Positions 1-64,000 of a stretch of DNA of 64,000 bases are shown piece after piece. The position numbers and the translations under genes were made by a program. The notes under the pieces are model-generated. The model was given only the letters and a program-made list of their open reading frames with translations, ran no database searches and had not been told where the DNA came from. Position 1 is the stretch's first letter. Every line of letters starts with the position of its first letter. Source of the stretch: Halorubrum depositum (GTDB lineage: Archaea > Halobacteriota > Halobacteria > Halobacteriales > Haloferacaceae); NCBI RefSeq assembly GCF_007671725.1, contig NZ_VCNM01000002.1:62001-126000 (forward strand). The letters are read 5' to 3'.

Positions 1-29
1 CGGGCGAGGTCGTGGACGTCGTCGACTGA
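1..29 (+). CDS. C-terminal tail of an upstream gene (possible)
   Basis: Frame 3 reads eight residues (G-E-V-V-D-V-V-D) to a TGA at 27-29. The acidic, valine-rich composition suits a haloarchaeal protein C-terminus. So little is inside the window that no family can be named and chance is a real alternative. Confidence 0.3.
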
Positions 30-93
30 ATCCGGTCGGTTCCGCCGGCCGAACTCGGGCGGTCTCGCGACACGGGGCGGTCGGCCGAACGCA

Positions 94-101
94 CTTATAA
101 G
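94..101 (+). promoter_or_regulatory. TATA box of ptsH-ptsI
   Basis: CTTATAAG is centred about 28 bases before the ptsH ATG. This is the archaeal TATA-to-start spacing expected when transcription begins at or next to the start codon, so the mRNA is probably leaderless. Confidence 0.6.
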
Positions 102-125
102 GCCGAGCCTCGCCTACCCGTTCCC

Positions 126-449
126 ATGGAACGAACCGTGACGGTGGTCCCCGAGGCGGGCCTCCACGCGCGACCGGCCTCGAAGCTGGTGCAGGCGGTG
201 AACCGCTTCGACGCCGACGTGTCGATCGGTCGCGCGGAGGACGGCGACGACGGGCTGGTCCGCGCCGACAGCATGCTCTCGGTGAGCGGACTGAACGTCG
301 GCCACGGCGAGTCGGTCCGCGTCGTCACCGAGGGCCCGGACGCGGCCGACGCCCTCGACGCGGTCTGTGACCTGCTCACGAGCGAGGTCGAGGGGAACGG
401 AGACGCCGAGAGCGGTCGGGACGGGACCGACGGCGGTGACCCGGAGTGA
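126..449 (+). CDS. ptsH: Phosphocarrier protein HPr
   Basis: HPr carries phosphate from enzyme I to EIIA-type acceptors. The N-terminus has the GLHARPAS signature with His14 as the phosphoacceptor. Ser49 sits in ADSMLSV at the place of the regulatory Ser46 of bacterial HPr. The protein has 107 residues against about 88 in the family; the extra length is an acidic C-terminal tail. It overlaps ptsI by four bases (GTGA), so the two are co-translated. No sugar EII gene lies nearby, whereas DhaM, a known HPr acceptor, is encoded just downstream on the other strand. The likely job is therefore phosphate supply to dihydroxyacetone kinase. Confidence 0.93.
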   Translation: MERTVTVVPEAGLHARPASKLVQAVNRFDADVSIGRAEDGDDGLVRADSMLSVSGLNVGHGESVRVVTEGPDAADALDAVCDLLTSEVEGNGDAESGRDGTDGGDPE

Positions 450-2149
450 GGACGCTCACCGGCGTGGGGAGCACGCCGCTCGCGGGCGTCGGGACGGCGC
501 GCTGGTACCGGCCCGAGGCCGACCTGACGCTCCCCGACCGACCCGACCCCTCCGCAGTCGACGCCGACGCCGAACTGGCCCGCTTCGAGGACGCCCGCGA
601 CGAGGCCCGCGAGGCGATCCGGAACGCGCGCGACCGGGCCGCCGAGCGCGTCGGCGAGGAGGAGGCCGCGGTGTTCGACGCGCACGAGGGGTTCCTCGAC
701 GACCCGGAGCTCGTCGGGGACGTCGAGGAGGCGATCCGCGACGGGACGCCCGCCGAACACGCCGTCCGCGACCGGTTCGCGGCCGCGATCGAGCAGTTCG
801 AGGACCTCGACGGACGGATGGCCGAGCGCGCCGACGACCTCCGGGACGTCCGCGACCGCCTGCTGCGCGTCCTGCTCGACGCCGACGCCCTCGTCGACCT
901 CGGCGACCTCCCGGACGGGACCGTGCTGCTGGCCGAGCGGCTCACCCCGAGCGACACCGCGGCGCTGGACCCCGACGCGGTCGCCGGGATCGCGACCGTC
1001 GCGGGCGGGCGAACCGCGCACGCGGCGATCATCGCGCGGTCGCTGTCGATTCCGGCGGTCGTCGGCGTCGGCGAGTCGCTGCGCGACGTGGAAGACGGGG
1101 ACGACCTGCTCGTCGACGGCGAGGCCGGCCGAGTCGTCGTCGACCCCGACGCGGAGACGCGGGAGGGGGCCGGCGGGAACGAGGCGCCGGTGATCGCCGA
1201 GCGCGTCGCGACCGCCGACGGCAGGTCGGTCGAGGTGGCCGCCAACGTCGGGAGCGAGGCGGAACTGGCGCCCGCCGCCGACCGCGGAGCCGACGGGATC
1301 GGGCTGTTCCGGACGGAGTTCCTCTTCCTCGACCGCGAGGCGCCGCCGACCGAGGACGAGCAGTACGAGGCAGTGAACACTGCGCTCTCGGCGTTTCCCG
1401 ACGACCGGGTGGTCGTCAGGACGCTCGACGTCGGCGGCGACAAGCGGGTGCCGTACCTCGACCTGCCGACCGAGCCGAACCCGTTCCTCGGGCGACGGGG
1501 GATCCGGCTCTCGCTCGACGAGCACCGCGACCTGTTCGAGACGCAGCTCCGGGCGCTGTTGCGGGCGGCCGCGAGCGAGGGCGACGGCGAGGGGCTCGCC
1601 GTGATGGTCCCGCTCGTCTCCCGGATCGAGGAGGTCGAGGCGGCCGCGGAAGCGGTCGAGTCGGTCGCCGCCGACCTCGCCGCCGAGGGCGTCGACCACG
1701 CGGTTCCCGAGCTGGGCGCGATGATCGAGACGCCGGCGGGGGTCTTCCTCGCCGACGCGCTCGCCGAGCGGCTCGACTTCCTGAGCGTCGGCACGAACGA
1801 CCTCGCGCAGTACGTGATGGCGGCCGACCGCGAGAACGACGGTGTCGCCGACTACCACGACCCCCTCCACCCGGCGGTGTTGCGGGCGATCGACCACGCG
1901 ACGTCGGCCGCCGCAGGGACCGACGCGTGGGTCGGCATGTGCGGCGAGATGGCCGGCGACCCGGCGCTCACGGAGCTGCTGGTCGGGCTCGGGCTCGACG
2001 AGCTCAGCATGAGTGCAGTGACCGTCCCGGCGGTGAAAGAGCGGGTGACCGAGATCGACTCGGCGGAGGCGAGGGCGCTCGCCGACGAGGCGCTCGCCTG
2101 CGAGACCCGGAGCGAGGTGCTGGACGTCCTCGGGCTCGACCGAGGGTGA
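446..2149 (+). CDS. ptsI: PTS enzyme I (phosphoenolpyruvate-protein phosphotransferase)
   Basis: Enzyme I takes phosphate from PEP and passes it to HPr. The start is a GTG overlapping the ptsH stop. Order: an N-terminal HPr-interacting helical part, the phosphohistidine domain with GGRTAHAAI and His192, a linker, then the PEP-binding TIM barrel with GLFRTEFLF, the SVGTNDLAQY region and the catalytic Cys in GMCGEMAGDPAL near residue 498. At 567 residues it is full length. It converges with dhaM with a single base between stop codons. Confidence 0.95.
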   Translation: MRTLTGVGSTPLAGVGTARWYRPEADLTLPDRPDPSAVDADAELARFEDARDEAREAIRNARDRAAERVGEEEAAVFDAHEGFLDDPELVGDVEEAIRDGTPAEHAVRDRFAAAIEQFEDLDGRMAERADDLRDVRDRLLRVLLDADALVDLGDLPDGTVLLAERLTPSDTAALDPDAVAGIATVAGGRTAHAAIIARSLSIPAVVGVGESLRDVEDGDDLLVDGEAGRVVVDPDAETREGAGGNEAPVIAERVATADGRSVEVAANVGSEAELAPAADRGADGIGLFRTEFLFLDREAPPTEDEQYEAVNTALSAFPDDRVVVRTLDVGGDKRVPYLDLPTEPNPFLGRRGIRLSLDEHRDLFETQLRALLRAAASEGDGEGLAVMVPLVSRIEEVEAAAEAVESVAADLAAEGVDHAVPELGAMIETPAGVFLADALAERLDFLSVGTNDLAQYVMAADRENDGVADYHDPLHPAVLRAIDHATSAAAGTDAWVGMCGEMAGDPALTELLVGLGLDELSMSAVTVPAVKERVTEIDSAEARALADEALACETRSEVLDVLGLDRG

Positions 2150-2150
2150 G

Positions 2151-2531
2151 CTAGAGCTTCTCCATCCCCCGGGCCGCCTCGGCCTGCTCCCGGACCGAGT
2201 CGAGCGTGGCGGACGGGTCGGTGGCGGCGACGGCCGCGTTGACCGCGCCCTCCAGCACCGGCGCGTCGGCGATGACGGCCTCCGCGTCGCTCAGCTCGAC
2301 GGCGACGTCGGCGTTCATCACGGCGCTGCCCAGGTCGACGAGGACGACGACCCCGTCGCCGTCGTCGGCGTCGTCGATGGCGGCCTCGATCGCGTCGGGG
2401 ACGGTGCCGATCCCGCCCCGCCCGTCGCCGCCGACCGGTTCGATCCGGGTGTCGCCGGCCATCTCTGCGGCCACTTCGGCGATCCCCTCGGCCGCGCGCT
2501 CGCTGTGGGAGACGACGACGAGACCGACCAT
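2151..2531 (-). CDS. dhaM: DhaM, EIIA-like phosphocarrier of dihydroxyacetone kinase
   Basis: DhaM accepts phosphate from HPr and rephosphorylates ADP held on DhaL. It has 126 residues of the PTS EIIA-mannose fold. His9 in VVSHSERAAEG is the phosphoacceptor and the GGIGT segment lies near residue 40. It is a single-domain DhaM, unlike the fused EIIA-HPr-EI form of E. coli, so it needs separate HPr and EI, which are encoded next door. Its ATG shares one base with the dhaL stop (TGATG), so translation is probably coupled. Confidence 0.92.
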   Translation of the reverse strand: MVGLVVVSHSERAAEGIAEVAAEMAGDTRIEPVGGDGRGGIGTVPDAIEAAIDDADDGDGVVVLVDLGSAVMNADVAVELSDAEAVIADAPVLEGAVNAAVAATDPSATLDSVREQAEAARGMEKL

Positions 2532-3313
2532 CAGTCCTCGTCCTCCGGGGTTGCGTCGCCGTCTCCGTCGCCCGCCGTCTCTTCGGGCGCCTCGTCCGGG
2601 ATCGTCGGCGAGGTCGCGTCGACGTCCGGAACCTCGCTGTCGAGCGCGTCGGCGGCGGTCGCGAGCAGCTCCTCGAGGATGAACAGCGCGCTCGTCGCGC
2701 CGGGGTCCTGATGGCCGACCGAGCGCCAGCCGAGGTAGGAGGCGCGCCCCTTCCGCGCCCGGATCGGAACGGTGAACGCGACGCCGCGCTCGGCCGCGTC
2801 GACCGCCTTCGCGAGCGCTTCGAGCGGCGGGAGGTCGTCCGTCTCGACCGACTTCTTGAACGTGTGGACCGCGGGCGTGAGCGCGTCGACCACCGTTTGG
2901 TCGCCCACCCGGGCGTCGCCGCGGTCCTCGACCTTCTCCAGGTAGGTCTCGGCGAACGCCACGGCGCTCTCGGCGGTGACGCCGTCGTCGAGCTCGGCGC
3001 TCGCGAACACGAACGAGCCCCCGAACAGCGGGCCGGAGGCCCCGCCGACCTCGGCCATGAGCGTCTTCCCGACCGTCCTGCAGACGGCCTGAGGATCGGG
3101 GTCGTCGAGGTCCCGAGCGGCCTCGGCGGCCGCCGCCCAGCCGCGGGCCATGTTCCCGCCGTGGTCGGCGTCGCCGATGGCGGAGTCGAGCTCGGTGAGG
3201 TGGTCGCGCTCCGACTCGAAGCGATCGGCGACCGCCTCGACCGCGGCGACGACGGCGGCGCCGTCGGTCGCCTCACCCGCCGACGCCGCCTCCCCGTCTT
3301 CCTCCCCGCTCAT
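2531..3313 (-). CDS. dhaL: DhaL, nucleotide-binding subunit of dihydroxyacetone kinase
   Basis: DhaL holds ADP/ATP and phosphorylates dihydroxyacetone bound to DhaK. The metal/nucleotide motif is LDSAIGDADHGGNM, with Asp43, Asp48 and Asp50. GRASYLGWRSVGHQDPGA follows near the C-terminus. I chose the ATG at 3313 because it overlaps the dhaK stop as ATGA; an upstream in-frame start would run inside dhaK. At 260 residues it is longer than the usual ~210, owing to an acidic N-terminal extension and a C-terminal tail rich in Asp and Glu. Confidence 0.92.
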   Translation of the reverse strand: MSGEEDGEAASAGEATDGAAVVAAVEAVADRFESERDHLTELDSAIGDADHGGNMARGWAAAAEAARDLDDPDPQAVCRTVGKTLMAEVGGASGPLFGGSFVFASAELDDGVTAESAVAFAETYLEKVEDRGDARVGDQTVVDALTPAVHTFKKSVETDDLPPLEALAKAVDAAERGVAFTVPIRARKGRASYLGWRSVGHQDPGATSALFILEELLATAADALDSEVPDVDATSPTIPDEAPEETAGDGDGDATPEDED

Positions 3314-4311
3314 TGGGTCCGAGTGAGCGCGGGGGTGTCTGCCGGCGCGCCCAGTAGTTCCTTCAGCTCGTCGTCGACGGCGCAGACGGTGACGGAGGCG
3401 CCCATCATGTCGAGCGAGGTCATGTAGTCGCCGACCCACGCGTCCCACGTCTCCAGGCCGCGCTCGCCGAGCAGCTCCTGGAGCCGGCGGTTGACGACGA
3501 ACAGCTCCATCTGCGGGGTGCCGCCCATCCCGTTGACGATCGTGAGCACCTCCCGGCCGTCGTCGAGGTCGAGGTCGTCGAGGACCGCCTCCGTCAGCGC
3601 GTCGGTGATCTCGTCGGCGGGCATCAGCTCGGTGCGCTCGGTGCCAGGCTCGCCGTGGATACCGATCCCGAGCTCGATCTCGTCGTCACCCAGGTCGAAG
3701 GTGGGCTCGCCCTTCTCCGGGGTGACGCAGGAGGTGAGCGCGGTGCCCATGGTGCCGACGTTGTCGATCACCTTCTCGGCGACGCGCTTGACCTCCGAGA
3801 GGTCGGCGCCCGCCGCGGCCTTCGCGCCGGCGGCCTTGTGGACGAGGATCGTCCCGCAGACGCCGCGGCGCCCGGAAGTGTACAGCGAGTCCTCGACGGC
3901 GACGTCGTCGTTCACCACGACGCTCTCGACCTCGACCCCCTCCATCTCGGCCAGCTCGATGGCGGTCTCGAAGTTCATCACGTCGCCCTCGTAGTTCTTG
4001 ATGATCGCGAGGACGCCGTCGCCGGCGTCGCAGGCGTCGATGAGCGCCTCGAACTCGTCGGCGGTCGGCGAGGAGAACACGTCGCCCGCGGCCGCCCCGT
4101 CGAGCATTCCGTCGCCGACGTACCCCGCGTGCGTCGGCTCGTGGCCGCTCCCGCCGCCCGTCACCAGCGCCACCTTCCCCTCGACCGGCGCGTCGTCCCG
4201 GACGAGCACCTGCGTGTCCGGGAGCCGGCGGAGCCGGTCCGGGTACGCCGCGGTCATCCCGTCGAGCATCTCGTCGACGACGTCGTCCGGTTCGTTGATC
4301 AGTTTCTTCAT
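3310..4311 (-). CDS. dhaK: DhaK, dihydroxyacetone-binding subunit
   Basis: DhaK binds dihydroxyacetone covalently through a histidine. The residue is His219 in GIHGEPGTE, and the SGHEPTHAGY substrate loop lies near residue 56. The start MKKLIN at 4311 matches the family N-terminus; an ATG 18 bases upstream is less likely. A TATA-like GTTTAAC element (minus strand, 4340-4346) sits about 30 bases ahead. First gene of dhaK-dhaL-dhaM. In haloarchaea this pathway assimilates dihydroxyacetone and overflow products of other halophiles (established for Haloferax and Haloquadratum). Confidence 0.93.
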   Translation of the reverse strand: MKKLINEPDDVVDEMLDGMTAAYPDRLRRLPDTQVLVRDDAPVEGKVALVTGGGSGHEPTHAGYVGDGMLDGAAAGDVFSSPTADEFEALIDACDAGDGVLAIIKNYEGDVMNFETAIELAEMEGVEVESVVVNDDVAVEDSLYTSGRRGVCGTILVHKAAGAKAAAGADLSEVKRVAEKVIDNVGTMGTALTSCVTPEKGEPTFDLGDDEIELGIGIHGEPGTERTELMPADEITDALTEAVLDDLDLDDGREVLTIVNGMGGTPQMELFVVNRRLQELLGERGLETWDAWVGDYMTSLDMMGASVTVCAVDDELKELLGAPADTPALTRTQ

Positions 4312-4491
4312 AATCAATCTCAATGACACTCCGCGATCTGTTAAAGATAGTGGCGCCTCGGACGCTCTGCGTCGCTCTTTTCGGGAACTCAGTGTTCGGT
4401 CGTCGCCGTCGGCGGGTCGATCCCCCGGTCGTCGTCGAAAACGCGACCCGAAACGAAGGCCGTTTGTCCGCGAACATCGAAGGGCCCGCAG

Positions 4492-5493
4492 ATGGATCTC
4501 AAACGGGCGCTGCGCCGCCGGCAGGTCGCCGTCTACGCGGTCGCCGTCGCGCTCGCCCTGGCGGTCGCCGTCGGCCGGCCGGGCGCGGCGCCGCTCGTCG
4601 AGCGGCTCATCGACCCCGTGCTGGTCGTTCTCCTCTACGCGACGTTCCTCGAGATCCCCTTCGTGCGCCTGCGGCGCGCGTTCACCGACGGGCGGTTCCT
4701 CGCGGCGGCGCTCGCGACCAACTTCCTCGTCGTCCCCGCCGTCGTCTGGATCCTGACGCGGGCGCTCCCCGCGAACCCCGCGATCCTCGTCGGCGCGTTC
4801 ATGGTGTTGCTGACGCCGTGTATCGACTACGTGATCACCTTCACGGAGCTCGCGGGCGGGGACGCGGAGCGGATCACGGCGATCACGCCGGCGCTCATGC
4901 TGGTCCAGCTCGCGCTGCTGCCGGCGTACCTCTGGCTGTTCATGGGGCGGGAGGTCGCCGCCGTCATCGAGGCGAGACCGTTCGTGGAGGCGTTCCTGAC
5001 GATCATCGCGCTGCCGCTGGCGCTGGCGTGGCTCACCGAGGCGTGGGCGGAGCGGTCCGGGCGCGGCGCGGCGTGGCAGGACGCGATGGGGTGGCTCCCC
5101 GTGCCGGCGATGGGCGCGACGCTGTTCGTCGTCGTCGCCTCGCAGTTCCCGCGGGTGAGCGAGTCGATCGGACAGATCGCGGCGGTCGTCCCCGTGTACG
5201 TCGCTTTCCTCGCGGTCATGCCGCTCCTCGCGCGGGTCGCGGCCGGGCTGGTCGGGCTCGACGTCGGGGCGAGCCGGGCGCTCGCGTTCACGTCCGTCAC
5301 GCGGAACTCGCTGGTCGTGCTCCCGCTCGCGTTAGCGCTTCCCGCGGGCTACGAGCTGGCGCCCGCCGTCGTCGTGACGCAGACGCTCGTAGAGCTGGCG
5401 GGAATGGTCGCGCTCACGCGAGTCGTGCCGGCGTGGCTCCTCCCCGAGGCGCCCGAGAGGATCTCGCTGGGAGGTATTCGGTCGGGGGAGTGA
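4492..5493 (+). CDS. ACR3/BASS-family transporter, arsenite-efflux-like
   Basis: A 333-residue membrane protein with about ten hydrophobic helices. It resembles the bile acid:sodium symporter superfamily, ACR3 arsenite permease branch. Cys110 in LLTPCIDYV falls where ACR3 proteins carry their essential Cys. No arsR, arsC or arsA gene lies beside it, so the substrate is open: arsenite is the textbook guess, but many haloarchaeal members are untested. It is oriented away from dhaK. Confidence 0.7.
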   Translation: MDLKRALRRRQVAVYAVAVALALAVAVGRPGAAPLVERLIDPVLVVLLYATFLEIPFVRLRRAFTDGRFLAAALATNFLVVPAVVWILTRALPANPAILVGAFMVLLTPCIDYVITFTELAGGDAERITAITPALMLVQLALLPAYLWLFMGREVAAVIEARPFVEAFLTIIALPLALAWLTEAWAERSGRGAAWQDAMGWLPVPAMGATLFVVVASQFPRVSESIGQIAAVVPVYVAFLAVMPLLARVAAGLVGLDVGASRALAFTSVTRNSLVVLPLALALPAGYELAPAVVVTQTLVELAGMVALTRVVPAWLLPEAPERISLGGIRSGE

Positions 5494-5592
5494 GCGATTC
5501 TCTCCGATCGGACCGTCCGGGCCTCCGCGATCGGTCCGTGAGGTCCCGTGAGAGAGCGGACCTACTTATCGATCGCCGACGACTCTGCGCGT

Positions 5593-6054
5593 ATGCCTCG
5601 CATCGACTCGCTCAGGGACGCCTTCTGGAAACGGCACTCGAACCCCAAGAGCGGCTGGAGCCGCGTCCTCGTGCTTCCCGCCCTCCTCGCGGCCGTGTAT
5701 CACCGGAACGGGCGGCTCGCGGCCGTCGCCGTCGTCTTCACCGTGATTAACCCGGTGCTGTTCTCCCCCGTCGAAGACGACGACGCGTGGATGACCCGGG
5801 TCGTCCTCGCCGAACGCTGGTGGACCGAACGGGGGAACGGTACTCTCACCCTCTCGTACCCCGGCTTTCTCAACCTCCTCAACGTCCCGATAACGGCGTA
5901 CGCGTTCCTCGCCGCGTCCCGCGAAGAGCCCGCGCGGACGGCGCTCGCCGGTGCGGTCTCCATGGGACTGAAGTTCTGGTACGTCGGCGCTCTGGTGCGT
6001 CGCTACGAGGCGGCCACTGAGAGAGGCGTCGACGATCGCACGACCGACGAGTAG
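5593..6054 (+). CDS. DUF6653-type membrane protein
   Basis: 153 residues. The N-terminal FWKRHSNPKSGWSR motif and three or so hydrophobic segments match my recollection of DUF6653, a haloarchaeal family of unknown function. The start is the ATG at 5593: a TATA-like CTACTTATCG lies about 27 bases before it, and an earlier in-frame ATG at 5548 would place that box inside the gene. Confidence 0.7.
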   Translation: MPRIDSLRDAFWKRHSNPKSGWSRVLVLPALLAAVYHRNGRLAAVAVVFTVINPVLFSPVEDDDAWMTRVVLAERWWTERGNGTLTLSYPGFLNLLNVPITAYAFLAASREEPARTALAGAVSMGLKFWYVGALVRRYEAATERGVDDRTTDE

Positions 6055-6110
6055 CCGAGGCGAGCGACTGACATCGATAGCGACACCTCTGGTGAGTTAG
6101 AACGACGAAA

Positions 6111-6140
6111 TTGGGTGGCTGGGGAGTCCCAGCCCACCAA
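6111..6140. repeat. Near-perfect 13-base inverted repeat downstream of tRNA-Ile
   Basis: TTGGGTGGCTGGG and CCCAGCCCACCAA pair around a GAGT loop with one bulged base on each arm. It lies between the DUF6653 gene end and the 3' end of the minus-strand tRNA-Ile. It could be a transcript-end hairpin for either gene. Archaeal termination relies mainly on U-tracts, so the role is uncertain. Confidence 0.55.
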
Positions 6141-6171
6141 TCCCGCACGGTCGAAGACCGCGCGCAGTAGG

Positions 6172-6245
6172 TGGGCCAACACGGATTTGAACCGTGGACC
6201 TCCCGGTTATCAGCCGAGCGCTCAACCTGACTGAGCTATTGGCCC
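6172..6245 (-). tRNA. tRNA-Ile (GAT)
   Basis: Minus strand 5' acceptor GGGCCAA pairs with 3' TTGGCCC plus discriminator A at 6172. The D-arm has TAGCTCAG, the anticodon loop is CTGATAA (GAT, isoleucine), and the T-arm contains GTTCAAATC. All four arms fold and no intron is seen. 74 bases; CCA is not encoded. Confidence 0.96.
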
Positions 6246-6351
6246 AGGTGAGCGCATTCAGTGGTTGCGCGGGTAGGATTTTAAGGGTTTCCTTTCGACA
6301 CTCCCCCGCCGTCTCGCGGTTTCGACGCCCCTCGTCGCGACCGTCTCGCGG

Positions 6352-7020
6352 TCAGTCGGTTCGCTCGGACTCCTCGTCTTCGACCGTGAAATCGACGTCG
6401 ACCACGTCGTCGGCGTGGTCCGGGTCGTCGAAGCGGTCGCCGCCGTCGTCGCTCCCGCCGTTTCCGCTGCCGCCGCGTCCGCCGGCGCCGTCCGCGCCGG
6501 GGAAGTCGTCGGGGTCGTCGCCGGCGGCGTCGCCGAACCCGTCGCCGCCGAACCCGCTCCCCATCGTGAAGCCGCCCGCACCGGCTCCGTCCCCGTCGCC
6601 GGGGAACCCGCCGATGAACACGTTGCCGGAGGCGAAGCCACCGGTTTCGCTGTCGAGGTACGGCACCACGACGTACCTCTTGAGCGCCATCCGGATCGGG
6701 ACCCGAGAGAGCGGGAGCGCGAGCAGGAAGCCGACCGCGTCCGTGACGAGCCCGGGCGTGAGCAGGAACGCGCCGGCGGCGATCAGCAGGCCGCCGTCGA
6801 GCAGCTCGTCGGTCGGGGGTTCGCCGCGGGCGAGCTTGCGTTGGACGCGCGCGAGCGTCGCCCGGCCTTCGGCGCGCAAGAGGAGCATGCCGAGCACGGC
6901 GGTCAGCACGACCAGCGCGACCGTGACCGCCCACCCGAGCCGCGTCGCGACCACGATCAGGAACAGCGCGTCCACGAGGGGGACGACGAGCAGCAGCGCG
7001 AGCAGCGTGCGCGGGCGCAT
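6352..7020 (-). CDS. fxsA: FxsA-family membrane protein
   Basis: 222 residues. The N-terminal ~130 residues are the FxsA domain: three or four hydrophobic segments with AAGAFLLTPGLVTDAVGF as the family hallmark. FxsA in E. coli relieves phage T7 exclusion by F plasmids; its role in archaea is unknown. The C-terminal ~90 residues are a Gly/Asp-rich low-complexity tail probably facing the cytoplasm or surface. It stands alone next to tRNA-Ile. Confidence 0.85.
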   Translation of the reverse strand: MRPRTLLALLLVVPLVDALFLIVVATRLGWAVTVALVVLTAVLGMLLLRAEGRATLARVQRKLARGEPPTDELLDGGLLIAAGAFLLTPGLVTDAVGFLLALPLSRVPIRMALKRYVVVPYLDSETGGFASGNVFIGGFPGDGDGAGAGGFTMGSGFGGDGFGDAAGDDPDDFPGADGAGGRGGSGNGGSDDGGDRFDDPDHADDVVDVDFTVEDEESERTD

Positions 7021-7143
7021 ACCACGAGCGTTCCGGCCGGGGACTCATAGCCCTTTTCGTCCGGCCGAGGGCCGACGGACCAGCCACGCGGCGGGCCGAT
7101 CCGCGACCGCCACGGCTTTGACAGGCGGGGCCGACCCGAGCGT

Positions 7144-7884
7144 ATGGACATCGTCGGCGCGCTCGGACGCGACCCCCCGGAGCGCGAGTCGCTGCCGCGG
7201 TGGGTCGCGCCGCTGCCGAAGGCGCTGGAGGACGTCGCCTTCCGGTTCGCGTGGGTCATCGTCGCGATCAACCTCGTCGGCACCGCGTTCGGCTTCTGGT
7301 ACTACCGATTCCAGTTCCAAGAGGTGCCCGTCGAGATGTGGGCGTTCGTCCCGGACAGCCCGGGCGCGACGCTGCTCATCGCGCTCGCGCTGGCGGCGTG
7401 GGCGGTCGGCCGGTCGAGCGACACCCTCGCGACGCTCGCCTTTTTCGGCAATATCAAGCTCGGGCTGTGGACCCCCTACGTGCTCGTCGTCTTCGCGCCG
7501 CGGTTCGTCGAGACGTCGGGGCCGCCGCTGTACGCGTTCCTCCTCGTGAGCCACCTCGGGATGGTGGTGCAGGCGTTCGTCCTCCACCGGATCACGGACT
7601 TTCCGCCGAAGGCGGTCGCGGTCGCGACCGCGTGGTACACCGTCGACCTCCTGATGGACTACTTCGTCCCCGTCACCGGCGGCGTGACCCACACCTCGCT
7701 GCCGTACGCCGACGCCACGCCGTGGTTCACCACCACGGTGCTGCAGGTCGCGGCCGCCGGCGCGGTCGCGCTCACCGTCGTCCCGCTGTTCTGGACGCTC
7801 GGGACGCACGTCGAGTCGCTCCGGTCGCGGTACGGACGCGACGATGACGCGGAGACTCCCGGCGGCGACAGCCCGCATCCCTGA
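7144..7884 (+). CDS. DUF1405 integral membrane protein
   Basis: 246 residues with about six hydrophobic helices. NLVGTAFGFWYY near residue 47, FFGNIKLGLWTPYV near 100 and a WYTVDLLMDYF segment near 160 fit DUF1405. The function is unknown. The next gene starts 30 bases later on the same strand, so the two may be co-transcribed. Confidence 0.8.
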   Translation: MDIVGALGRDPPERESLPRWVAPLPKALEDVAFRFAWVIVAINLVGTAFGFWYYRFQFQEVPVEMWAFVPDSPGATLLIALALAAWAVGRSSDTLATLAFFGNIKLGLWTPYVLVVFAPRFVETSGPPLYAFLLVSHLGMVVQAFVLHRITDFPPKAVAVATAWYTVDLLMDYFVPVTGGVTHTSLPYADATPWFTTTVLQVAAAGAVALTVVPLFWTLGTHVESLRSRYGRDDDAETPGGDSPHP

Positions 7885-7914
7885 TTTAAGTCCTCCGAGG
7901 GCGTCTGACGACTC

Positions 7915-8961
7915 ATGAGCGCCTACGAAGAGATCGCCGAGCTGTCCGTGACGATCGAGTCGGTGGACCGGCGCCGATACACCGGCGAGACCACCAGCGG
8001 GTTCGAGCGCACCACGACCGAGTTCCGGCTCGCCGGCGACGGCGTCGTCGGCCGCGGCGAGGACGTGACCTACGAGACCGAGGACCATGCCGCCCTCGTC
8101 GGGACCGACCCGATCGACATCGAGGGCGAGTGGACGATCGACGAGCTCTCCGCTCGCCTCGACGACGAGGACCTGTTCGCGCACGAACCCCCCACGCGGG
8201 AGTACTTTCGGAACTACCGCCGGTGGGCCGTGGAGAGCGCCGCCCTCGACCTGGGGCTCAGACAGCGCGACGAGTCGCTCGGCGAGTTCCTCGGGATCGA
8301 GCCGGACCCGGTCCGATTCGTCGTCTCTACCCGGCTCGGCGAGCCGCCGACGACCGACCGCGTCGAGGAGCTGCTCGCGCTTGACGACGAACTGGAGTTC
8401 AAGCTCGACCCGACCCCCGACTGGCCGGAGGAGGCGTTCGTGACGCTCCGGGAGACCGACGCCGTCCGGATCCTCGATCTGAAGGGGTGGTACGAGGGCA
8501 CCGACGTCGACGCCGAGCCCGACCCCGAGTTGTACCGCGACGTGTTCGCCGCGTTCCCCGCCGCGATCGTGGAGGACCCGGCGTTCACGCCCCAGACCAG
8601 CCCGCTCGTCGAGCCGCAGGCCGATCGGCTCTCCTTCGACTACCCGATCGACGGCGTCGAGAGCCTCGAATCGCTTCCGGTCGACCCTGGCTACTGCAAC
8701 ATCAAACCCTCCCGGTTCGGCACCCTCGAATCGCTGTTCGAGACGATCGCGTACTGTCGGGAGGAAGGGATCGACTGCTACGGCGGCGGCCAGTTCGAAC
8801 TGGCCAGCGGGCGGACCGCGATCCAGACGCTCGCCGCGCTCTTCTACCCCGACGCCCCCAACGACGTGGCCCCCCGCCCCTTCAACGACCCCGAGGCGTC
8901 GCCGCCGTACCCGAAGAGCCCGATCCGGCCTGACCGCGCTGCGGTCGGCTTCGAGTTCTGA
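7915..8961 (+). CDS. Enolase-superfamily protein, MenC/muconate-lactonizing-like
   Basis: 348 residues. The barrel carries RILDLKGWYEG near residue 187 (first metal carboxylate), an IVEDPAF segment near 220 and NIKPSRFGTLES near 262 (catalytic Lys region). The substrate cannot be told from sequence; o-succinylbenzoate synthase and dipeptide epimerase are family options. No menaquinone genes flank it. Confidence 0.7.
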   Translation: MSAYEEIAELSVTIESVDRRRYTGETTSGFERTTTEFRLAGDGVVGRGEDVTYETEDHAALVGTDPIDIEGEWTIDELSARLDDEDLFAHEPPTREYFRNYRRWAVESAALDLGLRQRDESLGEFLGIEPDPVRFVVSTRLGEPPTTDRVEELLALDDELEFKLDPTPDWPEEAFVTLRETDAVRILDLKGWYEGTDVDAEPDPELYRDVFAAFPAAIVEDPAFTPQTSPLVEPQADRLSFDYPIDGVESLESLPVDPGYCNIKPSRFGTLESLFETIAYCREEGIDCYGGGQFELASGRTAIQTLAALFYPDAPNDVAPRPFNDPEASPPYPKSPIRPDRAAVGFEF

Positions 8962-9034
8962 GACGGTCGGATTCGGGTATCGACCCTATCTCTTTATAAA
9001 TCGGCTGTGGTGGTGCGGTGGTGCGTGCCTCCGA

Positions 9035-9049
9035 GCGCCCGCAGGGCGC
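9035..9049. repeat. Three-base-loop palindrome
   Basis: GCGCCC-GCA-GGGCGC, a perfect six-base-pair stem with a three-base loop. Confidence 0.6.
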
Positions 9050-9069
9050 GAGGAGCACGCGCGAGGGAG

Positions 9070-9094
9070 TCGCTGGCGCGGAACGCGCCAGCGA
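9070..9094. repeat. Three-base-loop palindrome with 11-bp stem
   Basis: TCGCTGGCGCG pairs perfectly with CGCGCCAGCGA around a GAA loop. It is the longest stem of the block. Confidence 0.7.
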
Positions 9095-9202
9095 CGAGGC
9101 TGGGGAGGTGTGAGGTGCGGGGCTGTGCGGGGCGGGATTCAAAGGGGCAGCCGCGAGGGCGAAGACGCAAGGACCGCAGGAGCGAACGAAGTGAGCGACA
9201 GC

Positions 9203-9245
9203 GAGGCGCTTCGCGCCTCTGGCAGCCGGCGGCGTTGCCGCCGGC
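9203..9245. repeat. Double-hairpin palindromic element, intergenic copy
   Basis: Hairpin 1 is GAGGCGC-TTC-GCGCCTC. After TGGCA comes hairpin 2, GCCGGCGGC-GTT-GCCGCCGGC, then GACGA. A second copy of the same architecture, with compensating base changes in both stems, lies inside a gene at 13604-13643. The arrangement resembles bacterial REP/RPE elements. Confidence 0.8.
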
Positions 9246-9277
9246 GACGAGGACCGCAGCGAGCCCATCGAGTCCTC

Positions 9278-9368
9278 GCGGCTGGGGCTTTGGAGGTGTT
9301 CGCCATCGATCTACAGTCACTCAGGTATATCCGAGCGGCTGGGGCTTTGGAGGTGTTCGCCATCGATC
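9278..9368. repeat. Two identical 34-base direct repeats, 57 bases apart
   Basis: Copies at 9278-9311 and 9335-9368 begin GCGGCTGGGGCTTTGG and end TCGCCATCGATC. They are identical over all 34 bases with a 23-base unique spacer. There is no coding function in sight. Confidence 0.9.
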
Positions 9369-9441
9369 CATCAGCAACAATAGATAACCGAACGCCTGCA
9401 ACCTTCAGAGCCGAACTCGCGGCCCCACCCGAGACGATCGA

Positions 9442-10062
9442 TTACGAGACGAACTTCAGCAGGTCGTCGCGGTTGTGTTCGTGGAAGCGCGTTCGCAGGC
9501 ACTCCTCTAACGCTTCGATGTCGCCGCGTTTCGCACACATCGGCGCGATCCGGTCGGACCACTGCTGCCACGGCGGGTACAGCCCCAGCCGGTCGCAGAT
9601 CTCGTCGAGCCGCTCGTCGAGGTCGTCGATCTTGTCGGTCTTGTTGACGGCGACGATGGGCTCGACGCCGACGTCCTCCAGGAAGCCGTACATCTCCACG
9701 TCGTGGGGGATGTTCCCGCGCTCGGCGTGGCGGTCGATGATGTCGACGGCGGCCTTCCCGTCCATCACCACGACGCCCGCGAGGATCGAGTCGGCGTTCT
9801 CCTCCAGGTAGCGAACGATGTTCGTCTTAATCGCCTCGCGGTGCTCCTCCTCGACACCGGACATGAAGCCGAACCCGGGCAGGTCGGTGAACATGAATCC
9901 CTCGCTGGCCCAGTCGAAGTGGTTCGGCTGACGGGTGACTCCCGGCTTGCCGCCGGTCGAGAAGTCGTGACCCGTCAGCTCGCGCATCAGCGTGGACTTG
10001 CCGACGTTCGAGCGCCCCACGAGGACGACCTCGGCGTCGCGGTCCGGCCGGTCTTCGAACAT
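9442..10062 (-). CDS. engB: EngB/YihA-family GTP-binding protein
   Basis: 206 residues, a TrmE-Era-EngA superfamily GTPase involved in ribosome assembly in bacteria. The motifs are G1 GRSNVGKST near residue 16, G3 DLPGFGFM near residue 57 and G4 NKTDKID near residue 138. The length matches the family. It is monocistronic with its own TATA box. Confidence 0.93.
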
Positions 10063-10085
10063 ACGCGCTTATGAGCGACTGAGCG

Positions 10086-10094
10086 GTTTAAAAG
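10086..10094 (-). promoter_or_regulatory. TATA box of engB
   Basis: On the minus strand CTTTTAAAC is centred 28 bases ahead of the engB ATG, implying a leaderless mRNA. Confidence 0.6.
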
Positions 10095-10180
10095 GCGCGT
10101 CGTCGGCCGAGAACCGGACGTCACGTCGACCGGAGCCGAATAATGTCACATCCCATATAATATTTATTGTGAAACTTCCA

Positions 10181-10192
10181 ATATATTTATAA
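10181..10192 (+). promoter_or_regulatory. AT-rich promoter of nhaC
   Basis: ATATATTTATAA lies in a marked AT-rich stretch (10141-10192) with a second TATA-like motif, TAATATTTATTG, about 25 bases upstream. The nhaC ATG is at 10379, so this promoter would give a leader of roughly 165 bases, unlike the leaderless genes around it. Confidence 0.55.
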
Positions 10193-10378
10193 CCTTCGAC
10201 TCGGTGTGGGTCATAGTAACATGGTGCTCTCGACGAGGGCTCGTAACCGTCGTATCGGTCCGACGAAGCCGGAGCAACCCCGCGTCAACGCGCCGGAACG
10301 CGTGCGACGAGGGTCGCGATCGTCCGTCGAGGGCCGGTCGTCTCCCTCGCTCGGACCGGATCGCTCGGGGGGAGGCGC

Positions 10379-12004
10379 ATGACGGGCGCCGAGACGTTCG
10401 GTGCCATCTCGCTGGTGCCGCCGCTCCTGGCGATCGTGCTCGCGATCGTGACGCGGAAGCCGGTCCTCTCGCTGTTCCTGGGGATCTGGTCCGGCGGCGT
10501 GATCTTCACGACGAGCCACGGCGTGGCGCAGACGCTGGACTGGCTCGTCTCCTCGATCGGCGAGAGCGCGTTCAACGCGAAGATCATACTGATCGTGTTG
10601 TTCCTCGGCGCCGGCGTCGCGCTCATCTGGCGACTCGGCGGGGCGAACGCCATCGCCGACGCGGTGACCGCCAGGCTCGACAGCCAACGGAAGGTCGGCG
10701 GGGCGACGTGGCTGTTCGGCATGCTGTGGTTCTTCGACGACTACTCGAACACGGCGATCGTCGGCACCACGATGCGAGAGATATCCGACGAGGTGCAGAT
10801 ATCCCGCGAGAAGCTCGCGTACATCATCGACTCGACGGCCGCGCCCGTCGCGACGTTCGGGATCTCGAGTTGGGTCGCGTACCAACTGAGCATGATCCGC
10901 GAGGGGTACAGCGCCGCGGGCGTCTCCGTCGAGGCCGGCGAGGTCCCCAACGCGTTCGCGCTGTTCTTACAGAGCATCCCGTTCAACATGTACTGCCTGT
11001 TCGCCGTCGTGATGGTCGGGATCGTCGTCTTCACCGGTCGCGACTTCGGCGAGATGCTCGACGCCGAGCACCGCTCGGCGACCGAGGGGAAGCTCCTGCG
11101 AGACGGGGCGATCCCGATGCAGAGCGCCGAAGACAGTCTCGGAGACGTGCTCACCGAGTCGCCGCAGCTCCGGTTCTTCGCCGTCCCGACGCTCTCGCTG
11201 ATGGCGGTCGTGATCGGCGGCGCGGCTTACACCGGGCTCGGGGCCTCGGAGCCCGGCGCGTCGGTGTTCGAGATCGCCGGCAACGCGGCGTTCGTCGACG
11301 CGCTCCTGTGGGGAACGTTCACGCTGGTCGCCGTCGCGCTCGTCATGGGCGTCGGGAGCGGCCTCGCCAACCTCGACGAGGCGATGGAGACCGTGATCGA
11401 CGGCTTCGGCATGATGCTGACCGCGCTCACGATCCTCGTGATGGCGTGGACGATCGGGACGGTCACCACCGCGCTCGGCACGGGGATCTACGTCACGAAC
11501 ATCGCGGAGAACTTCGTGACCCCGACGCTGCTCCCCGTCGTCGTGCTCCTGGCGTCCGCGTTCATCGCGTTTTCGACGGGCACCTCGTGGGGAACGATGG
11601 CGATCGTCACGCCGATCGCGGTCCCGCTGGCGTGGAGCGTCGGCGGCGCCACGCCGGCGCTGCTCCCCGTCGCGATCGGGACCGTGTTCAGCGGCGCCAT
11701 CTTCGGGGACCACTGCTCGCCCATCTCCGACACGACGATCCTCTCGTCGACGTTCACCGGCGCCGACCACATCGATCACGTCCGCACCCAGATCTACTAC
11801 GCCACGACGGTGCTGATCGTGGCCGCGTCGCTGCTGACGGTGTGGGGCGCCACCCGGATCACGCCGCTGGTGCTGCTCCCGATCGGCGTGGCCACGCTCG
11901 TCGGTCTGGTGTACGCGCTCTCCGAGTTCGACGCGAACCGGAAGGACGTGGCGGCGACCCGCACGGTTCGAGCCGGCGGTCGGTCGGCCACCGACGACGA
12001 CTAA
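10379..12004 (+). CDS. nhaC: NhaC-type Na+/H+ antiporter
   Basis: 541 residues with about a dozen membrane helices, fitting NhaC antiporters that export Na+ for protons. Family-type segments include GMLWFFDDYSNTAIVG near residue 115, STAAPVATFGISSW near 150, AFSTGTSWGTMAI near 400 and GDHCSPISDTT near 445. A GGAGG at 10371-10375 lies just before the ATG. Sodium export fits a salt-in halophile. Confidence 0.9.
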   Translation: MTGAETFGAISLVPPLLAIVLAIVTRKPVLSLFLGIWSGGVIFTTSHGVAQTLDWLVSSIGESAFNAKIILIVLFLGAGVALIWRLGGANAIADAVTARLDSQRKVGGATWLFGMLWFFDDYSNTAIVGTTMREISDEVQISREKLAYIIDSTAAPVATFGISSWVAYQLSMIREGYSAAGVSVEAGEVPNAFALFLQSIPFNMYCLFAVVMVGIVVFTGRDFGEMLDAEHRSATEGKLLRDGAIPMQSAEDSLGDVLTESPQLRFFAVPTLSLMAVVIGGAAYTGLGASEPGASVFEIAGNAAFVDALLWGTFTLVAVALVMGVGSGLANLDEAMETVIDGFGMMLTALTILVMAWTIGTVTTALGTGIYVTNIAENFVTPTLLPVVVLLASAFIAFSTGTSWGTMAIVTPIAVPLAWSVGGATPALLPVAIGTVFSGAIFGDHCSPISDTTILSSTFTGADHIDHVRTQIYYATTVLIVAASLLTVWGATRITPLVLLPIGVATLVGLVYALSEFDANRKDVAATRTVRAGGRSATDDD

Positions 12005-12196
12005 CCCGCGGTCGATCCGACCGCGCGGCCGACCTGACCGCGCGGCCGACCGCGACTTTTTCTACGCCCCGCGTGGACGACTGGCCGGTTTCTGACCGCC
12101 TCTGGAGGGCTGACCGATTCAAAAAACATCGTCGCGCCCGCCGGATCGAGATTGTCACGACCGCCGGGCCGCGGTCGCTGCTCTCCGACCACCCGA

Positions 12197-12913
12197 TCAG
12201 GCCGTGGCGCCGGCGTCGTCGTCGACCGTCACCGTCTCCCCGCCGACCGAGCCGCTCTCGATCCTGTCGTTCACGGCCGCGAACGCCGAGCCGAACATCC
12301 GGAAGACGGCGACCTGCCCGTAGAACTGGACGAACGGGACGAGCACCAGGCCGACGACGGTGACGGCCAGCACCGCGGTGGCGATCCAGACGACCACGGC
12401 CACGACGATGGGCGAGAGCACCGCGACGAGGTACTCGGTGCTGAAAAGCGCCGGCTTCAGGAGGTCGAGGTCGAAGGCGGCGCCCAGCTCGCCGCGGGCC
12501 GCGTACGCCGACAGCGCGGCGGGGACGGCGTAGTAGACGAGGAACAACACCGGAATAAACGCCAGCGCCAGCAGCACGCCGACCACGCCGACGAGCGCGC
12601 CGAGATCTCCGCCGATCGCACCGCTCGTCCCGGCCACAACCGCGACGATGACGCCGTACGCGACCGCCGGGACCACCGTGTACGCGAGGGTGATGATCGT
12701 CCCGATCACGCCCGTCATCAGCAGGTCGCCCCAGTCGGTGAACTCCGGCGGCACCTCGTCGCCGCCGATCGTCTTCTCCAGCACGCGCACCAGGTAACCG
12801 ACGATGAGGAACGCCGGGACGACGAGCACCGAGAGGAACCCCAGCACGCCGCCGATGACGATTCGGCCGATCCAGTCGCCGCGTATCGGATACGAGAGTC
12901 CGTCTTCCAACAT
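12197..12913 (-). CDS. DUF4013 membrane protein
   Basis: 238 residues. Paired hydrophobic helices and a GRIVIGGVLGFLSVLVVPAF opening with GYLVRVL fit DUF4013, a small family of archaeal membrane proteins of unknown function. I chose the start MLEDGLSYP at 12913; a TATA-like GCTTATGTA element (12936-12944, minus) lies about 27 bases upstream. Confidence 0.8.
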   Translation of the reverse strand: MLEDGLSYPIRGDWIGRIVIGGVLGFLSVLVVPAFLIVGYLVRVLEKTIGGDEVPPEFTDWGDLLMTGVIGTIITLAYTVVPAVAYGVIVAVVAGTSGAIGGDLGALVGVVGVLLALAFIPVLFLVYYAVPAALSAYAARGELGAAFDLDLLKPALFSTEYLVAVLSPIVVAVVVWIATAVLAVTVVGLVLVPFVQFYGQVAVFRMFGSAFAAVNDRIESGSVGGETVTVDDDAGATA

Positions 12914-13067
12914 ACGCCGAATCAACACCGATCTGATACATAAGCGCGGCGGTAACTGTCGCCCGGTCGGTCGATCGGTCGCGGGTCGGCCCGAGCCGCG
13001 ACCGGCGACGCCCGCCGGGTCGGGCCGCGTTCGGGGAGTACTTGTCGCCGGGCGCGCTCCCTCCCGC

Positions 13068-13928
13068 ATGGACAAACAGGCCGTCCGGGAGGCCGTCTGG
13101 GACGCGTTCGAGGCGGGCGACCAGGCGCGGTTCCCGTTCCCGCCGCACGACCGGATCCCGAACTTTGCGGGCGCGGACGCGGCGTGCGAGCGACTGACCG
13201 AGACCGACGAGTGGGCCGCGGCCGAGACGCTCAAGTGCAACCCCGACGCGCCGCAGCTCCCGGTCAGGCGCGCCGCTCTCCGCGCCGGCAAGACGGTGTA
13301 CGTCGCGCAGCCGCGGCTGCGCGACCCGGACCCGTTCCTCCGGCTCGACCCGGGCGACCTCGCGGGTCCGGACGACGAGACGTCCGACGACGGCGACGCG
13401 GACCGCCCGACGATCGTCGACGCCACTACCGTCTCCGGGATCTCGACGCACGGCACGCCGGTCGCCCCCGAGGACGTCCCGCACGTCGACCTCGTGGTCG
13501 CCGGCTCCGTCGCCGTCGCGACCGACGGGGCGCGGATCGGAAAGGGCGAGGGGTACAGCGACCTCGAGTGGGGCGTGCTCAGCGAGCTCGACGCGGTCGA
13601 CAGAGAGGCGCAAAGCGCCTCTAGCAGCCGGACGCAGTCCGGCGACGACGAAACGATAGTCGCGACCACGGTCCACGAGCTGTCCGTGATCGACGGGCCG
13701 GAGTCGGCGCTCGGCGACGCGGGCGACGGAGAGGACGGCGTCTCGACGCCCGCGCTCCCCGAGCCGGACGCTCACGACGTCCCGCTCGACCTGATCGTCA
13801 CGCCGGAGCGCACGGTCCGGACCGAGACGCCCTACGAGCGCCCGTCGGGGATCGACTGGGACGCGCTCGACTCGGAGCGACTGGACGAGATCCCGGCGCT
13901 CGCGGAGCGGGCACCGGAGCGAAAATAG
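13068..13928 (+). CDS. 5-formyltetrahydrofolate cyclo-ligase family protein
   Basis: 286 residues. The ATP/folate-binding hallmark GKGEGYSDLEW lies near residue 158, and KCNPDAPQLPVR lies near residue 60. The family interconverts 5-formyl- and 5,10-methenyl-folate; archaeal members may act on a related pterin. Two segments interrupt the fold: an acidic loop near residue 105 and an unusual Ser/Gln/Arg-rich stretch at about residues 179-194 that is encoded by a palindromic repeat element (13604-13643) inserted in frame. The start ATG at 13068 follows a GC-rich gap and gives the expected family N-terminus. Confidence 0.8.
   Translation: MDKQAVREAVWDAFEAGDQARFPFPPHDRIPNFAGADAACERLTETDEWAAAETLKCNPDAPQLPVRRAALRAGKTVYVAQPRLRDPDPFLRLDPGDLAGPDDETSDDGDADRPTIVDATTVSGISTHGTPVAPEDVPHVDLVVAGSVAVATDGARIGKGEGYSDLEWGVLSELDAVDREAQSASSSRTQSGDDETIVATTVHELSVIDGPESALGDAGDGEDGVSTPALPEPDAHDVPLDLIVTPERTVRTETPYERPSGIDWDALDSERLDEIPALAERAPERK
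13604..13643. repeat. Double-hairpin palindromic element inside a coding sequence
   Basis: AGAGGCGC-AAA-GCGCCTCT, then AGCA, then GCCGGAC-GCA-GTCCGGC, then GACGA. Same layout as 9203-9245 but with different loops and stem bases that still pair. It is read through in frame by the cyclo-ligase gene. Confidence 0.8.
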
Positions 13929-13972
13929 GAGGGACTCGGTCGGCCGACCGCGGACCGCTCAGTTCGGATTCC

Positions 13973-14176
13973 TCAGTCCGCGCGCTTCGGCGACGGCGCG
14001 GACCGCTCCGTGCGGTGGTCGGCGACGTGACCGCACTCGGGGCAGACGATGGTGCGCTCGTCGCCGTCGCTGACGACGAGCCACCCCTCCGAGACGGGGT
14101 TCTGGAAGCTGCACTCCGCACAGAAGAGGACCGACTTCCGGCGGGACGACCGGGGGCCGCTAGCGACTGCGTTCAT
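13973..14176 (-). CDS. Small zinc-ribbon protein
   Basis: 67 residues with two CxxC knuckles, FCAEC near residue 19 and VCPECGH near residue 44, spaced as in a zinc ribbon. Between them NPVSEGWLVV is typical of small haloarchaeal zinc-finger proteins. The partner is unknown and it is monocistronic. Confidence 0.75.
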   Translation of the reverse strand: MNAVASGPRSSRRKSVLFCAECSFQNPVSEGWLVVSDGDERTIVCPECGHVADHRTERSAPSPKRAD

Positions 14177-14347
14177 GTCTCCCCGTAGTATCCGGACGTA
14201 TATGGGTCTTGTTCGACCCGATCATTCGGTATATTCCGATCTGTGAATCAAAAATACGCCAATATTCGGCTCGAAGCGTTACGATCGTTTCTGAAAGTTG
14301 AATAAACACGACCCGCGTCCGTCACCGTCCGTTCCGATCGACCGGCC

Positions 14348-15442
14348 TTACCGCGCCAGCGGCATGTTGTAGCTCGTCTCCGCCGCCATCACGTGCTCCC
14401 ACGTCGCCTCGCAGTCGCACGCGACCTGTTCGAAGACGCTCGGGTCCTGCCGCTTGTCGAAGTCCTTGATCGCGGTCTGGACGCGGTCGTCGCACTCGCC
14501 GCAGTTGTGCGCGCCGCGGTCGGAGCCGTGCCCGACGGGATCGGAGACGACGATCGCGTCGACGTCGGCGGTCTCCTCGAGGACGTGCGCGACCGACCAG
14601 AGCCACGGTGGCCGGTAGCCGCCCTCGAAGAACAGCTCGTCGACCATCGTGTAGCGCTGGACGTTCGTCGGGTTCATCGAGACGGTGTGGCAGCCGTCGA
14701 CGTCGGCGCAGCGCCGGATCGAGTCGATCATGTCGGCGGCGGCCTCCGGCTCCGCGAGGAAGGGCGGCTTCATGAGGAGGTACGCCTTGATCCCCACATC
14801 GGCGGCGAACTCGGCGTCCGCCGCGGCGGCCTCGGCGCAGGCGTCCTCGAAGTCGGCGAAGTCGAAGTACTTGTTCACGCAGTCGTGGCGCACCCGGTCG
14901 GTGGCCGTCTCCAGCCCGACGGCGACGTCGGTCGCGATCCCGTGGTCGGCGAAGTCGCCGATCTTCTCCCGGCTCACGAAGTCCGGCAGCGACTCCACCA
15001 CGATCCGGTCGCGGTCCGCGAACGTCTCGGCGATGGCCCGGCGGGTCTCCGCGGGCACCTCGCGCTCGTCGAGGAACGAGCCGGAGGTGTAGATCTTGAT
15101 CAGTTCGGCGGGCGCGTCCGCCTCCTCGCGTTCGTGGTCGAGACAAACCTCGATCTGGTTCATCAGGGCCTCGTGGGCCACGCTCCCGCCCTCGACCGAC
15201 TCGGCGACGTAGCCGCACATGGTGCAGCCGCCGGCGCGGGCCCATCGGCAGCCGCCGGTGTTCAGGATGATCGTGAGGGAGTTCACCACCCCGTCGGGGG
15301 TGTTGTCCTCGTCGATCCACACGCGGGTCGGCTGCGTCGGGTCGTACGTCTCCGAGCGCTCGGCGCGGATGTCGCGCATCACGGCGTTGTGCGCGTCCAT
15401 CCCGCGCCCCTGCTCGTACGCGTCGGGGCTCGGCTTGCTCAT
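14348..15442 (-). CDS. RaSEA, radical SAM archaeosine-synthase subunit
   Basis: 364 residues of the Elp3-like radical SAM group. The cluster motif is Cys65, Cys73, Cys76 in GGCRWARAGGCTMCGY, and a late HNCGECDDR adds a CxxC. RaSEA works with ArcS/TgtA2 to turn the lysine adduct of preQ0-modified tRNA position 15 into archaeosine (established for Euryarchaeota). I chose the start MSKPSPD at 15442; longer in-frame starts run into a non-coding gap. Confidence 0.88.
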   Translation of the reverse strand: MSKPSPDAYEQGRGMDAHNAVMRDIRAERSETYDPTQPTRVWIDEDNTPDGVVNSLTIILNTGGCRWARAGGCTMCGYVAESVEGGSVAHEALMNQIEVCLDHEREEADAPAELIKIYTSGSFLDEREVPAETRRAIAETFADRDRIVVESLPDFVSREKIGDFADHGIATDVAVGLETATDRVRHDCVNKYFDFADFEDACAEAAAADAEFAADVGIKAYLLMKPPFLAEPEAAADMIDSIRRCADVDGCHTVSMNPTNVQRYTMVDELFFEGGYRPPWLWSVAHVLEETADVDAIVVSDPVGHGSDRGAHNCGECDDRVQTAIKDFDKRQDPSVFEQVACDCEATWEHVMAAETSYNMPLAR

Positions 15443-15515
15443 TACCGGAGGAAGCGGGCGAGCGCGTAAAGCCGTGTCGTCATCGCCGACCCGCAGCCCG
15501 AGGCCGCCCGCGCCG

Positions 15516-16013
15516 TCAGCGGTCGCTTCGCTCGTCCGACCGAACGCGACGAAGCGCGTACCCGCCGGCGCCGACGGTCGCACCGGCCGCGTTGAGGGCG
15601 GCGTCGCTCCACGCGAACGACCGCCACGGGATCGGCGCCTGTACGAGTTCGATCCCGAACCCGAACGCCGTCGCCGCGGTCGCTGCGAGCGCGATCGCGC
15701 CGACTCGCGGCGCCACGACCCGCGGCTCCCGTTCCGCCGCGCGGACGAGCAGGGCCGCGAGCGCCGCGTAGCCGAGGAAGTGAAACGGTGCGGTGAGTCC
15801 GACCTCGCTCGGGAGTGCACCGACGATTGCGCCGAGGACGCCGACGGCGTCCGTGCCCCCTCCCGAGGCTGCCGCGGGGATCGGAACCACCGATCCGGCG
15901 AACACGACGACCGCGAACGCGACCGCGACGCGTCGCGAGCGATCCGCGGTCCGCTCGGCGGCCGCGTTCGGACGGTCGGAGTCGACCGGGCGGTCGCGGT
16001 CGGAACGCGTCAC
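15516..16013 (-). CDS. VanZ-like membrane protein
   Basis: 165 residues starting at a GTG. Four hydrophobic helices with HFLGYAALAALL near residue 79 and GFGIELVQAPIP near residue 118 followed by SDAALNAAGA match VanZ-like proteins. The role in archaea is unknown. The N-terminal ~30 residues are polar and charged. Confidence 0.78.
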   Translation of the reverse strand: MTRSDRDRPVDSDRPNAAAERTADRSRRVAVAFAVVVFAGSVVPIPAAASGGGTDAVGVLGAIVGALPSEVGLTAPFHFLGYAALAALLVRAAEREPRVVAPRVGAIALAATAATAFGFGIELVQAPIPWRSFAWSDAALNAAGATVGAGGYALRRVRSDERSDR

Positions 16014-16181
16014 GAACGCTGTTCGCCTCGCGGGAAGTTAGGGTTCACGCCTGTCGGTGACCGCCGTCGCCGCGAGCGCCCCGCCGAAACCGCTCGCTCG
16101 TACGGCGCCCGCGCCGTCGAGCGCCGACTCCCCGATCGCGCCGTCGTCCTCGTATCTCGACGCCGTCCCGAGCGCGAGTTG

Positions 16182-16190
16182 TTTATATAA
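16182..16190 (+). promoter_or_regulatory. TATA box ahead of the aldehyde:ferredoxin oxidoreductase gene
   Basis: TTTATATAA sits about 90 bases before the start codon, so the transcript has a leader of about 60 bases. It is the clearest TATA box of this stretch. Confidence 0.6.
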
Positions 16191-16274
16191 CCTGACCCGC
16201 CGTCGTCCGACGCAACGTAACCGGTATCGGCTACCCCGAGAGGTGAACAACTAACCCGCTACGGTCCGTCTATA

Positions 16275-18221
16275 ATGAACGAGCATTACATGACTGAAAT
16301 GGGCGGCTACAGAGACAGAGTGGCACAGGTCGATCTCGGCGAGGGCGACGTCAGCTACGAGGGAATCGACGACGAGGACGCGGAGAAGTACATCGGCGCG
16401 CGCGGGCTGGGCGTCAAGTACGTCTTCGACGCCGGTCCGGACGTGGACCCGCTGGGACCGGACAACCGGCTGGCGTTCATGACGGGCCCCCTCACGGGGA
16501 CGCAGACCGTGATGAGCGGCCGGATCGCGCTGGTGACGAAGTCCCCGCTGACGGGGACGGTCACCGACTCGCACCACGGCGGCTGGTCCGGTGCCCGGCT
16601 CAAGTGGGCCGGGCTCGACGGGATCCTGCTCGACGGCGAGAGCGACGACCCCGTTTACCTGCTCGTCGAGGACGGCGAGGTCGAGGTACGCGACGCCTCT
16701 CACCTCTGGGGCCAGGGCGTCCACGACACGATCGACGCGCTCGGGGAGGAGGTCGACGGCTCCGTCGGGAAGAACCTCTCCGTGATGGCGATCGGACAGG
16801 GCGGCGAGAACGGCGTCCGCTACGCCTGCGTGTTGAACGAGGACGACCGGGCGTCCGGCCGCGGCGGCACGGGCGCCGTCATGGGCGCGAAGAACGTCAA
16901 AGCGGTCGTCGTGAAATCGGGCACCGACATGCCGAAACCGGCCGACCCCGAGACGTTCCAGGAGGGCTACCAGCAGGCGATGGAGGTCATCCGCGAATCC
17001 GACGTCACCGCGCCCAACGAGGGCGGGCTCTCGATGTACGGCACCAACGTCCTGATGAACGCGACCGAGGAGATGGACGGCCTCCCCTCGAAGAACGCGA
17101 AGTACACCTCGACGGAGGCGTACAACGACGCGGAGGGCGTCGACGTCGACGCCGAGCGCGTCTCCGGCGAGAACGTCCGCGAGAACATCCTCGTGGACGA
17201 GCCGACGTGTCACTCCTGTCCTGTCGCGTGCAAGAAGGAGGTCGAGGTCAACGTCACGCACAAGGGCCAGGAAATGAACGTCCGCACGGAGTCGTACGAG
17301 TACGAGTCCGCGTGGGCGCTCGGCCCGAACTCCGGCCACACCGACCGCGACGAGATCGCGCTGATGCTGGAGCGCTGTAACGACCTCGGCATCGACACCA
17401 TCGAGTCCGGCAACATGATGGCGATGGCGATGGAGATGAGCGAGGAGGGGAAGCTCGACGGCGTCGGACACCTCGACTGGGGCGACTCCGAGACGATGAT
17501 CGACCTCCTCGACGAGATCGGCCACCGCTCCTCGGACCTCGGCGACCTCCTCGCGGAGGGGCCCGAGCGCGTCGCCGACGCGAAGGACGCCCACGGCAAC
17601 AAGCTCTCCGTGAAGGGCCAGACGATGGCCGCCTACGACCCGCGGTGCATGAAGGGGATGGGGATCGCGTACGCGACCTCCAACCGCGGCGCGTGCCACC
17701 TGCGCGGCTACACGCCGGCCGCGGAGATCCTCGGCATCCCGGAGAAAGTCGACCCGTACGAGTGGGAGGGTAAGGGAGAGCTCACCGCCACCTTCCAGGA
17801 CTTACACGCCGTGTCGGACTCGTTCGACATCTGCAAGTTCAGCGCGTTCGCCGAAGGGATCGAGGAGTACGTCCTCCAGTACAACGGCATGACCGGCCGC
17901 GACGTGAGCGAGGACGAGCTGTTCGAGGCGGGCGAGCGCGTCTACAACCTCGAGCGCTACTTCAACAACCTCGCCGGCTTCGACGGCGCGGACGACACGC
18001 TGCCGAACCGCTTCATCGACGGGCACCCGGACGCCATCCCCGGCACGGGCGCCAGCGAGGGCGAGCTCTGCGAGCTCGACGAGATGAAGGCCGAGTACTA
18101 CGAGACCCGCGGCTGGGTCGACGGCGTCGTCCCCGACGAGAAGCTCGACGCGCTCGGCATCGACATCGGCCCGGGAACAGGCGTCTCCGCCGGCGACTCC
18201 GCCGCCCCGGCCGACGACTGA
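16275..18221 (+). CDS. aor: Tungsten aldehyde:ferredoxin oxidoreductase family
   Basis: 648 residues. The enzyme oxidises aldehydes to acids, passing electrons to ferredoxin through a 4Fe-4S cluster and a tungstopterin. Cluster ligands are Cys312, Cys315 and Cys319 (CHSCPVAC) and Cys520 (FDICKF). The N-terminal domain has GARGLGVKY near residue 40 and GGWSGARLKWAG near residue 100. A second ATG five codons in (MTEMGG) is an equally good start. No molybdopterin gene adjoins it, and the natural aldehyde is not evident. Confidence 0.93.
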   Translation: MNEHYMTEMGGYRDRVAQVDLGEGDVSYEGIDDEDAEKYIGARGLGVKYVFDAGPDVDPLGPDNRLAFMTGPLTGTQTVMSGRIALVTKSPLTGTVTDSHHGGWSGARLKWAGLDGILLDGESDDPVYLLVEDGEVEVRDASHLWGQGVHDTIDALGEEVDGSVGKNLSVMAIGQGGENGVRYACVLNEDDRASGRGGTGAVMGAKNVKAVVVKSGTDMPKPADPETFQEGYQQAMEVIRESDVTAPNEGGLSMYGTNVLMNATEEMDGLPSKNAKYTSTEAYNDAEGVDVDAERVSGENVRENILVDEPTCHSCPVACKKEVEVNVTHKGQEMNVRTESYEYESAWALGPNSGHTDRDEIALMLERCNDLGIDTIESGNMMAMAMEMSEEGKLDGVGHLDWGDSETMIDLLDEIGHRSSDLGDLLAEGPERVADAKDAHGNKLSVKGQTMAAYDPRCMKGMGIAYATSNRGACHLRGYTPAAEILGIPEKVDPYEWEGKGELTATFQDLHAVSDSFDICKFSAFAEGIEEYVLQYNGMTGRDVSEDELFEAGERVYNLERYFNNLAGFDGADDTLPNRFIDGHPDAIPGTGASEGELCELDEMKAEYYETRGWVDGVVPDEKLDALGIDIGPGTGVSAGDSAAPADD

Positions 18222-18256
18222 ACGCGACCGCACCGCGGCGCGACGGTCCGCTCCGC

Positions 18257-18269
18257 GTTTATTTTTAAG
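18257..18269 (+). promoter_or_regulatory. TATA box of the 18294 gene
   Basis: GTTTATTTTTAAG about 30 bases before the ATG, consistent with a leaderless transcript. Confidence 0.5.
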
Positions 18270-18293
18270 TGACTCGGGTCGGTAGCGACGCCC

Positions 18294-18644
18294 ATGGCGC
18301 ACGACCCGCTCTCTCCCTCCGAGGCCCTCCGCACGCGGACCGGAATCGTCGTCGCGGCCGTGGCCCTCCTGACGTTCGTCTACTCCGCGTTGATCGTCGC
18401 ACAGATTCTGCTCGGGGCCATCGTCGGCGTCTTCCTCCCGGTCGGCCTCTACCTCGGGTACCGCGCGTTCGCCGCGCTCGACGCGCTCGCCGACGCGGCC
18501 CAGCGGATCGCCGCGGTTCGCGAGCGCGAGGCCGAGCGGGAGTCCCGGTTCGGTTCCGCGGCCGGGGGAGCGGGATCGGCCGGGGACCGGCCCGCCGACC
18601 GCGAAGCGGCCTCGACGGACCGGCTCACGGAGCGCGAGCGATAG
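18294..18644 (+). CDS. Small two-helix membrane protein
   Basis: 116 residues, not assigned to a family I know. Residues 18-58 form two hydrophobic helices; the rest is a charged, probably helical tail rich in Glu, Arg and Ala. It has a good TATA box and haloarchaeal codon use. Confidence 0.65.
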   Translation: MAHDPLSPSEALRTRTGIVVAAVALLTFVYSALIVAQILLGAIVGVFLPVGLYLGYRAFAALDALADAAQRIAAVREREAERESRFGSAAGGAGSAGDRPADREAASTDRLTERER

Positions 18645-18706
18645 ATCGGTCCCCGAACTGAGAATCAGGTGCGTCATTTAAGCCGTGAGCCACCGATCCG
18701 TGCTCT

Positions 18707-19075
18707 ATGAACCTCCGCCCCTTCGCGGCGCTCGGCGTCGCGCTCACGACGTTCCTCGTCGTCGCCGCCGTCCTCACCGAGGCGCTCGCTGCCCGGATCG
18801 CATTTTCGGCGATCGTCGGGCTGCCGGTCGGCCTCGCGGCCGGGATCGTCACCGGGGTCGCGACGCGGACGCGGCTCTGGCGCTCGCCCCGGGCCCGGCC
18901 GACCCTGCTCGGGATCGCCGCGTTCGGCTACGCGCTCCTCGCCGTCGCCGCCGTGTCGTACGCCGTGCCGCCCGCCCGCGGGTTCGTGAGCGTCGCGACC
19001 GCGGTCCCGTTCGCCGCGGTCTGCGCCGTCGCGGTCGCCCTCCTCGCGCGGCGCTACTCGGTGCGGATCGAGTAA
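18707..19075 (+). CDS. Small four-helix membrane protein
   Basis: 122 residues with four hydrophobic segments separated by short basic loops (TRTRLWRSPRARP near residue 53). A TATA-like CATTTAAG at 18675-18682 lies 28 bases ahead of the ATG. It is a haloarchaeal conserved hypothetical in style; function unknown. Confidence 0.65.
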   Translation: MNLRPFAALGVALTTFLVVAAVLTEALAARIAFSAIVGLPVGLAAGIVTGVATRTRLWRSPRARPTLLGIAAFGYALLAVAAVSYAVPPARGFVSVATAVPFAAVCAVAVALLARRYSVRIE

Positions 19076-19105
19076 AAGCGTCCTGCGGCGGCCGGACCGA
19101 ACGCC

Positions 19106-19489
19106 TCACGCGAAGACGACGAACCTGAACAGCCACAGCGTCGCCATCCCCACCGCGATCGTCGCGAACACGTTCTCTGTCCGCCACGCGACGACGCCGG
19201 CGACGGCGCCCGCGATCAGACGGTCGTCGAGGAGCGTCGCGGCGACCGAGGGGCGCAGCGTCACGAGGTCGGGGAGCACGAGCGCGGCGAGCACCGCGGG
19301 CGGCACGTACCGCAGGGGGCGTGTTATCCGCGCGGGCACCTCGTCGATCCGGCCGAACAGGTGGATGAACGAGAGCCGGAACCCGTAGGTCGCGACCCCG
19401 ATGAGGAGGATGGCGATCCAGACGCGCGCGGAGGCGCCGAGGCCGCCCGACTGGCCGAGCGTGAGCGCGCCGAGGGGTGCGCCCGTCAT
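19106..19489 (-). CDS. azlD: AzlD-family branched-chain amino acid exporter subunit
   Basis: 127 residues with four hydrophobic helices; TYGFRLSF and RPLRYVPPAVLAALVLPDLV are AzlD hallmarks. It pairs with AzlC to export branched-chain amino acids. Its ATG overlaps the azlC stop as ATGA, so the pair is translationally coupled. Confidence 0.9.
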   Translation of the reverse strand: MTGAPLGALTLGQSGGLGASARVWIAILLIGVATYGFRLSFIHLFGRIDEVPARITRPLRYVPPAVLAALVLPDLVTLRPSVAATLLDDRLIAGAVAGVVAWRTENVFATIAVGMATLWLFRFVVFA

Positions 19490-20175
19490 CGCTCTCGCGC
19501 CTCCGTCACGAGGCCGACGAGGATGCCGGTGACCGCCCCGACGAGCAGCCCGAGGTTCAGCGGGAGCCCGGCCGCGACGACCGCGACCGCGCCGGCTGCG
19601 ACGCCGGCCGCGGTGGTCGGCCGGTCCTTCATCGCGGGGACGAGCAGCGCGAGGAAGACGAGCGGCACCGCGAACGTGAGTCCCCACGCGTCCGGGACGC
19701 CGGCGCCGACCACGACGCCGACGACCGTCCCGATCTGCCAGACCACCCACAGCGACGCCCCCGCGCCGAGGTAGTACCGCCAGTGGCTCCGCCCGGGGTT
19801 CTCCTCGAACTCCGCGACGGAGATGGCGTACGCCTGGTCGGTGAGCACGTACGCGAGGCCCGCTCGGAGCCGCCGGCCGTAGTCTGCGAAGTACGGCGCG
19901 ATGGAGGCCGAGTACATCACCATCCGGACGTTGATCACGACCGCCGTGCCGACGACGACCGCCAGCGGGGCGTTCGACCCGAGCAGGTCGAGCGCGGCGA
20001 GCTGGGAGGCGCCGGCGAACACGATCACCGACATCCCGACCGCCTCCGCCAGCCCGAGGCCGGCGTCGACCGCGGCGATGCCGGCGACGAGCGCGAACGG
20101 GACGATCCCGAGCATCAGCGGCGACACGTCGCGCACGCCCGCCCAGAGGTCACCGTCGCGGAGCGAGTCGCTCAC
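19486..20175 (-). CDS. azlC: AzlC-family branched-chain amino acid exporter
   Basis: 229 residues. PLMLGIVPFALVAGIAAV near residue 20 and the VFAGASQLAALDLL segment near residue 50 mark AzlC. I chose the GTG at 20175, two bases after the trmJ stop. Longer in-frame starts would lie wholly within trmJ. Confidence 0.88.
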   Translation of the reverse strand: MSDSLRDGDLWAGVRDVSPLMLGIVPFALVAGIAAVDAGLGLAEAVGMSVIVFAGASQLAALDLLGSNAPLAVVVGTAVVINVRMVMYSASIAPYFADYGRRLRAGLAYVLTDQAYAISVAEFEENPGRSHWRYYLGAGASLWVVWQIGTVVGVVVGAGVPDAWGLTFAVPLVFLALLVPAMKDRPTTAAGVAAGAVAVVAAGLPLNLGLLVGAVTGILVGLVTEARER

Positions 20176-20177
20176 GG

Positions 20178-21095
20178 CTATCGCTCCCGCGGGTACACCG
20201 GCTCGTCGTACTTCGCGGCGAGGTGCTCCGCGTGCTCCAGCTTCGCGTTCGCCTTCCGGAACGTCCCCAAGAGGGAGTGTACCTCCCGTTCGGTCGGATG
20301 CGCGCGCCCGAGCAGCCGGCGCATCAGGAGCGCGTTCTTCTCGCGGACGTGCTCGCGCTGGCCGGTCGCTTCGAGGAAGTCGCCGAAGAACTCGTGGAAG
20401 CGCTCCACGTCGCCCTCGGGGGCCCGCGTGACCGCGGTGTCCGGGAGCTGCGTCTCGTCGACGGTGAGCTCGCGGAGCTCGTACAGCAGGACGGTCGCGG
20501 CCTGCCCGAGGTTCAGGACGGGGTAGTCGTCGTCCGCGGGGATCGAACACACCTCGTCGAGCCGCGAGAGCTCCTCGTTGTTGAGCCCGCGGCCCTCCCG
20601 ACCGAACACGATCGCGGTGGGCGCGTCGACGGCCTTCAGCGACTCCCGGAGCTCGGCCGGGGTCTTGAACGGGAACCGCTCGTGGCTCCGGTCGTCCTCG
20701 CCGGTGATGGCGGTGGTGCCGACCGTGTGGTAGTTCTCGACAACCTCGTCGAACGTCACCTCGTCGGCGTTCGGGAGGACGTCCTCGCGGGCGTGGCCGG
20801 CGAAGCCGTACGCCTCGCCGTCCTCCGTGAGCTCCGGCGGGTCGACCAGTTTGAGGTCGGAGAGGCCGAAGTTCTTCATCGCCCGGGCGATCGTGCCGAC
20901 GTTACCGGGCGTCTCCGGCTCGACGACGACCACGACCGGCTCGCGGCGGGTCTCACGGGCGACGTCGTCGCCGTCGCTCTCGAGGGTCGCGTCGTCGCCA
21001 TCGCCGGTCGCGTCGTCGCCATCGCCGGTCGCGTCGTCGTCCTCACCGGCCGCCGAGTCCCCGTCGGCGATCTCGCCCTCGTCCGCTCCGCTCAT
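20178..21095 (-). CDS. trmJ: TrmJ-type tRNA 2'-O-methyltransferase (SPOUT)
   Basis: 305 residues. Methylates the ribose at tRNA position 32 in the known family. Trefoil-knot motifs: EPETPGNVGTIARAMKNFG near residue 57, AIVFGREGRGL near residue 147 and IPADDDYPVLNLGQA near residue 170. The first ~50 residues are an acidic, repeated extension coded by 21-base tandem repeats. The ATG overlaps the upstream gene's stop by four bases. Confidence 0.9.
   Translation of the reverse strand: MSGADEGEIADGDSAAGEDDDATGDGDDATGDGDDATLESDGDDVARETRREPVVVVVEPETPGNVGTIARAMKNFGLSDLKLVDPPELTEDGEAYGFAGHAREDVLPNADEVTFDEVVENYHTVGTTAITGEDDRSHERFPFKTPAELRESLKAVDAPTAIVFGREGRGLNNEELSRLDEVCSIPADDDYPVLNLGQAATVLLYELRELTVDETQLPDTAVTRAPEGDVERFHEFFGDFLEATGQREHVREKNALLMRRLLGRAHPTEREVHSLLGTFRKANAKLEHAEHLAAKYDEPVYPRER
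20985..21039. repeat. 21-base tandem repeat in trmJ
   Basis: Two full units (20985-21005, 21006-21026) and a 13-base partial unit. They encode repeating G-D-D-A-T-G-D in the acidic N-terminal extension of TrmJ. Confidence 0.9.
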
Positions 21096-21685
21096 CGGTT
21101 CGACGGGTAGTCGGTCGAGAGGTCGACGTCGTCGAGGTCGTCCTCGCTCAGTCTGTCGTCTTCGGAACTCCCGTCGCCTCCCTCGCCGGCGAGTTCGAGG
21201 ATGTCGATCCGGTCGCCCTCGAAGTCCTGCTCGACGCGCTCTTGGATCTCCTGTTGGTCCGGCAGGTCCGGGAGCCCGTCGGGGTCCTCCTCGACGTGCT
21301 CGACGGAGCCGTACCCCTCCGGGGCCTCGTTGCCGGCCGCGACCCACTCGTGGAAGCGGTCGCCGAACTCCAGGCCGCCGGCGTGCTCGCTGCCGCCCTC
21401 CTCGCGGTACCAGTAGATCAACTCGGGCTCGTGTTCGGGGCAGAGCAGCACCTCGCCGTTGGGCTCCCCGTAGACGATCTCGGCCTGGTTACAGCGGTGG
21501 ACCTCGCTCTCGCCGTGTTCGAGGTAACAGACGTCGCACGGCTCCTCGACCAGACCGACGAGTCTGAAGAGCCGCTCGCGCGGCCCCTCGGGAATCTCGT
21601 CGAGCGGCTTGAGCTCGCCGTCGCCGGTGAATATCTCCTCCTCGTCGAACCGCCATCCGCGGAGGCCGACGCTCACTTTCGCCAT
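21092..21685 (-). CDS. Cys-containing haloarchaeal conserved protein
   Basis: 197 residues, family not recognised. Residues 45-85 have CDVC, then HRC and LLCPEHEPE, a likely zinc site. The C-terminal third is acidic. It is the first gene of the trmJ-azlC-azlD operon and its stop overlaps the trmJ ATG. A TATA-like GCTTTTATC (21707-21715, minus) is 26 bases upstream. Confidence 0.78.
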   Translation of the reverse strand: MAKVSVGLRGWRFDEEEIFTGDGELKPLDEIPEGPRERLFRLVGLVEEPCDVCYLEHGESEVHRCNQAEIVYGEPNGEVLLCPEHEPELIYWYREEGGSEHAGGLEFGDRFHEWVAAGNEAPEGYGSVEHVEEDPDGLPDLPDQQEIQERVEQDFEGDRIDILELAGEGGDGSSEDDRLSEDDLDDVDLSTDYPSNR

Positions 21686-21826
21686 GCGCGACGCTACACG
21701 TGGCGCGGATAAAAGCGCGTCCTTCCCCGGCCGAGCGACTCTCCGGCGGCCGGACGCGCCCCGTTCGGTGATCGGCTCCCGACGGCCCCCGCCGGGTTTA
21801 TGCGGAGTGAGCGACGTCTCTCGGGC

Positions 21827-21940
21827 ATGGGCGACCCCGCCTGTGACCGTCGGTTCTGCTCCGAGTGCGACCTCGCCGTCACGCGGGCCGACGACGTCTG
21901 TCCGGAGTGCGGCGCGCCGATCGACGCCGACGACGAATGA
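21827..21940 (+). CDS. 37-residue zinc-ribbon microprotein
   Basis: ATG to TGA, 37 residues. Two CxxC pairs (FCSEC near residue 11, VCPECGAPI near residue 25) form a minimal zinc ribbon; a further Cys lies at residue 6. A TTTATG element is about 28 bases upstream. Such tiny CxxC proteins are a known haloarchaeal class, with roles in biofilm and stress in Haloferax. I found it only by reading the sequence. Confidence 0.65.
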   Translation: MGDPACDRRFCSECDLAVTRADDVCPECGAPIDADDE

Positions 21941-22000
21941 ATCGGATCGTCGCCGTCGACGAGTGAGGCTCCGACCGCCGCCGTCGGCGTTCGCGTCCCC

Positions 22001-22741
22001 CTACGACAGCGTGTCGCCGAACTTGTCCCGGCGGAAGAGGTCGATCTCCTGTGCGGACGACCCCTCGCGGGTGACCGCGAAGGCGATCGCCTCGGCGACC
22101 TCCTCTGGCTCGGTCACCGTCCCGGGCTCGAACCGCTCCTCGAACGGCTCGCCGTCCTCGCTGCCGAACTCCGTGCGGACCTCGGAGGGGTTGACGACGG
22201 AGACGGCGACCCCGTCCTCGCCGACCTGCGCCGCGACGCTGTGCGCGAAGCCCCGAACCCACCACTTCGTCGCGGCGTACACCGGGTTGAACGAGCGGGG
22301 GTACTGGCCCGCGAAGCTCCCGACCACGACGAGCGTCCCCTGGCTCTCCTTCAGATGCGGGATCGCCTCCCGCGCGAGGAAGAAGGTCCCGTCGACGTTC
22401 GTCTCCTGCATGGCGAAGTACTCCTCGTCGGTCATCGTCGCCACGTCGCTGCCGCGGCCGATCCCCGCGTTGGAGACGACGGCGTCGAGCCCGCCGAACC
22501 GGTCGACGACCGCCTCGACCGCGGCCTCGCTCGTCGCTCGCTCGCGCACGTCGCCGTCCACGACCAGCGCGCTGCCGCCGTGGTCGGCCTCAAGATCCGT
22601 CGCCAGCGACTCCAGCGCCTCGCGTCGGCGGGCCAGCAGGGCGACGTCCGCGCCCCGCGCCGCCAACGCGTGTGCCGTCGCCTCGCCGATTCCGGAGCTC
22701 GCGCCGGTCACCAGCACCGTCGCGTCGTCGAGTGTCACCAT
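22001..22741 (-). CDS. Short-chain dehydrogenase/reductase
   Basis: 246 residues of classical SDR. TGASSGIGE near residue 12 binds NAD(P), NAGIG lies near 92, and the catalytic YAATK is near 155. A TATA-like CTTTTATCA (22764-22772, minus) lies 27 bases before the ATG. The substrate is unknown. Confidence 0.88.
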   Translation of the reverse strand: MVTLDDATVLVTGASSGIGEATAHALAARGADVALLARRREALESLATDLEADHGGSALVVDGDVRERATSEAAVEAVVDRFGGLDAVVSNAGIGRGSDVATMTDEEYFAMQETNVDGTFFLAREAIPHLKESQGTLVVVGSFAGQYPRSFNPVYAATKWWVRGFAHSVAAQVGEDGVAVSVVNPSEVRTEFGSEDGEPFEERFEPGTVTEPEEVAEAIAFAVTREGSSAQEIDLFRRDKFGDTLS

Positions 22742-22842
22742 GGGTACGCTGTCGGCGACATCGCTGATAAAAGATCGCGTCGCGGTGAACTCGATGGTCG
22801 TTCGTCGGGCCGCAGACCGTCGGATCGGCCGCCTCTCCCGGT

Positions 22843-23625
22843 TCAGCGTCTGAACGAGCTGACGTGCTGGTGGTTCGGGTCCGCGCGCATGTCGACGTGC
22901 CCGCAGTTGACGCAGCGCCATACGTACGCTGCCAGTCGCGCGGCCGAATCGCCGCCGTCTATCGGTTTGTTCCAGTCCTGTCCGCACCGCGAGCAGTCGT
23001 CGGGCCGGTACTTGCTCTCGATCGTCGCGTCAGCGTCGACGGCGTCGACGGCGTCGACGCCGGCGATCGTGATCCCCCGCGCGACGGCGCGGACGTCCTC
23101 GTCGCTCATCCGCGGCCGGAGCCCGTTCAAGTAGTTCTGGATGCGATCGGCCCGGTTTAGGAGCCGCCCGTACCGCTCGTCGTCCGACAGGTCGCCGTCG
23201 GCCCGCCACTCGTACGTCGAGATCATGACCGTGGTCCTGTAGTACAGGCCGAGCAGTACGTGATAGTTCGCGCGGTTGAACAGCGCCTCGACGGACTCGG
23301 TGAGCTCCGCCTCGAACACCGGTCGTTCGATCTCGCGGTCGTACCCCGGTTCCGGCGTCGCATTCGACCGGTCTCGGATCCCGACCACGCGGCAGTGAGG
23401 CGCCTGTGTTCCGACTCGCTCGAGTATCGGATCCGCCCCCTCGTCGCCGAACGAGTGCTCCAACACGACGACCGCGGTATCGGCGTCGAACGTCTCGACG
23501 AACTGCGACCGCGTCAGCGCCTGTCGGACCTCGCGGTCGTCGAGCCAGAGACCGTAGAGGTCCGCTCTCGTCCTGTTCGATTCGCAGACGACGATCGCCG
23601 GTGCCGGGAGCCTCACGGGGATCAC
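22843..23625 (-). CDS. Degenerate receiver + HalX domain + zinc ribbon protein
   Basis: 260 residues from a GTG. Residues 9-110 align with a response-regulator receiver, but the acidic pocket is Glu15-Ser16, the phosphoacceptor Asp is Glu56 (VVVLEHSF) and the conserved Lys is Arg101 (IERPV). Residues 105-150 resemble HalX, the haloarchaeal output helix pair. The C-terminus adds CSRC and CVNC, a zinc ribbon absent from ordinary HalX regulators. It starts 48 bases after the PAS sensor gene, so the two look like one operon. A phosphorylation-independent output protein is the inference. Confidence 0.75.
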   Translation of the reverse strand: MIPVRLPAPAIVVCESNRTRADLYGLWLDDREVRQALTRSQFVETFDADTAVVVLEHSFGDEGADPILERVGTQAPHCRVVGIRDRSNATPEPGYDREIERPVFEAELTESVEALFNRANYHVLLGLYYRTTVMISTYEWRADGDLSDDERYGRLLNRADRIQNYLNGLRPRMSDEDVRAVARGITIAGVDAVDAVDADATIESKYRPDDCSRCGQDWNKPIDGGDSAARLAAYVWRCVNCGHVDMRADPNHQHVSSFRR

Positions 23626-23673
23626 CGACCGGCCGGCGATCGAGCGGCCGAGCGACCTCGGCTGTCGTTCATC

Positions 23674-25785
23674 TCACTCGTCCCCCGCGGTGGACCCCGG
23701 CGCCGACCCCTGCATCGACTCCGAGAGGTGTCGCGGTTCGACCGAGAACGAGTGGACGGTCGCGAGGTCGTCGACGAGCGAGATCGCGGTCTCGATCGAC
23801 CGCGTCGCCCGTCGGAGCTCCTCGTCCGTTCCGTCGTCGACCGCCGCGTCTAGGTGTCTCTTCGCCTCCCGCAACGGGACTCCGAGATCCTCCGAGAGCA
23901 CTTCGCCGAACTCCGACAGGTGCCGTTCGACCGACTGCTCGTGCTCCTTCGACTCCGTCACGTCCCGGATGAACGTGACCGCGTGCGTCACGTCGCCGTC
24001 CGTCTCGACGACGGGAGCGACGGCGACCCGGCCTCAGAAGGGGGTCCCGTCCGCGCGGTGGAGCACGGCGGTCACCGACCGGTGTTCGCCCGCCTCGAGC
24101 GCCGTCTCAAGCTCCCGTATGCGATCGCCGTCCGTCCCGCCGCCCACGAGCACCGAGAGGCTCTCGCCGGCGATCGAGTCGTGATCGTGTCCCGTCGTCG
24201 CGTTGAACGCCTCGTTCACGTACGTTATCGGGCCCTTCGATCCGGTCACCTCGTGTATCGCGATCCCGACCGGCGCGGTCTCGATGGCGCGGTTTTTCAA
24301 CCGGAGCTCCCGCTCGCGGCGTTTCCGGACCGTGATGTCCGTCGCGATGCCGACGATACGCGACAGATCACCGTCCTCGTAGACGCCCGACGACTGGTCG
24401 TGGACCCACCGGACCTCGCCGTCCGGTCGGGTCACCCGATACGTCTCCTCGTACGCGTCCGGGTCCTCGCACTGTTCGGCCAACGCCGTCTCGACCCGCT
24501 CGCGGTCGTCGGGATGGATCGCCTGCACGAACGACGTGGCGTCCTCGACGAGCGTCTCGGGCGAGCGCCCCCAGACGGTCTCGTAGGAATCGGTGACGAA
24601 GTCAATCGATTCCTTGCTCGGAGAGGTCATCCAGATGACCTCGCCGGCGTTCGCTTGGATCTGATCGAGCATGCCGGCTCGTTCCTCCCGCTCCGTCACG
24701 TCGAGGGTCATGCCGATCACGCGACTGACGGCGCCGGTCTCGTCCAGTGACGGCTGGAGCCACGTTTCGAGCGTCGCGTCGGGCAGTTCGACGAGATCGT
24801 GGCTGGACTCGCCCGCGAACGCGGCGTCGACCGCGCGGCGGATCCGCGGTTGGTCGCCGAAGACCTCCGCCACGTCGTCTCCGGGTGAGACCCGATGGCG
24901 GAGCCGCCGCGACAGGGTCTCGCCACGGACCGTCGAGACCGTCCCGTCGGGCTCGACCTCGAAAAGCGTCAGGGGCGCGCTGTCGACGACAGTCTCGACG
25001 GCCTGTCGGAGCCGCAACAGCTGGTCCTCGCGTTCCCGGCGATCGGTCACGTCCCGACCGATGCCGACGATGCCCCGCGGCGTCCCGTCGGCGTCGGTCA
25101 CGATGGCGCCGGTAAACTCTATCGGAGTCGCCGTGCCGTCCTTCGCGATCAGCTCCGCCTCGACGGCGGCCGTACCGGTCTCCAACACGGTCTCGATGGC
25201 GTCTCCGATCCGGTCTCTGTCGGTGCCGGCGAAGAGCTCCAGCGCGTTCTTCCGCTCCAACTCGCGGTCGCCGTATCCCGTGATCTCTCGGAGGCGGTCG
25301 TTCCACCGCATGAGCGCGCCGTCCGTGTCGAGCGTGTAGAACGCGTCGTCGATCGTGTCGAGGAGACGTTCGGTCGGTTCGGCGGCTAGCGGCGGCCGCG
25401 TCGGCGTGGTCGAGACTGTGTCCATCCGTCGAGCGAGCAGCGTCGGTTCGTCGACGCCGTCCCGGCGGACCAGCACGTCGGTCGCCCCGGCCGCGAGCGC
25501 GTCGTCGACAGCGGTGTCGTCGCCGGTGATCGCGAGCGACGGGACGTTGGGAAACTCCTCGCAGATCGCGACGAGGGGATCGACGCCCGACGCCGGGGTC
25601 AACTCGCAGACGATCAGCCGTACGTCGGCCGGGACCGCCGAGGCGTCTTCGATGGCCTCGGGATCGACAGTGACGACGCGGTCCGGTCCGTCTACGATCG
25701 TCGATTTCGCGGCCGCTTCCCGGACCCGGTCCACGGCGGGGCCGACGTGAACGACCGTCCGAACCGATTCCGTTCGGGGCTCCAT
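23674..25785 (-). pseudogene. Multi-PAS sensor with in-frame TGA and dead DHp region
   Basis: The reading frame is open from 25785 to 23674 except for one TGA at 24034-24036. It follows ADGTPF, where PAS domains normally have Trp (TGG), so a single base change is the simplest cause. Layout: receiver-like residues 1-120 with Glu at the phosphosite (VCELTP), four PAS domains (about 140-255, 265-375, 380-490, 495-610, the stop falling in the last), then a DHp-like helix SEFGEVLSEDLGVPL where the phosphoacceptor His is Glu (codon 23890-23892). It ends without an ATPase domain. It may be a nonsense-split gene, a readthrough site or a sequencing error. Confidence 0.7.
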
Positions 25786-25942
25786 ACCCGGGCAACTGCG
25801 GTGAAGAATAAAAATCTACAATCCCAATTATCAGTACTAGCATCGCAGCGCCCTCTCTGGCCGCCAATCGCGTGACGTGGGGGATTACCAATGGTCAGCG
25901 GACGCGAGCGATCGCCTCCGCGCCCGTCCAGACGGTCCGACC

Positions 25943-27652
25943 TCACTCGTTCTGGACGAACTCGCCCGAGCAGTCGTACTCGATCAGCTCGACCCTGCCC
26001 CCGGCCTCGACGGTTCCGTTGTAGGGGTCGGTCCGCTCGTACAGCTGGTAGACGGTCACGTTCTCGACGCCCGTCTCGTGGGTCCGGTTCCACTCCTCAC
26101 AGAGGTGGTTCGCGAGGTACGAGCGGTGGTTCTCGTTGTCGGCGGAGTAGACGTTCGTGAGGTACTTCCGCCAGCGCGAGGTCGGATAGGTGGCCTCCGC
26201 GCGCGCCGGGCGGTCGAAATCGACCGTCGCGTCTCTGAGCACGTCCCGTTCGGTTCCGTTCTCGAGGGTCCCGGGCGCGACGAACCACCGCGTCGTGTGG
26301 GTGGGGTCGGGCGCGAACATCCGCCACGACTGGTCCATCTCGACGGCGTCCAAGACGTCCTCGCCGGGGTCGGGGACCTCGGCGTAGTCGACCGCCTGCG
26401 CGCCCGAGAGGAGGATCAACACGAGGAAGACGTACGGGAGGACCGTCGAGAAGAGGACGCGTCCGCGGGCGAGGCCCGCGGTGAGGTCCGCGCTGCGAAG
26501 GCCGTCGAGGGGCTCCGGCGCGGTCGGGCGGGCGAACGATCCGCGTCGAGGGAGCGACGGGCGTCGGGGAAGCGACGGAACGTCTCTCGCCCGGGATTCG
26601 AGGCGGGAGCGCCAGCGCACGAGCGGTTTCGACCACCCCAGACGGTCGACCGCGCGCTCGGCGGCGTCCCACGCGGGCGTCTGGAAGAACGGAATGAAGC
26701 CGACGACGACGACGATCGGAAACAGGTCGATCCGCATCGTGACCGCCATCCCGAGGTGCATCCCGACGAACAGCGAGGCGATCGCAGCGCGCGGAATCCC
26801 GGTGAGCAGGAGCAGCAGCGGCGACGCGAACAGCAGCCCGATCCACAGAAACGTGAGCGCGCGCAGCAGGCCGGGGAAATCGGCGACGTGGTTGCCGAGC
26901 AGATAGGTGAAGTGGTCGGCCTGCATGACGTACGCGACGGCCTCGCCGCTCATCCAGAGGTCGCCCTCCCGCTTGTGGACGGCGTTCGTCACGTACATCA
27001 GTAGCATCTGCAGCAGGACCGCCATCGTGGCGACGCTCGCCACGGCGGGACCGCTCGGACCCGGCGTCTCGGACCCGGCGTCGCTCTCCGCCCGAGGCCC
27101 GACGCCGCTTTCCGCCGCGGAATCGGCGTCCGATCCCGTACCGACCCGCGCGTCCGCCCGCCGGGCGGCGTCGACCGACCAGCGCGCGCCGAGCGGGAGG
27201 AAGACGCTCCAGAAGAGCAGCATGCGCAGCAGGCTGTCGCCCGCGTTCAACACCATCGGGTTCCGGGCGTGCAGCGAGAGCAGCAGCAGCCACGAGACGA
27301 CCGCCATGAGTCGCGTTCGGTACCCGACGAGCAGCGCGAGGGCGAACGCGCCGGCGACGGCGAACAGCAACGCCGCGGCCCACGGCTCGCCCGAGAGCGT
27401 GTGCGGCAACGGGGTCGTCGAGTAGTCCGCGAAGAGCGCTCGTCGGGGGAGCACGCCGTAGTCCGTGTAGAAGGCGGTCAGCCACCGCGAGCGCCGGGCG
27501 AGGTCGGCGAGCAACAGCGCCCCGAGCCCGATCCGGAAGGCGGCGAGCGCGCGCAGGTCGACCGCGACGCGCGCGGCGAGCGCCGCGGAGAGCCGACTGA
27601 GGGCGTTCGAGAGTCGCGACCGAGCGGTGTCGGTGGAGGGCGTTCGTTCCAT
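25943..27652 (-). CDS. HTTM-domain membrane protein
   Basis: 569 residues. The N-terminal ~350 residues carry many helices and the HTTM pattern found in vitamin K-dependent gamma-carboxylase relatives (LAAFRIGLGALLLADL near residue 38, HARNPMVLNAGDSLLRML near 126). The rest is a soluble extracytoplasmic part with EMDQSWRMFAPDPTHTTRW near residue 460. A variable acidic loop lies near residue 160. It is divergent from a DCC-family gene, a pairing seen elsewhere. No quinone-dependent carboxylation has been shown in archaea. Confidence 0.8.
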   Translation of the reverse strand: MERTPSTDTARSRLSNALSRLSAALAARVAVDLRALAAFRIGLGALLLADLARRSRWLTAFYTDYGVLPRRALFADYSTTPLPHTLSGEPWAAALLFAVAGAFALALLVGYRTRLMAVVSWLLLLSLHARNPMVLNAGDSLLRMLLFWSVFLPLGARWSVDAARRADARVGTGSDADSAAESGVGPRAESDAGSETPGPSGPAVASVATMAVLLQMLLMYVTNAVHKREGDLWMSGEAVAYVMQADHFTYLLGNHVADFPGLLRALTFLWIGLLFASPLLLLLTGIPRAAIASLFVGMHLGMAVTMRIDLFPIVVVVGFIPFFQTPAWDAAERAVDRLGWSKPLVRWRSRLESRARDVPSLPRRPSLPRRGSFARPTAPEPLDGLRSADLTAGLARGRVLFSTVLPYVFLVLILLSGAQAVDYAEVPDPGEDVLDAVEMDQSWRMFAPDPTHTTRWFVAPGTLENGTERDVLRDATVDFDRPARAEATYPTSRWRKYLTNVYSADNENHRSYLANHLCEEWNRTHETGVENVTVYQLYERTDPYNGTVEAGGRVELIEYDCSGEFVQNE

Positions 27653-27817
27653 AATTTCGTAGCGGAGAGTTCAGGAGGAATCTCAGTTCAGTCGGCATAA
27701 GCTTGTTGTAAATTGAAACGTTCATTTCACCCTCGTCGGGATACCCACGGACGGGAGCGCCGTCCGGGCTCCCGTCGATCGGAAGCGTGAACTGGGGCGG
27801 CCGCGTACGTTGTCGCC

Positions 27818-28234
27818 ATGGCCGCAGAGCCCCCGGACGCCGACGCGATCGTCCTCTTCGACGGCGTCTGTAACCTCTGTAGCGGATTCGTGCAGTTCAT
27901 CCTCCCCCGCGACGACGAGGCGAAGTACCGCTTCGCCTCCCTCCAGTCCGACGTCGGGCAGGCGCTGCTTGCCGAACACGACCTCCCGAGCGACGAACTC
28001 GAGTCGGTCGTCCTGATCGAAGACGGAGAGAGCTACGTGAAGTCGTCGGCGATCATCCAGATCGCGACGGGGTTGGGCGGTGCGTATCGGCTCCTCTCGC
28101 CGTTCCGGTACGTTCCCCGATCGCTCCGCGACCGGATCTACGACTTCGTCGCCGACCACCGATACCGGTGGTTCGGTAAGAAGGACCGGTGCATGATGCC
28201 GTCCGGAGATGTCGAGTCGCGGTTCTTGGAGTGA
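27818..28234 (+). CDS. DCC-family thiol oxidoreductase-like protein (DUF393)
   Basis: 138 residues. FDGVCNLCSGFVQF with Cys18 and Cys21 is the signature of the DCC family, a thioredoxin-like fold; YRWFGKKDRCMMP near the C-terminus is typical too. It is divergent from the HTTM gene. Confidence 0.88.
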   Translation: MAAEPPDADAIVLFDGVCNLCSGFVQFILPRDDEAKYRFASLQSDVGQALLAEHDLPSDELESVVLIEDGESYVKSSAIIQIATGLGGAYRLLSPFRYVPRSLRDRIYDFVADHRYRWFGKKDRCMMPSGDVESRFLE

Positions 28235-28366
28235 CCGGAGTCGCTCGGACCGCCGGTGAGGCCTCCCGCCGTCCGGACGGGCGGCTCACCGACGGCCGTG
28301 ATGGCGAACCCCGTAAGCGTAACAGACACCGCTGTTTTGATTAGGTGACCCAGCGATCTTCCGGGA

Positions 28367-29182
28367 ATGTCCGATGACAGGCTCGTCGAATACGAGATCA
28401 CCGACGGCGCGGCGATACTCCGTCTGAACCGCCCGGAAAAGAAAAACGCGCTGAGTGAGGCCTTGGTCGTCGAACTCGCGGACGCGGTGGAGGCCGCCGA
28501 GGAGGCCGACGGGGTTCGAGCGGTCGTGATCACGGGCAACGGCGACGCCTTCTCCTCCGGATACGACCTCTCGGAATCCGGCGGTACAAACGAGGAAGGC
28601 GTGCCGACCGTCGAGGACGGCCTGGAGCGCCAACAGCGGATCCTGCCGCTCTTCACGACGATCCACGAACTCACGGTTCCGGTAATCGCGGCCGTCAACG
28701 GTGCGGCGCTCGCCGGGGGGAGCGATCTGGCGTTGACCTGCGACCTCACGATCGGGAGCGATCGGGCGACGTTCGGCTACCCGGGCGTCCGGATGGGCGG
28801 GTTGTCGCTGTCCCTGATCTATCCCTTCGTCATCGGAATCAAGCACGCCCGTGAGCTGATGTACACCGGCAAGACGATCGACGCCGAGGAGGCCGAACGC
28901 ATCGGGATGGTGAACCGAACGGTCCCGCACGACGAACTGATGGACGAGGCGCTGGCCGAGGTCGAGGCGATAAAGAAGACGCCCGGAGCGACCGTCCAAA
29001 TCACGAAGCACATGCTCAACGACGTGGTCGAGACGCAGGGGTACCGACCGGCGGTCAGAAACAGCGGTTACCTCGCGACGCTTTCCCACCAGACCGGTCC
29101 CGGACGGAAATTCTTCGAGATCCGCGAGGAGGAAGGGGTAGGAGCGGCCATCAAGTGGATGAACGAAACGGAGAAGCCGTAA
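28367..29182 (+). CDS. Crotonase-superfamily protein
   Basis: 271 residues. The oxyanion-hole motifs are present (FSSGYDLS near residue 63, NGAALAGGSDLAL near residue 110). The two Glu of true enoyl-CoA hydratases are not: they read Asp in GGSDLAL and Gly in YPGVRMG. A different crotonase reaction, such as isomerase or hydrolase, is therefore as likely as hydration. It converges on a CoA-transferase gene, suggesting acyl-CoA metabolism. Confidence 0.85.
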   Translation: MSDDRLVEYEITDGAAILRLNRPEKKNALSEALVVELADAVEAAEEADGVRAVVITGNGDAFSSGYDLSESGGTNEEGVPTVEDGLERQQRILPLFTTIHELTVPVIAAVNGAALAGGSDLALTCDLTIGSDRATFGYPGVRMGGLSLSLIYPFVIGIKHARELMYTGKTIDAEEAERIGMVNRTVPHDELMDEALAEVEAIKKTPGATVQITKHMLNDVVETQGYRPAVRNSGYLATLSHQTGPGRKFFEIREEEGVGAAIKWMNETEKP

Positions 29183-29215
29183 CACGACGCGCCACCGCTC
29201 GTTCCTCGCCGGCGG

Positions 29216-30397
29216 TCACTCGACAGCCCCCTCGGACCGGAGGCGGTCGATCGCCGCTTCGTCGTATCCGAGATCGGTCAGGACAGCGTCGGTGTCGCCG
29301 CCGAGCTCCGGCGGTGGGTCGCGACAATCCGAAGTGAGTCGCTCGAAGCGCGCGGGCGAGGCGATAACGTCGGCGTCGGGAGCGTCAGTCCGAGACATGG
29401 CCGTTCGCAGTCCCCGCTGTAGGACGTGTTCGTCCTCCCAGACCTCCTTCGTATCGTAGATCGGTGCAGCGGGAACCTGTCGATCATGGAGTCGATCGAG
29501 CCACCGCTCGCGGGACGCCTCGGCGAACGTCGCGTCGAGTTCGTCGATCAGCGCCGGGCGGCTCTCAAGCCGATCGGCGATCGATCCGAAGCGGTCGTCC
29601 GCCGCGAGGTCGGGGCGATCGATCACTGTACAGAGCTCCTGCCAGAGCGGGTCGGTGCCCGCGGCGACGACGATCCGCCCGTCGGCACACTCGAAGGGGC
29701 CAAACGGCGCCATTCCGGTATGTCGCTCCGTTCGGGGGCGGGGCTCGTCGTGGCGAAAGGTGTACGCCGCCCGTGAGCATAACCAGGAGATCGCCGCGTC
29801 GAGCATCGGCACTTCGACGTACTCGCCGTCGATCTCGCCGGCCTCCCGTGCGTAGAGGGCCGCGATAACGCTCTGAATTGCGTACATCGACGCCGCGAGG
29901 TCGCCGCTCGGGAGCCCCGACCACAGGGGCGCTTCGCCCTCGCGTCCGGTCAGCGCCATGATCCCGCTCATCGCTTGGATGATCATATCGAAGGCCGGAA
30001 CGTTCTCGTATGGGCTCTCCGCGCCGAACCCAGTGATGGTGCAGTAGACGATTTCGGGGTTGACCGCACGTACCGACTCGAGATCGAGCCCGAACGTGTC
30101 GATACGCCCCGGCTTGGTGTTTTCAACGAATGCGTCCGCCTCCGCCAGCAAATCGAGCGCGACGGCCTGTCCCGACTCGGATTTGAGATCGAGGGCGACG
30201 CTTCGCTTGTTGCGATTGACGGTATCGAAATACTCCGGTGCCGGCTCGACGCTCCGGGCAAGATCACCGCGTCCCGGCGGTTCGATCTTGATCACCTCGG
30301 CACCGAGATCGCCGAGCGTCATCGTCGCAAAGGGGCCTGCGACAACCTGGCCGAGTTCGACAACAGTGATATCATTGAGCGGGCGTATCGGTGGCAC
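29216..30397 (-). CDS. CaiB/BaiF-type class III CoA-transferase
   Basis: 393 residues from a GTG. Hallmarks are VVAGPFATMTLGDLGAEVIK near residue 18, NRNKRSVALDL near residue 60 and PSGDLAASMYA near residue 170, whose Asp is the likely active-site nucleophile. ERHTGMAPFGPF follows near residue 230. A TATA-like GTTTTATAGT (30419-30428, minus) lies about 26 bases upstream. The acyl substrate is unknown. Confidence 0.88.
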   Translation of the reverse strand: MPPIRPLNDITVVELGQVVAGPFATMTLGDLGAEVIKIEPPGRGDLARSVEPAPEYFDTVNRNKRSVALDLKSESGQAVALDLLAEADAFVENTKPGRIDTFGLDLESVRAVNPEIVYCTITGFGAESPYENVPAFDMIIQAMSGIMALTGREGEAPLWSGLPSGDLAASMYAIQSVIAALYAREAGEIDGEYVEVPMLDAAISWLCSRAAYTFRHDEPRPRTERHTGMAPFGPFECADGRIVVAAGTDPLWQELCTVIDRPDLAADDRFGSIADRLESRPALIDELDATFAEASRERWLDRLHDRQVPAAPIYDTKEVWEDEHVLQRGLRTAMSRTDAPDADVIASPARFERLTSDCRDPPPELGGDTDAVLTDLGYDEAAIDRLRSEGAVE

Positions 30398-30776
30398 ATG
30401 GCGTGGAACAGATGATCACTATAAAACGTTATCGACCATTGCTCGACCGAGCTCAAGGAACGCGACCGCGGTAGAATACACCGTCTACCGAGGGTTTCAA
30501 CAGAGACTCACAACTAGTCGCCGACTGTCACAGTCGAATAGAAACCGGGATCAGACCGATCGTCGTCGGTTCAAAATCACCGAGTGGTCCCCTACGCAGT
30601 ATGTTGAATCTGAAACAACGTTACACCGAAGTGGGAGCGGGCTATGACCGTAGATGTCACACGTGAGGGGGCACCGTTCGGTCACCGAACGAAATCCACC
30701 CGCAAATGCGACGGACCTGAATCGGTCAGGGTGCCGTCATGCGATCCGCGCGACTCGGAATCGTTCGGTGAAGAAG
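30398..30776. other. Intergenic stretch with no gene seen
   Basis: 379 bases between the CoA-transferase start and tRNA-Lys. It is less GC-rich than its neighbours and holds the CoA-transferase TATA box at one end. I find no coding sequence or repeat in the rest. Confidence 0.6.
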
Positions 30777-30850
30777 CGGGCCGGGCGCGATTTGAACACG
30801 CGACCGACGGATTAAGAGTCCGTCGCTCTCCCTAACTGAGCTACCGGCCC
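30777..30850 (-). tRNA. tRNA-Lys (CTT)
   Basis: Minus strand acceptor GGGCCGG pairs with CCGGCCC, discriminator G at 30777. TAGCTCAG D-arm, anticodon loop CTCTTAA (CTT, lysine), T-arm GTTCAAATC. 74 bases, no intron, CCA not encoded. Confidence 0.96.
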
Positions 30851-31010
30851 TCACCGAATTCTACCCCTGACGAGGTAAAAGGCCTTTTCATTCGACGCCG
30901 CCCGAGACGTCGGTCACACCGCGAACCGACGGGACCGAGCGGCGGTCACGTGCGACCACGACGGTCTCATGGGAAACCGTTATCAACTCCTGTTGTGTAT
31001 CAACTGTCGT

Positions 31011-32027
31011 ATGTTAGACAATCAAACCGACGACCGGATCGACCGGCGGACACTCCTCCGAGGCGCGGCCGCGGCGGGCGTCGTGGGAATCGCCGGCTGT
31101 TCCGGCGACGGCGGCGACGGCGGCGACGGCGGCGATGGAAGCGACGGCAGTGACGGGAGCGACGGCGGCGACGTCATCCGCTGGCACGCCGGCGGCACCG
31201 GCGGGACGTACTTCCCGCTGTCCGGCGAGTTCGAGGGGGTCATCGAAGACCAGACCGACTTCCCGGTCGAGGTCTCCTCGACGGGCGCGTCCGTCGAGAA
31301 CGTCGGCAGCCTCGGCAACGGCGACGCCGACTTCGCGCTGATCCAGAACGACATCGCCTACTTCGCCCGCAACGGCGAGGGGCTCGACGCGTTCGACGGC
31401 TCCCCGGTGGAGAACCTCCGCGGCGTCGCGACGCTGTACCCGGAGACCATCCACGTCCTGCTCAACCCCGACGCCGACGTCAGCTCGCTCTCCGACCTGG
31501 AGGGGATGCGCGTCAACACCGGCGACCTCGGCAGCGGGACGCAGGTGAACGCGCTCCAGATCCTCGAGTCGGCGGGCGGGCTCACCACCGACGACTTCGA
31601 CGAGCAGAACACCGACTTCACGCAGGCGGCCAACCAGCTCCGCGACGGCGACGTCGACGCCGCGTTCGTCGTCGGCGGCTGGCCCGTCGGCGCGGTCGAG
31701 GAGCTCGCGACGACGACCGACGTACAGATCCTCAACATGTCCGACGAGGAGCGACAGGCGGCCCGTGACGACGCCTCCTGGTTCGCAGACGACACCATCC
31801 CCGCCGGCACCTACGAGGGCATCGACGAGGACGTCGACACCGTCTCCGTCCAGGCGATGATCGCGACCCGCTCGGAGTTCTCCGCGGACACCGTCGAGGC
31901 GGTCACCGAGGCCATCTTCGAGAACCTCGACCAGCTGTCGATCAAGACGGACTTCATCTCCGTCGACTCGGCGCAGGACGGCATGTCGATCGAACTGCAC
32001 GAGGGCGCGGCCCGCTACTTCGAGTAG
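31011..32027 (+). CDS. TAXI-type TRAP transporter solute-binding lipoprotein
   Basis: 338 residues. The N-terminus has a Tat-type RR (DRRTLLRG) and lipobox GIAGC with Cys30 as lipidation site, then a Gly/Asp/Ser linker. The mature domain has GGTGGTYFPL, NDIAYFA and a TAXI fold typical of C4-acid or glutamate-type TRAP uptake. I chose the start at 31011 because it gives a proper Tat signal; an upstream ATG at 30969 would add a Cys-rich, unlikely leader. First gene of a three-gene transporter operon. Confidence 0.92.
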   Translation: MLDNQTDDRIDRRTLLRGAAAAGVVGIAGCSGDGGDGGDGGDGSDGSDGSDGGDVIRWHAGGTGGTYFPLSGEFEGVIEDQTDFPVEVSSTGASVENVGSLGNGDADFALIQNDIAYFARNGEGLDAFDGSPVENLRGVATLYPETIHVLLNPDADVSSLSDLEGMRVNTGDLGSGTQVNALQILESAGGLTTDDFDEQNTDFTQAANQLRDGDVDAAFVVGGWPVGAVEELATTTDVQILNMSDEERQAARDDASWFADDTIPAGTYEGIDEDVDTVSVQAMIATRSEFSADTVEAVTEAIFENLDQLSIKTDFISVDSAQDGMSIELHEGAARYFE

Positions 32028-32028
32028 C

Positions 32029-32532
32029 GTGACTCTCGGATCGCGGGCGACGGCGATCGGCGGCGGGTCGCTCCTCGTCGCGGGCGCCGCGGTCCTCGCA
32101 CTGCTCGCGATCCTCGCCGGCGTCGCCCTCGGCGGCGCCGACCCCGTAACCGGGGAACGGACCCTGGTCGTGACCGACGACGACGGCGCGGAACTGCTCG
32201 CCACCCCCGTCGGCGACGAGACTGAGATTGTGATCGAGTACACCCACAGCGTGGAGAAGACGCTCGTTCGCGACGTGTACGTCGCGTCGGACGACGGGCT
32301 CGTCATGACGCGGATGGAGTTCAGTTCGTTCGGCGCCGGGCTCCCGTCGCAGGCCGACGTGACGGAGCGCGACGGGCGGTACGTGTACGACCCGCCGTCG
32401 ACGACGTACGAAACGCTTCATCTCAAGACGGGAGCGGTCGCCGACCACGACCTGATCGTCGGCGGCGAGCGGTACGACATCGCGGCCATGAGCGACGACG
32501 GCGCGGTCGAACTGACTGTCGAACGACGCTGA
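32029..32532 (+). CDS. DUF1850 protein of the TAXI-TRAP operon
   Basis: 167 residues from a GTG one base after the preceding stop. One N-terminal membrane helix, then a domain with EIVIEYTHSVEKTLVRDVY near residue 65. DUF1850 genes regularly sit between TAXI binding protein and permease. The domain is probably extracytoplasmic and its role in uptake is unknown. Confidence 0.88.
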   Translation: MTLGSRATAIGGGSLLVAGAAVLALLAILAGVALGGADPVTGERTLVVTDDDGAELLATPVGDETEIVIEYTHSVEKTLVRDVYVASDDGLVMTRMEFSSFGAGLPSQADVTERDGRYVYDPPSTTYETLHLKTGAVADHDLIVGGERYDIAAMSDDGAVELTVERR

Positions 32533-32614
32533 AACGGGTCGCGAGGGCGACCCCTTGCCGCGCGGCGGACGCACGGCGCGGCGGACGCGACACACACCGG
32601 AGGACACCACAACT

Positions 32615-35308
32615 GTGACGACGAACACATCTGACGCGGTCGAACCGGATCCGGATGAGAGCGACGAGGCGGACCAAGTCTTCGAGGAGATCGACAACCG
32701 GCGGTCGCTGACGGGGATCCCGTTGATCGCCGTGGCGGTCGTCGGGATCCTCTTCTCGTCGTTCCAGCTGTGGCTGGGCGCGCGCGGGTTCGTCTTCGAG
32801 TTCACGATTCCCGGATTCGGCGTCGTCGAGATCGCCTCGCTCGCCTCGCTGCAGATCCGGGCGATCCACGTGAACTTCGCGCTGGTGATGGCGTTTCTCC
32901 TGTTCCCCGGATCGATGGGATCCGGTGCAGTCACTCGTCGGATCGGGGCGCTTCCGGCGGCGGTCCGAAACCGCGTCGGCGACTCGCCGGTGACTCGGGT
33001 CGCAGAGGCGGTCCGCGGGGCCGTCTGGTGGGCCTTCGTCGACGAGGAGTCGACGCGGATCACCCCGTCGGACCTCGTGTTAATCCTCCTCTCGACGTTC
33101 CCGACGATCTACTACGTCACGCAGTACGACGAGATCACGGACGTCATCCGCGTGCGGGGACTCGGGGGCGCGGGGACGCTCGGCGAGGTCGTTCCGCGGC
33201 TCGCGGCGCTGGAGCTCGGCTTTCTCGCCGACTACAGCCTCGCGTATCTGATGGGCGTGCTCGCGATCCTCCTGGTGTTGGAGGCGACGCGGCGGGCGCT
33301 CGGCCTGCTGCTCACGCTGCTCGTGAGCCTCTTCCTGCTGTACGCCAAGTACGGCTACCTGCTCCCGCGGGACCTGCCGGTGGCGCGGACGTTCGCCACC
33401 TCGCAGCTCCGCTGGAACCAGATCGTCCAGAACCTCTGGTACACGGTCGAGGGAATCTTGGGCGTCCCGGTGGGCGTCTCCGTTCGGTTCATCTACATTT
33501 TCATCCTGTTCGGCGCGTTCCTGGAGATGTCCGGGGCCGGGAAGTGGTTCATCGACCTGGCGTACTCGATCACGGGCACGCGCAAGGGCGGCCCGGCCAA
33601 GGCGAGCGTCGTTGCCTCCGGCTTCATGGGGATGCTCTCCGGGTCGTCGGTCGCGAACACCGTGACGACGGGCGCGCTGACGATCCCCCTGATGAAACGC
33701 TCCGGCTACTCGCCGGAGTTCTCCGGCGCCGTCGAGTCGTCGGTCTCCTCCGGCGGTCAGATCCTGCCGCCGGTGATGGGCGCGGCCGCGTTCCTCATCG
33801 TCGAGTACACCGGGACGCCGTTCCGCGACGTCGTCATCGCCGCGACGCTGCCCGCCATCGCCTTCTTCTTCGGCATGTGGGTGATGGTACACTTCGAGGC
33901 CGCCAAGCGCGGGATCGGCGGACTGGAGCGGTCCGAGCTGCTGGACATGGGCCCGCACATGCGTCGCGGGTGGTTCTACCTCGTCCCGCTCGCGCTCCTC
34001 CTCCACTACCTCGTGATCGCCCGGCTCTCGGTGGGGCGTGCCGGATGGCTCACGATCGTCGCGACCGTGGCGCTCATCGCGATGGTCGCGGCCTACAACG
34101 AGCGGACCGGGACGTACCTCGTCGGCGGCATCGCCGCCGGCTACGCGCTGTTCGCCGTCTCGCTGTTCTACGCGGGGCGGACGCCGGTCGGCATGCTGTA
34201 CGGCGCCGAGCCGGTCGATCTCGGAGTCACCGCCGCGCTCGGGGCGGCGGCCGCGGCGCTCCCGACCGTCGTCACCGCGATCAGCCTCGCGTTCCTCCTG
34301 GCGGACCCGAGCGGGGACGCGCCGCTGCTCGACCTCGACGACGACGTGGTCGGCGCCGCGACGTGGTTCGACGAGCGGACCGGTCTGGAGATCGCGGGCT
34401 CGCGGGCCGGCCAGTTCGGGGCGTTCGTGCTGAAGGCGATGGACTCCGGCGCGAAGACCGCGACCATCGTCGTCGTCGCGGTGGCCGCCGCGGGCGTCAT
34501 TCCCGGCGTCATCGGCATCACCGGACTCGGGGGGAGCCTCCGGGCGCTCATCATCAGCGTGAGCGGCGGGTCACTCGTCCTCCTGTTGATCCTCGCCGGC
34601 CTCGCGGCCGTGATCGTCGGGATGGGGATGCCGACGACGGTGATGTACATCATCATCGTCGTGCTGCTGGGGCCGGTCCTCCCCGAGTTCGGGATCGCGA
34701 TCCTGGCGGTCCACCTGTTCGTCCTCTACCTCGGGCTGATGGCCGACGTGACGCCCCCGGTGATGGTCGCCGCCTACGCCGCGGCCGGGATCGCGAAGTC
34801 CGACCCCTTCGACACCGGCAAGCAGGCGTTCCTGCTGTCGCTGAACAAGATCCTCGTCCCCTTCGCCTTCGTGTTCTCTCCGGGGATCCTCCTCCTCCGC
34901 ACGACCGACGGACAGGGGTCGATCCTGACGGGCGCAGACGTTGGGGACCTCGGCTTCTTCCTGCCGGAGGTCGCGGCGCCGATCCTCGCGGTGTTCGCCG
35001 GCGTCTACGCGCTCGGCGTCGCGATCATCGGGTACTACCACACGGACGTGCGCTCGGGTTCGCGCGTCTCGCTCGTCGCCGCCGCGGTGTTGCTGTCGGT
35101 GCCCGGCATGGTGTTGCTCCCGGCCAGCGCCGCCCTGGGGCTCGCGGGCGTCGACGTCGCCCTCTACTCGGTCACGAACGAGCTGATCGCTCGCGGCGTC
35201 GGCGCGGCGATGCTCGTCGGCGGACTCATCCGGAACCGGCGGCGCGCGGGCCGCGAATCGGCCGATCCGGAACCGGTCGAGGAATCGTCGGACGTCGCGG
35301 CGCAGTAG
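32615..35308 (+). CDS. Fused TRAP transporter permease (DctQM-like)
   Basis: 897 residues, many membrane helices. It combines the small and large TRAP subunits in one chain: an N-terminal helix set, the DctM-type core with GFMGMLSGSSVANTVTTGA near residue 340 and SSGGQILPPVMGAAAFLI near residue 380, and a second repeat with GMGMPTTVMYIIIVVLLGP near residue 670. I chose the GTG at 32615, 11 bases after GGAGG; an in-frame TTG 60 bases earlier gives a basic, unlikely leader. It works with the TAXI protein for Na+-driven uptake. Confidence 0.9.
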   Translation: MTTNTSDAVEPDPDESDEADQVFEEIDNRRSLTGIPLIAVAVVGILFSSFQLWLGARGFVFEFTIPGFGVVEIASLASLQIRAIHVNFALVMAFLLFPGSMGSGAVTRRIGALPAAVRNRVGDSPVTRVAEAVRGAVWWAFVDEESTRITPSDLVLILLSTFPTIYYVTQYDEITDVIRVRGLGGAGTLGEVVPRLAALELGFLADYSLAYLMGVLAILLVLEATRRALGLLLTLLVSLFLLYAKYGYLLPRDLPVARTFATSQLRWNQIVQNLWYTVEGILGVPVGVSVRFIYIFILFGAFLEMSGAGKWFIDLAYSITGTRKGGPAKASVVASGFMGMLSGSSVANTVTTGALTIPLMKRSGYSPEFSGAVESSVSSGGQILPPVMGAAAFLIVEYTGTPFRDVVIAATLPAIAFFFGMWVMVHFEAAKRGIGGLERSELLDMGPHMRRGWFYLVPLALLLHYLVIARLSVGRAGWLTIVATVALIAMVAAYNERTGTYLVGGIAAGYALFAVSLFYAGRTPVGMLYGAEPVDLGVTAALGAAAAALPTVVTAISLAFLLADPSGDAPLLDLDDDVVGAATWFDERTGLEIAGSRAGQFGAFVLKAMDSGAKTATIVVVAVAAAGVIPGVIGITGLGGSLRALIISVSGGSLVLLLILAGLAAVIVGMGMPTTVMYIIIVVLLGPVLPEFGIAILAVHLFVLYLGLMADVTPPVMVAAYAAAGIAKSDPFDTGKQAFLLSLNKILVPFAFVFSPGILLLRTTDGQGSILTGADVGDLGFFLPEVAAPILAVFAGVYALGVAIIGYYHTDVRSGSRVSLVAAAVLLSVPGMVLLPASAALGLAGVDVALYSVTNELIARGVGAAMLVGGLIRNRRRAGRESADPEPVEESSDVAAQ

Positions 35309-35419
35309 GCGGCGCGACGGCACGCGTCCCGTCCGCTCGTCTCGTTCCCGTGTTCCCGCCTTGACCGTCCCACGCGGAGAGCGCACTCGTTAAGTGTCGT
35401 CCCGCGGAAATCACGTGCA

Positions 35420-36886
35420 ATGAGTAGTGGGGCATCCGGATCGGCGCGGACGCGATACGCGATCCTCGGCTGTGGCAGCGTCGGACACGCGGTCGCGGAG
35501 GAGCTGACGAGCCGCGGCAAGGACGTCCTCATCCTCGACCGCGACGAGAGCCGCGTCGAGGCGCTCCGCGACCAGGACCTCAACGCCCGCGTGCAGGACA
35601 TCGCCGAGCCCGACGTCGTCGACGAGCTCGACGACCGCGACATTGTGTTGATCCTCGCCAGCGACGTCGAGGCGAATAAGGCCGCCGTTTCGGCGGTGCG
35701 CGACGTCGGCGGCGACCACTACGTCGTCGTCCGCGCCTCCGACCCCGTCAGCGAGGACGAGCTCCGCGAGCGCGGCGCCGACGTGGTGATCAACCCCTCG
35801 ACGGTGATCGCCGACAGCGCCCTGCAGTCGCTCGAGACCGGTGAGCTGGAGTACATGGCCCGCCAGCTCGCGGAGATCATCGAGCAGGGCGGCGGCCGGA
35901 TGGCGATCTTAACCCACGACAACCCGGAGCCGGACTCGATCGCGTCGGCGACCGCGCTCCAGGCGATCGCGGACGCGTTCGGCGTCGAGGCCGACATCCT
36001 CTACTCCGGCGACGTGGGCCACCAGGAGAACCGGGCGTTCGTCAACCTCCTCGGGATCGACCTCGTGGCGCGATCGGACGCGCCCGACCTCTCCGAGTAC
36101 CAGACGGTCGCCGCGGTCGACCTCGCGAAGTCGGCCGACGACGGCTTCGGCTTCGACGTCGAGATCGACGTGTACATCGACCACCTGGAGGCCGACGTCC
36201 CGTTCGACGCCCGGTTCGTCGACGTGCGGACCAACGTCTCCTCGACGTCGACGATCCTCACGAAGTACCTCCAGGAGTTCGACCAGTCGCCGACCGAGGC
36301 GGTCGCGACCGCGCTCCTGTACGGGATCCGCGCCGAGACGCTCGACTTCAAGCGGGACACGACGCCGGCGGACCTGACGGCGGCCGCGTACCTCCACCCG
36401 TTCGCGAACCACGACACGCTCGAACAGGTGGAGTCGCCGTCGATGAGCCCGGAGACGCTGGACGTGCTCGCGGAGGCGATCCAGAACCGCGAGGTGCAGG
36501 GGAGCCACCTCTTCTCGACGGCCGGCTTCATCCGGGACCGCGAGGCGCTCGCGCAGGCGGCCCAACACCTGCTCAACTTAGAGGGGATCACGACGACCGC
36601 CGTCCTCGGGATCGCCGACGACACGATCTACCTCGCCGCGCGCTCGAAGGACATCCGCCTGAACATCGGCAACGTCCTCGACGAGGCGTTCTCCGAGATG
36701 GGCGACGCCGCCGGCCACTCCACGCAGGGCTCGCTCTCGATCCCCCTCGGCATCTTCACCGGCATCGAGGCGAGCGGCGAGAACCGCGACACCCTCCTGC
36801 ACCTCACCGAGGAGGCCGTCCGTCGGAAGCTGTTCGACGCGCTCGGCGTCGAGGGCGGGGCCGGTGACGGCGGGAACGGGTCGTAG
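35420..36886 (+). CDS. RCK (TrkA-N) + DHH phosphoesterase protein
   Basis: 488 residues. Residues 11-130 form a Rossmann RCK domain (AILGCGSVGHAVAEEL). The DHH domain follows, with THDNPEPDSIASA near residue 163 and a DHHA1-type C-terminus (HSTQGSLSIPLG near residue 436). The third DHH motif reads IDHLE, so the second His is Leu (CTG). Family members hydrolyse short oligonucleotides or c-di-AMP. The RCK part suggests nucleotide sensing. A TATA-like GTTAAGTG is 27 bases ahead. Confidence 0.85.
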   Translation: MSSGASGSARTRYAILGCGSVGHAVAEELTSRGKDVLILDRDESRVEALRDQDLNARVQDIAEPDVVDELDDRDIVLILASDVEANKAAVSAVRDVGGDHYVVVRASDPVSEDELRERGADVVINPSTVIADSALQSLETGELEYMARQLAEIIEQGGGRMAILTHDNPEPDSIASATALQAIADAFGVEADILYSGDVGHQENRAFVNLLGIDLVARSDAPDLSEYQTVAAVDLAKSADDGFGFDVEIDVYIDHLEADVPFDARFVDVRTNVSSTSTILTKYLQEFDQSPTEAVATALLYGIRAETLDFKRDTTPADLTAAAYLHPFANHDTLEQVESPSMSPETLDVLAEAIQNREVQGSHLFSTAGFIRDREALAQAAQHLLNLEGITTTAVLGIADDTIYLAARSKDIRLNIGNVLDEAFSEMGDAAGHSTQGSLSIPLGIFTGIEASGENRDTLLHLTEEAVRRKLFDALGVEGGAGDGGNGS

Positions 36887-36989
36887 CGGGATCGACGGCG
36901 GGAACGACGCCGACCGGTCGGGCCGCGACCGCCGGATCCGTTTTACTCGTCTGCCCCGTACTCCCGACGCGCGAGGCGCCGCGCCCACC

Positions 36990-37202
36990 ATGCACGTTCC
37001 GGAGGACCCGCCCGCGACCTGCCCCGCCTGCGGCGACCCCTACGAGTCCGTGTCCCGCCACGCCGACGGGTTCGTCGTCAACCTCCTCGACAACGATCGG
37101 TACCGGCGGGTGTGCTTCGACCCCGCGAGCGACGGCGACGACCCCGCGCTCGACTGTTATCATCACACACACGAACAGGCCGACGGATCGGCGAGCGAGT
37201 AG
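36990..37202 (+). CDS. Small Cys/His-containing protein
   Basis: 70 residues. CPACGDPYESVSRH near residue 11 and a late CYHHTH suggest one zinc site. Start chosen as the ATG at 36990. Haloarchaeal conserved hypothetical in style; the role is unknown. Confidence 0.65.
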   Translation: MHVPEDPPATCPACGDPYESVSRHADGFVVNLLDNDRYRRVCFDPASDGDDPALDCYHHTHEQADGSASE

Positions 37203-37299
37203 CGTGAGGTACTCTCGTTCGCATTTAAAATCGAGATGACGATCGCGACAAGGTCGGTGATGGAGACTGCACCGATGACGAGGGCGATCGCGTCGTCTA

Positions 37300-38286
37300 T
37301 CAGAGGTTTCGAGCGTATTCGAGCACCGCCTCTTCCCGAAACTCCCCGTTTTCGAGAACGGTGAAGCCGTCGAAGGCGACCGTCGTCTCGGTGAGCGTCA
37401 TATCGAGATGGAGATCACACTCGACGCTCCCGCCGAGCGTGATGTTGTCCCCGATCGCGATGTGCATCGTGCCCCGCTTCTTTTTGTCCGTGGCTTGGTT
37501 CCCCGTGAGTTGGACGTCTGCGTTCGTACCGATAGACGGGGCTTCCGCGATGTTGCGGGCGCAGTCCCCCGTCGATTCGACGAGTTTCGAAAGCTCGTCC
37601 GCCTGTGTGCCCCCCGAGATACTCTCGACGTTCCCGTCCTCGATCGCGAGTTCCACCGGGCCGTCGAGTCGGCCGATACTGTCGATGGAGTAATCTACGA
37701 CGACCGTGCCCTGCGCGCTCCCTTCGACCGGAGTGACTGCGGACTTCCCGGCGGGCAGGACGACGAGTCCGCGGTCGAACCCGTCGTCGATCAGGAATCC
37801 GCTGCGACCGTGCAGGCCGACTGTTAAGTCCGTTCCCCTGTCGTTCGTTATCCGTGCGGACTCGGCGCTGGTTTGGATCTCGGCGACCGCCCTCGTCACG
37901 TCTCGCAACGCGTCGTAGTCGGTGTCCATCTGGTTCATCAAGACGTCTTCGGTGACGCCACGCATGAGAACGAAACGCGTCCCGTCCTCCGACGCGTCCC
38001 TTCGCGCGTCCGTATGAGCGATGTCGTACGTTCCGACGTCGAATACGATATCGGCTTCGTTGAGTGCACCGGCGACGACCGCCGGCTGCTCGACGTTGTG
38101 TCCGGTGAGCCGCGGCTTCACTAGCAGCGAGGTCGTCGCCCCGGCCGCTCGAGCGGCGCTCGCAAGCGGTCGAGCGACGTGCACCATCAACGGATCGGTG
38201 AGGACGACGACCTCTTCGTCCGACGTCACCTCGCCGACGCTCTCGATTACCTCTCGACAGATGTCACTGTATTCGAGTTCTTTCAC
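37300..38286 (-). CDS. M29 aminopeptidase / NicX-like metal-dependent protein
   Basis: 328 residues. The architecture resembles thermophilic (M29) aminopeptidases and 2,5-dihydroxypyridine dioxygenase NicX. The C-terminal half has NIAEAPSIGTNADVQL and THE-like metal residues in GTMHIAIGDN and CDLHLDM. The GTG at 38286 has a TATA-like GCTTAG 28 bases upstream; an ATG at 38331 is possible. Base composition looks less GC-rich than neighbours, hinting at later acquisition. Confidence 0.65.
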   Translation of the reverse strand: MKELEYSDICREVIESVGEVTSDEEVVVLTDPLMVHVARPLASAARAAGATTSLLVKPRLTGHNVEQPAVVAGALNEADIVFDVGTYDIAHTDARRDASEDGTRFVLMRGVTEDVLMNQMDTDYDALRDVTRAVAEIQTSAESARITNDRGTDLTVGLHGRSGFLIDDGFDRGLVVLPAGKSAVTPVEGSAQGTVVVDYSIDSIGRLDGPVELAIEDGNVESISGGTQADELSKLVESTGDCARNIAEAPSIGTNADVQLTGNQATDKKKRGTMHIAIGDNITLGGSVECDLHLDMTLTETTVAFDGFTVLENGEFREEAVLEYARNL

Positions 38287-38333
38287 ACTGCCAACACGGC
38301 ACCCGACAGCTAAGCTTCTTTGCCGCGTCATCT

Positions 38334-38364
38334 CTGACAGGCGACCGCACGCAAGTGCTGTCAG
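38334..38364. repeat. Seven-base inverted repeat
   Basis: CTGACAG at 38334-38340 and CTGTCAG at 38358-38364, in the gap between two minus-strand genes. It could be an operator for the downstream peptidase-like gene or a transcript-end hairpin for the upstream nucleotidyltransferase gene. Confidence 0.4.
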
Positions 38365-38403
38365 ACCGTTTCGAACGAGTCTCTCGGCGGAGACCGTCGC
38401 CTG

Positions 38404-39378
38404 TTAGAAGTCGTCGCCGTCGGTGATCGAAGTGTACGAGCCGATCAGCGCGCCGGACAGGTCGACGCCCTCCAGCGTGACGCCCTCGTCGATCACGGAG
38501 TTCCGGATCTCCGAGTCGGTGATCGTCGCGTCGGGGAAGACGACCGAGCGGTCGAGCGTCGAGTCGGTGACGGTCGCGCCCGACATGACGTGGACCACGT
38601 CGCCGAGGTCGGAGCCCTCGACGGTCGCGTCGTCGGCGACGAGCGTGCCGCCTTCCAAGGCGTACTCGACCGCGTCGAGGTAGCTGTCGGCGGTGCCGAT
38701 GTCGAACCACGCGCCGTCGAAGGTGAACGCGTGAACTGGGCCGCGCCCCTGGAGCCACTGGAGGAACCAGCCCGGCTCGTCGGGGTTGTTCCCGTCCGCG
38801 AGGTACGTCGAGAGGTCGGGCAGCGTCTCCGCCGGGAACGCGTAACACGCGATGGAGACGAGCGTGCTCTTCGGGTCGTCGGGCTTCTCCTGGAAGTTCA
38901 CGACCTCGTCGCCGTCGAGCTCGACGAGCCCGTACGACTTGGCGCGCTCGCGGTCCTCGACGTCGTAGGCGGCCAGCGTCGGCGTCCCCTTCGACTCGAA
39001 GAAGTCGGCGAACTCGGCCAGGTCGAAGCTGATCATGTTGTCGCCGGCGACGACGATGAGGTCGTCGTCGACCCCTTCGCGGTCGACGAGCTGTTCGAGC
39101 GCCCCCACGACGCCGAACTTCTCGTTCTCCTCGACGGTCTCCTCGACCGAGAGCGTCGGCTTCTCGAACGGGCTCTCGGCGAGGTACTCGTCGAACGTGT
39201 CGGCGAAGCGCTCGTTGGTGGAGACGAACACCTCGTCGACGCGGTCGTCCGCCTCGAAGTCCTCGAAGATCTCGTCGATGACGGTGTTGTCGCCGACCGG
39301 CAGGAACATCTTCGGCCGGTGCTCGGTGATCGGCCAGAGTCTGGTCGCGTATCCCCCCGCGAGTACGACGGCTTTCAT
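38404..39378 (-). CDS. NDP-sugar pyrophosphorylase (sugar-1-P nucleotidyltransferase)
   Basis: 324 residues. LAGGYATRLWPITEHRPKMF at residue 6 is the nucleotide-binding motif; VVAGDNMISFD near residue 109 holds a metal Asp. A short left-handed beta-helix of hexapeptide repeats ends the protein. It probably makes dTDP- or UDP-sugars for glycosylation; the sugar is not readable from sequence. Confidence 0.9.
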   Translation of the reverse strand: MKAVVLAGGYATRLWPITEHRPKMFLPVGDNTVIDEIFEDFEADDRVDEVFVSTNERFADTFDEYLAESPFEKPTLSVEETVEENEKFGVVGALEQLVDREGVDDDLIVVAGDNMISFDLAEFADFFESKGTPTLAAYDVEDRERAKSYGLVELDGDEVVNFQEKPDDPKSTLVSIACYAFPAETLPDLSTYLADGNNPDEPGWFLQWLQGRGPVHAFTFDGAWFDIGTADSYLDAVEYALEGGTLVADDATVEGSDLGDVVHVMSGATVTDSTLDRSVVFPDATITDSEIRNSVIDEGVTLEGVDLSGALIGSYTSITDGDDF

Positions 39379-39488
39379 ATCACCCCCGTCTCACCCCGGT
39401 GGCATACTTCTTTTGCTCCTGTCAACCACCGAAAACGCGGCAGGGGCACACGGGGGGTCGATTCCGAGTGGGAAGCGGCGGACGCGAC

Positions 39489-39785
39489 TTACTCGCTCAG
39501 CCGGTCGGTGTCGATGCCCACTCCCGGCGGGGTGACCACGAGGAACCCGCGGAAGTGCATCAGCTCGCCGCCCATGTCCTTCACCTCGCGGGCGAAGCCG
39601 GCGGCGAGCTCGTTGAGGTCGCCGTCGATCGACAGCACGAGGGTGTTGCCGTAGTCGACGCTGCGGACCCACTCCTCCGGGTCGGTCGTGCCGTCGAGGA
39701 CGCCGAGGACGACGTCGCCGGCCGCCGCGATCGCCTCGTCCATCTGCTCTTCGGCGTCGCGTAAGTCGAGGTCCCAGTCGCTCAT
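39489..39785 (-). CDS. DUF5779 protein
   Basis: 98 residues, a haloarchaeal family of unknown function. It is soluble and acidic, with MSDWDLDLRDAEEQMDEAI at the N-terminus and FRGFLVVTPPGVGID near the C-terminus, as in the family. Confidence 0.78.
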   Translation of the reverse strand: MSDWDLDLRDAEEQMDEAIAAAGDVVLGVLDGTTDPEEWVRSVDYGNTLVLSIDGDLNELAAGFAREVKDMGGELMHFRGFLVVTPPGVGIDTDRLSE

Positions 39786-39901
39786 ACCTCAGGGTCGCGA
39801 GGCGACGGCAAAAACGTTCGGACCCGTGCGACAGCGTCGGACGCCGAGCGCCGCGGACGGGTCGCGGAGTCGTTAAGTGCGCGCCGACCCCAGCAGACGA
39901 T

Positions 39902-40570
39902 ATGGAACGCACGCGGCGGTCCCTGCTCGCGGGTGCGGCGTCGGTCGGCGTCGTCGGCGCGGCGGGGTGTCTCGGCGGCGGAGGCGGCGGGAGCGGCGGC
40001 AACACCATCGACCCAGGAGAGTACGACTGCGACCTCTCGGAGCCGTCGGACCCGGACCTGGAGTTCCGGCCCGTCATCGGCGACCCCGAGTCCGACGTCG
40101 TCGTGCAGTCGTTCGTGGACTTCACCTGCGGTCACTGCGCCACCTACGAGCTGGAGCACTTCCCGGCGATCCGCGAGGAGTACGTCGCTCCCGGGGAGGT
40201 GCGCTACGAGCACTGGGACTTCCCGATCCCCGTCAACGAGGCGTGGGCGGTCCCCGTCGCCAGCGCCGCCCGCGGCGTGGGCGCGCGTCAGGGTCCGGAG
40301 GCGTTCTTCGAGTTCGCCTCGACGGCGTTCGAGTCGCAGGGCAGCTACAGCGGCGAGGCGATCGGCGCCGCCGCCGACGCCGCCGGCGCGGACCCCTGCG
40401 CCGCCATCGCCGACGCGCAGTTCGCGGCGTACGAGGAGGCCTCGATGAGCGACCGGAGCGAGGGCGAGTCGATGGGCGTTCAGGGGACGCCGACAATCTT
40501 CGTGAACGGCGAGCCGACCGACGACTACCGCGCGGAGACGGTCGCGGCCGCGATCGAATCGGCGCTGTAA
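39902..40570 (+). CDS. DsbA-type thioredoxin-fold lipoprotein
   Basis: 222 residues. Tat-type signal (RTRRSLLAGAA) and lipobox AAGC with Cys23, then a Gly-rich linker. The active site is CGHC (Cys76, Cys79) and the cis-Pro loop reads GVQGTPTIFVNG near residue 195. It is likely a membrane-anchored disulfide oxidoreductase outside the cell. A TATA-like CGTTAAGTG is 27 bases ahead. Confidence 0.9.
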   Translation: MERTRRSLLAGAASVGVVGAAGCLGGGGGGSGGNTIDPGEYDCDLSEPSDPDLEFRPVIGDPESDVVVQSFVDFTCGHCATYELEHFPAIREEYVAPGEVRYEHWDFPIPVNEAWAVPVASAARGVGARQGPEAFFEFASTAFESQGSYSGEAIGAAADAAGADPCAAIADAQFAAYEEASMSDRSEGESMGVQGTPTIFVNGEPTDDYRAETVAAAIESAL

Positions 40571-40661
40571 CCGGAGGCCCTCGGCGCGCCCGCAGGCCCG
40601 GTCGGTGCCGCCGTCCGCCCGTGCGTCGGCCTTTTGTCCGTCCGCCTCCATTTATAAGTCA

Positions 40662-41918
40662 ATGAGCGACGAGGACCGCGGGGAGCGACGCCTGCTCGGC
40701 GCCGTCGTGCTCGCGGTGTTGATATCGCAGGTCCTACTCTACCCGGGGGTCCCGAGCCTCGTGGTCGCGCTCGGCGCGCCCGCCGGCATCGACGCCGGGA
40801 TGTGGTTCCTCGTCGCGGAGTTCGGCGCGTTCGTCTCCTTCGCCGTCGTCTGGGGCGCCCTCAGCGACGCGCTCGGAAAGCGGGTCCCGCTGATCGTCGC
40901 CGGCGCGCTCGGCGGGGCCGCCTCGTACGTCGCGCTCGCGGCGGTGCCCGAGATCGGCCTCGGCTTCCGGGCGGCGCTCGCCGTCCGCGTCGTCGGCGGG
41001 GCGCTCACTATCGGCGCGTTCTCGCTCGCGATCACGTCGCTGATGGACCTCCGCGGCGGCAACGGACGCAACATGGGCGCCGCCGGCACGGCGATCGGGC
41101 TGGGCGCGGCGGTCGGCGCCGTGGTCGGCGGCGCGCTCGCCGACCTCGACCCCTTCTACCCCGTGTACGCCGGGGCGGCGGTGCTCGCCGGCGCGGGCCT
41201 GCTCGCGGCCACCGTCGACGACCGAGCGGTGGGACGCGGGAACGCGACGGGGTCGGCGGAGGCCGGCGACGAGGCCGGCTTCCGCGACGTGCTCGCGCAG
41301 GCGCGGACGACGCGCGGGCTCCTCGTCCCGCTGGCGTTCGGGTTCGTCGACCGGCTCACGGCCGGTTTCTTCGCGCTGGTCGGCGTCTACTACTTCCAGG
41401 ACCCCGCCACCTTCGATCTCTCGGCCGCCGGCGCGGGGGCGACGCTCGCGCTCTTCTTCGTCCCGTTCGCGCTGCTCCAGTCCCCGTTCGGGTCGCTGTC
41501 GGACCGGGTGGGCAGGTTCCTCCCCGTCGTGGTTGGCTCGGTGGCGTACGGAGTCGTCACGATCGGGGTCGGCGTCGCGCCGACGTATCCCCTCGCGGCC
41601 GCGCTGATGGTCCTCGTCGGGGTCTGCGGCGCGCTGATGGCGCCGGCGACGATGGCGCTCGTCACCGACCTCGTCGAGCCCGAGGCCCGCGGCGCGGCGA
41701 TGGGGCTGTTCAACGTGTTCGGCTCGCTCGGCTTCCTCGCCGGCTTCCTCGTCGGCGGCGGCGCCACGGGCGCGTTCGGCTACGCGCCGGCGTTCCTCGC
41801 GGTCGGCGGGCTGGAGCTCGCCATCGCGCTGGCGCTGTTCCCGGCCGTTCGGGCGCTCGCGCCGGGGGAGGGGCTTCTCGGGCTCCGGGGCGGCGCCGAT
41901 CAGTCGGCCTCGGAGTAG
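40662..41918 (+). CDS. MFS transporter
   Basis: 418 residues, 12 hydrophobic helices. GALSDALGKRVPL near residue 68 is the loop 2-3 signature, and SDRVGRFLPVV near residue 281 repeats it in the second half. The substrate is unknown. A TTTATAAG lies only 12 bases before the chosen ATG, too near for a normal leaderless start, so either the box is unused or the start is slightly downstream. Confidence 0.87.
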   Translation: MSDEDRGERRLLGAVVLAVLISQVLLYPGVPSLVVALGAPAGIDAGMWFLVAEFGAFVSFAVVWGALSDALGKRVPLIVAGALGGAASYVALAAVPEIGLGFRAALAVRVVGGALTIGAFSLAITSLMDLRGGNGRNMGAAGTAIGLGAAVGAVVGGALADLDPFYPVYAGAAVLAGAGLLAATVDDRAVGRGNATGSAEAGDEAGFRDVLAQARTTRGLLVPLAFGFVDRLTAGFFALVGVYYFQDPATFDLSAAGAGATLALFFVPFALLQSPFGSLSDRVGRFLPVVVGSVAYGVVTIGVGVAPTYPLAAALMVLVGVCGALMAPATMALVTDLVEPEARGAAMGLFNVFGSLGFLAGFLVGGGATGAFGYAPAFLAVGGLELAIALALFPAVRALAPGEGLLGLRGGADQSASE

Positions 41919-41993
41919 CCACTCGCCCGGAGTAGCGTCCGCCGGCCGAGTCGAGCCTTTTTAAGCCTCGCGCGCCCTCCGTTCGGGCAACCG

Positions 41994-42767
41994 ATGGACC
42001 TACTCGTCGTGGGCGCGGGCGAGATCGGCCGGTGGATCGCCGACACGGTGTCGGCCGACGAGTCGCCGGTGGACCCGACGGTCGCGTTCGCCGACCGTGA
42101 CCCGGACGTGGCCCGCGACGCCGCCGCGTCGCGCGAGGCGACGACGGTCCCGGCCGACGGCGACACCGCCCACGACGCGGTGTGTCTCGCGGTGCCGATG
42201 TCGGCGGTCCCGGCCGCGGTCGAGGCGTACGCGCCCCGCGCGGAGCGGGCGATCCTCGACGTCTCCGGCGAGATGACCGACGCGATCGCGGCGATGCGCG
42301 AGCACGCGTCGGACCTGGAACGCGCGAGCTTCCACCCCCTGTTCGCGCCGCCGCGCGTCCCGGGCAACGTCGCCTGCGTGGTCGACGAGGGCGGCCCGGT
42401 CGTCGAGGGGATCGCGGCCGCGATCGAGGCCGGCGGCAACGAGGTGTTCGAGACGACGGCCGCGGAGCACGACCGGGCGATGGAGACGGTGCAGGCCGGC
42501 GCGCACGCGGCCGTCCTCGCGTGGCGGCTCGCGGGCGACGACGTGCGCGAGGAGTTCCACACGCCCGTGTCGGCCGCGCTCGACGACGTCGCCGACACCG
42601 TCACCGAGGGCGCGCCCGAGGTGTACGCCGAGATCCAGCGCGCTTTCGAGGGCGCCGACGACGTGGCCGACGCGGCCCGCGAGATCGCCGACGCCGACTC
42701 GGACGAGTTCGCCGACCTGTACGAGGCGGCCCGCGGCGACCGCGAGGGCCGGGAGCGACACGAGTGA
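41994..42767 (+). CDS. tyrA: Prephenate dehydrogenase family
   Basis: 257 residues. Rossmann GAGEIGRWIA at residue 7, then ILDVSGEMTD near 90 and FHPLFAPPRVPGN near 112, the substrate-binding part in tyrosine-pathway dehydrogenases. It converts prephenate toward 4-hydroxyphenylpyruvate. A TATA-like CCTTTTTAAG lies 32 bases upstream. The next gene follows after 25 bases. Confidence 0.88.
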   Translation: MDLLVVGAGEIGRWIADTVSADESPVDPTVAFADRDPDVARDAAASREATTVPADGDTAHDAVCLAVPMSAVPAAVEAYAPRAERAILDVSGEMTDAIAAMREHASDLERASFHPLFAPPRVPGNVACVVDEGGPVVEGIAAAIEAGGNEVFETTAAEHDRAMETVQAGAHAAVLAWRLAGDDVREEFHTPVSAALDDVADTVTEGAPEVYAEIQRAFEGADDVADAAREIADADSDEFADLYEAARGDREGRERHE

Positions 42768-42792
42768 GCCGATCGACGACCCCTGTGATTCC

Positions 42793-44271
42793 ATGATAGA
42801 CAGAGAGGCGGTCCGGAACAACGCCAACTACCTGCGCAACGTCAGACCGATCGACCCCGAGGAGATCGCGGAGTACATCGAGGGGGTGCCCCACCCGGCG
42901 GTCGTCCGCGAGACGCTCCGCGAGGAGGCGTTCGACCTCCGGCTGCGCGAGCGCGACGACGGGAGCTTCGAGCCGGTCCCCGAGGGGCCGATCCCAGATC
43001 CCGGCTGGGCGCCGACGGCGTTCCCGGAGTCCTACGCGTTCGCCCTCGAAGACCTCCTCGTCGCCGAGTTCGGTGCGAACTGGCACCGCGGCGAGTCGGG
43101 AGCGGAGCTCCGCGAGGCGGTCCGGCGGCTGAAGACCGACTACCTCTACGAGAACGACGTCGAGTACGACCGCGTCGCGGCGCTCGGGTACGCGATCTAC
43201 CACCTCCCCGCCTACTACGCAACGATCGGGTACGTCCTCGACGACCTCGTCGAGAACGAACTACTCGACCGGACGCCCCGCGTCCTCGACGTGGGCGCTG
43301 GCGTGGGCGGCCCCGCGCTCGGCCTCCACGACTACCTCCCCGACGACGCCGTCGTCGACTACCACGCCGTCGAGCCGAGCGCCGCGGCCGACGTGCTCGA
43401 CCGACTGCTCGACGAGACCGGTCGCAACTTCCGCGCGACGATCCACGAGACGACGGCGGAGTCGTTCCTCGGGGTCGACGGCGGGTCCTCGGTGGACGCC
43501 GGCGGGTCCTCGGTGGACGCCGGCGGCTCCGACGCCACCGACGACCCCTTCGACCTGATCGTCTTCGGGAACGTCCTCTCGGAGCTCGCGGACCCGGTCC
43601 CGGTCGTCGAGGCCGCGCTCGACCGCCTCGCCGACGACGGGAGCGTCGCCGCCTTCGCGCCCGCCGACCGCAACACCGCGATGGGGCTCCGCGAGATCGA
43701 GCGCGCGGTCGTCACGCCGTCGAGCGGCGTCGAGACGTACTCGCCCACGCTCCGGCTCTGGCCGGACGCCACGCCGTCGGACGGCGGCTGGTCGTTCGAC
43801 GTCGCCGACGACCTCGACGTGCCCCCCTTCCAGCGGCGGCTCGACGAGGCGGCCGAGCGCGGCGCGAGCGACGAGCCGGGCGAGTTCGTCAACGTCGACG
43901 TCCAGTTCGCGTACGCGATCCTCCGTCCCGACGGGAAGCGCCGCGTCGGCGTCCGGGCGAGCGACGGCCGCTGCGCGCGCATGGCGGACTCCGAGGACCA
44001 CGTCACCGACCGCGTGAACCTGCTCGCGGTGAAGCTCAGCCACGACCTCAGCGCGGGCGACAACGCGCTCTACCGCGTCGGCGACGGCTCGCAGGCGGTC
44101 GACCACTACCTCGTCTGCACGCGCGAGACCGTGCTCAACGAGGACCTCCGGCGGGCCGACTACGGCGCGGTCGTGTTCGTCGAGAACGGCCTCGTGCTCT
44201 GGAACGACGACGAGGGCGCGTACAACGTCGTCGTCGACGACGAGACGGTCGTCGACCTGGTCGCGCCCTGA
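42793..44271 (+). CDS. Rsm22-like methyltransferase, small ribosomal subunit type
   Basis: 492 residues. An N-terminal helical domain, then SAM motif VLDVGAGVGGPALGLHDYLP near residue 164, and FDLIVFGNVLSEL near 255 as motif IV. The C-terminal half has a small-domain insertion. Rsm22 homologues in mitochondria act in ribosome assembly. A low-complexity loop at about residues 230-246 comes from 21-base tandem repeats. Confidence 0.82.
   Translation: MIDREAVRNNANYLRNVRPIDPEEIAEYIEGVPHPAVVRETLREEAFDLRLRERDDGSFEPVPEGPIPDPGWAPTAFPESYAFALEDLLVAEFGANWHRGESGAELREAVRRLKTDYLYENDVEYDRVAALGYAIYHLPAYYATIGYVLDDLVENELLDRTPRVLDVGAGVGGPALGLHDYLPDDAVVDYHAVEPSAAADVLDRLLDETGRNFRATIHETTAESFLGVDGGSSVDAGGSSVDAGGSDATDDPFDLIVFGNVLSELADPVPVVEAALDRLADDGSVAAFAPADRNTAMGLREIERAVVTPSSGVETYSPTLRLWPDATPSDGGWSFDVADDLDVPPFQRRLDEAAERGASDEPGEFVNVDVQFAYAILRPDGKRRVGVRASDGRCARMADSEDHVTDRVNLLAVKLSHDLSAGDNALYRVGDGSQAVDHYLVCTRETVLNEDLRRADYGAVVFVENGLVLWNDDEGAYNVVVDDETVVDLVAP
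43480..43530. repeat. 21-base tandem repeat in the Rsm22-like gene
   Basis: Two identical units (43480-43500 and 43501-43521) then a 9-base near-match. They encode G-G-S-S-V-D-A twice in a loop between SAM motifs. Confidence 0.9.
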
Positions 44272-44345
44272 CGGGGCGGTCGGTCCCGTCGCGACGCGCC
44301 GGCGGCGAGCGCGGAGCACGTCACCCCGCGCTCACCGGCGACCGT

Positions 44346-44600
44346 TCACGCGCGACCGTTCACGACCGATCCGCTCGGGCCGACCTCGTCGCGGACGGCG
44401 ACGTAGAGGACCCAGACGACGACGCCGCCGAGGAGCGCGCCGAGCGTCCACGCGACCGCGTGGCGGCTGTTCCGGTCCGTCGCGTCCAGGTAGACGAGCA
44501 GCGACGCGAGCAGCGCCGGGACGACCAGTATCCCGGCGAGGAGGAGCGCGACGAGCAGTTCCGGACCGACGGGAACGCCGATCTGCAGGATGGAGGGCAT
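44346..44600 (-). CDS. Small two- or three-helix membrane protein
   Basis: 84 residues. Two strong hydrophobic helices (about residues 14-37 and 50-68) flank a polar YLDATDRNSRH loop. The topology resembles N-terminal domains of phospholipase D-like regulators, but the protein ends there. Function unknown. Confidence 0.65.
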   Translation of the reverse strand: MPSILQIGVPVGPELLVALLLAGILVVPALLASLLVYLDATDRNSRHAVAWTLGALLGGVVVWVLYVAVRDEVGPSGSVVNGRA

Positions 44601-44635
44601 GTCGTCTTTTCATCCGGAAAACAGGTCTAAAAAGA

Positions 44636-45394
44636 TTACTTATCGGCGACCGGATCGATCAGCTCCGGCGCGTCGACTCCGGGCGAGTTCACCCGCGTCG
44701 ACACCGGGTACGCCGTCAGCTCGTCGGCCGGGTAGGGGTCCAGCAGCGCGGCGGCCTCGTCGGCGTCGCCGCGGAGCCACGTCTCCTCCTCGCCCGGATC
44801 GAGAATCACCGCCATCCGATGATGGAGGTCGGCGACGAGGTCGTTCGGCTCGGTGGTCACGATCGTGAACGTCTCCACGGGCCCGTCCGACTCGTCGCCC
44901 TCGCCGCCGTCGTCCGACCCGCCGCCGAACGCCCCGAGGCCGGTCTGCGTCGTCTCGGGCTCGGGGGGCTCCCACCGCTCGTAGAGGCCCGCCATCGCGA
45001 ACGGTCGGTCGTCCTCGAACGCGACGCGGTAGGGGGTCTTCCCGGGGTCGCCGGAGCCGCCGTGGTCGCCGGGGCCGTCCGGCCCGCCGCCGTCGACCCA
45101 CTCGTAGAAGCCGTCGGCGGGGACGAGACACCGCCGCCGCTCGAAGGCGTCGGCGAAGCTCCGCTTCTCGCGGACCGTCTCGGCGCGGGCGTTGATCAGG
45201 CCGAACGACTCGTCGGCCCACGAGGGCGTCAGCCCCCACTCCATCCGGGTCGCGGCGGTCGGATCCTCGTCGGCGATCACCGGAAGCTCCTGGCCGGGCG
45301 CACAGTTGTAGCTGGGCTCGACGCCGCCGAAGTCGGCGCCGAACCGCGCCTCGAGGTCGGCGGCGGGTGTGAAAAGCGTATAGCGGCCGCACAT
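44636..45394 (-). CDS. SRAP-domain protein (YedK/HMCES-like)
   Basis: 252 residues. Cys2 in MCGRYTLF is the residue that cross-links abasic DNA sites in YedK/HMCES. NARAETVREKRSF near 71 and DLHHRMAVIL near 192 complete the active site. Two Gly/Asp-rich loops (about 105-122 and 150-167) are long for the family. A TATA-like GTTAAGTA lies about 27 bases upstream. Confidence 0.92.
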   Translation of the reverse strand: MCGRYTLFTPAADLEARFGADFGGVEPSYNCAPGQELPVIADEDPTAATRMEWGLTPSWADESFGLINARAETVREKRSFADAFERRRCLVPADGFYEWVDGGGPDGPGDHGGSGDPGKTPYRVAFEDDRPFAMAGLYERWEPPEPETTQTGLGAFGGGSDDGGEGDESDGPVETFTIVTTEPNDLVADLHHRMAVILDPGEEETWLRGDADEAAALLDPYPADELTAYPVSTRVNSPGVDAPELIDPVADK

Positions 45395-45527
45395 TGATGG
45401 CGGGAGTTGGCGCCGCCGATACTTAACTAGCGGTCGATCGCACCGTCGGCTCCCGCCTCGCCGCCTCCCGTCCTCTCGCCCCGTCGCCTCCCGTCGGGTT
45501 TTTGCCCGCGCGCCGCCGCGGTCGGGT

Positions 45528-46292
45528 ATGCGCATCGAGAACAGCTTCATCCCGGTCGAGGGAGTGGGCGAGACGACGGAGCGCCGGCTCTGGCGCGAGG
45601 GCGTCACCACCTGGCGCGACTTCGACCCCGCCGTCGACGTCGCGGGCGTCGGCTCGACCACCGCCGACCGGATCGAGTCGTTCATCGCCGAGGCGCTGAC
45701 GCGCCTCGACGACGGCGACGCGGCCTACTTCGACCGCGCGTTCCCGAGCGGGGAGCGCTGGCGGCTCTACGAGAACTTCCGCGAGGAGACCTGCTTCTTT
45801 GACATCGAGACGACCGGCCTCGACGAGCACCGCGACCGCGTGACGACCGTGAGCTTCCACCGGGACGGGGAGACGACGACGCTGGTCGCCGGCGACGACC
45901 TCACCGCCGACCGCCTGCGCGAGCGGTTCGCCGACGCCAGCCTGCTCGCGACGTTCAACGGCGCGCGCTTCGACGTCCCCTTCCTCGAGACCTCCTTCGG
46001 CATCGAAGTGGACACGCCCCACCTCGACCTGATGTACCCCTGCAAGCGGATCGGGCTCTCCGGGGGGCTGAAGCCCATCGAGAAGGAGATCGGGATCGAC
46101 CGCGACCGCCCGGACATCTCGGGGCGGGACGCGGTCCGACTCTGGCGCGAGTACGAGCGCGGCGACGCCGACGCGCTCGACACGCTCGTCTCGTACAACC
46201 GCGAGGACACCGAGAACCTCCGAACGCTCGCCGACTTCGTCTGCGAGCGGCTCCACGAGGACGTGTTCGTCGGCGCCGCTGCCGAGCGATAG
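45528..46292 (+). CDS. RNase H-like 3'-5' exonuclease-type protein
   Basis: 254 residues. A small helix-hairpin-helix-like N-terminus (GVGETTERRLWREGVTTW) precedes a DEDD nuclease: FFDIETTGL near residue 90, TFNGARFDVPFL near 143 and YNREDTENLRTL near 225. This is the YprB-like branch. The HhH domain suggests DNA binding. Confidence 0.85.
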   Translation: MRIENSFIPVEGVGETTERRLWREGVTTWRDFDPAVDVAGVGSTTADRIESFIAEALTRLDDGDAAYFDRAFPSGERWRLYENFREETCFFDIETTGLDEHRDRVTTVSFHRDGETTTLVAGDDLTADRLRERFADASLLATFNGARFDVPFLETSFGIEVDTPHLDLMYPCKRIGLSGGLKPIEKEIGIDRDRPDISGRDAVRLWREYERGDADALDTLVSYNREDTENLRTLADFVCERLHEDVFVGAAAER

Positions 46293-46323
46293 AGCGGTCC
46301 GAACATCGACCGACGGGCGCCCG

Positions 46324-47373
46324 CTACGTCGCTTCGGCGTCGGGGTCGACCTGGGTCTCTGCCGTCTCCGACTCCACGTCGCTTTCGGCGTCCGCCTCGG
46401 CGTCGGCGTCCTCTGTGTCCGTTTCGTCGTCGGCGTCCTCGCCCTCTGCGTCCGCCTCGTCGTTGGCCGACTCCGTCGGTTCGTCGGCGTCCAGCTCGTC
46501 GGAGTCCTCCCCGTCGTCGGCGTCCGTCTCGCTCTCCGTCTCCTGGATCAGCTTCATCTCGCCGCGGGCCCGGAGGGAGCCGTCGATCTCGGCGCCGTCG
46601 TGGACCACGAGGTCGCCGGCGGAGACGTCGCCGAGCACCCGCGCGCCGGCCTCGATGGTGACCGTCCCGCCGCGGGTGGTGACGTCGCCGTGGATGACCG
46701 TCTCGGCGCCGACGGTGACGCCCTCGCGGGCGCGGAGGGAGCCGAACACCTCGTTGCGCTCGCCGACGCGGACGGATTCGGCGCGGAGGTTCCCGTGAAT
46801 GCGGCAGTCGTCGCCGACCGTCGCCGGCGTCGAGACGCGCCACGCGTCGTCGGAGATCTCGGCGCCGCGCGGGACCAGCAGGGGGTCGCGCACGTCGTCG
46901 CCGTCGGCGAGCGCCTCGGCGAGCTCGTCGGCCGCGTCGGTCTCGCCGACCCGCAGGAGCTGTGAGAGGACGATGAAGTAGAAGACGATGGTGGGGACGG
47001 GGTTGCGGATGACGATCCAGCCGTTCGCCTCGAACCCCTCCTCGATCGACACGTCGTCGCCGATGTCGAGGTCCCCGGAGACCATCAGCCGGCCGGTGAC
47101 CGTCACGCGCTCGCCGAGGTACGCGTCCTCACCGACGAGCACGTTGCCGTCGACGGTACACCACGTGTCGAGCCGGCAGTCGCCCTCGGCCTCGATGTCG
47201 TTGCCGACGCGCACCCGCTCGCCGATCGCGACGTTGCGCCCGCGGAGGCCGAACTCCACCGTCGACTGGCCGCCGACGAGCACGTCGCCGTCGACGACGA
47301 GGTCGTGCTCCTCGACGGTCGTCTCGGACGGGACCGCGAGCTCCTCTATCGGACCGTCTCCTCGCAGCGACAC
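46324..47373 (-). CDS. Bactofilin-like polymer-forming protein
   Basis: 349 residues from a GTG. Tandem beta-helix repeats rich in Gly/Val (VDGDVLVGGQ, IHGNLRAESVRVGERNEV) match bactofilins. Residues about 118-138 form a hydrophobic stretch (VPTIVFYFIVLSQLLRVG) not usual in the core. The C-terminal ~75 residues are Asp/Glu/Ala repeats. A relationship with the cell-shape halofilin HalA of Haloferax is possible but untested. Confidence 0.78.
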   Translation of the reverse strand: MSLRGDGPIEELAVPSETTVEEHDLVVDGDVLVGGQSTVEFGLRGRNVAIGERVRVGNDIEAEGDCRLDTWCTVDGNVLVGEDAYLGERVTVTGRLMVSGDLDIGDDVSIEEGFEANGWIVIRNPVPTIVFYFIVLSQLLRVGETDAADELAEALADGDDVRDPLLVPRGAEISDDAWRVSTPATVGDDCRIHGNLRAESVRVGERNEVFGSLRAREGVTVGAETVIHGDVTTRGGTVTIEAGARVLGDVSAGDLVVHDGAEIDGSLRARGEMKLIQETESETDADDGEDSDELDADEPTESANDEADAEGEDADDETDTEDADAEADAESDVESETAETQVDPDAEAT

Positions 47374-47546
47374 ACCGGGAGAACTCCCTCCGCGCGTATA
47401 AACGGTGTGGGGTCGTCTGACTGTCGTCTGACGCGCACGCAGCGATCCGACCCGACACGGCGATCCGAACGTTACGGCGCGTGCGACTCCCTCTCGGACC
47501 GCCGCCGGGTCACTACCCTCTTGAGTCCGGCGCGGGAGGGTCAGGT

Positions 47547-47732
47547 ATGGGATTCGGATCGTACGACGAGAGCGAGCAGAAGGACCAGGACGTAGACACC
47601 GACGACGACGGCGCCGTCAACGTCCACGAGCACGACCACGACGGCGAGGTGTCCATCGAGGGCGGCGCGTCCACCGACGACCTGGTCGGCCGCCTCTCGG
47701 AGATGAAAGACGACGACGGCGACGAGGAGTAA
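47547..47732 (+). CDS. DUF5786 small acidic protein
   Basis: 61 residues. MGFGSYDESEQ at the N-terminus, NVHEHDHDGEVSIE in the middle and STDDLVGRLSEMKDD at the end fit this haloarchaeal family. Unknown function. The true start is at 47547; an upstream in-frame ATG gives a Pro-rich, improbable leader. Confidence 0.8.
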   Translation: MGFGSYDESEQKDQDVDTDDDGAVNVHEHDHDGEVSIEGGASTDDLVGRLSEMKDDDGDEE

Positions 47733-47769
47733 GCGGCCGTCCGAACGGTCGTCCACGCCGTGTCACGCT

Positions 47770-47779
47770 CCTTTTATCT
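47770..47779 (+). promoter_or_regulatory. TATA box of the DUF5800 gene
   Basis: CCTTTTATCT centred about 27 bases ahead of the ATG, leaderless spacing. Confidence 0.5.
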
Positions 47780-47800
47780 GGTCGACGCCTACGACGCCCC

Positions 47801-47998
47801 ATGAGCACCGACCTGACCTTCACCGACGACGGCGTCGACGTCGTCTACGAGGGGACCGAGTTCGAGCTGGAGAAGGACCTGATCGAGGAGGCGACCGGTA
47901 AGGGGTTCCGCGACGTCACCGACCACGAGGTGTTACAGATCGTCGCCGAGGAGCCCGAGTTGGACGGCGAGCCCGTGCGGATCGGCGACGTCCTGTAG
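47801..47998 (+). CDS. DUF5800 small protein
   Basis: 65 residues, haloarchaeal family of unknown function. LTFTDDGVDVVYEGTEFELE starts it and EPVRIGDVL ends it, as in other members. Confidence 0.8.
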   Translation: MSTDLTFTDDGVDVVYEGTEFELEKDLIEEATGKGFRDVTDHEVLQIVAEEPELDGEPVRIGDVL

Positions 47999-48050
47999 GG
48001 CGACTCCGCGAAGCGGTACGATTTTACGCCCCGGTCGGTTCCGCCGGGGT

Positions 48051-49256
48051 ATGAAGCTCGGAGACGCGCTCGGAGCGCTCACGGGGTCGAAGCTCAGGAC
48101 CGCTCTCGTCGGGCTCGTTGTCCTCGGGGGCGCGGTCGGCGGCGCGTTCGCCGTCGGGATCCTCGGCGTCCCGGGCGTCGCGGCGGTCGACAACACCTTC
48201 GGCAACGTGACGAACGAGACGACCGAAGTGAAGACGGATCTGGTCGTCTCGAACCCGAACCCGGTCGGCATCGGGCTCGACGGCGTCTCCGTGAACTACA
48301 CCGTCTCGATGAACGACGTCGAGATGGCGCAGGGCGGCCGCAAGGGGGTGACCGTCGAGTCCGGCAACTCCACGATACCCCTCGAAACGGACCTGCGGAA
48401 CGACGCGATCCCGCCGTGGTGGGTCACTCACGTCCGCAACGGCGAGCGGACCGACGTCGGTATCGACGCCAGCGTCACCTCGGACCTGCTCGGCCGGACC
48501 GTGGAGTTCAGCCGGAGCCGCGAGATCACGACCGACCTGCTCGGCGCCTTCAACTCGAACGAGACCCGACCGGTGAACGCCGACAGCCCGCTGACCGACG
48601 ACCCGATCCTCTACGTCAACGAGACGCGGGGCGAGTGGGGAAGCGTCAGCGAGGCCGAGACGCCGATAGACATGGCGTTCACCGTCTACAACCCGAACCT
48701 CGAACCGTACGCGATCACGGAGATCGGCTACGACGTCACGATGAACGACGTCGAGATGGCCACGGGACGGACCGAGGAGGGGTACGTGATCCCCTCGCGG
48801 AGCTCCGAGACGATCGAGTTCACGACCGCGCTCCGGAACCCCCGCCTCGACGAGTGGTGGGTCACGCACCTCGACGAGGAGGTCCGCGGTCATCAGGTGA
48901 GCCAGCTCCGGATCGAGTTCTACGCCGTGATCGAGCTCCCGAGCGGCGAGGAGGTCACCGTTCCGCTCGACGAGCTGACCTACGAGGAGACGATCGAGAC
49001 CGACATCTTCGACGAGGGCGACGACGTGCGCGACGCGGGCGACGCCGACGGGAGCGGTGCCGACGGCGACGGTTCCGGCACGAGCGACGACACCACGGAC
49101 GGCGGGAACGAGACCGACGACGGGAGCAGTACCGACGACGACACCACTGATGACGGAGACTCCACCGGCGGTAACACCAGCGACGACGACGGTACCGACG
49201 ACAACACCACCGACGGCGGATCGGACGGCGGTGACGACGGCGTTCTGCCGCTGTAG
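48051..49256 (+). CDS. Membrane-anchored protein with two LEA-2 (WHy) domains
   Basis: 401 residues. An N-terminal membrane helix (residues 20-40) is followed by two similar domains, each with NPNP/NPNLEP and a MNDVEMA motif (near residues 87 and 230), as in late embryogenesis abundant type-2 proteins. The C-terminal ~80 residues are a Thr/Asp/Gly-rich stalk. It is probably surface-exposed; desiccation or salt protection is a guess. Confidence 0.78.
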   Translation: MKLGDALGALTGSKLRTALVGLVVLGGAVGGAFAVGILGVPGVAAVDNTFGNVTNETTEVKTDLVVSNPNPVGIGLDGVSVNYTVSMNDVEMAQGGRKGVTVESGNSTIPLETDLRNDAIPPWWVTHVRNGERTDVGIDASVTSDLLGRTVEFSRSREITTDLLGAFNSNETRPVNADSPLTDDPILYVNETRGEWGSVSEAETPIDMAFTVYNPNLEPYAITEIGYDVTMNDVEMATGRTEEGYVIPSRSSETIEFTTALRNPRLDEWWVTHLDEEVRGHQVSQLRIEFYAVIELPSGEEVTVPLDELTYEETIETDIFDEGDDVRDAGDADGSGADGDGSGTSDDTTDGGNETDDGSSTDDDTTDDGDSTGGNTSDDDGTDDNTTDGGSDGGDDGVLPL

Positions 49257-49481
49257 CGACGTCGAGGCCCCCAAACGCTGATCGGTCGGAACCGGTCGGC
49301 GTGACGGCCGCTCTCTCTCTCAGCGTCGACGCTCCGGTACACAAGCCGACCAAACTCCGACTCAACTGGAATTGTTCGAGGAAAACGATGTTTGCTATCG
49401 GTCGGCGCGAGACCGCGTCTGGCGCGAACGCGCGCTTCGGTATACAACACTACTTTAGTTGCGGCCGCCGAACGCCCGATA

Positions 49482-50285
49482 ATGGCCGACGCCGACGGCG
49501 GGGGCTCGCCGGACGTCCTCGAGAACAAGCGGAGCGCGACGCGGTATCAGGTCCTCGTGGAGATCGCGGCCCGCCAGCCGGCGGTGAGTCAGGGGGAGAT
49601 AGCCGACACGATCGGCGTGACCTCGCAGGCGGTCAGCGACTACGTCCGCGACCTCGTCGAGGCCGGATACGTCGACAAGGGCGGCCGCGGCCGGTACGAG
49701 GTGACGAAGGAGGGGGTCGACTGGCTCATCTCCCGCACCGACGACCTGGAGACGTACCTCGAACGGGTGAACTCCGACGTCCTCGGCAGCGTCGAGGTCG
49801 ACGCCGCCATCGCGCTCGACGACGTGGCAGAGGGGAGCGAGGTCGGGCTGGTGATGCGCGACGGCGTCCTCCACGCCAACCCCGCGGGCGGCACCGCGAC
49901 CGCGGTCACCGTCACGAGTGCGGAGCGAGGCGCGGCGGTCGGCGTCGCCGACTTCGAGGGGGTCGTCGACTACGACACCGGAACCGTCTCCGTGCTTCCC
50001 GTTCCCACCGTCACCGACGAGACCCCGCCCGACCCGGACGTGATCTCGACGCACGTCCCGGATGACGGATTGCTCGCGGTCGCCGGCACCGAGGCGTACG
50101 CGCTCGTCTCCCGGAGCACGGCGACCCCGGACATCCGGTTCGGGACCGCCGAGGCCGTCGCGGAGGCGGGGATGCTCGGCCTCGACGTCCTGTTAGTCGC
50201 GGTGACCGACGAGATCCCGCGTCACACGTCCAAGCTCCGGGATAGGAACGTCCCGCATCGAGTCCTCGACTCCGACGACCGTTAG
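49482..50285 (+). CDS. Winged-helix transcription regulator
   Basis: 267 residues. Residues 18-80 form a wHTH (VSQGEIADTIGVTSQAVSDY with recognition helix). The remainder is a unique domain with repeated Val/Asp segments and RHTSKLRDRNVPHRVLDSD at the end. The ligand and targets are unknown. I chose the ATG at 49482 with TATA-like TACTTTAG 30 bases upstream. Confidence 0.75.
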   Translation: MADADGGGSPDVLENKRSATRYQVLVEIAARQPAVSQGEIADTIGVTSQAVSDYVRDLVEAGYVDKGGRGRYEVTKEGVDWLISRTDDLETYLERVNSDVLGSVEVDAAIALDDVAEGSEVGLVMRDGVLHANPAGGTATAVTVTSAERGAAVGVADFEGVVDYDTGTVSVLPVPTVTDETPPDPDVISTHVPDDGLLAVAGTEAYALVSRSTATPDIRFGTAEAVAEAGMLGLDVLLVAVTDEIPRHTSKLRDRNVPHRVLDSDDR

Positions 50286-50339
50286 CCGGTCTCGATCCGA
50301 TCACTCGGCCCTCTGCTTCCCACCGACGGCGACGCGATA

Positions 50340-51434
50340 TCAGTCCGCCGCGTCGCGAACGCCCGCTCCGTCGTCCGTCAGCGTCGCCGGCAGCTCGCCG
50401 TCGTACCCCTCCGGCACGTACGGACAGAGCGGATCGCTCCCCGTCGGGTCCCCGGTCGCCGCGAACGCCCGGGAGCGGCTCCCCCCGCAGACCTGTCGGA
50501 ACTCGCAGGCGCCGCATTTACCCGCGAACTCGTCCGGATCCCGAAGCGACTCGAACAGCTCCGAGTTCCGATAGATGTCGACCACGGACCGGTCCCGGAC
50601 GTTGCCCGCGGACTTCGGGAGGAACCCCGACGGGTACGTCTCCCCGGTGTGGCTGACGAAGGCGAACCCTCTCCCGGCCGTGATGCCGCCGCGACGGCTG
50701 ACCCCGGCGTCGTCGCCGTCGCGCTGGAGTCCGACCCGACGGTAGAACGGCGCCTCGGTGGTCTTGACGCCGAACCGCTCCGCCTCGGCGACGTCGCGGA
50801 GCCACTCCATCACCCTCTCGGCGCGCTCAGGGGATATGGGGTCTAGAATCCGCCCGCGACCGACGGGCACGAGGAAGAAGACGCTCCAGAGCACCGCGCC
50901 GAGATCGCGCACCCGGTCGCGGATCGCCGGGAGATCTTCGACGGTATCGGCGCAGACGGTGGTGTTGACCTGCAGCGGGAGCCCGGCGTCGCGGGCCGCT
51001 CGCGCCGCGGTCAGCGTGTCCGCGAAGCTCTCCTCGCCGCGGAACCGGTCGTGGCTCTCGCGGGTCGCCCCGTCGAGGCTGAGCGCCATCCGCCGAATCC
51101 CCGCGTCCGCGAGCGCCTCGACGCGGTCGGGCGTCAGCGATTGCGTCCCGCTCGGCGTGATCGTCATGCGGTGGCCGAGGTCGTCGCCGTACGACACCAG
51201 TTCAAGGAGGTCCTCCCGGGCGAGCGGGTCGCCTCCCGAGAGGACGATCAGTTGCCCCTCGCCGAACTCCGCGGCGTCGTCGAGGAGCCGCTTCCCCTCG
51301 GCGGTCGTCAGCTCGTCGGGGTGACGCTCCGGCTTCGCGTCGGCCCGGCAGTGACGGCAGGCGAGCCCGCACGCCTGCGTCACCTCCCAGATCAGGACGA
51401 GGGGACGCCGGTCTACGTCGAGGTCGTCGAACAT
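50340..51434 (-). CDS. Radical SAM/SPASM protein, TIGR04053-like
   Basis: 364 residues. Radical SAM cluster CxxxCxxC with Cys22, Cys26 and Cys29 (QACGLACRHC). The SPASM cluster is CGACEFRQVCGG near residue 310 and CPYVPEGYDGELP ends the protein. This architecture is related to heme-pathway AhbC/D and to peptide-modifying enzymes. No peptide substrate gene is adjacent. Confidence 0.85.
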   Translation of the reverse strand: MFDDLDVDRRPLVLIWEVTQACGLACRHCRADAKPERHPDELTTAEGKRLLDDAAEFGEGQLIVLSGGDPLAREDLLELVSYGDDLGHRMTITPSGTQSLTPDRVEALADAGIRRMALSLDGATRESHDRFRGEESFADTLTAARAARDAGLPLQVNTTVCADTVEDLPAIRDRVRDLGAVLWSVFFLVPVGRGRILDPISPERAERVMEWLRDVAEAERFGVKTTEAPFYRRVGLQRDGDDAGVSRRGGITAGRGFAFVSHTGETYPSGFLPKSAGNVRDRSVVDIYRNSELFESLRDPDEFAGKCGACEFRQVCGGSRSRAFAATGDPTGSDPLCPYVPEGYDGELPATLTDDGAGVRDAAD

Positions 51435-51735
51435 GTGCTCGTCCCGCGCTACGACTCATGCCCCCTTGGGGACTACCCCGAACGTGTTCAGTCCCTCTCC
51501 CGACCGCGGCTTAGGCCTCGCTCCACCTCCGGTCGCTCATCCGAGAACCGCGTACCGGCGAGCTGCGGGAGGTCTCGGGGAGCGTAGCTCTCTCGGTTCT
51601 CTCCGGGGATTTCGGGAGACAGCGAGAATCCAAACGAGGGCGAAAAATTGTATAGCGGTATGTGATTTATGCGTCTGGCTCACGACGCGAATCACGTCGC
51701 TTTCAAGACAACAAAACTTGGTTCGGTCCCTGAAA
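51435..51735. other. Intergenic stretch with no gene seen
   Basis: 301 bases between two minus-strand genes. The part near 51640-51720 is AT-rich. I see no gene or clear repeat; a regulator binding site or 3' untranslated region is possible. Confidence 0.5.
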
Positions 51736-52770
51736 CTACCTCAACAACCGGTAGACGTTCGCCTCGTACGTCTCCCGGACCTGATCCCCCCAGTTGTGCG
51801 TGTAGGTGTCGATCACGTCGTCGGCGACGTCGCCCCGCAGGTATTTGACCACGCCGCGGTCACCGGTCCTGTCGCGCAGATGCGTCGTGAAGAAGTGCCG
51901 GAAGTAGTGCGGCGTGACGTTCTCGGCGGCGCCGCCGCCCGTCCGGTACCAGCCCGCATCCCGGGCGTATCGCTCGACGACGTGTCGCACCGCCTGCGGG
52001 TCAAGCCGCTCGCCCCACCCCTCCGCCGTGCCGACGAACAGGGGCTCCGCCGGCGAGGGGCTGTCGGGCCGGATCGCCAACCACCGCTTCAGCGTCTGTG
52101 CCAGCTCGTCGTCGACGGGGATCACCGTCCCGCGCTTCCGCTTGTTCGAGGCCGTCCGAACCTCGCCGTTCAGCTCCTCTCCGACGGTCGCGTCGGGCGT
52201 CACGTACAGCGAATTCGGGCGATCCGCGAGGACGTGACGCGTTCCGAGGTCGTACGTCTCCCGAATCTCGGCGTCGTCGACGGCGAGATCGCGGAGATCG
52301 AGGTTACAGCACTCTCCGACCCGCATTCCGGTCTTGAGCAGCGTCACGACGAGGGCCCGATGGAGCGGATGGCGGATCCCGGCGACGAACTCGCGCATCG
52401 CCGGAATCGGGATGTCGCGACGAGCGGGGTCCTTGTCGACCGTTTCGTCCATCTCCTCCATCACGAGCGTCATCGGGTTCCCCTCGAAGACGCCGACCTC
52501 GGTCATATATCCGTAAAATCGGTGCAGGTAGGCGGCGTACGTCGCCACCGTGCTGTCCGCCACGTCGCCGCGCAGCGAGTGGACGAACGACATGCAGTCG
52601 CGGTGCATCGCCGACGCGGGCGCCGTCTCCGGGCCGAGAAACGCCTCAAACCGCCGCAGGACGCGCTCGTACGACTCCCGAGTGCGTTCCGTCTTCCCGT
52701 GGTAGGTGAGGTCTTCGATGAAGTACCCCACCGGGTCAGAGACCTCCTCCGGCGCGCGAGCGCTACTCAT
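51736..52770 (-). CDS. Tyrosine recombinase, Xer/phage-integrase family
   Basis: 344 residues. N-terminal SAM-like DNA-binding domain, then catalytic Arg150 (MRVGECCNL), Lys near 210, His288-x-x-Arg291 (HYFRH) and Tyr323 (DTYTHNW). It overlaps the upstream DUF5805 gene by eight bases, so expression is coupled. There is no att-like repeat or tRNA beside it, so it looks like a resident chromosomal recombinase rather than the integrase of a prophage. Confidence 0.88.
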   Translation of the reverse strand: MSSARAPEEVSDPVGYFIEDLTYHGKTERTRESYERVLRRFEAFLGPETAPASAMHRDCMSFVHSLRGDVADSTVATYAAYLHRFYGYMTEVGVFEGNPMTLVMEEMDETVDKDPARRDIPIPAMREFVAGIRHPLHRALVVTLLKTGMRVGECCNLDLRDLAVDDAEIRETYDLGTRHVLADRPNSLYVTPDATVGEELNGEVRTASNKRKRGTVIPVDDELAQTLKRWLAIRPDSPSPAEPLFVGTAEGWGERLDPQAVRHVVERYARDAGWYRTGGGAAENVTPHYFRHFFTTHLRDRTGDRGVVKYLRGDVADDVIDTYTHNWGDQVRETYEANVYRLLR

Positions 52771-53143
52771 CGGTGAGGGTGTACCCGCCCTTCCGCCCGT
52801 TGTACCGGACGCGGTTGCGATCCTGTAGCGCGTCGAGCGCGTCCTCCAGTTGATCCTCGAAATCGCCGACCACCGACTCGACGAGTTCCTCCCACGAGAG
52901 CGGCCCATCTGCGAGGGCGGTCTCGACCTGCGTTTCGAGGCCGTCACCCCTGGGGTCAGCCCCCGAAGGATCGGGTTCCGCGGGGTTCTCGGATTCTCCC
53001 GTCGAAAACCCCCGCCGACCGGCCTGTACCATCGTCCTGACGAACTCGCTCTGGGACATCCCGAGCTCGTCCGCGTGGTTCCGCCACCGATCCTTTTGTT
53101 CGGCGGGAACGTACGTCTTTACCGAGCGGCGATCGTCGCTCAT
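52763..53143 (-). CDS. DUF5805 protein (RHH-like + wHTH)
   Basis: 126 residues. The N-terminal 40 residues resemble a ribbon-helix-helix (SVKTYVPAEQKDRWRNHADE), followed by a Pro-rich linker and a winged-helix-like C-terminus (LSWEELVESVVGDFEDQLED). It is the first gene of the recombinase operon, so a DNA-binding accessory or autoregulator is likely. Confidence 0.8.
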   Translation of the reverse strand: MSDDRRSVKTYVPAEQKDRWRNHADELGMSQSEFVRTMVQAGRRGFSTGESENPAEPDPSGADPRGDGLETQVETALADGPLSWEELVESVVGDFEDQLEDALDALQDRNRVRYNGRKGGYTLTDE

Positions 53144-53654
53144 CGTTCGGATTCGGCTTCTCCGGCCGCCGACTTTAATCTATCCCACAATTCCGGATAA
53201 GTGACCTTATACTGGGTTGTAGGTCCCTATCCGGATCGCTATAATTTTGTTATCTAGGAATCTAGTACTGATTTCTTGTCTGGTAATACTAGAATACGAG
53301 ATATGTGACACTCAAAACAGTTGTTCGCCAACGGTCAGAATATTCGGCTCGATCTCTCACTCGAGACTAACGTCTCGTTCGTCCGGGTCGCCGTCGGGCC
53401 GGTGGTTCCCGTCGCTCGCCCTATCGAATTTCCGTTCCGGTCCCGGCCACCAGGTCCCGAGAGACGCGCAGAGTCGTCTCTCTCGGTTTTAGTACGCCTC
53501 TGTGGCCTGAAGCCGTTTCTCTCTCTAAGGTGCTCTATCGGCGCCTCGTGTGGCAGTGAACCCGGCACTTCGCCGGTAGAGTCGGCGATTTGCCGGCGCT
53601 ATCACGGTTCGTCCGCGACGAGTGTATCGTATGTCGCTATAGAAACTGCCGGGA
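53144..53654. other. 511-base gene-free region with AT-rich core
   Basis: Between the DUF5805 promoter and the HisG-like gene. It contains an AT-rich core (53160-53340) and an inverted repeat TCCGGATA/TATCCGGA (53192-53199, 53228-53235). I find no gene; the remainder looks like ordinary non-coding sequence. Confidence 0.55.
53192..53235. repeat. Inverted repeat in the DUF5805-recombinase promoter
   Basis: TCCGGATA at 53192-53199 and TATCCGGA at 53228-53235, 36 bases centre to centre. Good position for an operator upstream of the DUF5805 start. Confidence 0.45.
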
Positions 53655-54560
53655 TCAGATTCGGATCTCGGAGGTCGCGTCCGCGACGTCGAGGGCGGCT
53701 ATCGCGCGCTCGACTCGCGGGTCGCTTTCGGCCGCGTTCCGCATCAAGACGGTCTCGCTCGGGAAGAGGTGTTCCCCGACGACGAGACCGTGGTCGCGGG
53801 CGGTCGACCCGGTAACGGTGAGGTAGACGCCGACGCCCGCTCGGGCGATGCCCGCCTCCTCCTCCTCGTCGGGGTTCGGATAGACGAACTCGACGCCGTC
53901 GAGGGCGTCCGTTCCCAACACCGCCGTGACGAGCCGCTCGTACCGGGGCGAGATACAGAGCGGGCCCTCGTAGCCGGCGAGGAACGCGCGATCGAGGTCG
54001 GCCCCCGGCTCGATCCGCTCCGGTCTGGCCATCAGGGTGTGGTAGACGGTGTCCCCGAGCCCGTTGACGACGCGGACGTCGGTGTCGACCGGGTCGATCC
54101 GCTCGTTGACGTCGGCGATCTCGCCGAGCCCCTCCGGACGGATCCCGACGACCTCCTCTAAGACGAGGTCCGCCGAGTCGAATCCGAGCGCGAACTCGTG
54201 GGTGCGGAGGGCGCGAAACGGCTCCTCGCGGCCGACGAGCTTCAGCTCCACGTCGCCGAGGTCGACGGTCGCGGCGTCGAAGACGATCCGACGGGGCTTC
54301 CCGTCGCGGTCGTCGCGCAGCAGCGTGAACTCCGGCTCGGCCGGGGCGTCCGGGTCGGAGTACTCGGCCAGCCGCTCGTAGGGGCCGTCGTCGGCCTCGA
54401 CGCGGTCCTTCGTGATCGCCTTCTCGTAGCGGAGCGTGTTGCTCACGCCGTCCGCGAGCCGATCCAGCCGGTCGTCGCGGCCGACGCTCGCGATCCGTTC
54501 GAGGACCGCTTCGAGGGGTCGGCCCTTCCGCGGAACGGCGACCGGCACCGGTTCGCTCAT
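53655..54560 (-). CDS. HisG-like periplasmic-binding-fold protein (tentative)
   Basis: 301 residues. The opening VPRKGRPLEAVLERI and FALGFDSADLVLEEVVGI near residue 115 loosely resemble ATP phosphoribosyltransferase HisG, but the full motif set is not evident. Best read as a haloarchaeal conserved protein of that fold with unknown reaction. Confidence 0.5.
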   Translation of the reverse strand: MSEPVPVAVPRKGRPLEAVLERIASVGRDDRLDRLADGVSNTLRYEKAITKDRVEADDGPYERLAEYSDPDAPAEPEFTLLRDDRDGKPRRIVFDAATVDLGDVELKLVGREEPFRALRTHEFALGFDSADLVLEEVVGIRPEGLGEIADVNERIDPVDTDVRVVNGLGDTVYHTLMARPERIEPGADLDRAFLAGYEGPLCISPRYERLVTAVLGTDALDGVEFVYPNPDEEEEAGIARAGVGVYLTVTGSTARDHGLVVGEHLFPSETVLMRNAAESDPRVERAIAALDVADATSEIRI

Positions 54561-54669
54561 TACCCCAGGTGCGTCGCCGCGGCTAAAACGGGTTGCGCTT
54601 TCGGTCGGCGGGGAACGACGGTCGCTCTCAGCGACAGCGGAGGAAAGGGATTCGATCGAGACGTCGCCC

Positions 54670-56250
54670 TTACGGCCCGAACGCCTCGTTGAGCCGCTTG
54701 CGGAACGCTTCGAGCTCCTCCAGGTGGTCGTTGATGGCCTCGATCTCCGCTTCGACGTCGTCGAGGTCCTCGCCGAGCCGGTCCTCGATCTCCGTCAGCC
54801 TGGTGTCGACCTCCGCGAGGTCGTCCCACAGGTCGTCGAACTCCTCGTCGAAGCGGCCCAGCCGGGACTCCACGTCGTCGACGCGGTCCGCCGTCGACTC
54901 GGCCGCGGCGGCGGCGGTGTCGACCTCCTCGTACAGCGTCTCGACGTCGTCGCCGACGTCGTCGAGCGCCTCGTCGAGCGCGGCCGTCTCCTCGTCGATC
55001 CGCGAGACGTCGTCCGTGACGGTCTCGACGGTAGCTTCGACGCCGTCCACCCGGTCGCTGACGCCGTCTACGCGCTCGGTCACGCCGTCGACCTCCGTCG
55101 ACACCGCCTCGACGGAGTCGTCCACCCGCCCGACCGTCTCGCGAAGGTCCTCCCGGTCCGCGTCGGCCGCGTCGACCCTGTCGTCGAGCGCGTCCATCTC
55201 CGACTCGACGGCCTCCACCTTGCGGTCGAGCTCGTCGAGGATCTCTCGGGCCGTCCCCTCGCCGTCGATGAACTCCGCGAGCGCGTCGGCGTACGCCTCG
55301 ATGTCGGCGACGCTCGACTGGAGCCGGGCGATCCGGACGTCGACGCTCCGCGGGACGCTGGCGCCGAGCTCCTCCTCGAGGGTGTCGAGGTCCTCTTCCG
55401 CGACCTCGCCGGCGCGGATCTCGGCGGCCAGCGCGGCCGCGAGACCGCTCTCCGGGGCCGCAGCCAGAGCGGAACCGGCGGCGGACTCGTCCGTTGCCGC
55501 GGACTCGTCGGTCGCGTCGGCAGCTTCGACCGCGTCGTCGGTCTCGGGCGAGAGATCCGACTCGTCCGCCGGCGCCGTGTCGTCGCCGCCCTCGTCGCCG
55601 CGCACCGTGACCGCCGCGGTGCCGTCCGCTGAGACGGCTCGGGGGTCGGGCGCGTCGGGCCGTTCGTCGGATTCGTCGACGGACTCTTCTGCCTCCGAGA
55701 CGGCCGCCTCGTCCGCCGTTTCGGGCGTTTCGTCGTCCGCTTCGGCGTCGGCGACATCCCCGTCCGCCTCCGCGCCGTCGTCGTCACCGACCGGATCCTC
55801 CATGCCGGGGAGTGTGGCGCGGTCGCCGGAGAGGACCTCCCTGACGGCGTCGGTGTCGCCGGTGCCGAGGACGTCCTCGATCTCCTCGCCGACCGGGACA
55901 TGCTCGATGACCGGCGTACCGAGGAACCCGTCGAGGTCCGGGTCGTCGTCGCGGATGCCGAACACGGTCTCGATCTCGTCGCCCGGGTCGAGCACGCGCT
56001 CGAACTCGACGCGGTGGTCCTTGTACGCGGTCCAGTTCTCGCTCTCATACTCCGGGTGGAACCCGATGCGGTCCATCGGGAACGACTCCGGGATCCGGTC
56101 GACGATGCGCACGCGCACGGGGTCCTCGCGGGTCGAGGAGAGCTCGTACATCACCGCGGGCACGGGGAACGCGTCGTCGGTGAAGGATTTCTCGACGCGA
56201 ATACCGTCCTCGTCGACGGTCGTCGTCGCTTCCGCCGTCCGTTCGCTCAT
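54670..56250 (-). CDS. Acidic coiled-coil protein
   Basis: 526 residues from ATG at 56250. Residues 1-110 are a soluble beta-rich domain (SFPMDRIGFHPEYESENW). Residues about 125-250 are acidic low-complexity sequence. Residues 290-520 are predicted continuous coiled coil with heptads in Asp/Val/Glu. It has no ATPase motif, so it is not an SMC; possible roles are scaffolding or cell-surface organisation. Family not recognised. Confidence 0.65.
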   Translation of the reverse strand: MSERTAEATTTVDEDGIRVEKSFTDDAFPVPAVMYELSSTREDPVRVRIVDRIPESFPMDRIGFHPEYESENWTAYKDHRVEFERVLDPGDEIETVFGIRDDDPDLDGFLGTPVIEHVPVGEEIEDVLGTGDTDAVREVLSGDRATLPGMEDPVGDDDGAEADGDVADAEADDETPETADEAAVSEAEESVDESDERPDAPDPRAVSADGTAAVTVRGDEGGDDTAPADESDLSPETDDAVEAADATDESAATDESAAGSALAAAPESGLAAALAAEIRAGEVAEEDLDTLEEELGASVPRSVDVRIARLQSSVADIEAYADALAEFIDGEGTAREILDELDRKVEAVESEMDALDDRVDAADADREDLRETVGRVDDSVEAVSTEVDGVTERVDGVSDRVDGVEATVETVTDDVSRIDEETAALDEALDDVGDDVETLYEEVDTAAAAAESTADRVDDVESRLGRFDEEFDDLWDDLAEVDTRLTEIEDRLGEDLDDVEAEIEAINDHLEELEAFRKRLNEAFGP

Positions 56251-56352
56251 ACCGAGACCCTCCCGGAGCAGGGGCTTAAATTCCACGGGCCGGGTTTCGG
56301 CGTTGATAACCCCGTGGTGGCGGGGGAGTTTCGCCCCCCTCGACCGGACCGC

Positions 56353-57210
56353 CTACAGCTCGATCCGGTCGCCGATCTCGACGATCTCCAGCCGGTTCGG
56401 GTGCTCGAAGCTCCGCACGTGCTCGTGGAGCGCGGTCGGGTCCGCGGTCAGCCCCTTCCACATGTCCCAGTGCGTCGGGACGAGTCGGTCCAGTTCGAGG
56501 TCGCTGGCGGCCTTCGCGATCTCGTTCTCGTCGCTGTACCACTTCGTGCGAACCGGCTCGCCCGTCTCCTTGTCGGGGACGGTGCCGACCGAGCCGAACG
56601 CTAAGATTCCGAGATCGATATCGAACGTCTCGGCGAGCCCCGGGAACGAATCCGAGGGCTTGCTGTCCCCGGCGTGGAACACGGTGCCGGCGTCGTGTTC
56701 GATCACGTATCCGACCGGGTGCGTGGCGTCCGAGTCGTGCGTTTCGACGACGTGAAACTTGAACTCACCGATCTTCAGCTCGTCGCCCTCGGTCACCTCG
56801 AGGAACGCCTCCCCGTCGACGTCCCAGTGCTCGGTCCACTCCTCGTCCTCGCGCGCGACCGCGAGGGAGTCGTCTGGCGCGACGAAATCGGCGTCGGTGT
56901 TCGCGAGGATCGGCGCCTGCGAGGGGCCGTGGACGTGGTCGGTGTGCTCGTGGGTCGCGAGGACCGCGTCCGCGACGTCGACGTCGGCGGGGTCGAAGGG
57001 GACCGGGATCATCCGCACCGTGCGAGGCGGGTCGCCCGTGCCGACGTACGGGTCGATCCAGAGGACGGTGCCCTCGCTCCCCTTGATCGCGAAGCCGTTA
57101 CAGCCCAGGTACCACAGCGACACGGTGTCGGGGTCGGCGTCCGCGACCGCGCGCGGCAGCCAGTCGCCCCAGTCGGAGTCGGCCATGTCCGACGCTGCGG
57201 GGGCGCGCAT
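56353..57210 (-). CDS. MBL-fold metallo-hydrolase, UlaG-like
   Basis: 285 residues. The metal motif is ATHEHTDHVHGP near residue 87; HAGDSKPSDSF near residue 185 and THWDMW near residue 248 complete it. UlaG hydrolyses ascorbate-6-phosphate lactone in bacteria; archaeal substrates are unknown. An ATG at 57186 is an alternative start. Confidence 0.85.
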   Translation of the reverse strand: MRAPAASDMADSDWGDWLPRAVADADPDTVSLWYLGCNGFAIKGSEGTVLWIDPYVGTGDPPRTVRMIPVPFDPADVDVADAVLATHEHTDHVHGPSQAPILANTDADFVAPDDSLAVAREDEEWTEHWDVDGEAFLEVTEGDELKIGEFKFHVVETHDSDATHPVGYVIEHDAGTVFHAGDSKPSDSFPGLAETFDIDLGILAFGSVGTVPDKETGEPVRTKWYSDENEIAKAASDLELDRLVPTHWDMWKGLTADPTALHEHVRSFEHPNRLEIVEIGDRIEL

Positions 57211-57322
57211 GGTAATGATTCCGGAGTTTTCCCAAATTTCGACCTTCTGAAAGCAACGATATCTCGTTCGAAACCCGCCACATGAACTGTATGTCGCTAT
57301 ATAAAATTCGAGTCCGTGGAGT

Positions 57323-58612
57323 TTACAGGAACCGCATTGAGTGCGAACCCGTTTCGACGTGGACAGAAGACGATTCCACAGCTACGGCCTGACCGTCTTC
57401 GTCCATCTGGTCAAACACCCCCCGCTCGGTGCTGGAGATCCGTTTTGGGATGTGATAATTCACACCGAGGTTCGAAAGAGTCTGGAACACCCGCATCGAT
57501 TCGAACTCTCGGTCACAGAGTACTGTCTTGATTGGAACATGCTCTTTCGCTCGTCGAACGAGCCGGCGCACAGTACGATGGATCTGATTCGATGGGTTCT
57601 CATCCCATTCAGAACTCTCCCGGACTGGCTCAACAGCGAGAACGAGCGGAATATTCTGTCCAATGATCGAGAGCGTCGCGAATTTGAACGCTCGATCGTC
57701 TCTGCCCTTCGTTCCACTGACCATCGGCATCCCTTCGACATCCCTGTAATAGGAGACAGTCGTGATATCGATCGCAGCGGTAACTGGTCTCCGAAGGGAC
57801 ACTTCAGAGGCGATCACGGAGAGCAAGCGATCCGTCGTCTCGTTGAAGCCGTCCACGAGCTCGTCAGGATCGAACTGCTTGACTGCGCGGAGATGAGTAT
57901 CACCGTGGAGACCGTACTCTTCCCCACGACGGTATTGGAAGCGAGTCGCTCCCTGCCCGGTTCCGCACCGAACCATCCCCATGAACGTCTGTAACTCGAA
58001 AAATTGCGTGTCCTCGTACGAGGCGTTCGACGCCCGACCAGAGTCGAAGTGTCCGAAGGTGTGATCACGTGCGAGGCGCGTCGTCTGGATGATTTTCTCC
58101 TGTGAGATGGATTCGTCTTCTGCTGCGTCTGCGGCTTCCCCAGTATCGTCGGCGATCTCTCCCTTTGGCCGGACTTCGGGCGCTGAGATGTTGCGATCAT
58201 GGACTTCTTTGACAACGAAGTGAGCGGCAGCGTGGACGTACTCGTGAACCGCGTCGTCAAACCGGTTCCGCCACGCCCGCGAGAACGCTGATTCGTCGGG
58301 TATTCGACTGAAGCCGAGGATAGTCGCTACTTCCGGTTGCCGGGTGAGTCGTCGAGAAAACTCGGCGTACGAGTCACCCGTTATCTCCATGAACACGAAC
58401 GAGAGGACCATCGCGCGAAAGGAGAGTGGGGCGGGATGCCACGCTGGATACCCGTCTTCGATCGCGTCTATCGCGTGACCGAGATTCTCGAACACGGTAA
58501 CGAGATCGGTCTCTTTGAGTTCATTTCGGATGGAAATCCCTAGCTGATACGCTTCACAGACCGAACGCATTCGAAAATTCGTCGTGGAATAAGATTCATT
58601 AGAATTACTCAT
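57323..58612 (-). pseudogene. 3'-truncated DDE transposase (IS4-like)
   Basis: 429 residues. The first catalytic Asp lies in AIDITTVSYY and the second in VLCDREFES, but the chain ends in SHSMRFL before the Y-R-E motif with the third catalytic Glu, so the protein is incomplete. The family is an IS4-type haloarchaeal transposase, not pinned down further. Sequence beyond the stop does not continue the family. It lies directly upstream of the nos operon. Confidence 0.72.
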
Positions 58613-58716
58613 ACAAGAATGGTCCTAGGCGTTACGAGATCTAGCCTTCGAAAAACAGGATGTATGATGCTTTTGTTCACAACTAACAGGAGTTCGTATT
58701 CGAAAATCGAACCAGA

Positions 58717-58725
58717 TCAGATATA
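58717..58725 (+). promoter_or_regulatory. TATA box of the nosDFYL operon
   Basis: GATATATCC is centred 28 bases before the GTG start at 58749, indicating a leaderless transcript that starts at nosD. Confidence 0.5.
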
Positions 58726-58748
58726 TCCCGACGACGTGTACCTGTTTC

Positions 58749-60848
58749 GTGGCGATTCTCGACCCGTACAGCGACCGATCGCGGGCTGTGATTGCCTGGG
58801 TTGTCGTATTCGCGGCCATCGTCGGGCTCGTCGTCGCTGGAGCGTTTCTTGCCGACCCTGCGGCGAACGCCCCTGACCCCGTCGCGTACGATGATACCGT
58901 CGAGCTCGGGCTGTCTACGGAAACGGATTCGCTAATGTCCGACTCCGGCCGAATCCCGCGCGTTCAGGTGTTTTACTCGCAGCTCCAGTACGTCATTGGA
59001 TACAACGGCGTCGAGTCCTTCGTCGATCGACTCGACGATGGCTACACCGAGCGTCGGTTCGGCTATCCGCTCGTCGCGTACGTCGAAACCTTCGATGGAA
59101 CCGAGCCGGGGACGACTGAGACGGGGTTGTTCACAGCGGCCGAATCGAGACCGTCGTCGTGGACGCCCGCCGAAGAAGCGGTCTACGTTGTCGGCAGTGA
59201 GGCTCGGACACCGGCTGGCAAGACGGTTATCCCGTTTTCCTCTCGGGACGCGGCAACAGCGTTCACCGGGAGCCATGGCGGGAAAATCGTCGATTGGGCG
59301 GAGCTTCGGACGCGATCGTTCGACGTTGACTCCGGGGCGGTCGCGCGGGCGATGGCACCGGAACGGTGGGAGGTGGCGGACAGACGGGTCACAGCCGCAG
59401 AGCGAACCGCCGACCGCCCCGTCTCGGTCACCGTCGGTGAGGATGCCGAGACGATTTCGGCCGCGGTCGACGCGGCCCCGCCGAACACGACGGTCGTCGT
59501 GCCGTCAGGATCCTACGAGGAGCGGGTCAATGTCACGAAACCGCTCACGATCGCCGGCGAAGGCGCACACGTCAGCGGCGGCGGAAACGGTTCGGTGATC
59601 ACCGTCCGGGCTCCGAACGTCGCGGTCACGGGACTGACGATCGACGGCACCGGTAATCGGACTCGGGATCCCGAAGCGGCCCAACGACGGGCCGAAGAGG
59701 CCGCGCAAGGAAACAAGACGGAGTCGTGGGACACGAACATCCAACTCGGATACGGCTACGGCGACGCCGGGATCCGCGGACTCGGCGCGCCGGGGTTGTT
59801 CGTTGACGACGTGATGATCGACACGAACGCGAGCGGCGTTCTCCTGCGGGACAGATCAGACGCGGTGATCCGTGATATCGAGGTCAACGGAACGGCCGAG
59901 TGGAACGACGGCTTCATGGGAATCACCGGAATGGAGTCTCAAGTCACGGTCACCAACGGGACGTTCACGAACGGTCGTGACGGGATATACCTTCACCGCG
60001 CCGACGGATCGGTTGTCAGAAACTCGACGTTCAGAGAGAACCGTTACGGCGTCCATCTCATGTACACCGGCGACGCCCTGATCGCGGACAACTCGTTCCG
60101 GGACGAAATCTTCGCGGGGATCACCGTAATGACTCGACCTGCCCGCAACGCGATCGTCGGCAACGACGTGCGCGGCTCAGCGGCCGGGATACAGGCGTCC
60201 GGCACGCTGACGTACGTCGGATACAACACGCTCGCACACAACGATCTGGGCTTTTCCACCAGCTCGCGCGGATCGCTATACGAGCACAACGTCGTCGTGG
60301 ACAACGAGGTGGGCGCACGAGCGACGACGGTCGTGCCTGCGAGCCGTGTGGTCGCAAACGACTTCGTGGGGAACGACCATCACGCTAGGGCGGGAGCAGG
60401 GCCGCTACGCGTGTGGGCCGACGGCGACCGCGGCACCTACTGGGAGGGAGCGAACGCGGGACTCCACGAGTCGGGCGAGCGCGCCTACCGCCCGACGTCG
60501 CCGATCGACGCCGCCCTCCACCGGGAACCGGCCGTCGTTGCGCTCCGCGAGTCGCCGGTGAACGAACTTCTCGAACGGCTCCGTGGCACCGTCGCGGGGG
60601 CGCGTTCTGGGAGTATCATCGATCCCGCGCCGGCGCGGGAGCCGTACGCTCCCGATCGGGTCGCAGCGGCCGCAGACCCGAACGGGACGGCGGTCCACGC
60701 CGACTGGCGGGCGCAGATCGATGACCGCGGCCACGCTGCTCGGCAACTTGACGACCAACCTATGACCGCGGACGACCGAAACGAAATGCGACCGATCTGG
60801 GGCATCGAGCCGAACGAACAGGCGGCGGTCGAGGAGGCGTCTCCGTGA
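58749..60848 (+). CDS. nosD: NosD-like beta-helix protein fused to a NosL-like domain
   Basis: 699 residues from a GTG. Residues 12-36 are a membrane helix. Residues 60-200 resemble NosL (RIPRVQVFYSQLQYVIGYNG, RTPAGKTVIPFSS, GGKIVDWAEL) but have no CxxCGM. From 210 to 560 parallel beta-helix repeats form the NosD/CASH domain (GTFTNGRDGIYLHRADGS). NosD, NosF and NosY together supply copper or sulfide to nitrous oxide reductase in bacteria. A transposase remnant occupies the position where nosZ would be expected. Confidence 0.88.
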   Translation: MAILDPYSDRSRAVIAWVVVFAAIVGLVVAGAFLADPAANAPDPVAYDDTVELGLSTETDSLMSDSGRIPRVQVFYSQLQYVIGYNGVESFVDRLDDGYTERRFGYPLVAYVETFDGTEPGTTETGLFTAAESRPSSWTPAEEAVYVVGSEARTPAGKTVIPFSSRDAATAFTGSHGGKIVDWAELRTRSFDVDSGAVARAMAPERWEVADRRVTAAERTADRPVSVTVGEDAETISAAVDAAPPNTTVVVPSGSYEERVNVTKPLTIAGEGAHVSGGGNGSVITVRAPNVAVTGLTIDGTGNRTRDPEAAQRRAEEAAQGNKTESWDTNIQLGYGYGDAGIRGLGAPGLFVDDVMIDTNASGVLLRDRSDAVIRDIEVNGTAEWNDGFMGITGMESQVTVTNGTFTNGRDGIYLHRADGSVVRNSTFRENRYGVHLMYTGDALIADNSFRDEIFAGITVMTRPARNAIVGNDVRGSAAGIQASGTLTYVGYNTLAHNDLGFSTSSRGSLYEHNVVVDNEVGARATTVVPASRVVANDFVGNDHHARAGAGPLRVWADGDRGTYWEGANAGLHESGERAYRPTSPIDAALHREPAVVALRESPVNELLERLRGTVAGARSGSIIDPAPAREPYAPDRVAAAADPNGTAVHADWRAQIDDRGHAARQLDDQPMTADDRNEMRPIWGIEPNEQAAVEEASP

Positions 60849-61717
60849 CCGAGCGCTCGTCGACGGAGGGGACGCCCGACGCCGGGTCGACGGTCGACGG
60901 CGCTGAACCCGATCGCGTGGTCGTCGACGACCTCACCCGGACGTACGGCGGCGTGCCGGTGCTCGATTCGGTGTCACTCGCGTTCGGGCCGGGACTCACC
61001 GCGGTGATCGGGCCGAATGGCTCCGGAAAGTCGACGCTGCTTGGTGCGCTCGCGGAAACCGTTCCCCCGATCACCGGGGAGATCCGACGGCCGAACGCCG
61101 AGGACGGGAGTGGGAAGTCCATCGGTTACCTCCCTCAGCAGGTCCCGTTTCGTGAGGGATTCACCGCTCGGGAAACGCTCGCGTTCTACGCGCGACTTGT
61201 TGACGGAGATCCCGACGCCGCGCTCGCGTCGGTCGGACTGTCGGACGCCGCCGACAAACCGGTCGAGGATCTCTCGGGTGGGATGCAGCGGCTTCTCGGC
61301 ATCGCACAGGCGATGCTGGGCGATCCGCCGCTCGTCGTGCTCGACGAGCCGGCCAGCGGGCTCGACCCCGGAATGCGCGAGCGGGCGTTCCGGACTGCGG
61401 CCGCCCACGCGACCGACGACGTGACGGTCGTCGTGAGTACACACAATCTCGACCTCGTTGATGCCCACGCTGATCGCGTCGTCATGCTCGCCCGCGGACG
61501 GGTCGTAGCCGCCGGCGACCTCGACGCCCTCCGCAACGAGTACGGCGTCGACACGACCGCGGCGCTGTACGAAGCCGCGGGACGCGACGCTGCCCTGTCC
61601 GGGACCGCCGACGACGCAGACCCAGCGAGAAGCGGTGCGGCGGCCGAAGACGAGCAAAACATGTCCGGCGACGACGGCGACCGCGATGTCCACGTGACGG
61701 GGGTATCCGAACGATGA
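60845..61717 (+). CDS. nosF: NosF-like ABC ATPase
   Basis: 290 residues. Walker A GPNGSGKST near residue 57, signature LSGGMQRLLG near 140, Walker B VVLDEPASGLDP near 163 and an H-loop near STHNLD. The GTG overlaps the nosD stop by four bases. It partners with the following permease and NosD. Confidence 0.9.
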   Translation: MTERSSTEGTPDAGSTVDGAEPDRVVVDDLTRTYGGVPVLDSVSLAFGPGLTAVIGPNGSGKSTLLGALAETVPPITGEIRRPNAEDGSGKSIGYLPQQVPFREGFTARETLAFYARLVDGDPDAALASVGLSDAADKPVEDLSGGMQRLLGIAQAMLGDPPLVVLDEPASGLDPGMRERAFRTAAAHATDDVTVVVSTHNLDLVDAHADRVVMLARGRVVAAGDLDALRNEYGVDTTAALYEAAGRDAALSGTADDADPARSGAAAEDEQNMSGDDGDRDVHVTGVSER

Positions 61718-62595
61718 CCGGGGATCTCGGCGTGACCGACGCGTTTGCCGGCGCGGGGACCGTGTTCCGGCGAGAGCTCGCGAGAGTCCTGCGCACGCCC
61801 GGCTACGGCGTCCTCGCTGTCGGCTTACTCGCCGTGCTCTGGCTTCTGGTCGCCGTCGGTGGCGGTGGCGCGACGGGGTTCGTTCCGGCGGTTGTCGACC
61901 TTCTCCTGCCGGCCGAGCTGCTGGTGCCGCTGCTCGCGGTCGTGCTGGGGTATCGGGCGCTGTTGGCGGACGCGGTCAGCGGCGAGTTCGCCGTGATCCG
62001 GACGTATCCGGTTGGCGTCGCGGGCTACGTCGTCGGCGTCCTGCTTGCACGGCTGGTCGCGTTGGTTGCGGTCGTCGGCCTCCCATTCGCCGTGATCGGC
62101 GGCTACGTCTGGCTGACCGCCGCCCCTGACACCGGAATCTTCGCGACCCACGCGGGCGTCGACTCGCCGCTGCTGTACGTCCGTTTTCTCGCACTGATCA
62201 CGCTGTTCGGAGCGGCGTTCCTCGCCCTGTCGATGTGGGTGTCGGCAGCAGCGACGAGCCGGCGGGGCGCGGCCGCGCTCGCGGTCCTCGCGTTCCTCGT
62301 CGGTACGCTCGGCGGCGACCTAGCGCTCATTCAGTCGTTGATGGCTGGTGCCGACCCGTCGACAGTCGCCGGACGAGCCGCGCTCATGCCGAACGGAGCC
62401 TTCCGAGGGCTCGTCTTCGAGACCGTGATCGGCGTTTCGTTCGCGCAGGAGGGGAACGTCGTCGACGTCGGCCGGGCGGTCGGCTCGCTTGCGGGGTGGA
62501 CGCTCTTCGGAAGCCTCGCTTCGGTCGGAACTCTCGTCTTCCGGGAGCGCATGAGTACCGCAATCGAACGGAGCCGATTCCGGTTCGCGGAGTGA
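61714..62595 (+). CDS. nosY: NosY-like ABC permease
   Basis: 293 residues with six hydrophobic helices. ATG overlaps the nosF stop (ATGA). GEFAVIRTYPVGVAGYVVG near residue 90 and SMWVSAAATSRRGAAALAV near residue 175 fit the family. Confidence 0.88.
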   Translation: MTGDLGVTDAFAGAGTVFRRELARVLRTPGYGVLAVGLLAVLWLLVAVGGGGATGFVPAVVDLLLPAELLVPLLAVVLGYRALLADAVSGEFAVIRTYPVGVAGYVVGVLLARLVALVAVVGLPFAVIGGYVWLTAAPDTGIFATHAGVDSPLLYVRFLALITLFGAAFLALSMWVSAAATSRRGAAALAVLAFLVGTLGGDLALIQSLMAGADPSTVAGRAALMPNGAFRGLVFETVIGVSFAQEGNVVDVGRAVGSLAGWTLFGSLASVGTLVFRERMSTAIERSRFRFAE

Positions 62596-62724
62596 GGAAT
62601 CCGGTCGCGGGATCGTATCGGAATTCGAGTCGTCCGTTCCCTTCGCGGCATCAACGCACCCAATCGTTGTGTGAGGCGAATTCGACGTTCCCACCAGAAC
62701 GGATATGATCGGGTGAGCGTAAGC

Positions 62725-63303
62725 ATGGGTATGAACCGACGCCGCGTCATCGCTACCGGGATCGGCGGTGCGGTCACCGGACTCGCCGGCTGTCTCGGCG
62801 GGAGCGCCTCCGAGGAAACGCTCCCCGACCCGGCAGATCTTGAGGGAGAGTTCGACACCGACCACGGGATGGCGATCGGCCCTCACGGGGGCGCAAACGG
62901 GCAGATCTTCTACCGAGACGCCGATCCGCGGGACGAGGGCAATCCGGCGTGGTTCCACACCCTCGTCCACAGCTTCTTTCCCTACCACTTCGATCGGCTG
63001 GACCGCGGCTGGGAGCCGGTCGTCGTCTACGTAACCGACTTCTCGCGCGTCGAGTACACCGTGCGGCAGCGTGACGGTGCGCCGCGAATGCCGTCGCCGA
63101 CGGCACCGGAGACGTTCGCCGACGCAACCGACCTCCTCTACGTCGCCGAAAGCGACGTGATGGGTGGGATGGGCCCGGCGCTCCACCCGTTCTCGGACCA
63201 AGAGGAGGCCCAATCGTTCATCGACACCCACAGCGGCCAGATGTTTGATTACGAAGAGATCGACCGCACCCTGATCGAAGGGATTCGACAATCGGAAAAC
63301 TGA
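62725..63303 (+). CDS. nosL: NosL-family lipoprotein lacking the Cys motif
   Basis: 192 residues. Tat-type signal (MNRRRVIATG) and lipobox LAGC. Mature protein has DHGMAIGPHGG where classical NosL has CxxCGM, and VAESDVMGGMGPALHPFS near residue 150 supplies Met. It is probably surface-anchored. A second ATG two codons later fits the signal as well. It lies 129 bases after nosY. Confidence 0.85.
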   Translation: MGMNRRRVIATGIGGAVTGLAGCLGGSASEETLPDPADLEGEFDTDHGMAIGPHGGANGQIFYRDADPRDEGNPAWFHTLVHSFFPYHFDRLDRGWEPVVVYVTDFSRVEYTVRQRDGAPRMPSPTAPETFADATDLLYVAESDVMGGMGPALHPFSDQEEAQSFIDTHSGQMFDYEEIDRTLIEGIRQSEN

Positions 63304-63384
63304 GTGGACGAACCGGACGGATCGGGAGAGAGGCGGTCACCGATTGTCACAGCGCGGGCACAGTTGCGATTGGGTCTGGTCGAG

Positions 63385-63783
63385 TCAGTCCGCAGTGGAG
63401 CTGTCACTTAGTGAGCCCGGCGCGTACGCATACACCGCGTAGAGAACCATCGCGGCGATCAGGAAATCGAGGCTGTGTTCGACGAAGTGATGAACCGGCA
63501 TCGGGACGATCCCCAACACGGTCCCGGCACCGACCAGCGACCGCAGAACGAGCACGCCGACCGCAGCGCTGATCAGTCGGTACTGGCCGGTCTGGCGGCG
63601 TCGATACGCGACGAGACTCACGAGAAACAGTATACCGGTTCCGATCCCGGCGCACGCGATGACGGCCAGTAGCACGGGCGACCCTTGGACGGTGAGTGGC
63701 ACGAACGCCGGGAAGACGGCCCGAGTGGTGAGAGATGCGATCACGACACTGGTCAGTATGCGTTCGAAGTGATAAGAAGACAC
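63385..63783 (-). CDS. DUF7471-type membrane protein
   Basis: 132 residues, four hydrophobic helices, VVIASLTTRAVFPAFVPLT at the N-terminus and VEHSLDFLIAAMVLYAVYAY near the end. It is divergent from a wHTH gene with 76 bases between starts. I recall this arrangement near copper and nitrogen-oxide genes in haloarchaea but cannot confirm it. Confidence 0.7.
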   Translation of the reverse strand: MSSYHFERILTSVVIASLTTRAVFPAFVPLTVQGSPVLLAVIACAGIGTGILFLVSLVAYRRRQTGQYRLISAAVGVLVLRSLVGAGTVLGIVPMPVHHFVEHSLDFLIAAMVLYAVYAYAPGSLSDSSTAD

Positions 63784-63859
63784 GGGGCGGAACGTTCCCG
63801 TGCGAGGAGAACGCCCCGACAGGTTTTATCTCTCAGCCGATTACTGGCGAATACTCACG

Positions 63860-64000
63860 ATGGCGACGACCAGAGATCGGGTGCGACAACACGTCCGGGA
63901 GACACCCGGCGTCCACTTCAACCAGGTGGAACGCGATCTGGACATCGCCACCGGACAGGCGCAGTACCACCTTCGGCGACTGGTGAACGACGAGGAGTTG
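63860..64000 (+). CDS. wHTH regulator, N-terminal part (runs off window)
   Basis: The first 47 residues are visible. A winged HTH starts with GVHFNQVERDLDIATGQAQY as helix 2-3. TATA-like GTTTTATC lies about 30 bases ahead. It likely controls the divergent DUF7471 gene or the nos genes. The rest of the gene lies beyond 64000. Confidence 0.8.
   Translation, partial: MATTRDRVRQHVRETPGVHFNQVERDLDIATGQAQYHLRRLVNDEEL

Follow-up and report, generated by a model that had tools for sequence, protein, structure and literature searches.

Two adjacent genes in the window, the 64,000-nucleotide stretch of Halorubrum depositum DNA that was analysed, probably form a pseudo-two-component module, in which a pseudo-histidine kinase and a pseudo-receiver protein signal to each other by contact. 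The sensor combines four PAS domains with a DHp-like hairpin, has no ATPase and no phospho-His, and is linked in all the cases found to a REC-HalOD2 regulator with a degraded receiver active site. Judging from the aligned family, the losses of the His and of the receiver site in the sensor are old and have been maintained across lineages. A preliminary description of this DNA had proposed a two-component-like pair working without phosphotransfer, and that proposal is supported by the family as a whole: the DHp position is never His (0/21), the sensor receiver position is never Asp (0/20), and the two genes are always adjacent. The motifs it listed are present in the sequence and the ATPase is indeed missing, while the intact product that it took for granted is not found, and Glu56 and Ser16 of the regulator are not conserved. 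What is new is that two catalytically dead proteins form a conserved pair; both architectures were already known.

Both genes lie on the minus strand, with the regulator gene downstream of the sensor gene and about 50 bases from it. The sensor gene (23674-25785) comprises, according to its Pfam PAS matches, the AlphaFold model and the open reading frames of its orthologues, a REC-like domain (about residues 9-125), four PAS domains, a DHp-like hairpin (residues 610-677) and a C-terminal tail, with no HATPase. The Pfam scan of the sensor gives strong PAS matches and neither a HisKA nor a HATPase match, in agreement with the earlier remark that no ATPase follows the DHp-like motif. In the AlphaFold model, which has a mean pLDDT of 77.8, residues 610-651 and 653-677 form a helical hairpin. 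The family profile of the sensor tail matches the DHp domain of Thermotoga HK853 (E=0.005), with ‘aedLgvPL’ under ‘SHELRTPL’, and it matches haloarchaeal DHp domains at values below 1e-12. Homology and model together identify this segment as a DHp-type dimerisation hairpin. The motif first singled out as DHp-like, SEFGEVLSEDLGVPL, with Glu in place of the phospho-His, is present as described, and its DHp identity is upheld by the HK853 match.

The Glu at the phospho-His position of the window’s sensor is Glu632 (23890-23892, minus strand). Among the 21 pairs this residue is Glu in 18, Asp in one (Atlit-26R) and Ala in two (G325 and G398). By contrast, His occupies this position in every one of the 25 ordinary haloarchaeal DHp domains closest to the family, and nearly all of them are followed by ATPase motifs; the changes in the sensor are thus old and maintained. 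In a DHp tree, for which the best-scoring domain was taken from each canonical protein, the Glu-type family forms one clade with a support of 100/99. There is no ATPase 3' of the hairpin, where the proteins end within about 30 residues. Since it has neither the phospho-His nor an HATPase, the sensor falls outside the histidine kinases, and it can neither autophosphorylate nor carry a phospho-His. It falls outside the nonenzymatic HK-like proteins as well, because it lacks the HATPase as they do but has its His replaced. A phosphatase role through the Thr or Asn at the H+4 position of the DHp domain is ruled out by the variability of that site (V10, T7, A1, E1, D1, I1). The motif V-H-S-F-S-V just after the hairpin, which lies at 23740-23757 (minus strand) in the window, is invariant in all 21 sensor tails and is thus more conserved than the Glu at the His position.

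At the other end of the sensor, AlphaFold gives the N-terminal domain a receiver-like fold in which strand β3 ends at residue 61. The reading of VCELTP as a segment with Glu at the phosphosite is therefore supported by the model as well as by the letters, the residue being Glu61 (25603-25605, minus strand). This position is Glu in 18 of 20 sensors, Arg in G006 and Gly in G017, and the first residue of the acidic pocket is Gly in all 20, so that the domain is a pseudo-receiver throughout the family. Ranked by identity within their own proteins, sensor Glu61 and Glu632 stand at the 83rd and 76th conservation percentiles, and residue 56 of the regulator stands at the 25th.

The PAS protein had been taken for one intact product, and an in-frame TGA at codon 584 (24034-24036, minus strand) was overlooked; with this stop the PAS protein is not intact here. 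The codon is TGG (Trp) in all nine other aligned Halorubrum-type sequences, and orthologues read through as a single open reading frame. The stop separates the DHp-like segment from the rest of the window’s sensor. Codon changes are no more relaxed after the stop than before it, so the nonsense codon is either recent or a sequencing error. With one genome compared per species, the window’s sensor is newly broken or the TGA is a sequencing or assembly error. A short GTG-started open reading frame of 105 residues 3' of the TGA (23674-23991, minus strand) spans the DHp-like hairpin in full together with the VHSFSV tail, and could make a putative stand-alone form of the two. The sensor is broken in five of the 13 Halorubrum-type carriers. 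Besides the window’s copy, these are G026 and LUM70, a metagenome-assembled genome, each with a TAG codon; G017/H. persicum, with a frameshift beside an ambiguous base; and G030, in which the sensor is mostly deleted and the regulator carries a TAG codon. The regulator is intact in G026, LUM70 and G017/H. persicum. Since the regulator usually outlasts the sensor, it may not always need it, and after the recent truncation in the window it may work by itself in this genome, or the module may be breaking down.

The regulator gene (22843-23625) has a GTG start and encodes 260 residues, assigned with Pfam, AlphaFold and Foldseek to a receiver-like domain (residues 1-104), long HalX-like helices (105-185) and a zinc ribbon (about 207-255; 22861-23007, minus strand), whose cysteines 211, 214, 238 and 241 are invariant in 18 aligned pair members. 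The protein matches the HalOD2 profile (PF18547) at 9e-15, with 54.8 bits against a cut-off of 27. Its match to the HalX profile (PF08663), at 0.0058 and 17.5 bits, is below the cut-off of 23.2, although the helical pattern in the AlphaFold model is similar. In the relevant sections of Galperin et al. 2018 (PMC5847659), HalOD2 is a haloarchaeal regulator output domain with an N-terminal HalX-like part and a C-terminal zinc finger of two CxxC motifs. The protein introduced as HalX plus a zinc ribbon is therefore a REC-HalOD2 regulator. A second HalOD2-like zinc-ribbon match is present in the same genome in a short 71-residue frame (G000:C2:381152-381274).

Although no Pfam receiver domain is matched by the regulator’s sequence, its AlphaFold model (mean pLDDT 73.4) places residue 56 at the end of strand β3 of a receiver fold, and the best Foldseek matches of this domain are solved receiver domains, with TMt about 0.75. 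The active site in the window consists of Glu15-Ser16, Glu56 (23458-23460), Arg84 (23374-23376) and Arg101 (23323-23325), the last three all on the minus strand, and this is not the residue set of a functional phospho-receiver. Ser16, Glu56 and Arg101 had been pointed out before and are all present in the window, though Glu56 and Ser16 are not conserved; Arg84, at the Thr/Ser position, had gone unmentioned. Glu15, the first acid, never changes across the 21 pairs, and the position of the second acid varies. The phosphosite is Asp in ten, Asn in four, Glu in three, Gly in two, and Ser and Ala in one each; the Thr/Ser position is Arg in 19 and Thr in two, and the Lys position is Arg in 14 and Lys in seven. 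Glu56 is confined to the window’s species and two close relatives, which marks it as a local and recent substitution. The view that Glu at all the phosphotransfer positions is a conserved trait thus fails at the regulator, and with Glu in only 3/21 pairs a conserved role of Glu56 as a mimic of phospho-Asp is ruled out. The regulator of G398 retains two acids as well as Asp and Lys.

HalOD2 genes also occur without an adjoining sensor. In a rough alignment of 18 such genes there is, with one exception, no Asp at the phosphosite column, so that HalOD2 receivers look degenerate as a group. Some HalOD2 genes that have no Glu-type sensor lie near ordinary PAS histidine kinase matches (L099, L100 and L102), which is a different pairing from the present one. 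The HalOD2 gene of G061 (L095, 6268-7053) appears to be frameshifted, with its helical part and its zinc ribbon in different frames.

The 21 pairs are always adjacent and codirectional and have the same gene order, in Halorubrum and in four other haloarchaeal genera, so the gene pair does stay together, a point on which the preliminary description had called for a check. Of 52 Halorubrum genomes, 11 contain the regulator, always with the sensor or its remnant alongside. The GTDB contig scan yielded only Halorubrum-type HalX relatives, and the wider pairs came from searches with the HalOD2 and DHp-like profiles. The HalOD2 search of 292 genomes of the class, together with inspection of neighbourhoods, gave six more pairs, one in another genus of the same family (G315) and the others in another family (G163, G116, G099, G212 and G115). 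Another three (G362, G325 and G398) came from the DHp-like search, which covered 391 genomes. All 18 near-complete matches in this search belong to HalOD2 pairs, the remnant in G030 being additional, and the near-complete sensors sit each time directly upstream of the HalOD2 gene on the same strand. Members of the family score above 112 bits, the remnant 63, and the next matches, which are canonical kinases, below 57.

Purifying selection acts on both genes, for which dN/dS is about 0.3-0.45. Sensor and regulator distances correlate with r=0.95, a value inflated by related sequences and shared ancestry. In the sensor tree the copy of G362, a genome of the other family, clusters with those of Halorubrum, to which it is also nearest by identity in both proteins; this suggests that the two genes passed between families together. 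The adjacency of the genes is evidence of linked function, not of mechanism. In the neighbourhoods of the pairs, no third partner gene common to all was found; the SDR gene that lies 3' of the pair is restricted to some of the Halorubrum genomes, and the HTTM gene usually has another location. In the window an HTTM-domain (vitamin-K-carboxylase-like) gene adjoins the pair, within 25943-28234, with a small gene on the opposite strand that has a DCC-like CNLC motif. These two neighbours stay with the pair in G007 and/or G023, and the HTTM homologue is located elsewhere in most other carriers.

In the mechanism proposed here, PAS input would alter the DHp-like dimer, and this dimer would bind or release the receiver face of the regulator directly. 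The HalOD2 zinc ribbon would then act on nucleic acid or on another partner, with no phosphate being moved. The hairpin would meet the regulator at that face, and an acid in place of His and bases in place of Thr and Lys suggest a contact between charges. The acid that has taken the place of His, together with Arg84 and Arg or Lys at position 101, could form part of a contact that replaces the phosphoryl group. Since the site is Asp in one sensor and Ala in two, a specific acidic contact cannot be essential. That the pair is a dedicated switch built of dead two-component parts only, in which a pseudo-kinase without His or ATPase controls its own pseudo-receiver by contact across families, is a more tentative claim, to which we give slightly less than an even chance.

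The DHp sites have no His at all, and Asp is found in many of the orthologous regulators, so the comparison of orthologues is favourable on the sensor side only. The ten regulators that keep Asp, and G398 with its two acids, Asp and Lys, indicate that some may be phosphorylated by another kinase, and in an unlikely alternative the sensor regulates ordinary histidine kinases, through mixed dimers or by competition for regulators, with the regulator phosphorylated by one such kinase. The relationship of the hairpin to many canonical haloarchaeal DHp domains would fit this arrangement, as would the bacterial pseudokinases of the DivL type, which work inside phosphorelays (PMC4211667). However, the Asp is absent from 11 of the 21 regulators, Arg stands for Thr in 19, and the partner of the sensor is in all cases HalOD2 and never a canonical kinase. 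The regulator might instead bind nucleic acid constitutively, its activity being governed by how strongly it is expressed, with the sensor only as a separate input. Many HalOD2 genes do occur without a Glu-type sensor, and the regulator is intact where the sensor is broken, but this seems quite improbable when full Glu-type sensors are always found beside a HalOD2 gene and the pair has apparently moved between families together.

The broken copies raise the matter of decay, which the preliminary description had named as the finding that would undo its reading. On this account the pair is a dying two-component system and its substitutions are neutral wear, as the nonsense codons, frameshift or deletions in five Halorubrum-type carriers, the window’s included, and the presence of the regulator in only 11/52 genomes of the genus might suggest. 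Yet intact pairs from several genera, belonging to two families, share these substitutions, dN/dS stays well under 1, and no relaxation is detectable after the window’s stop. Decay is very doubtful as an explanation of the pair and is largely refuted for the family, while for the window’s own sensor gene it is still likely if the TGA is real.

The module resembles several known systems and differs from each of them. The REC-HalOD2 regulators in the sections of Galperin et al. 2018 (PMC5847659) drawn on here have the same receiver-like domain, HalX-like helices and two CxxC motifs; the receiver in the window lacks several catalytic residues, and a dedicated sensor partner does not appear in those sections. 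HalOD2 is hardly mentioned in the literature searched. The same sections catalogue nonenzymatic HK-like proteins and REC-(PAS)n-HisKA proteins without HATPase, in which the conserved His is kept (Galperin et al. 2018, PMC5847659). Some of these have an N-terminal REC domain, as the sensor does, but the sensor family has Glu, Asp or Ala in place of the His, and the HisKA profile no longer detects the sensor. In DivL, the Caulobacter pseudo-histidine kinase, Tyr occupies the His site, an ATPase-like domain is retained, and the target is a regulator that can be phosphorylated. The sensor has no ATPase and an acid or Ala at this site. Both are histidine kinases apparently repurposed without ordinary phosphotransfer (PMC4211667).

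Glu at the Asp site is common in pseudo-receivers and occurs in 26% of aspartate-less receivers (Maule et al. 2015, PMC4395418); among such receivers Asp is most often replaced by Glu, and Lys is commonly replaced by Arg (PMC12632262; PMC4395418). How pseudo-receivers are switched is described as an open question (PMC12632262). A conserved pair in which the phosphotransfer residues are lost in both sensor and receiver offers a natural two-gene test case for contact signalling, and it shows that the labels kinase and phospho-receiver are wrong for some of the ‘two-component’ proteins of haloarchaea. Of the 20 bacterial atypical regulators described by Bourret et al. 2025, only two are not orphans, and no functional study of archaeal ones was known to these authors (PMC12632262). 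Compared with the atypical receivers of that survey, the regulator in the window has its partner encoded next door.
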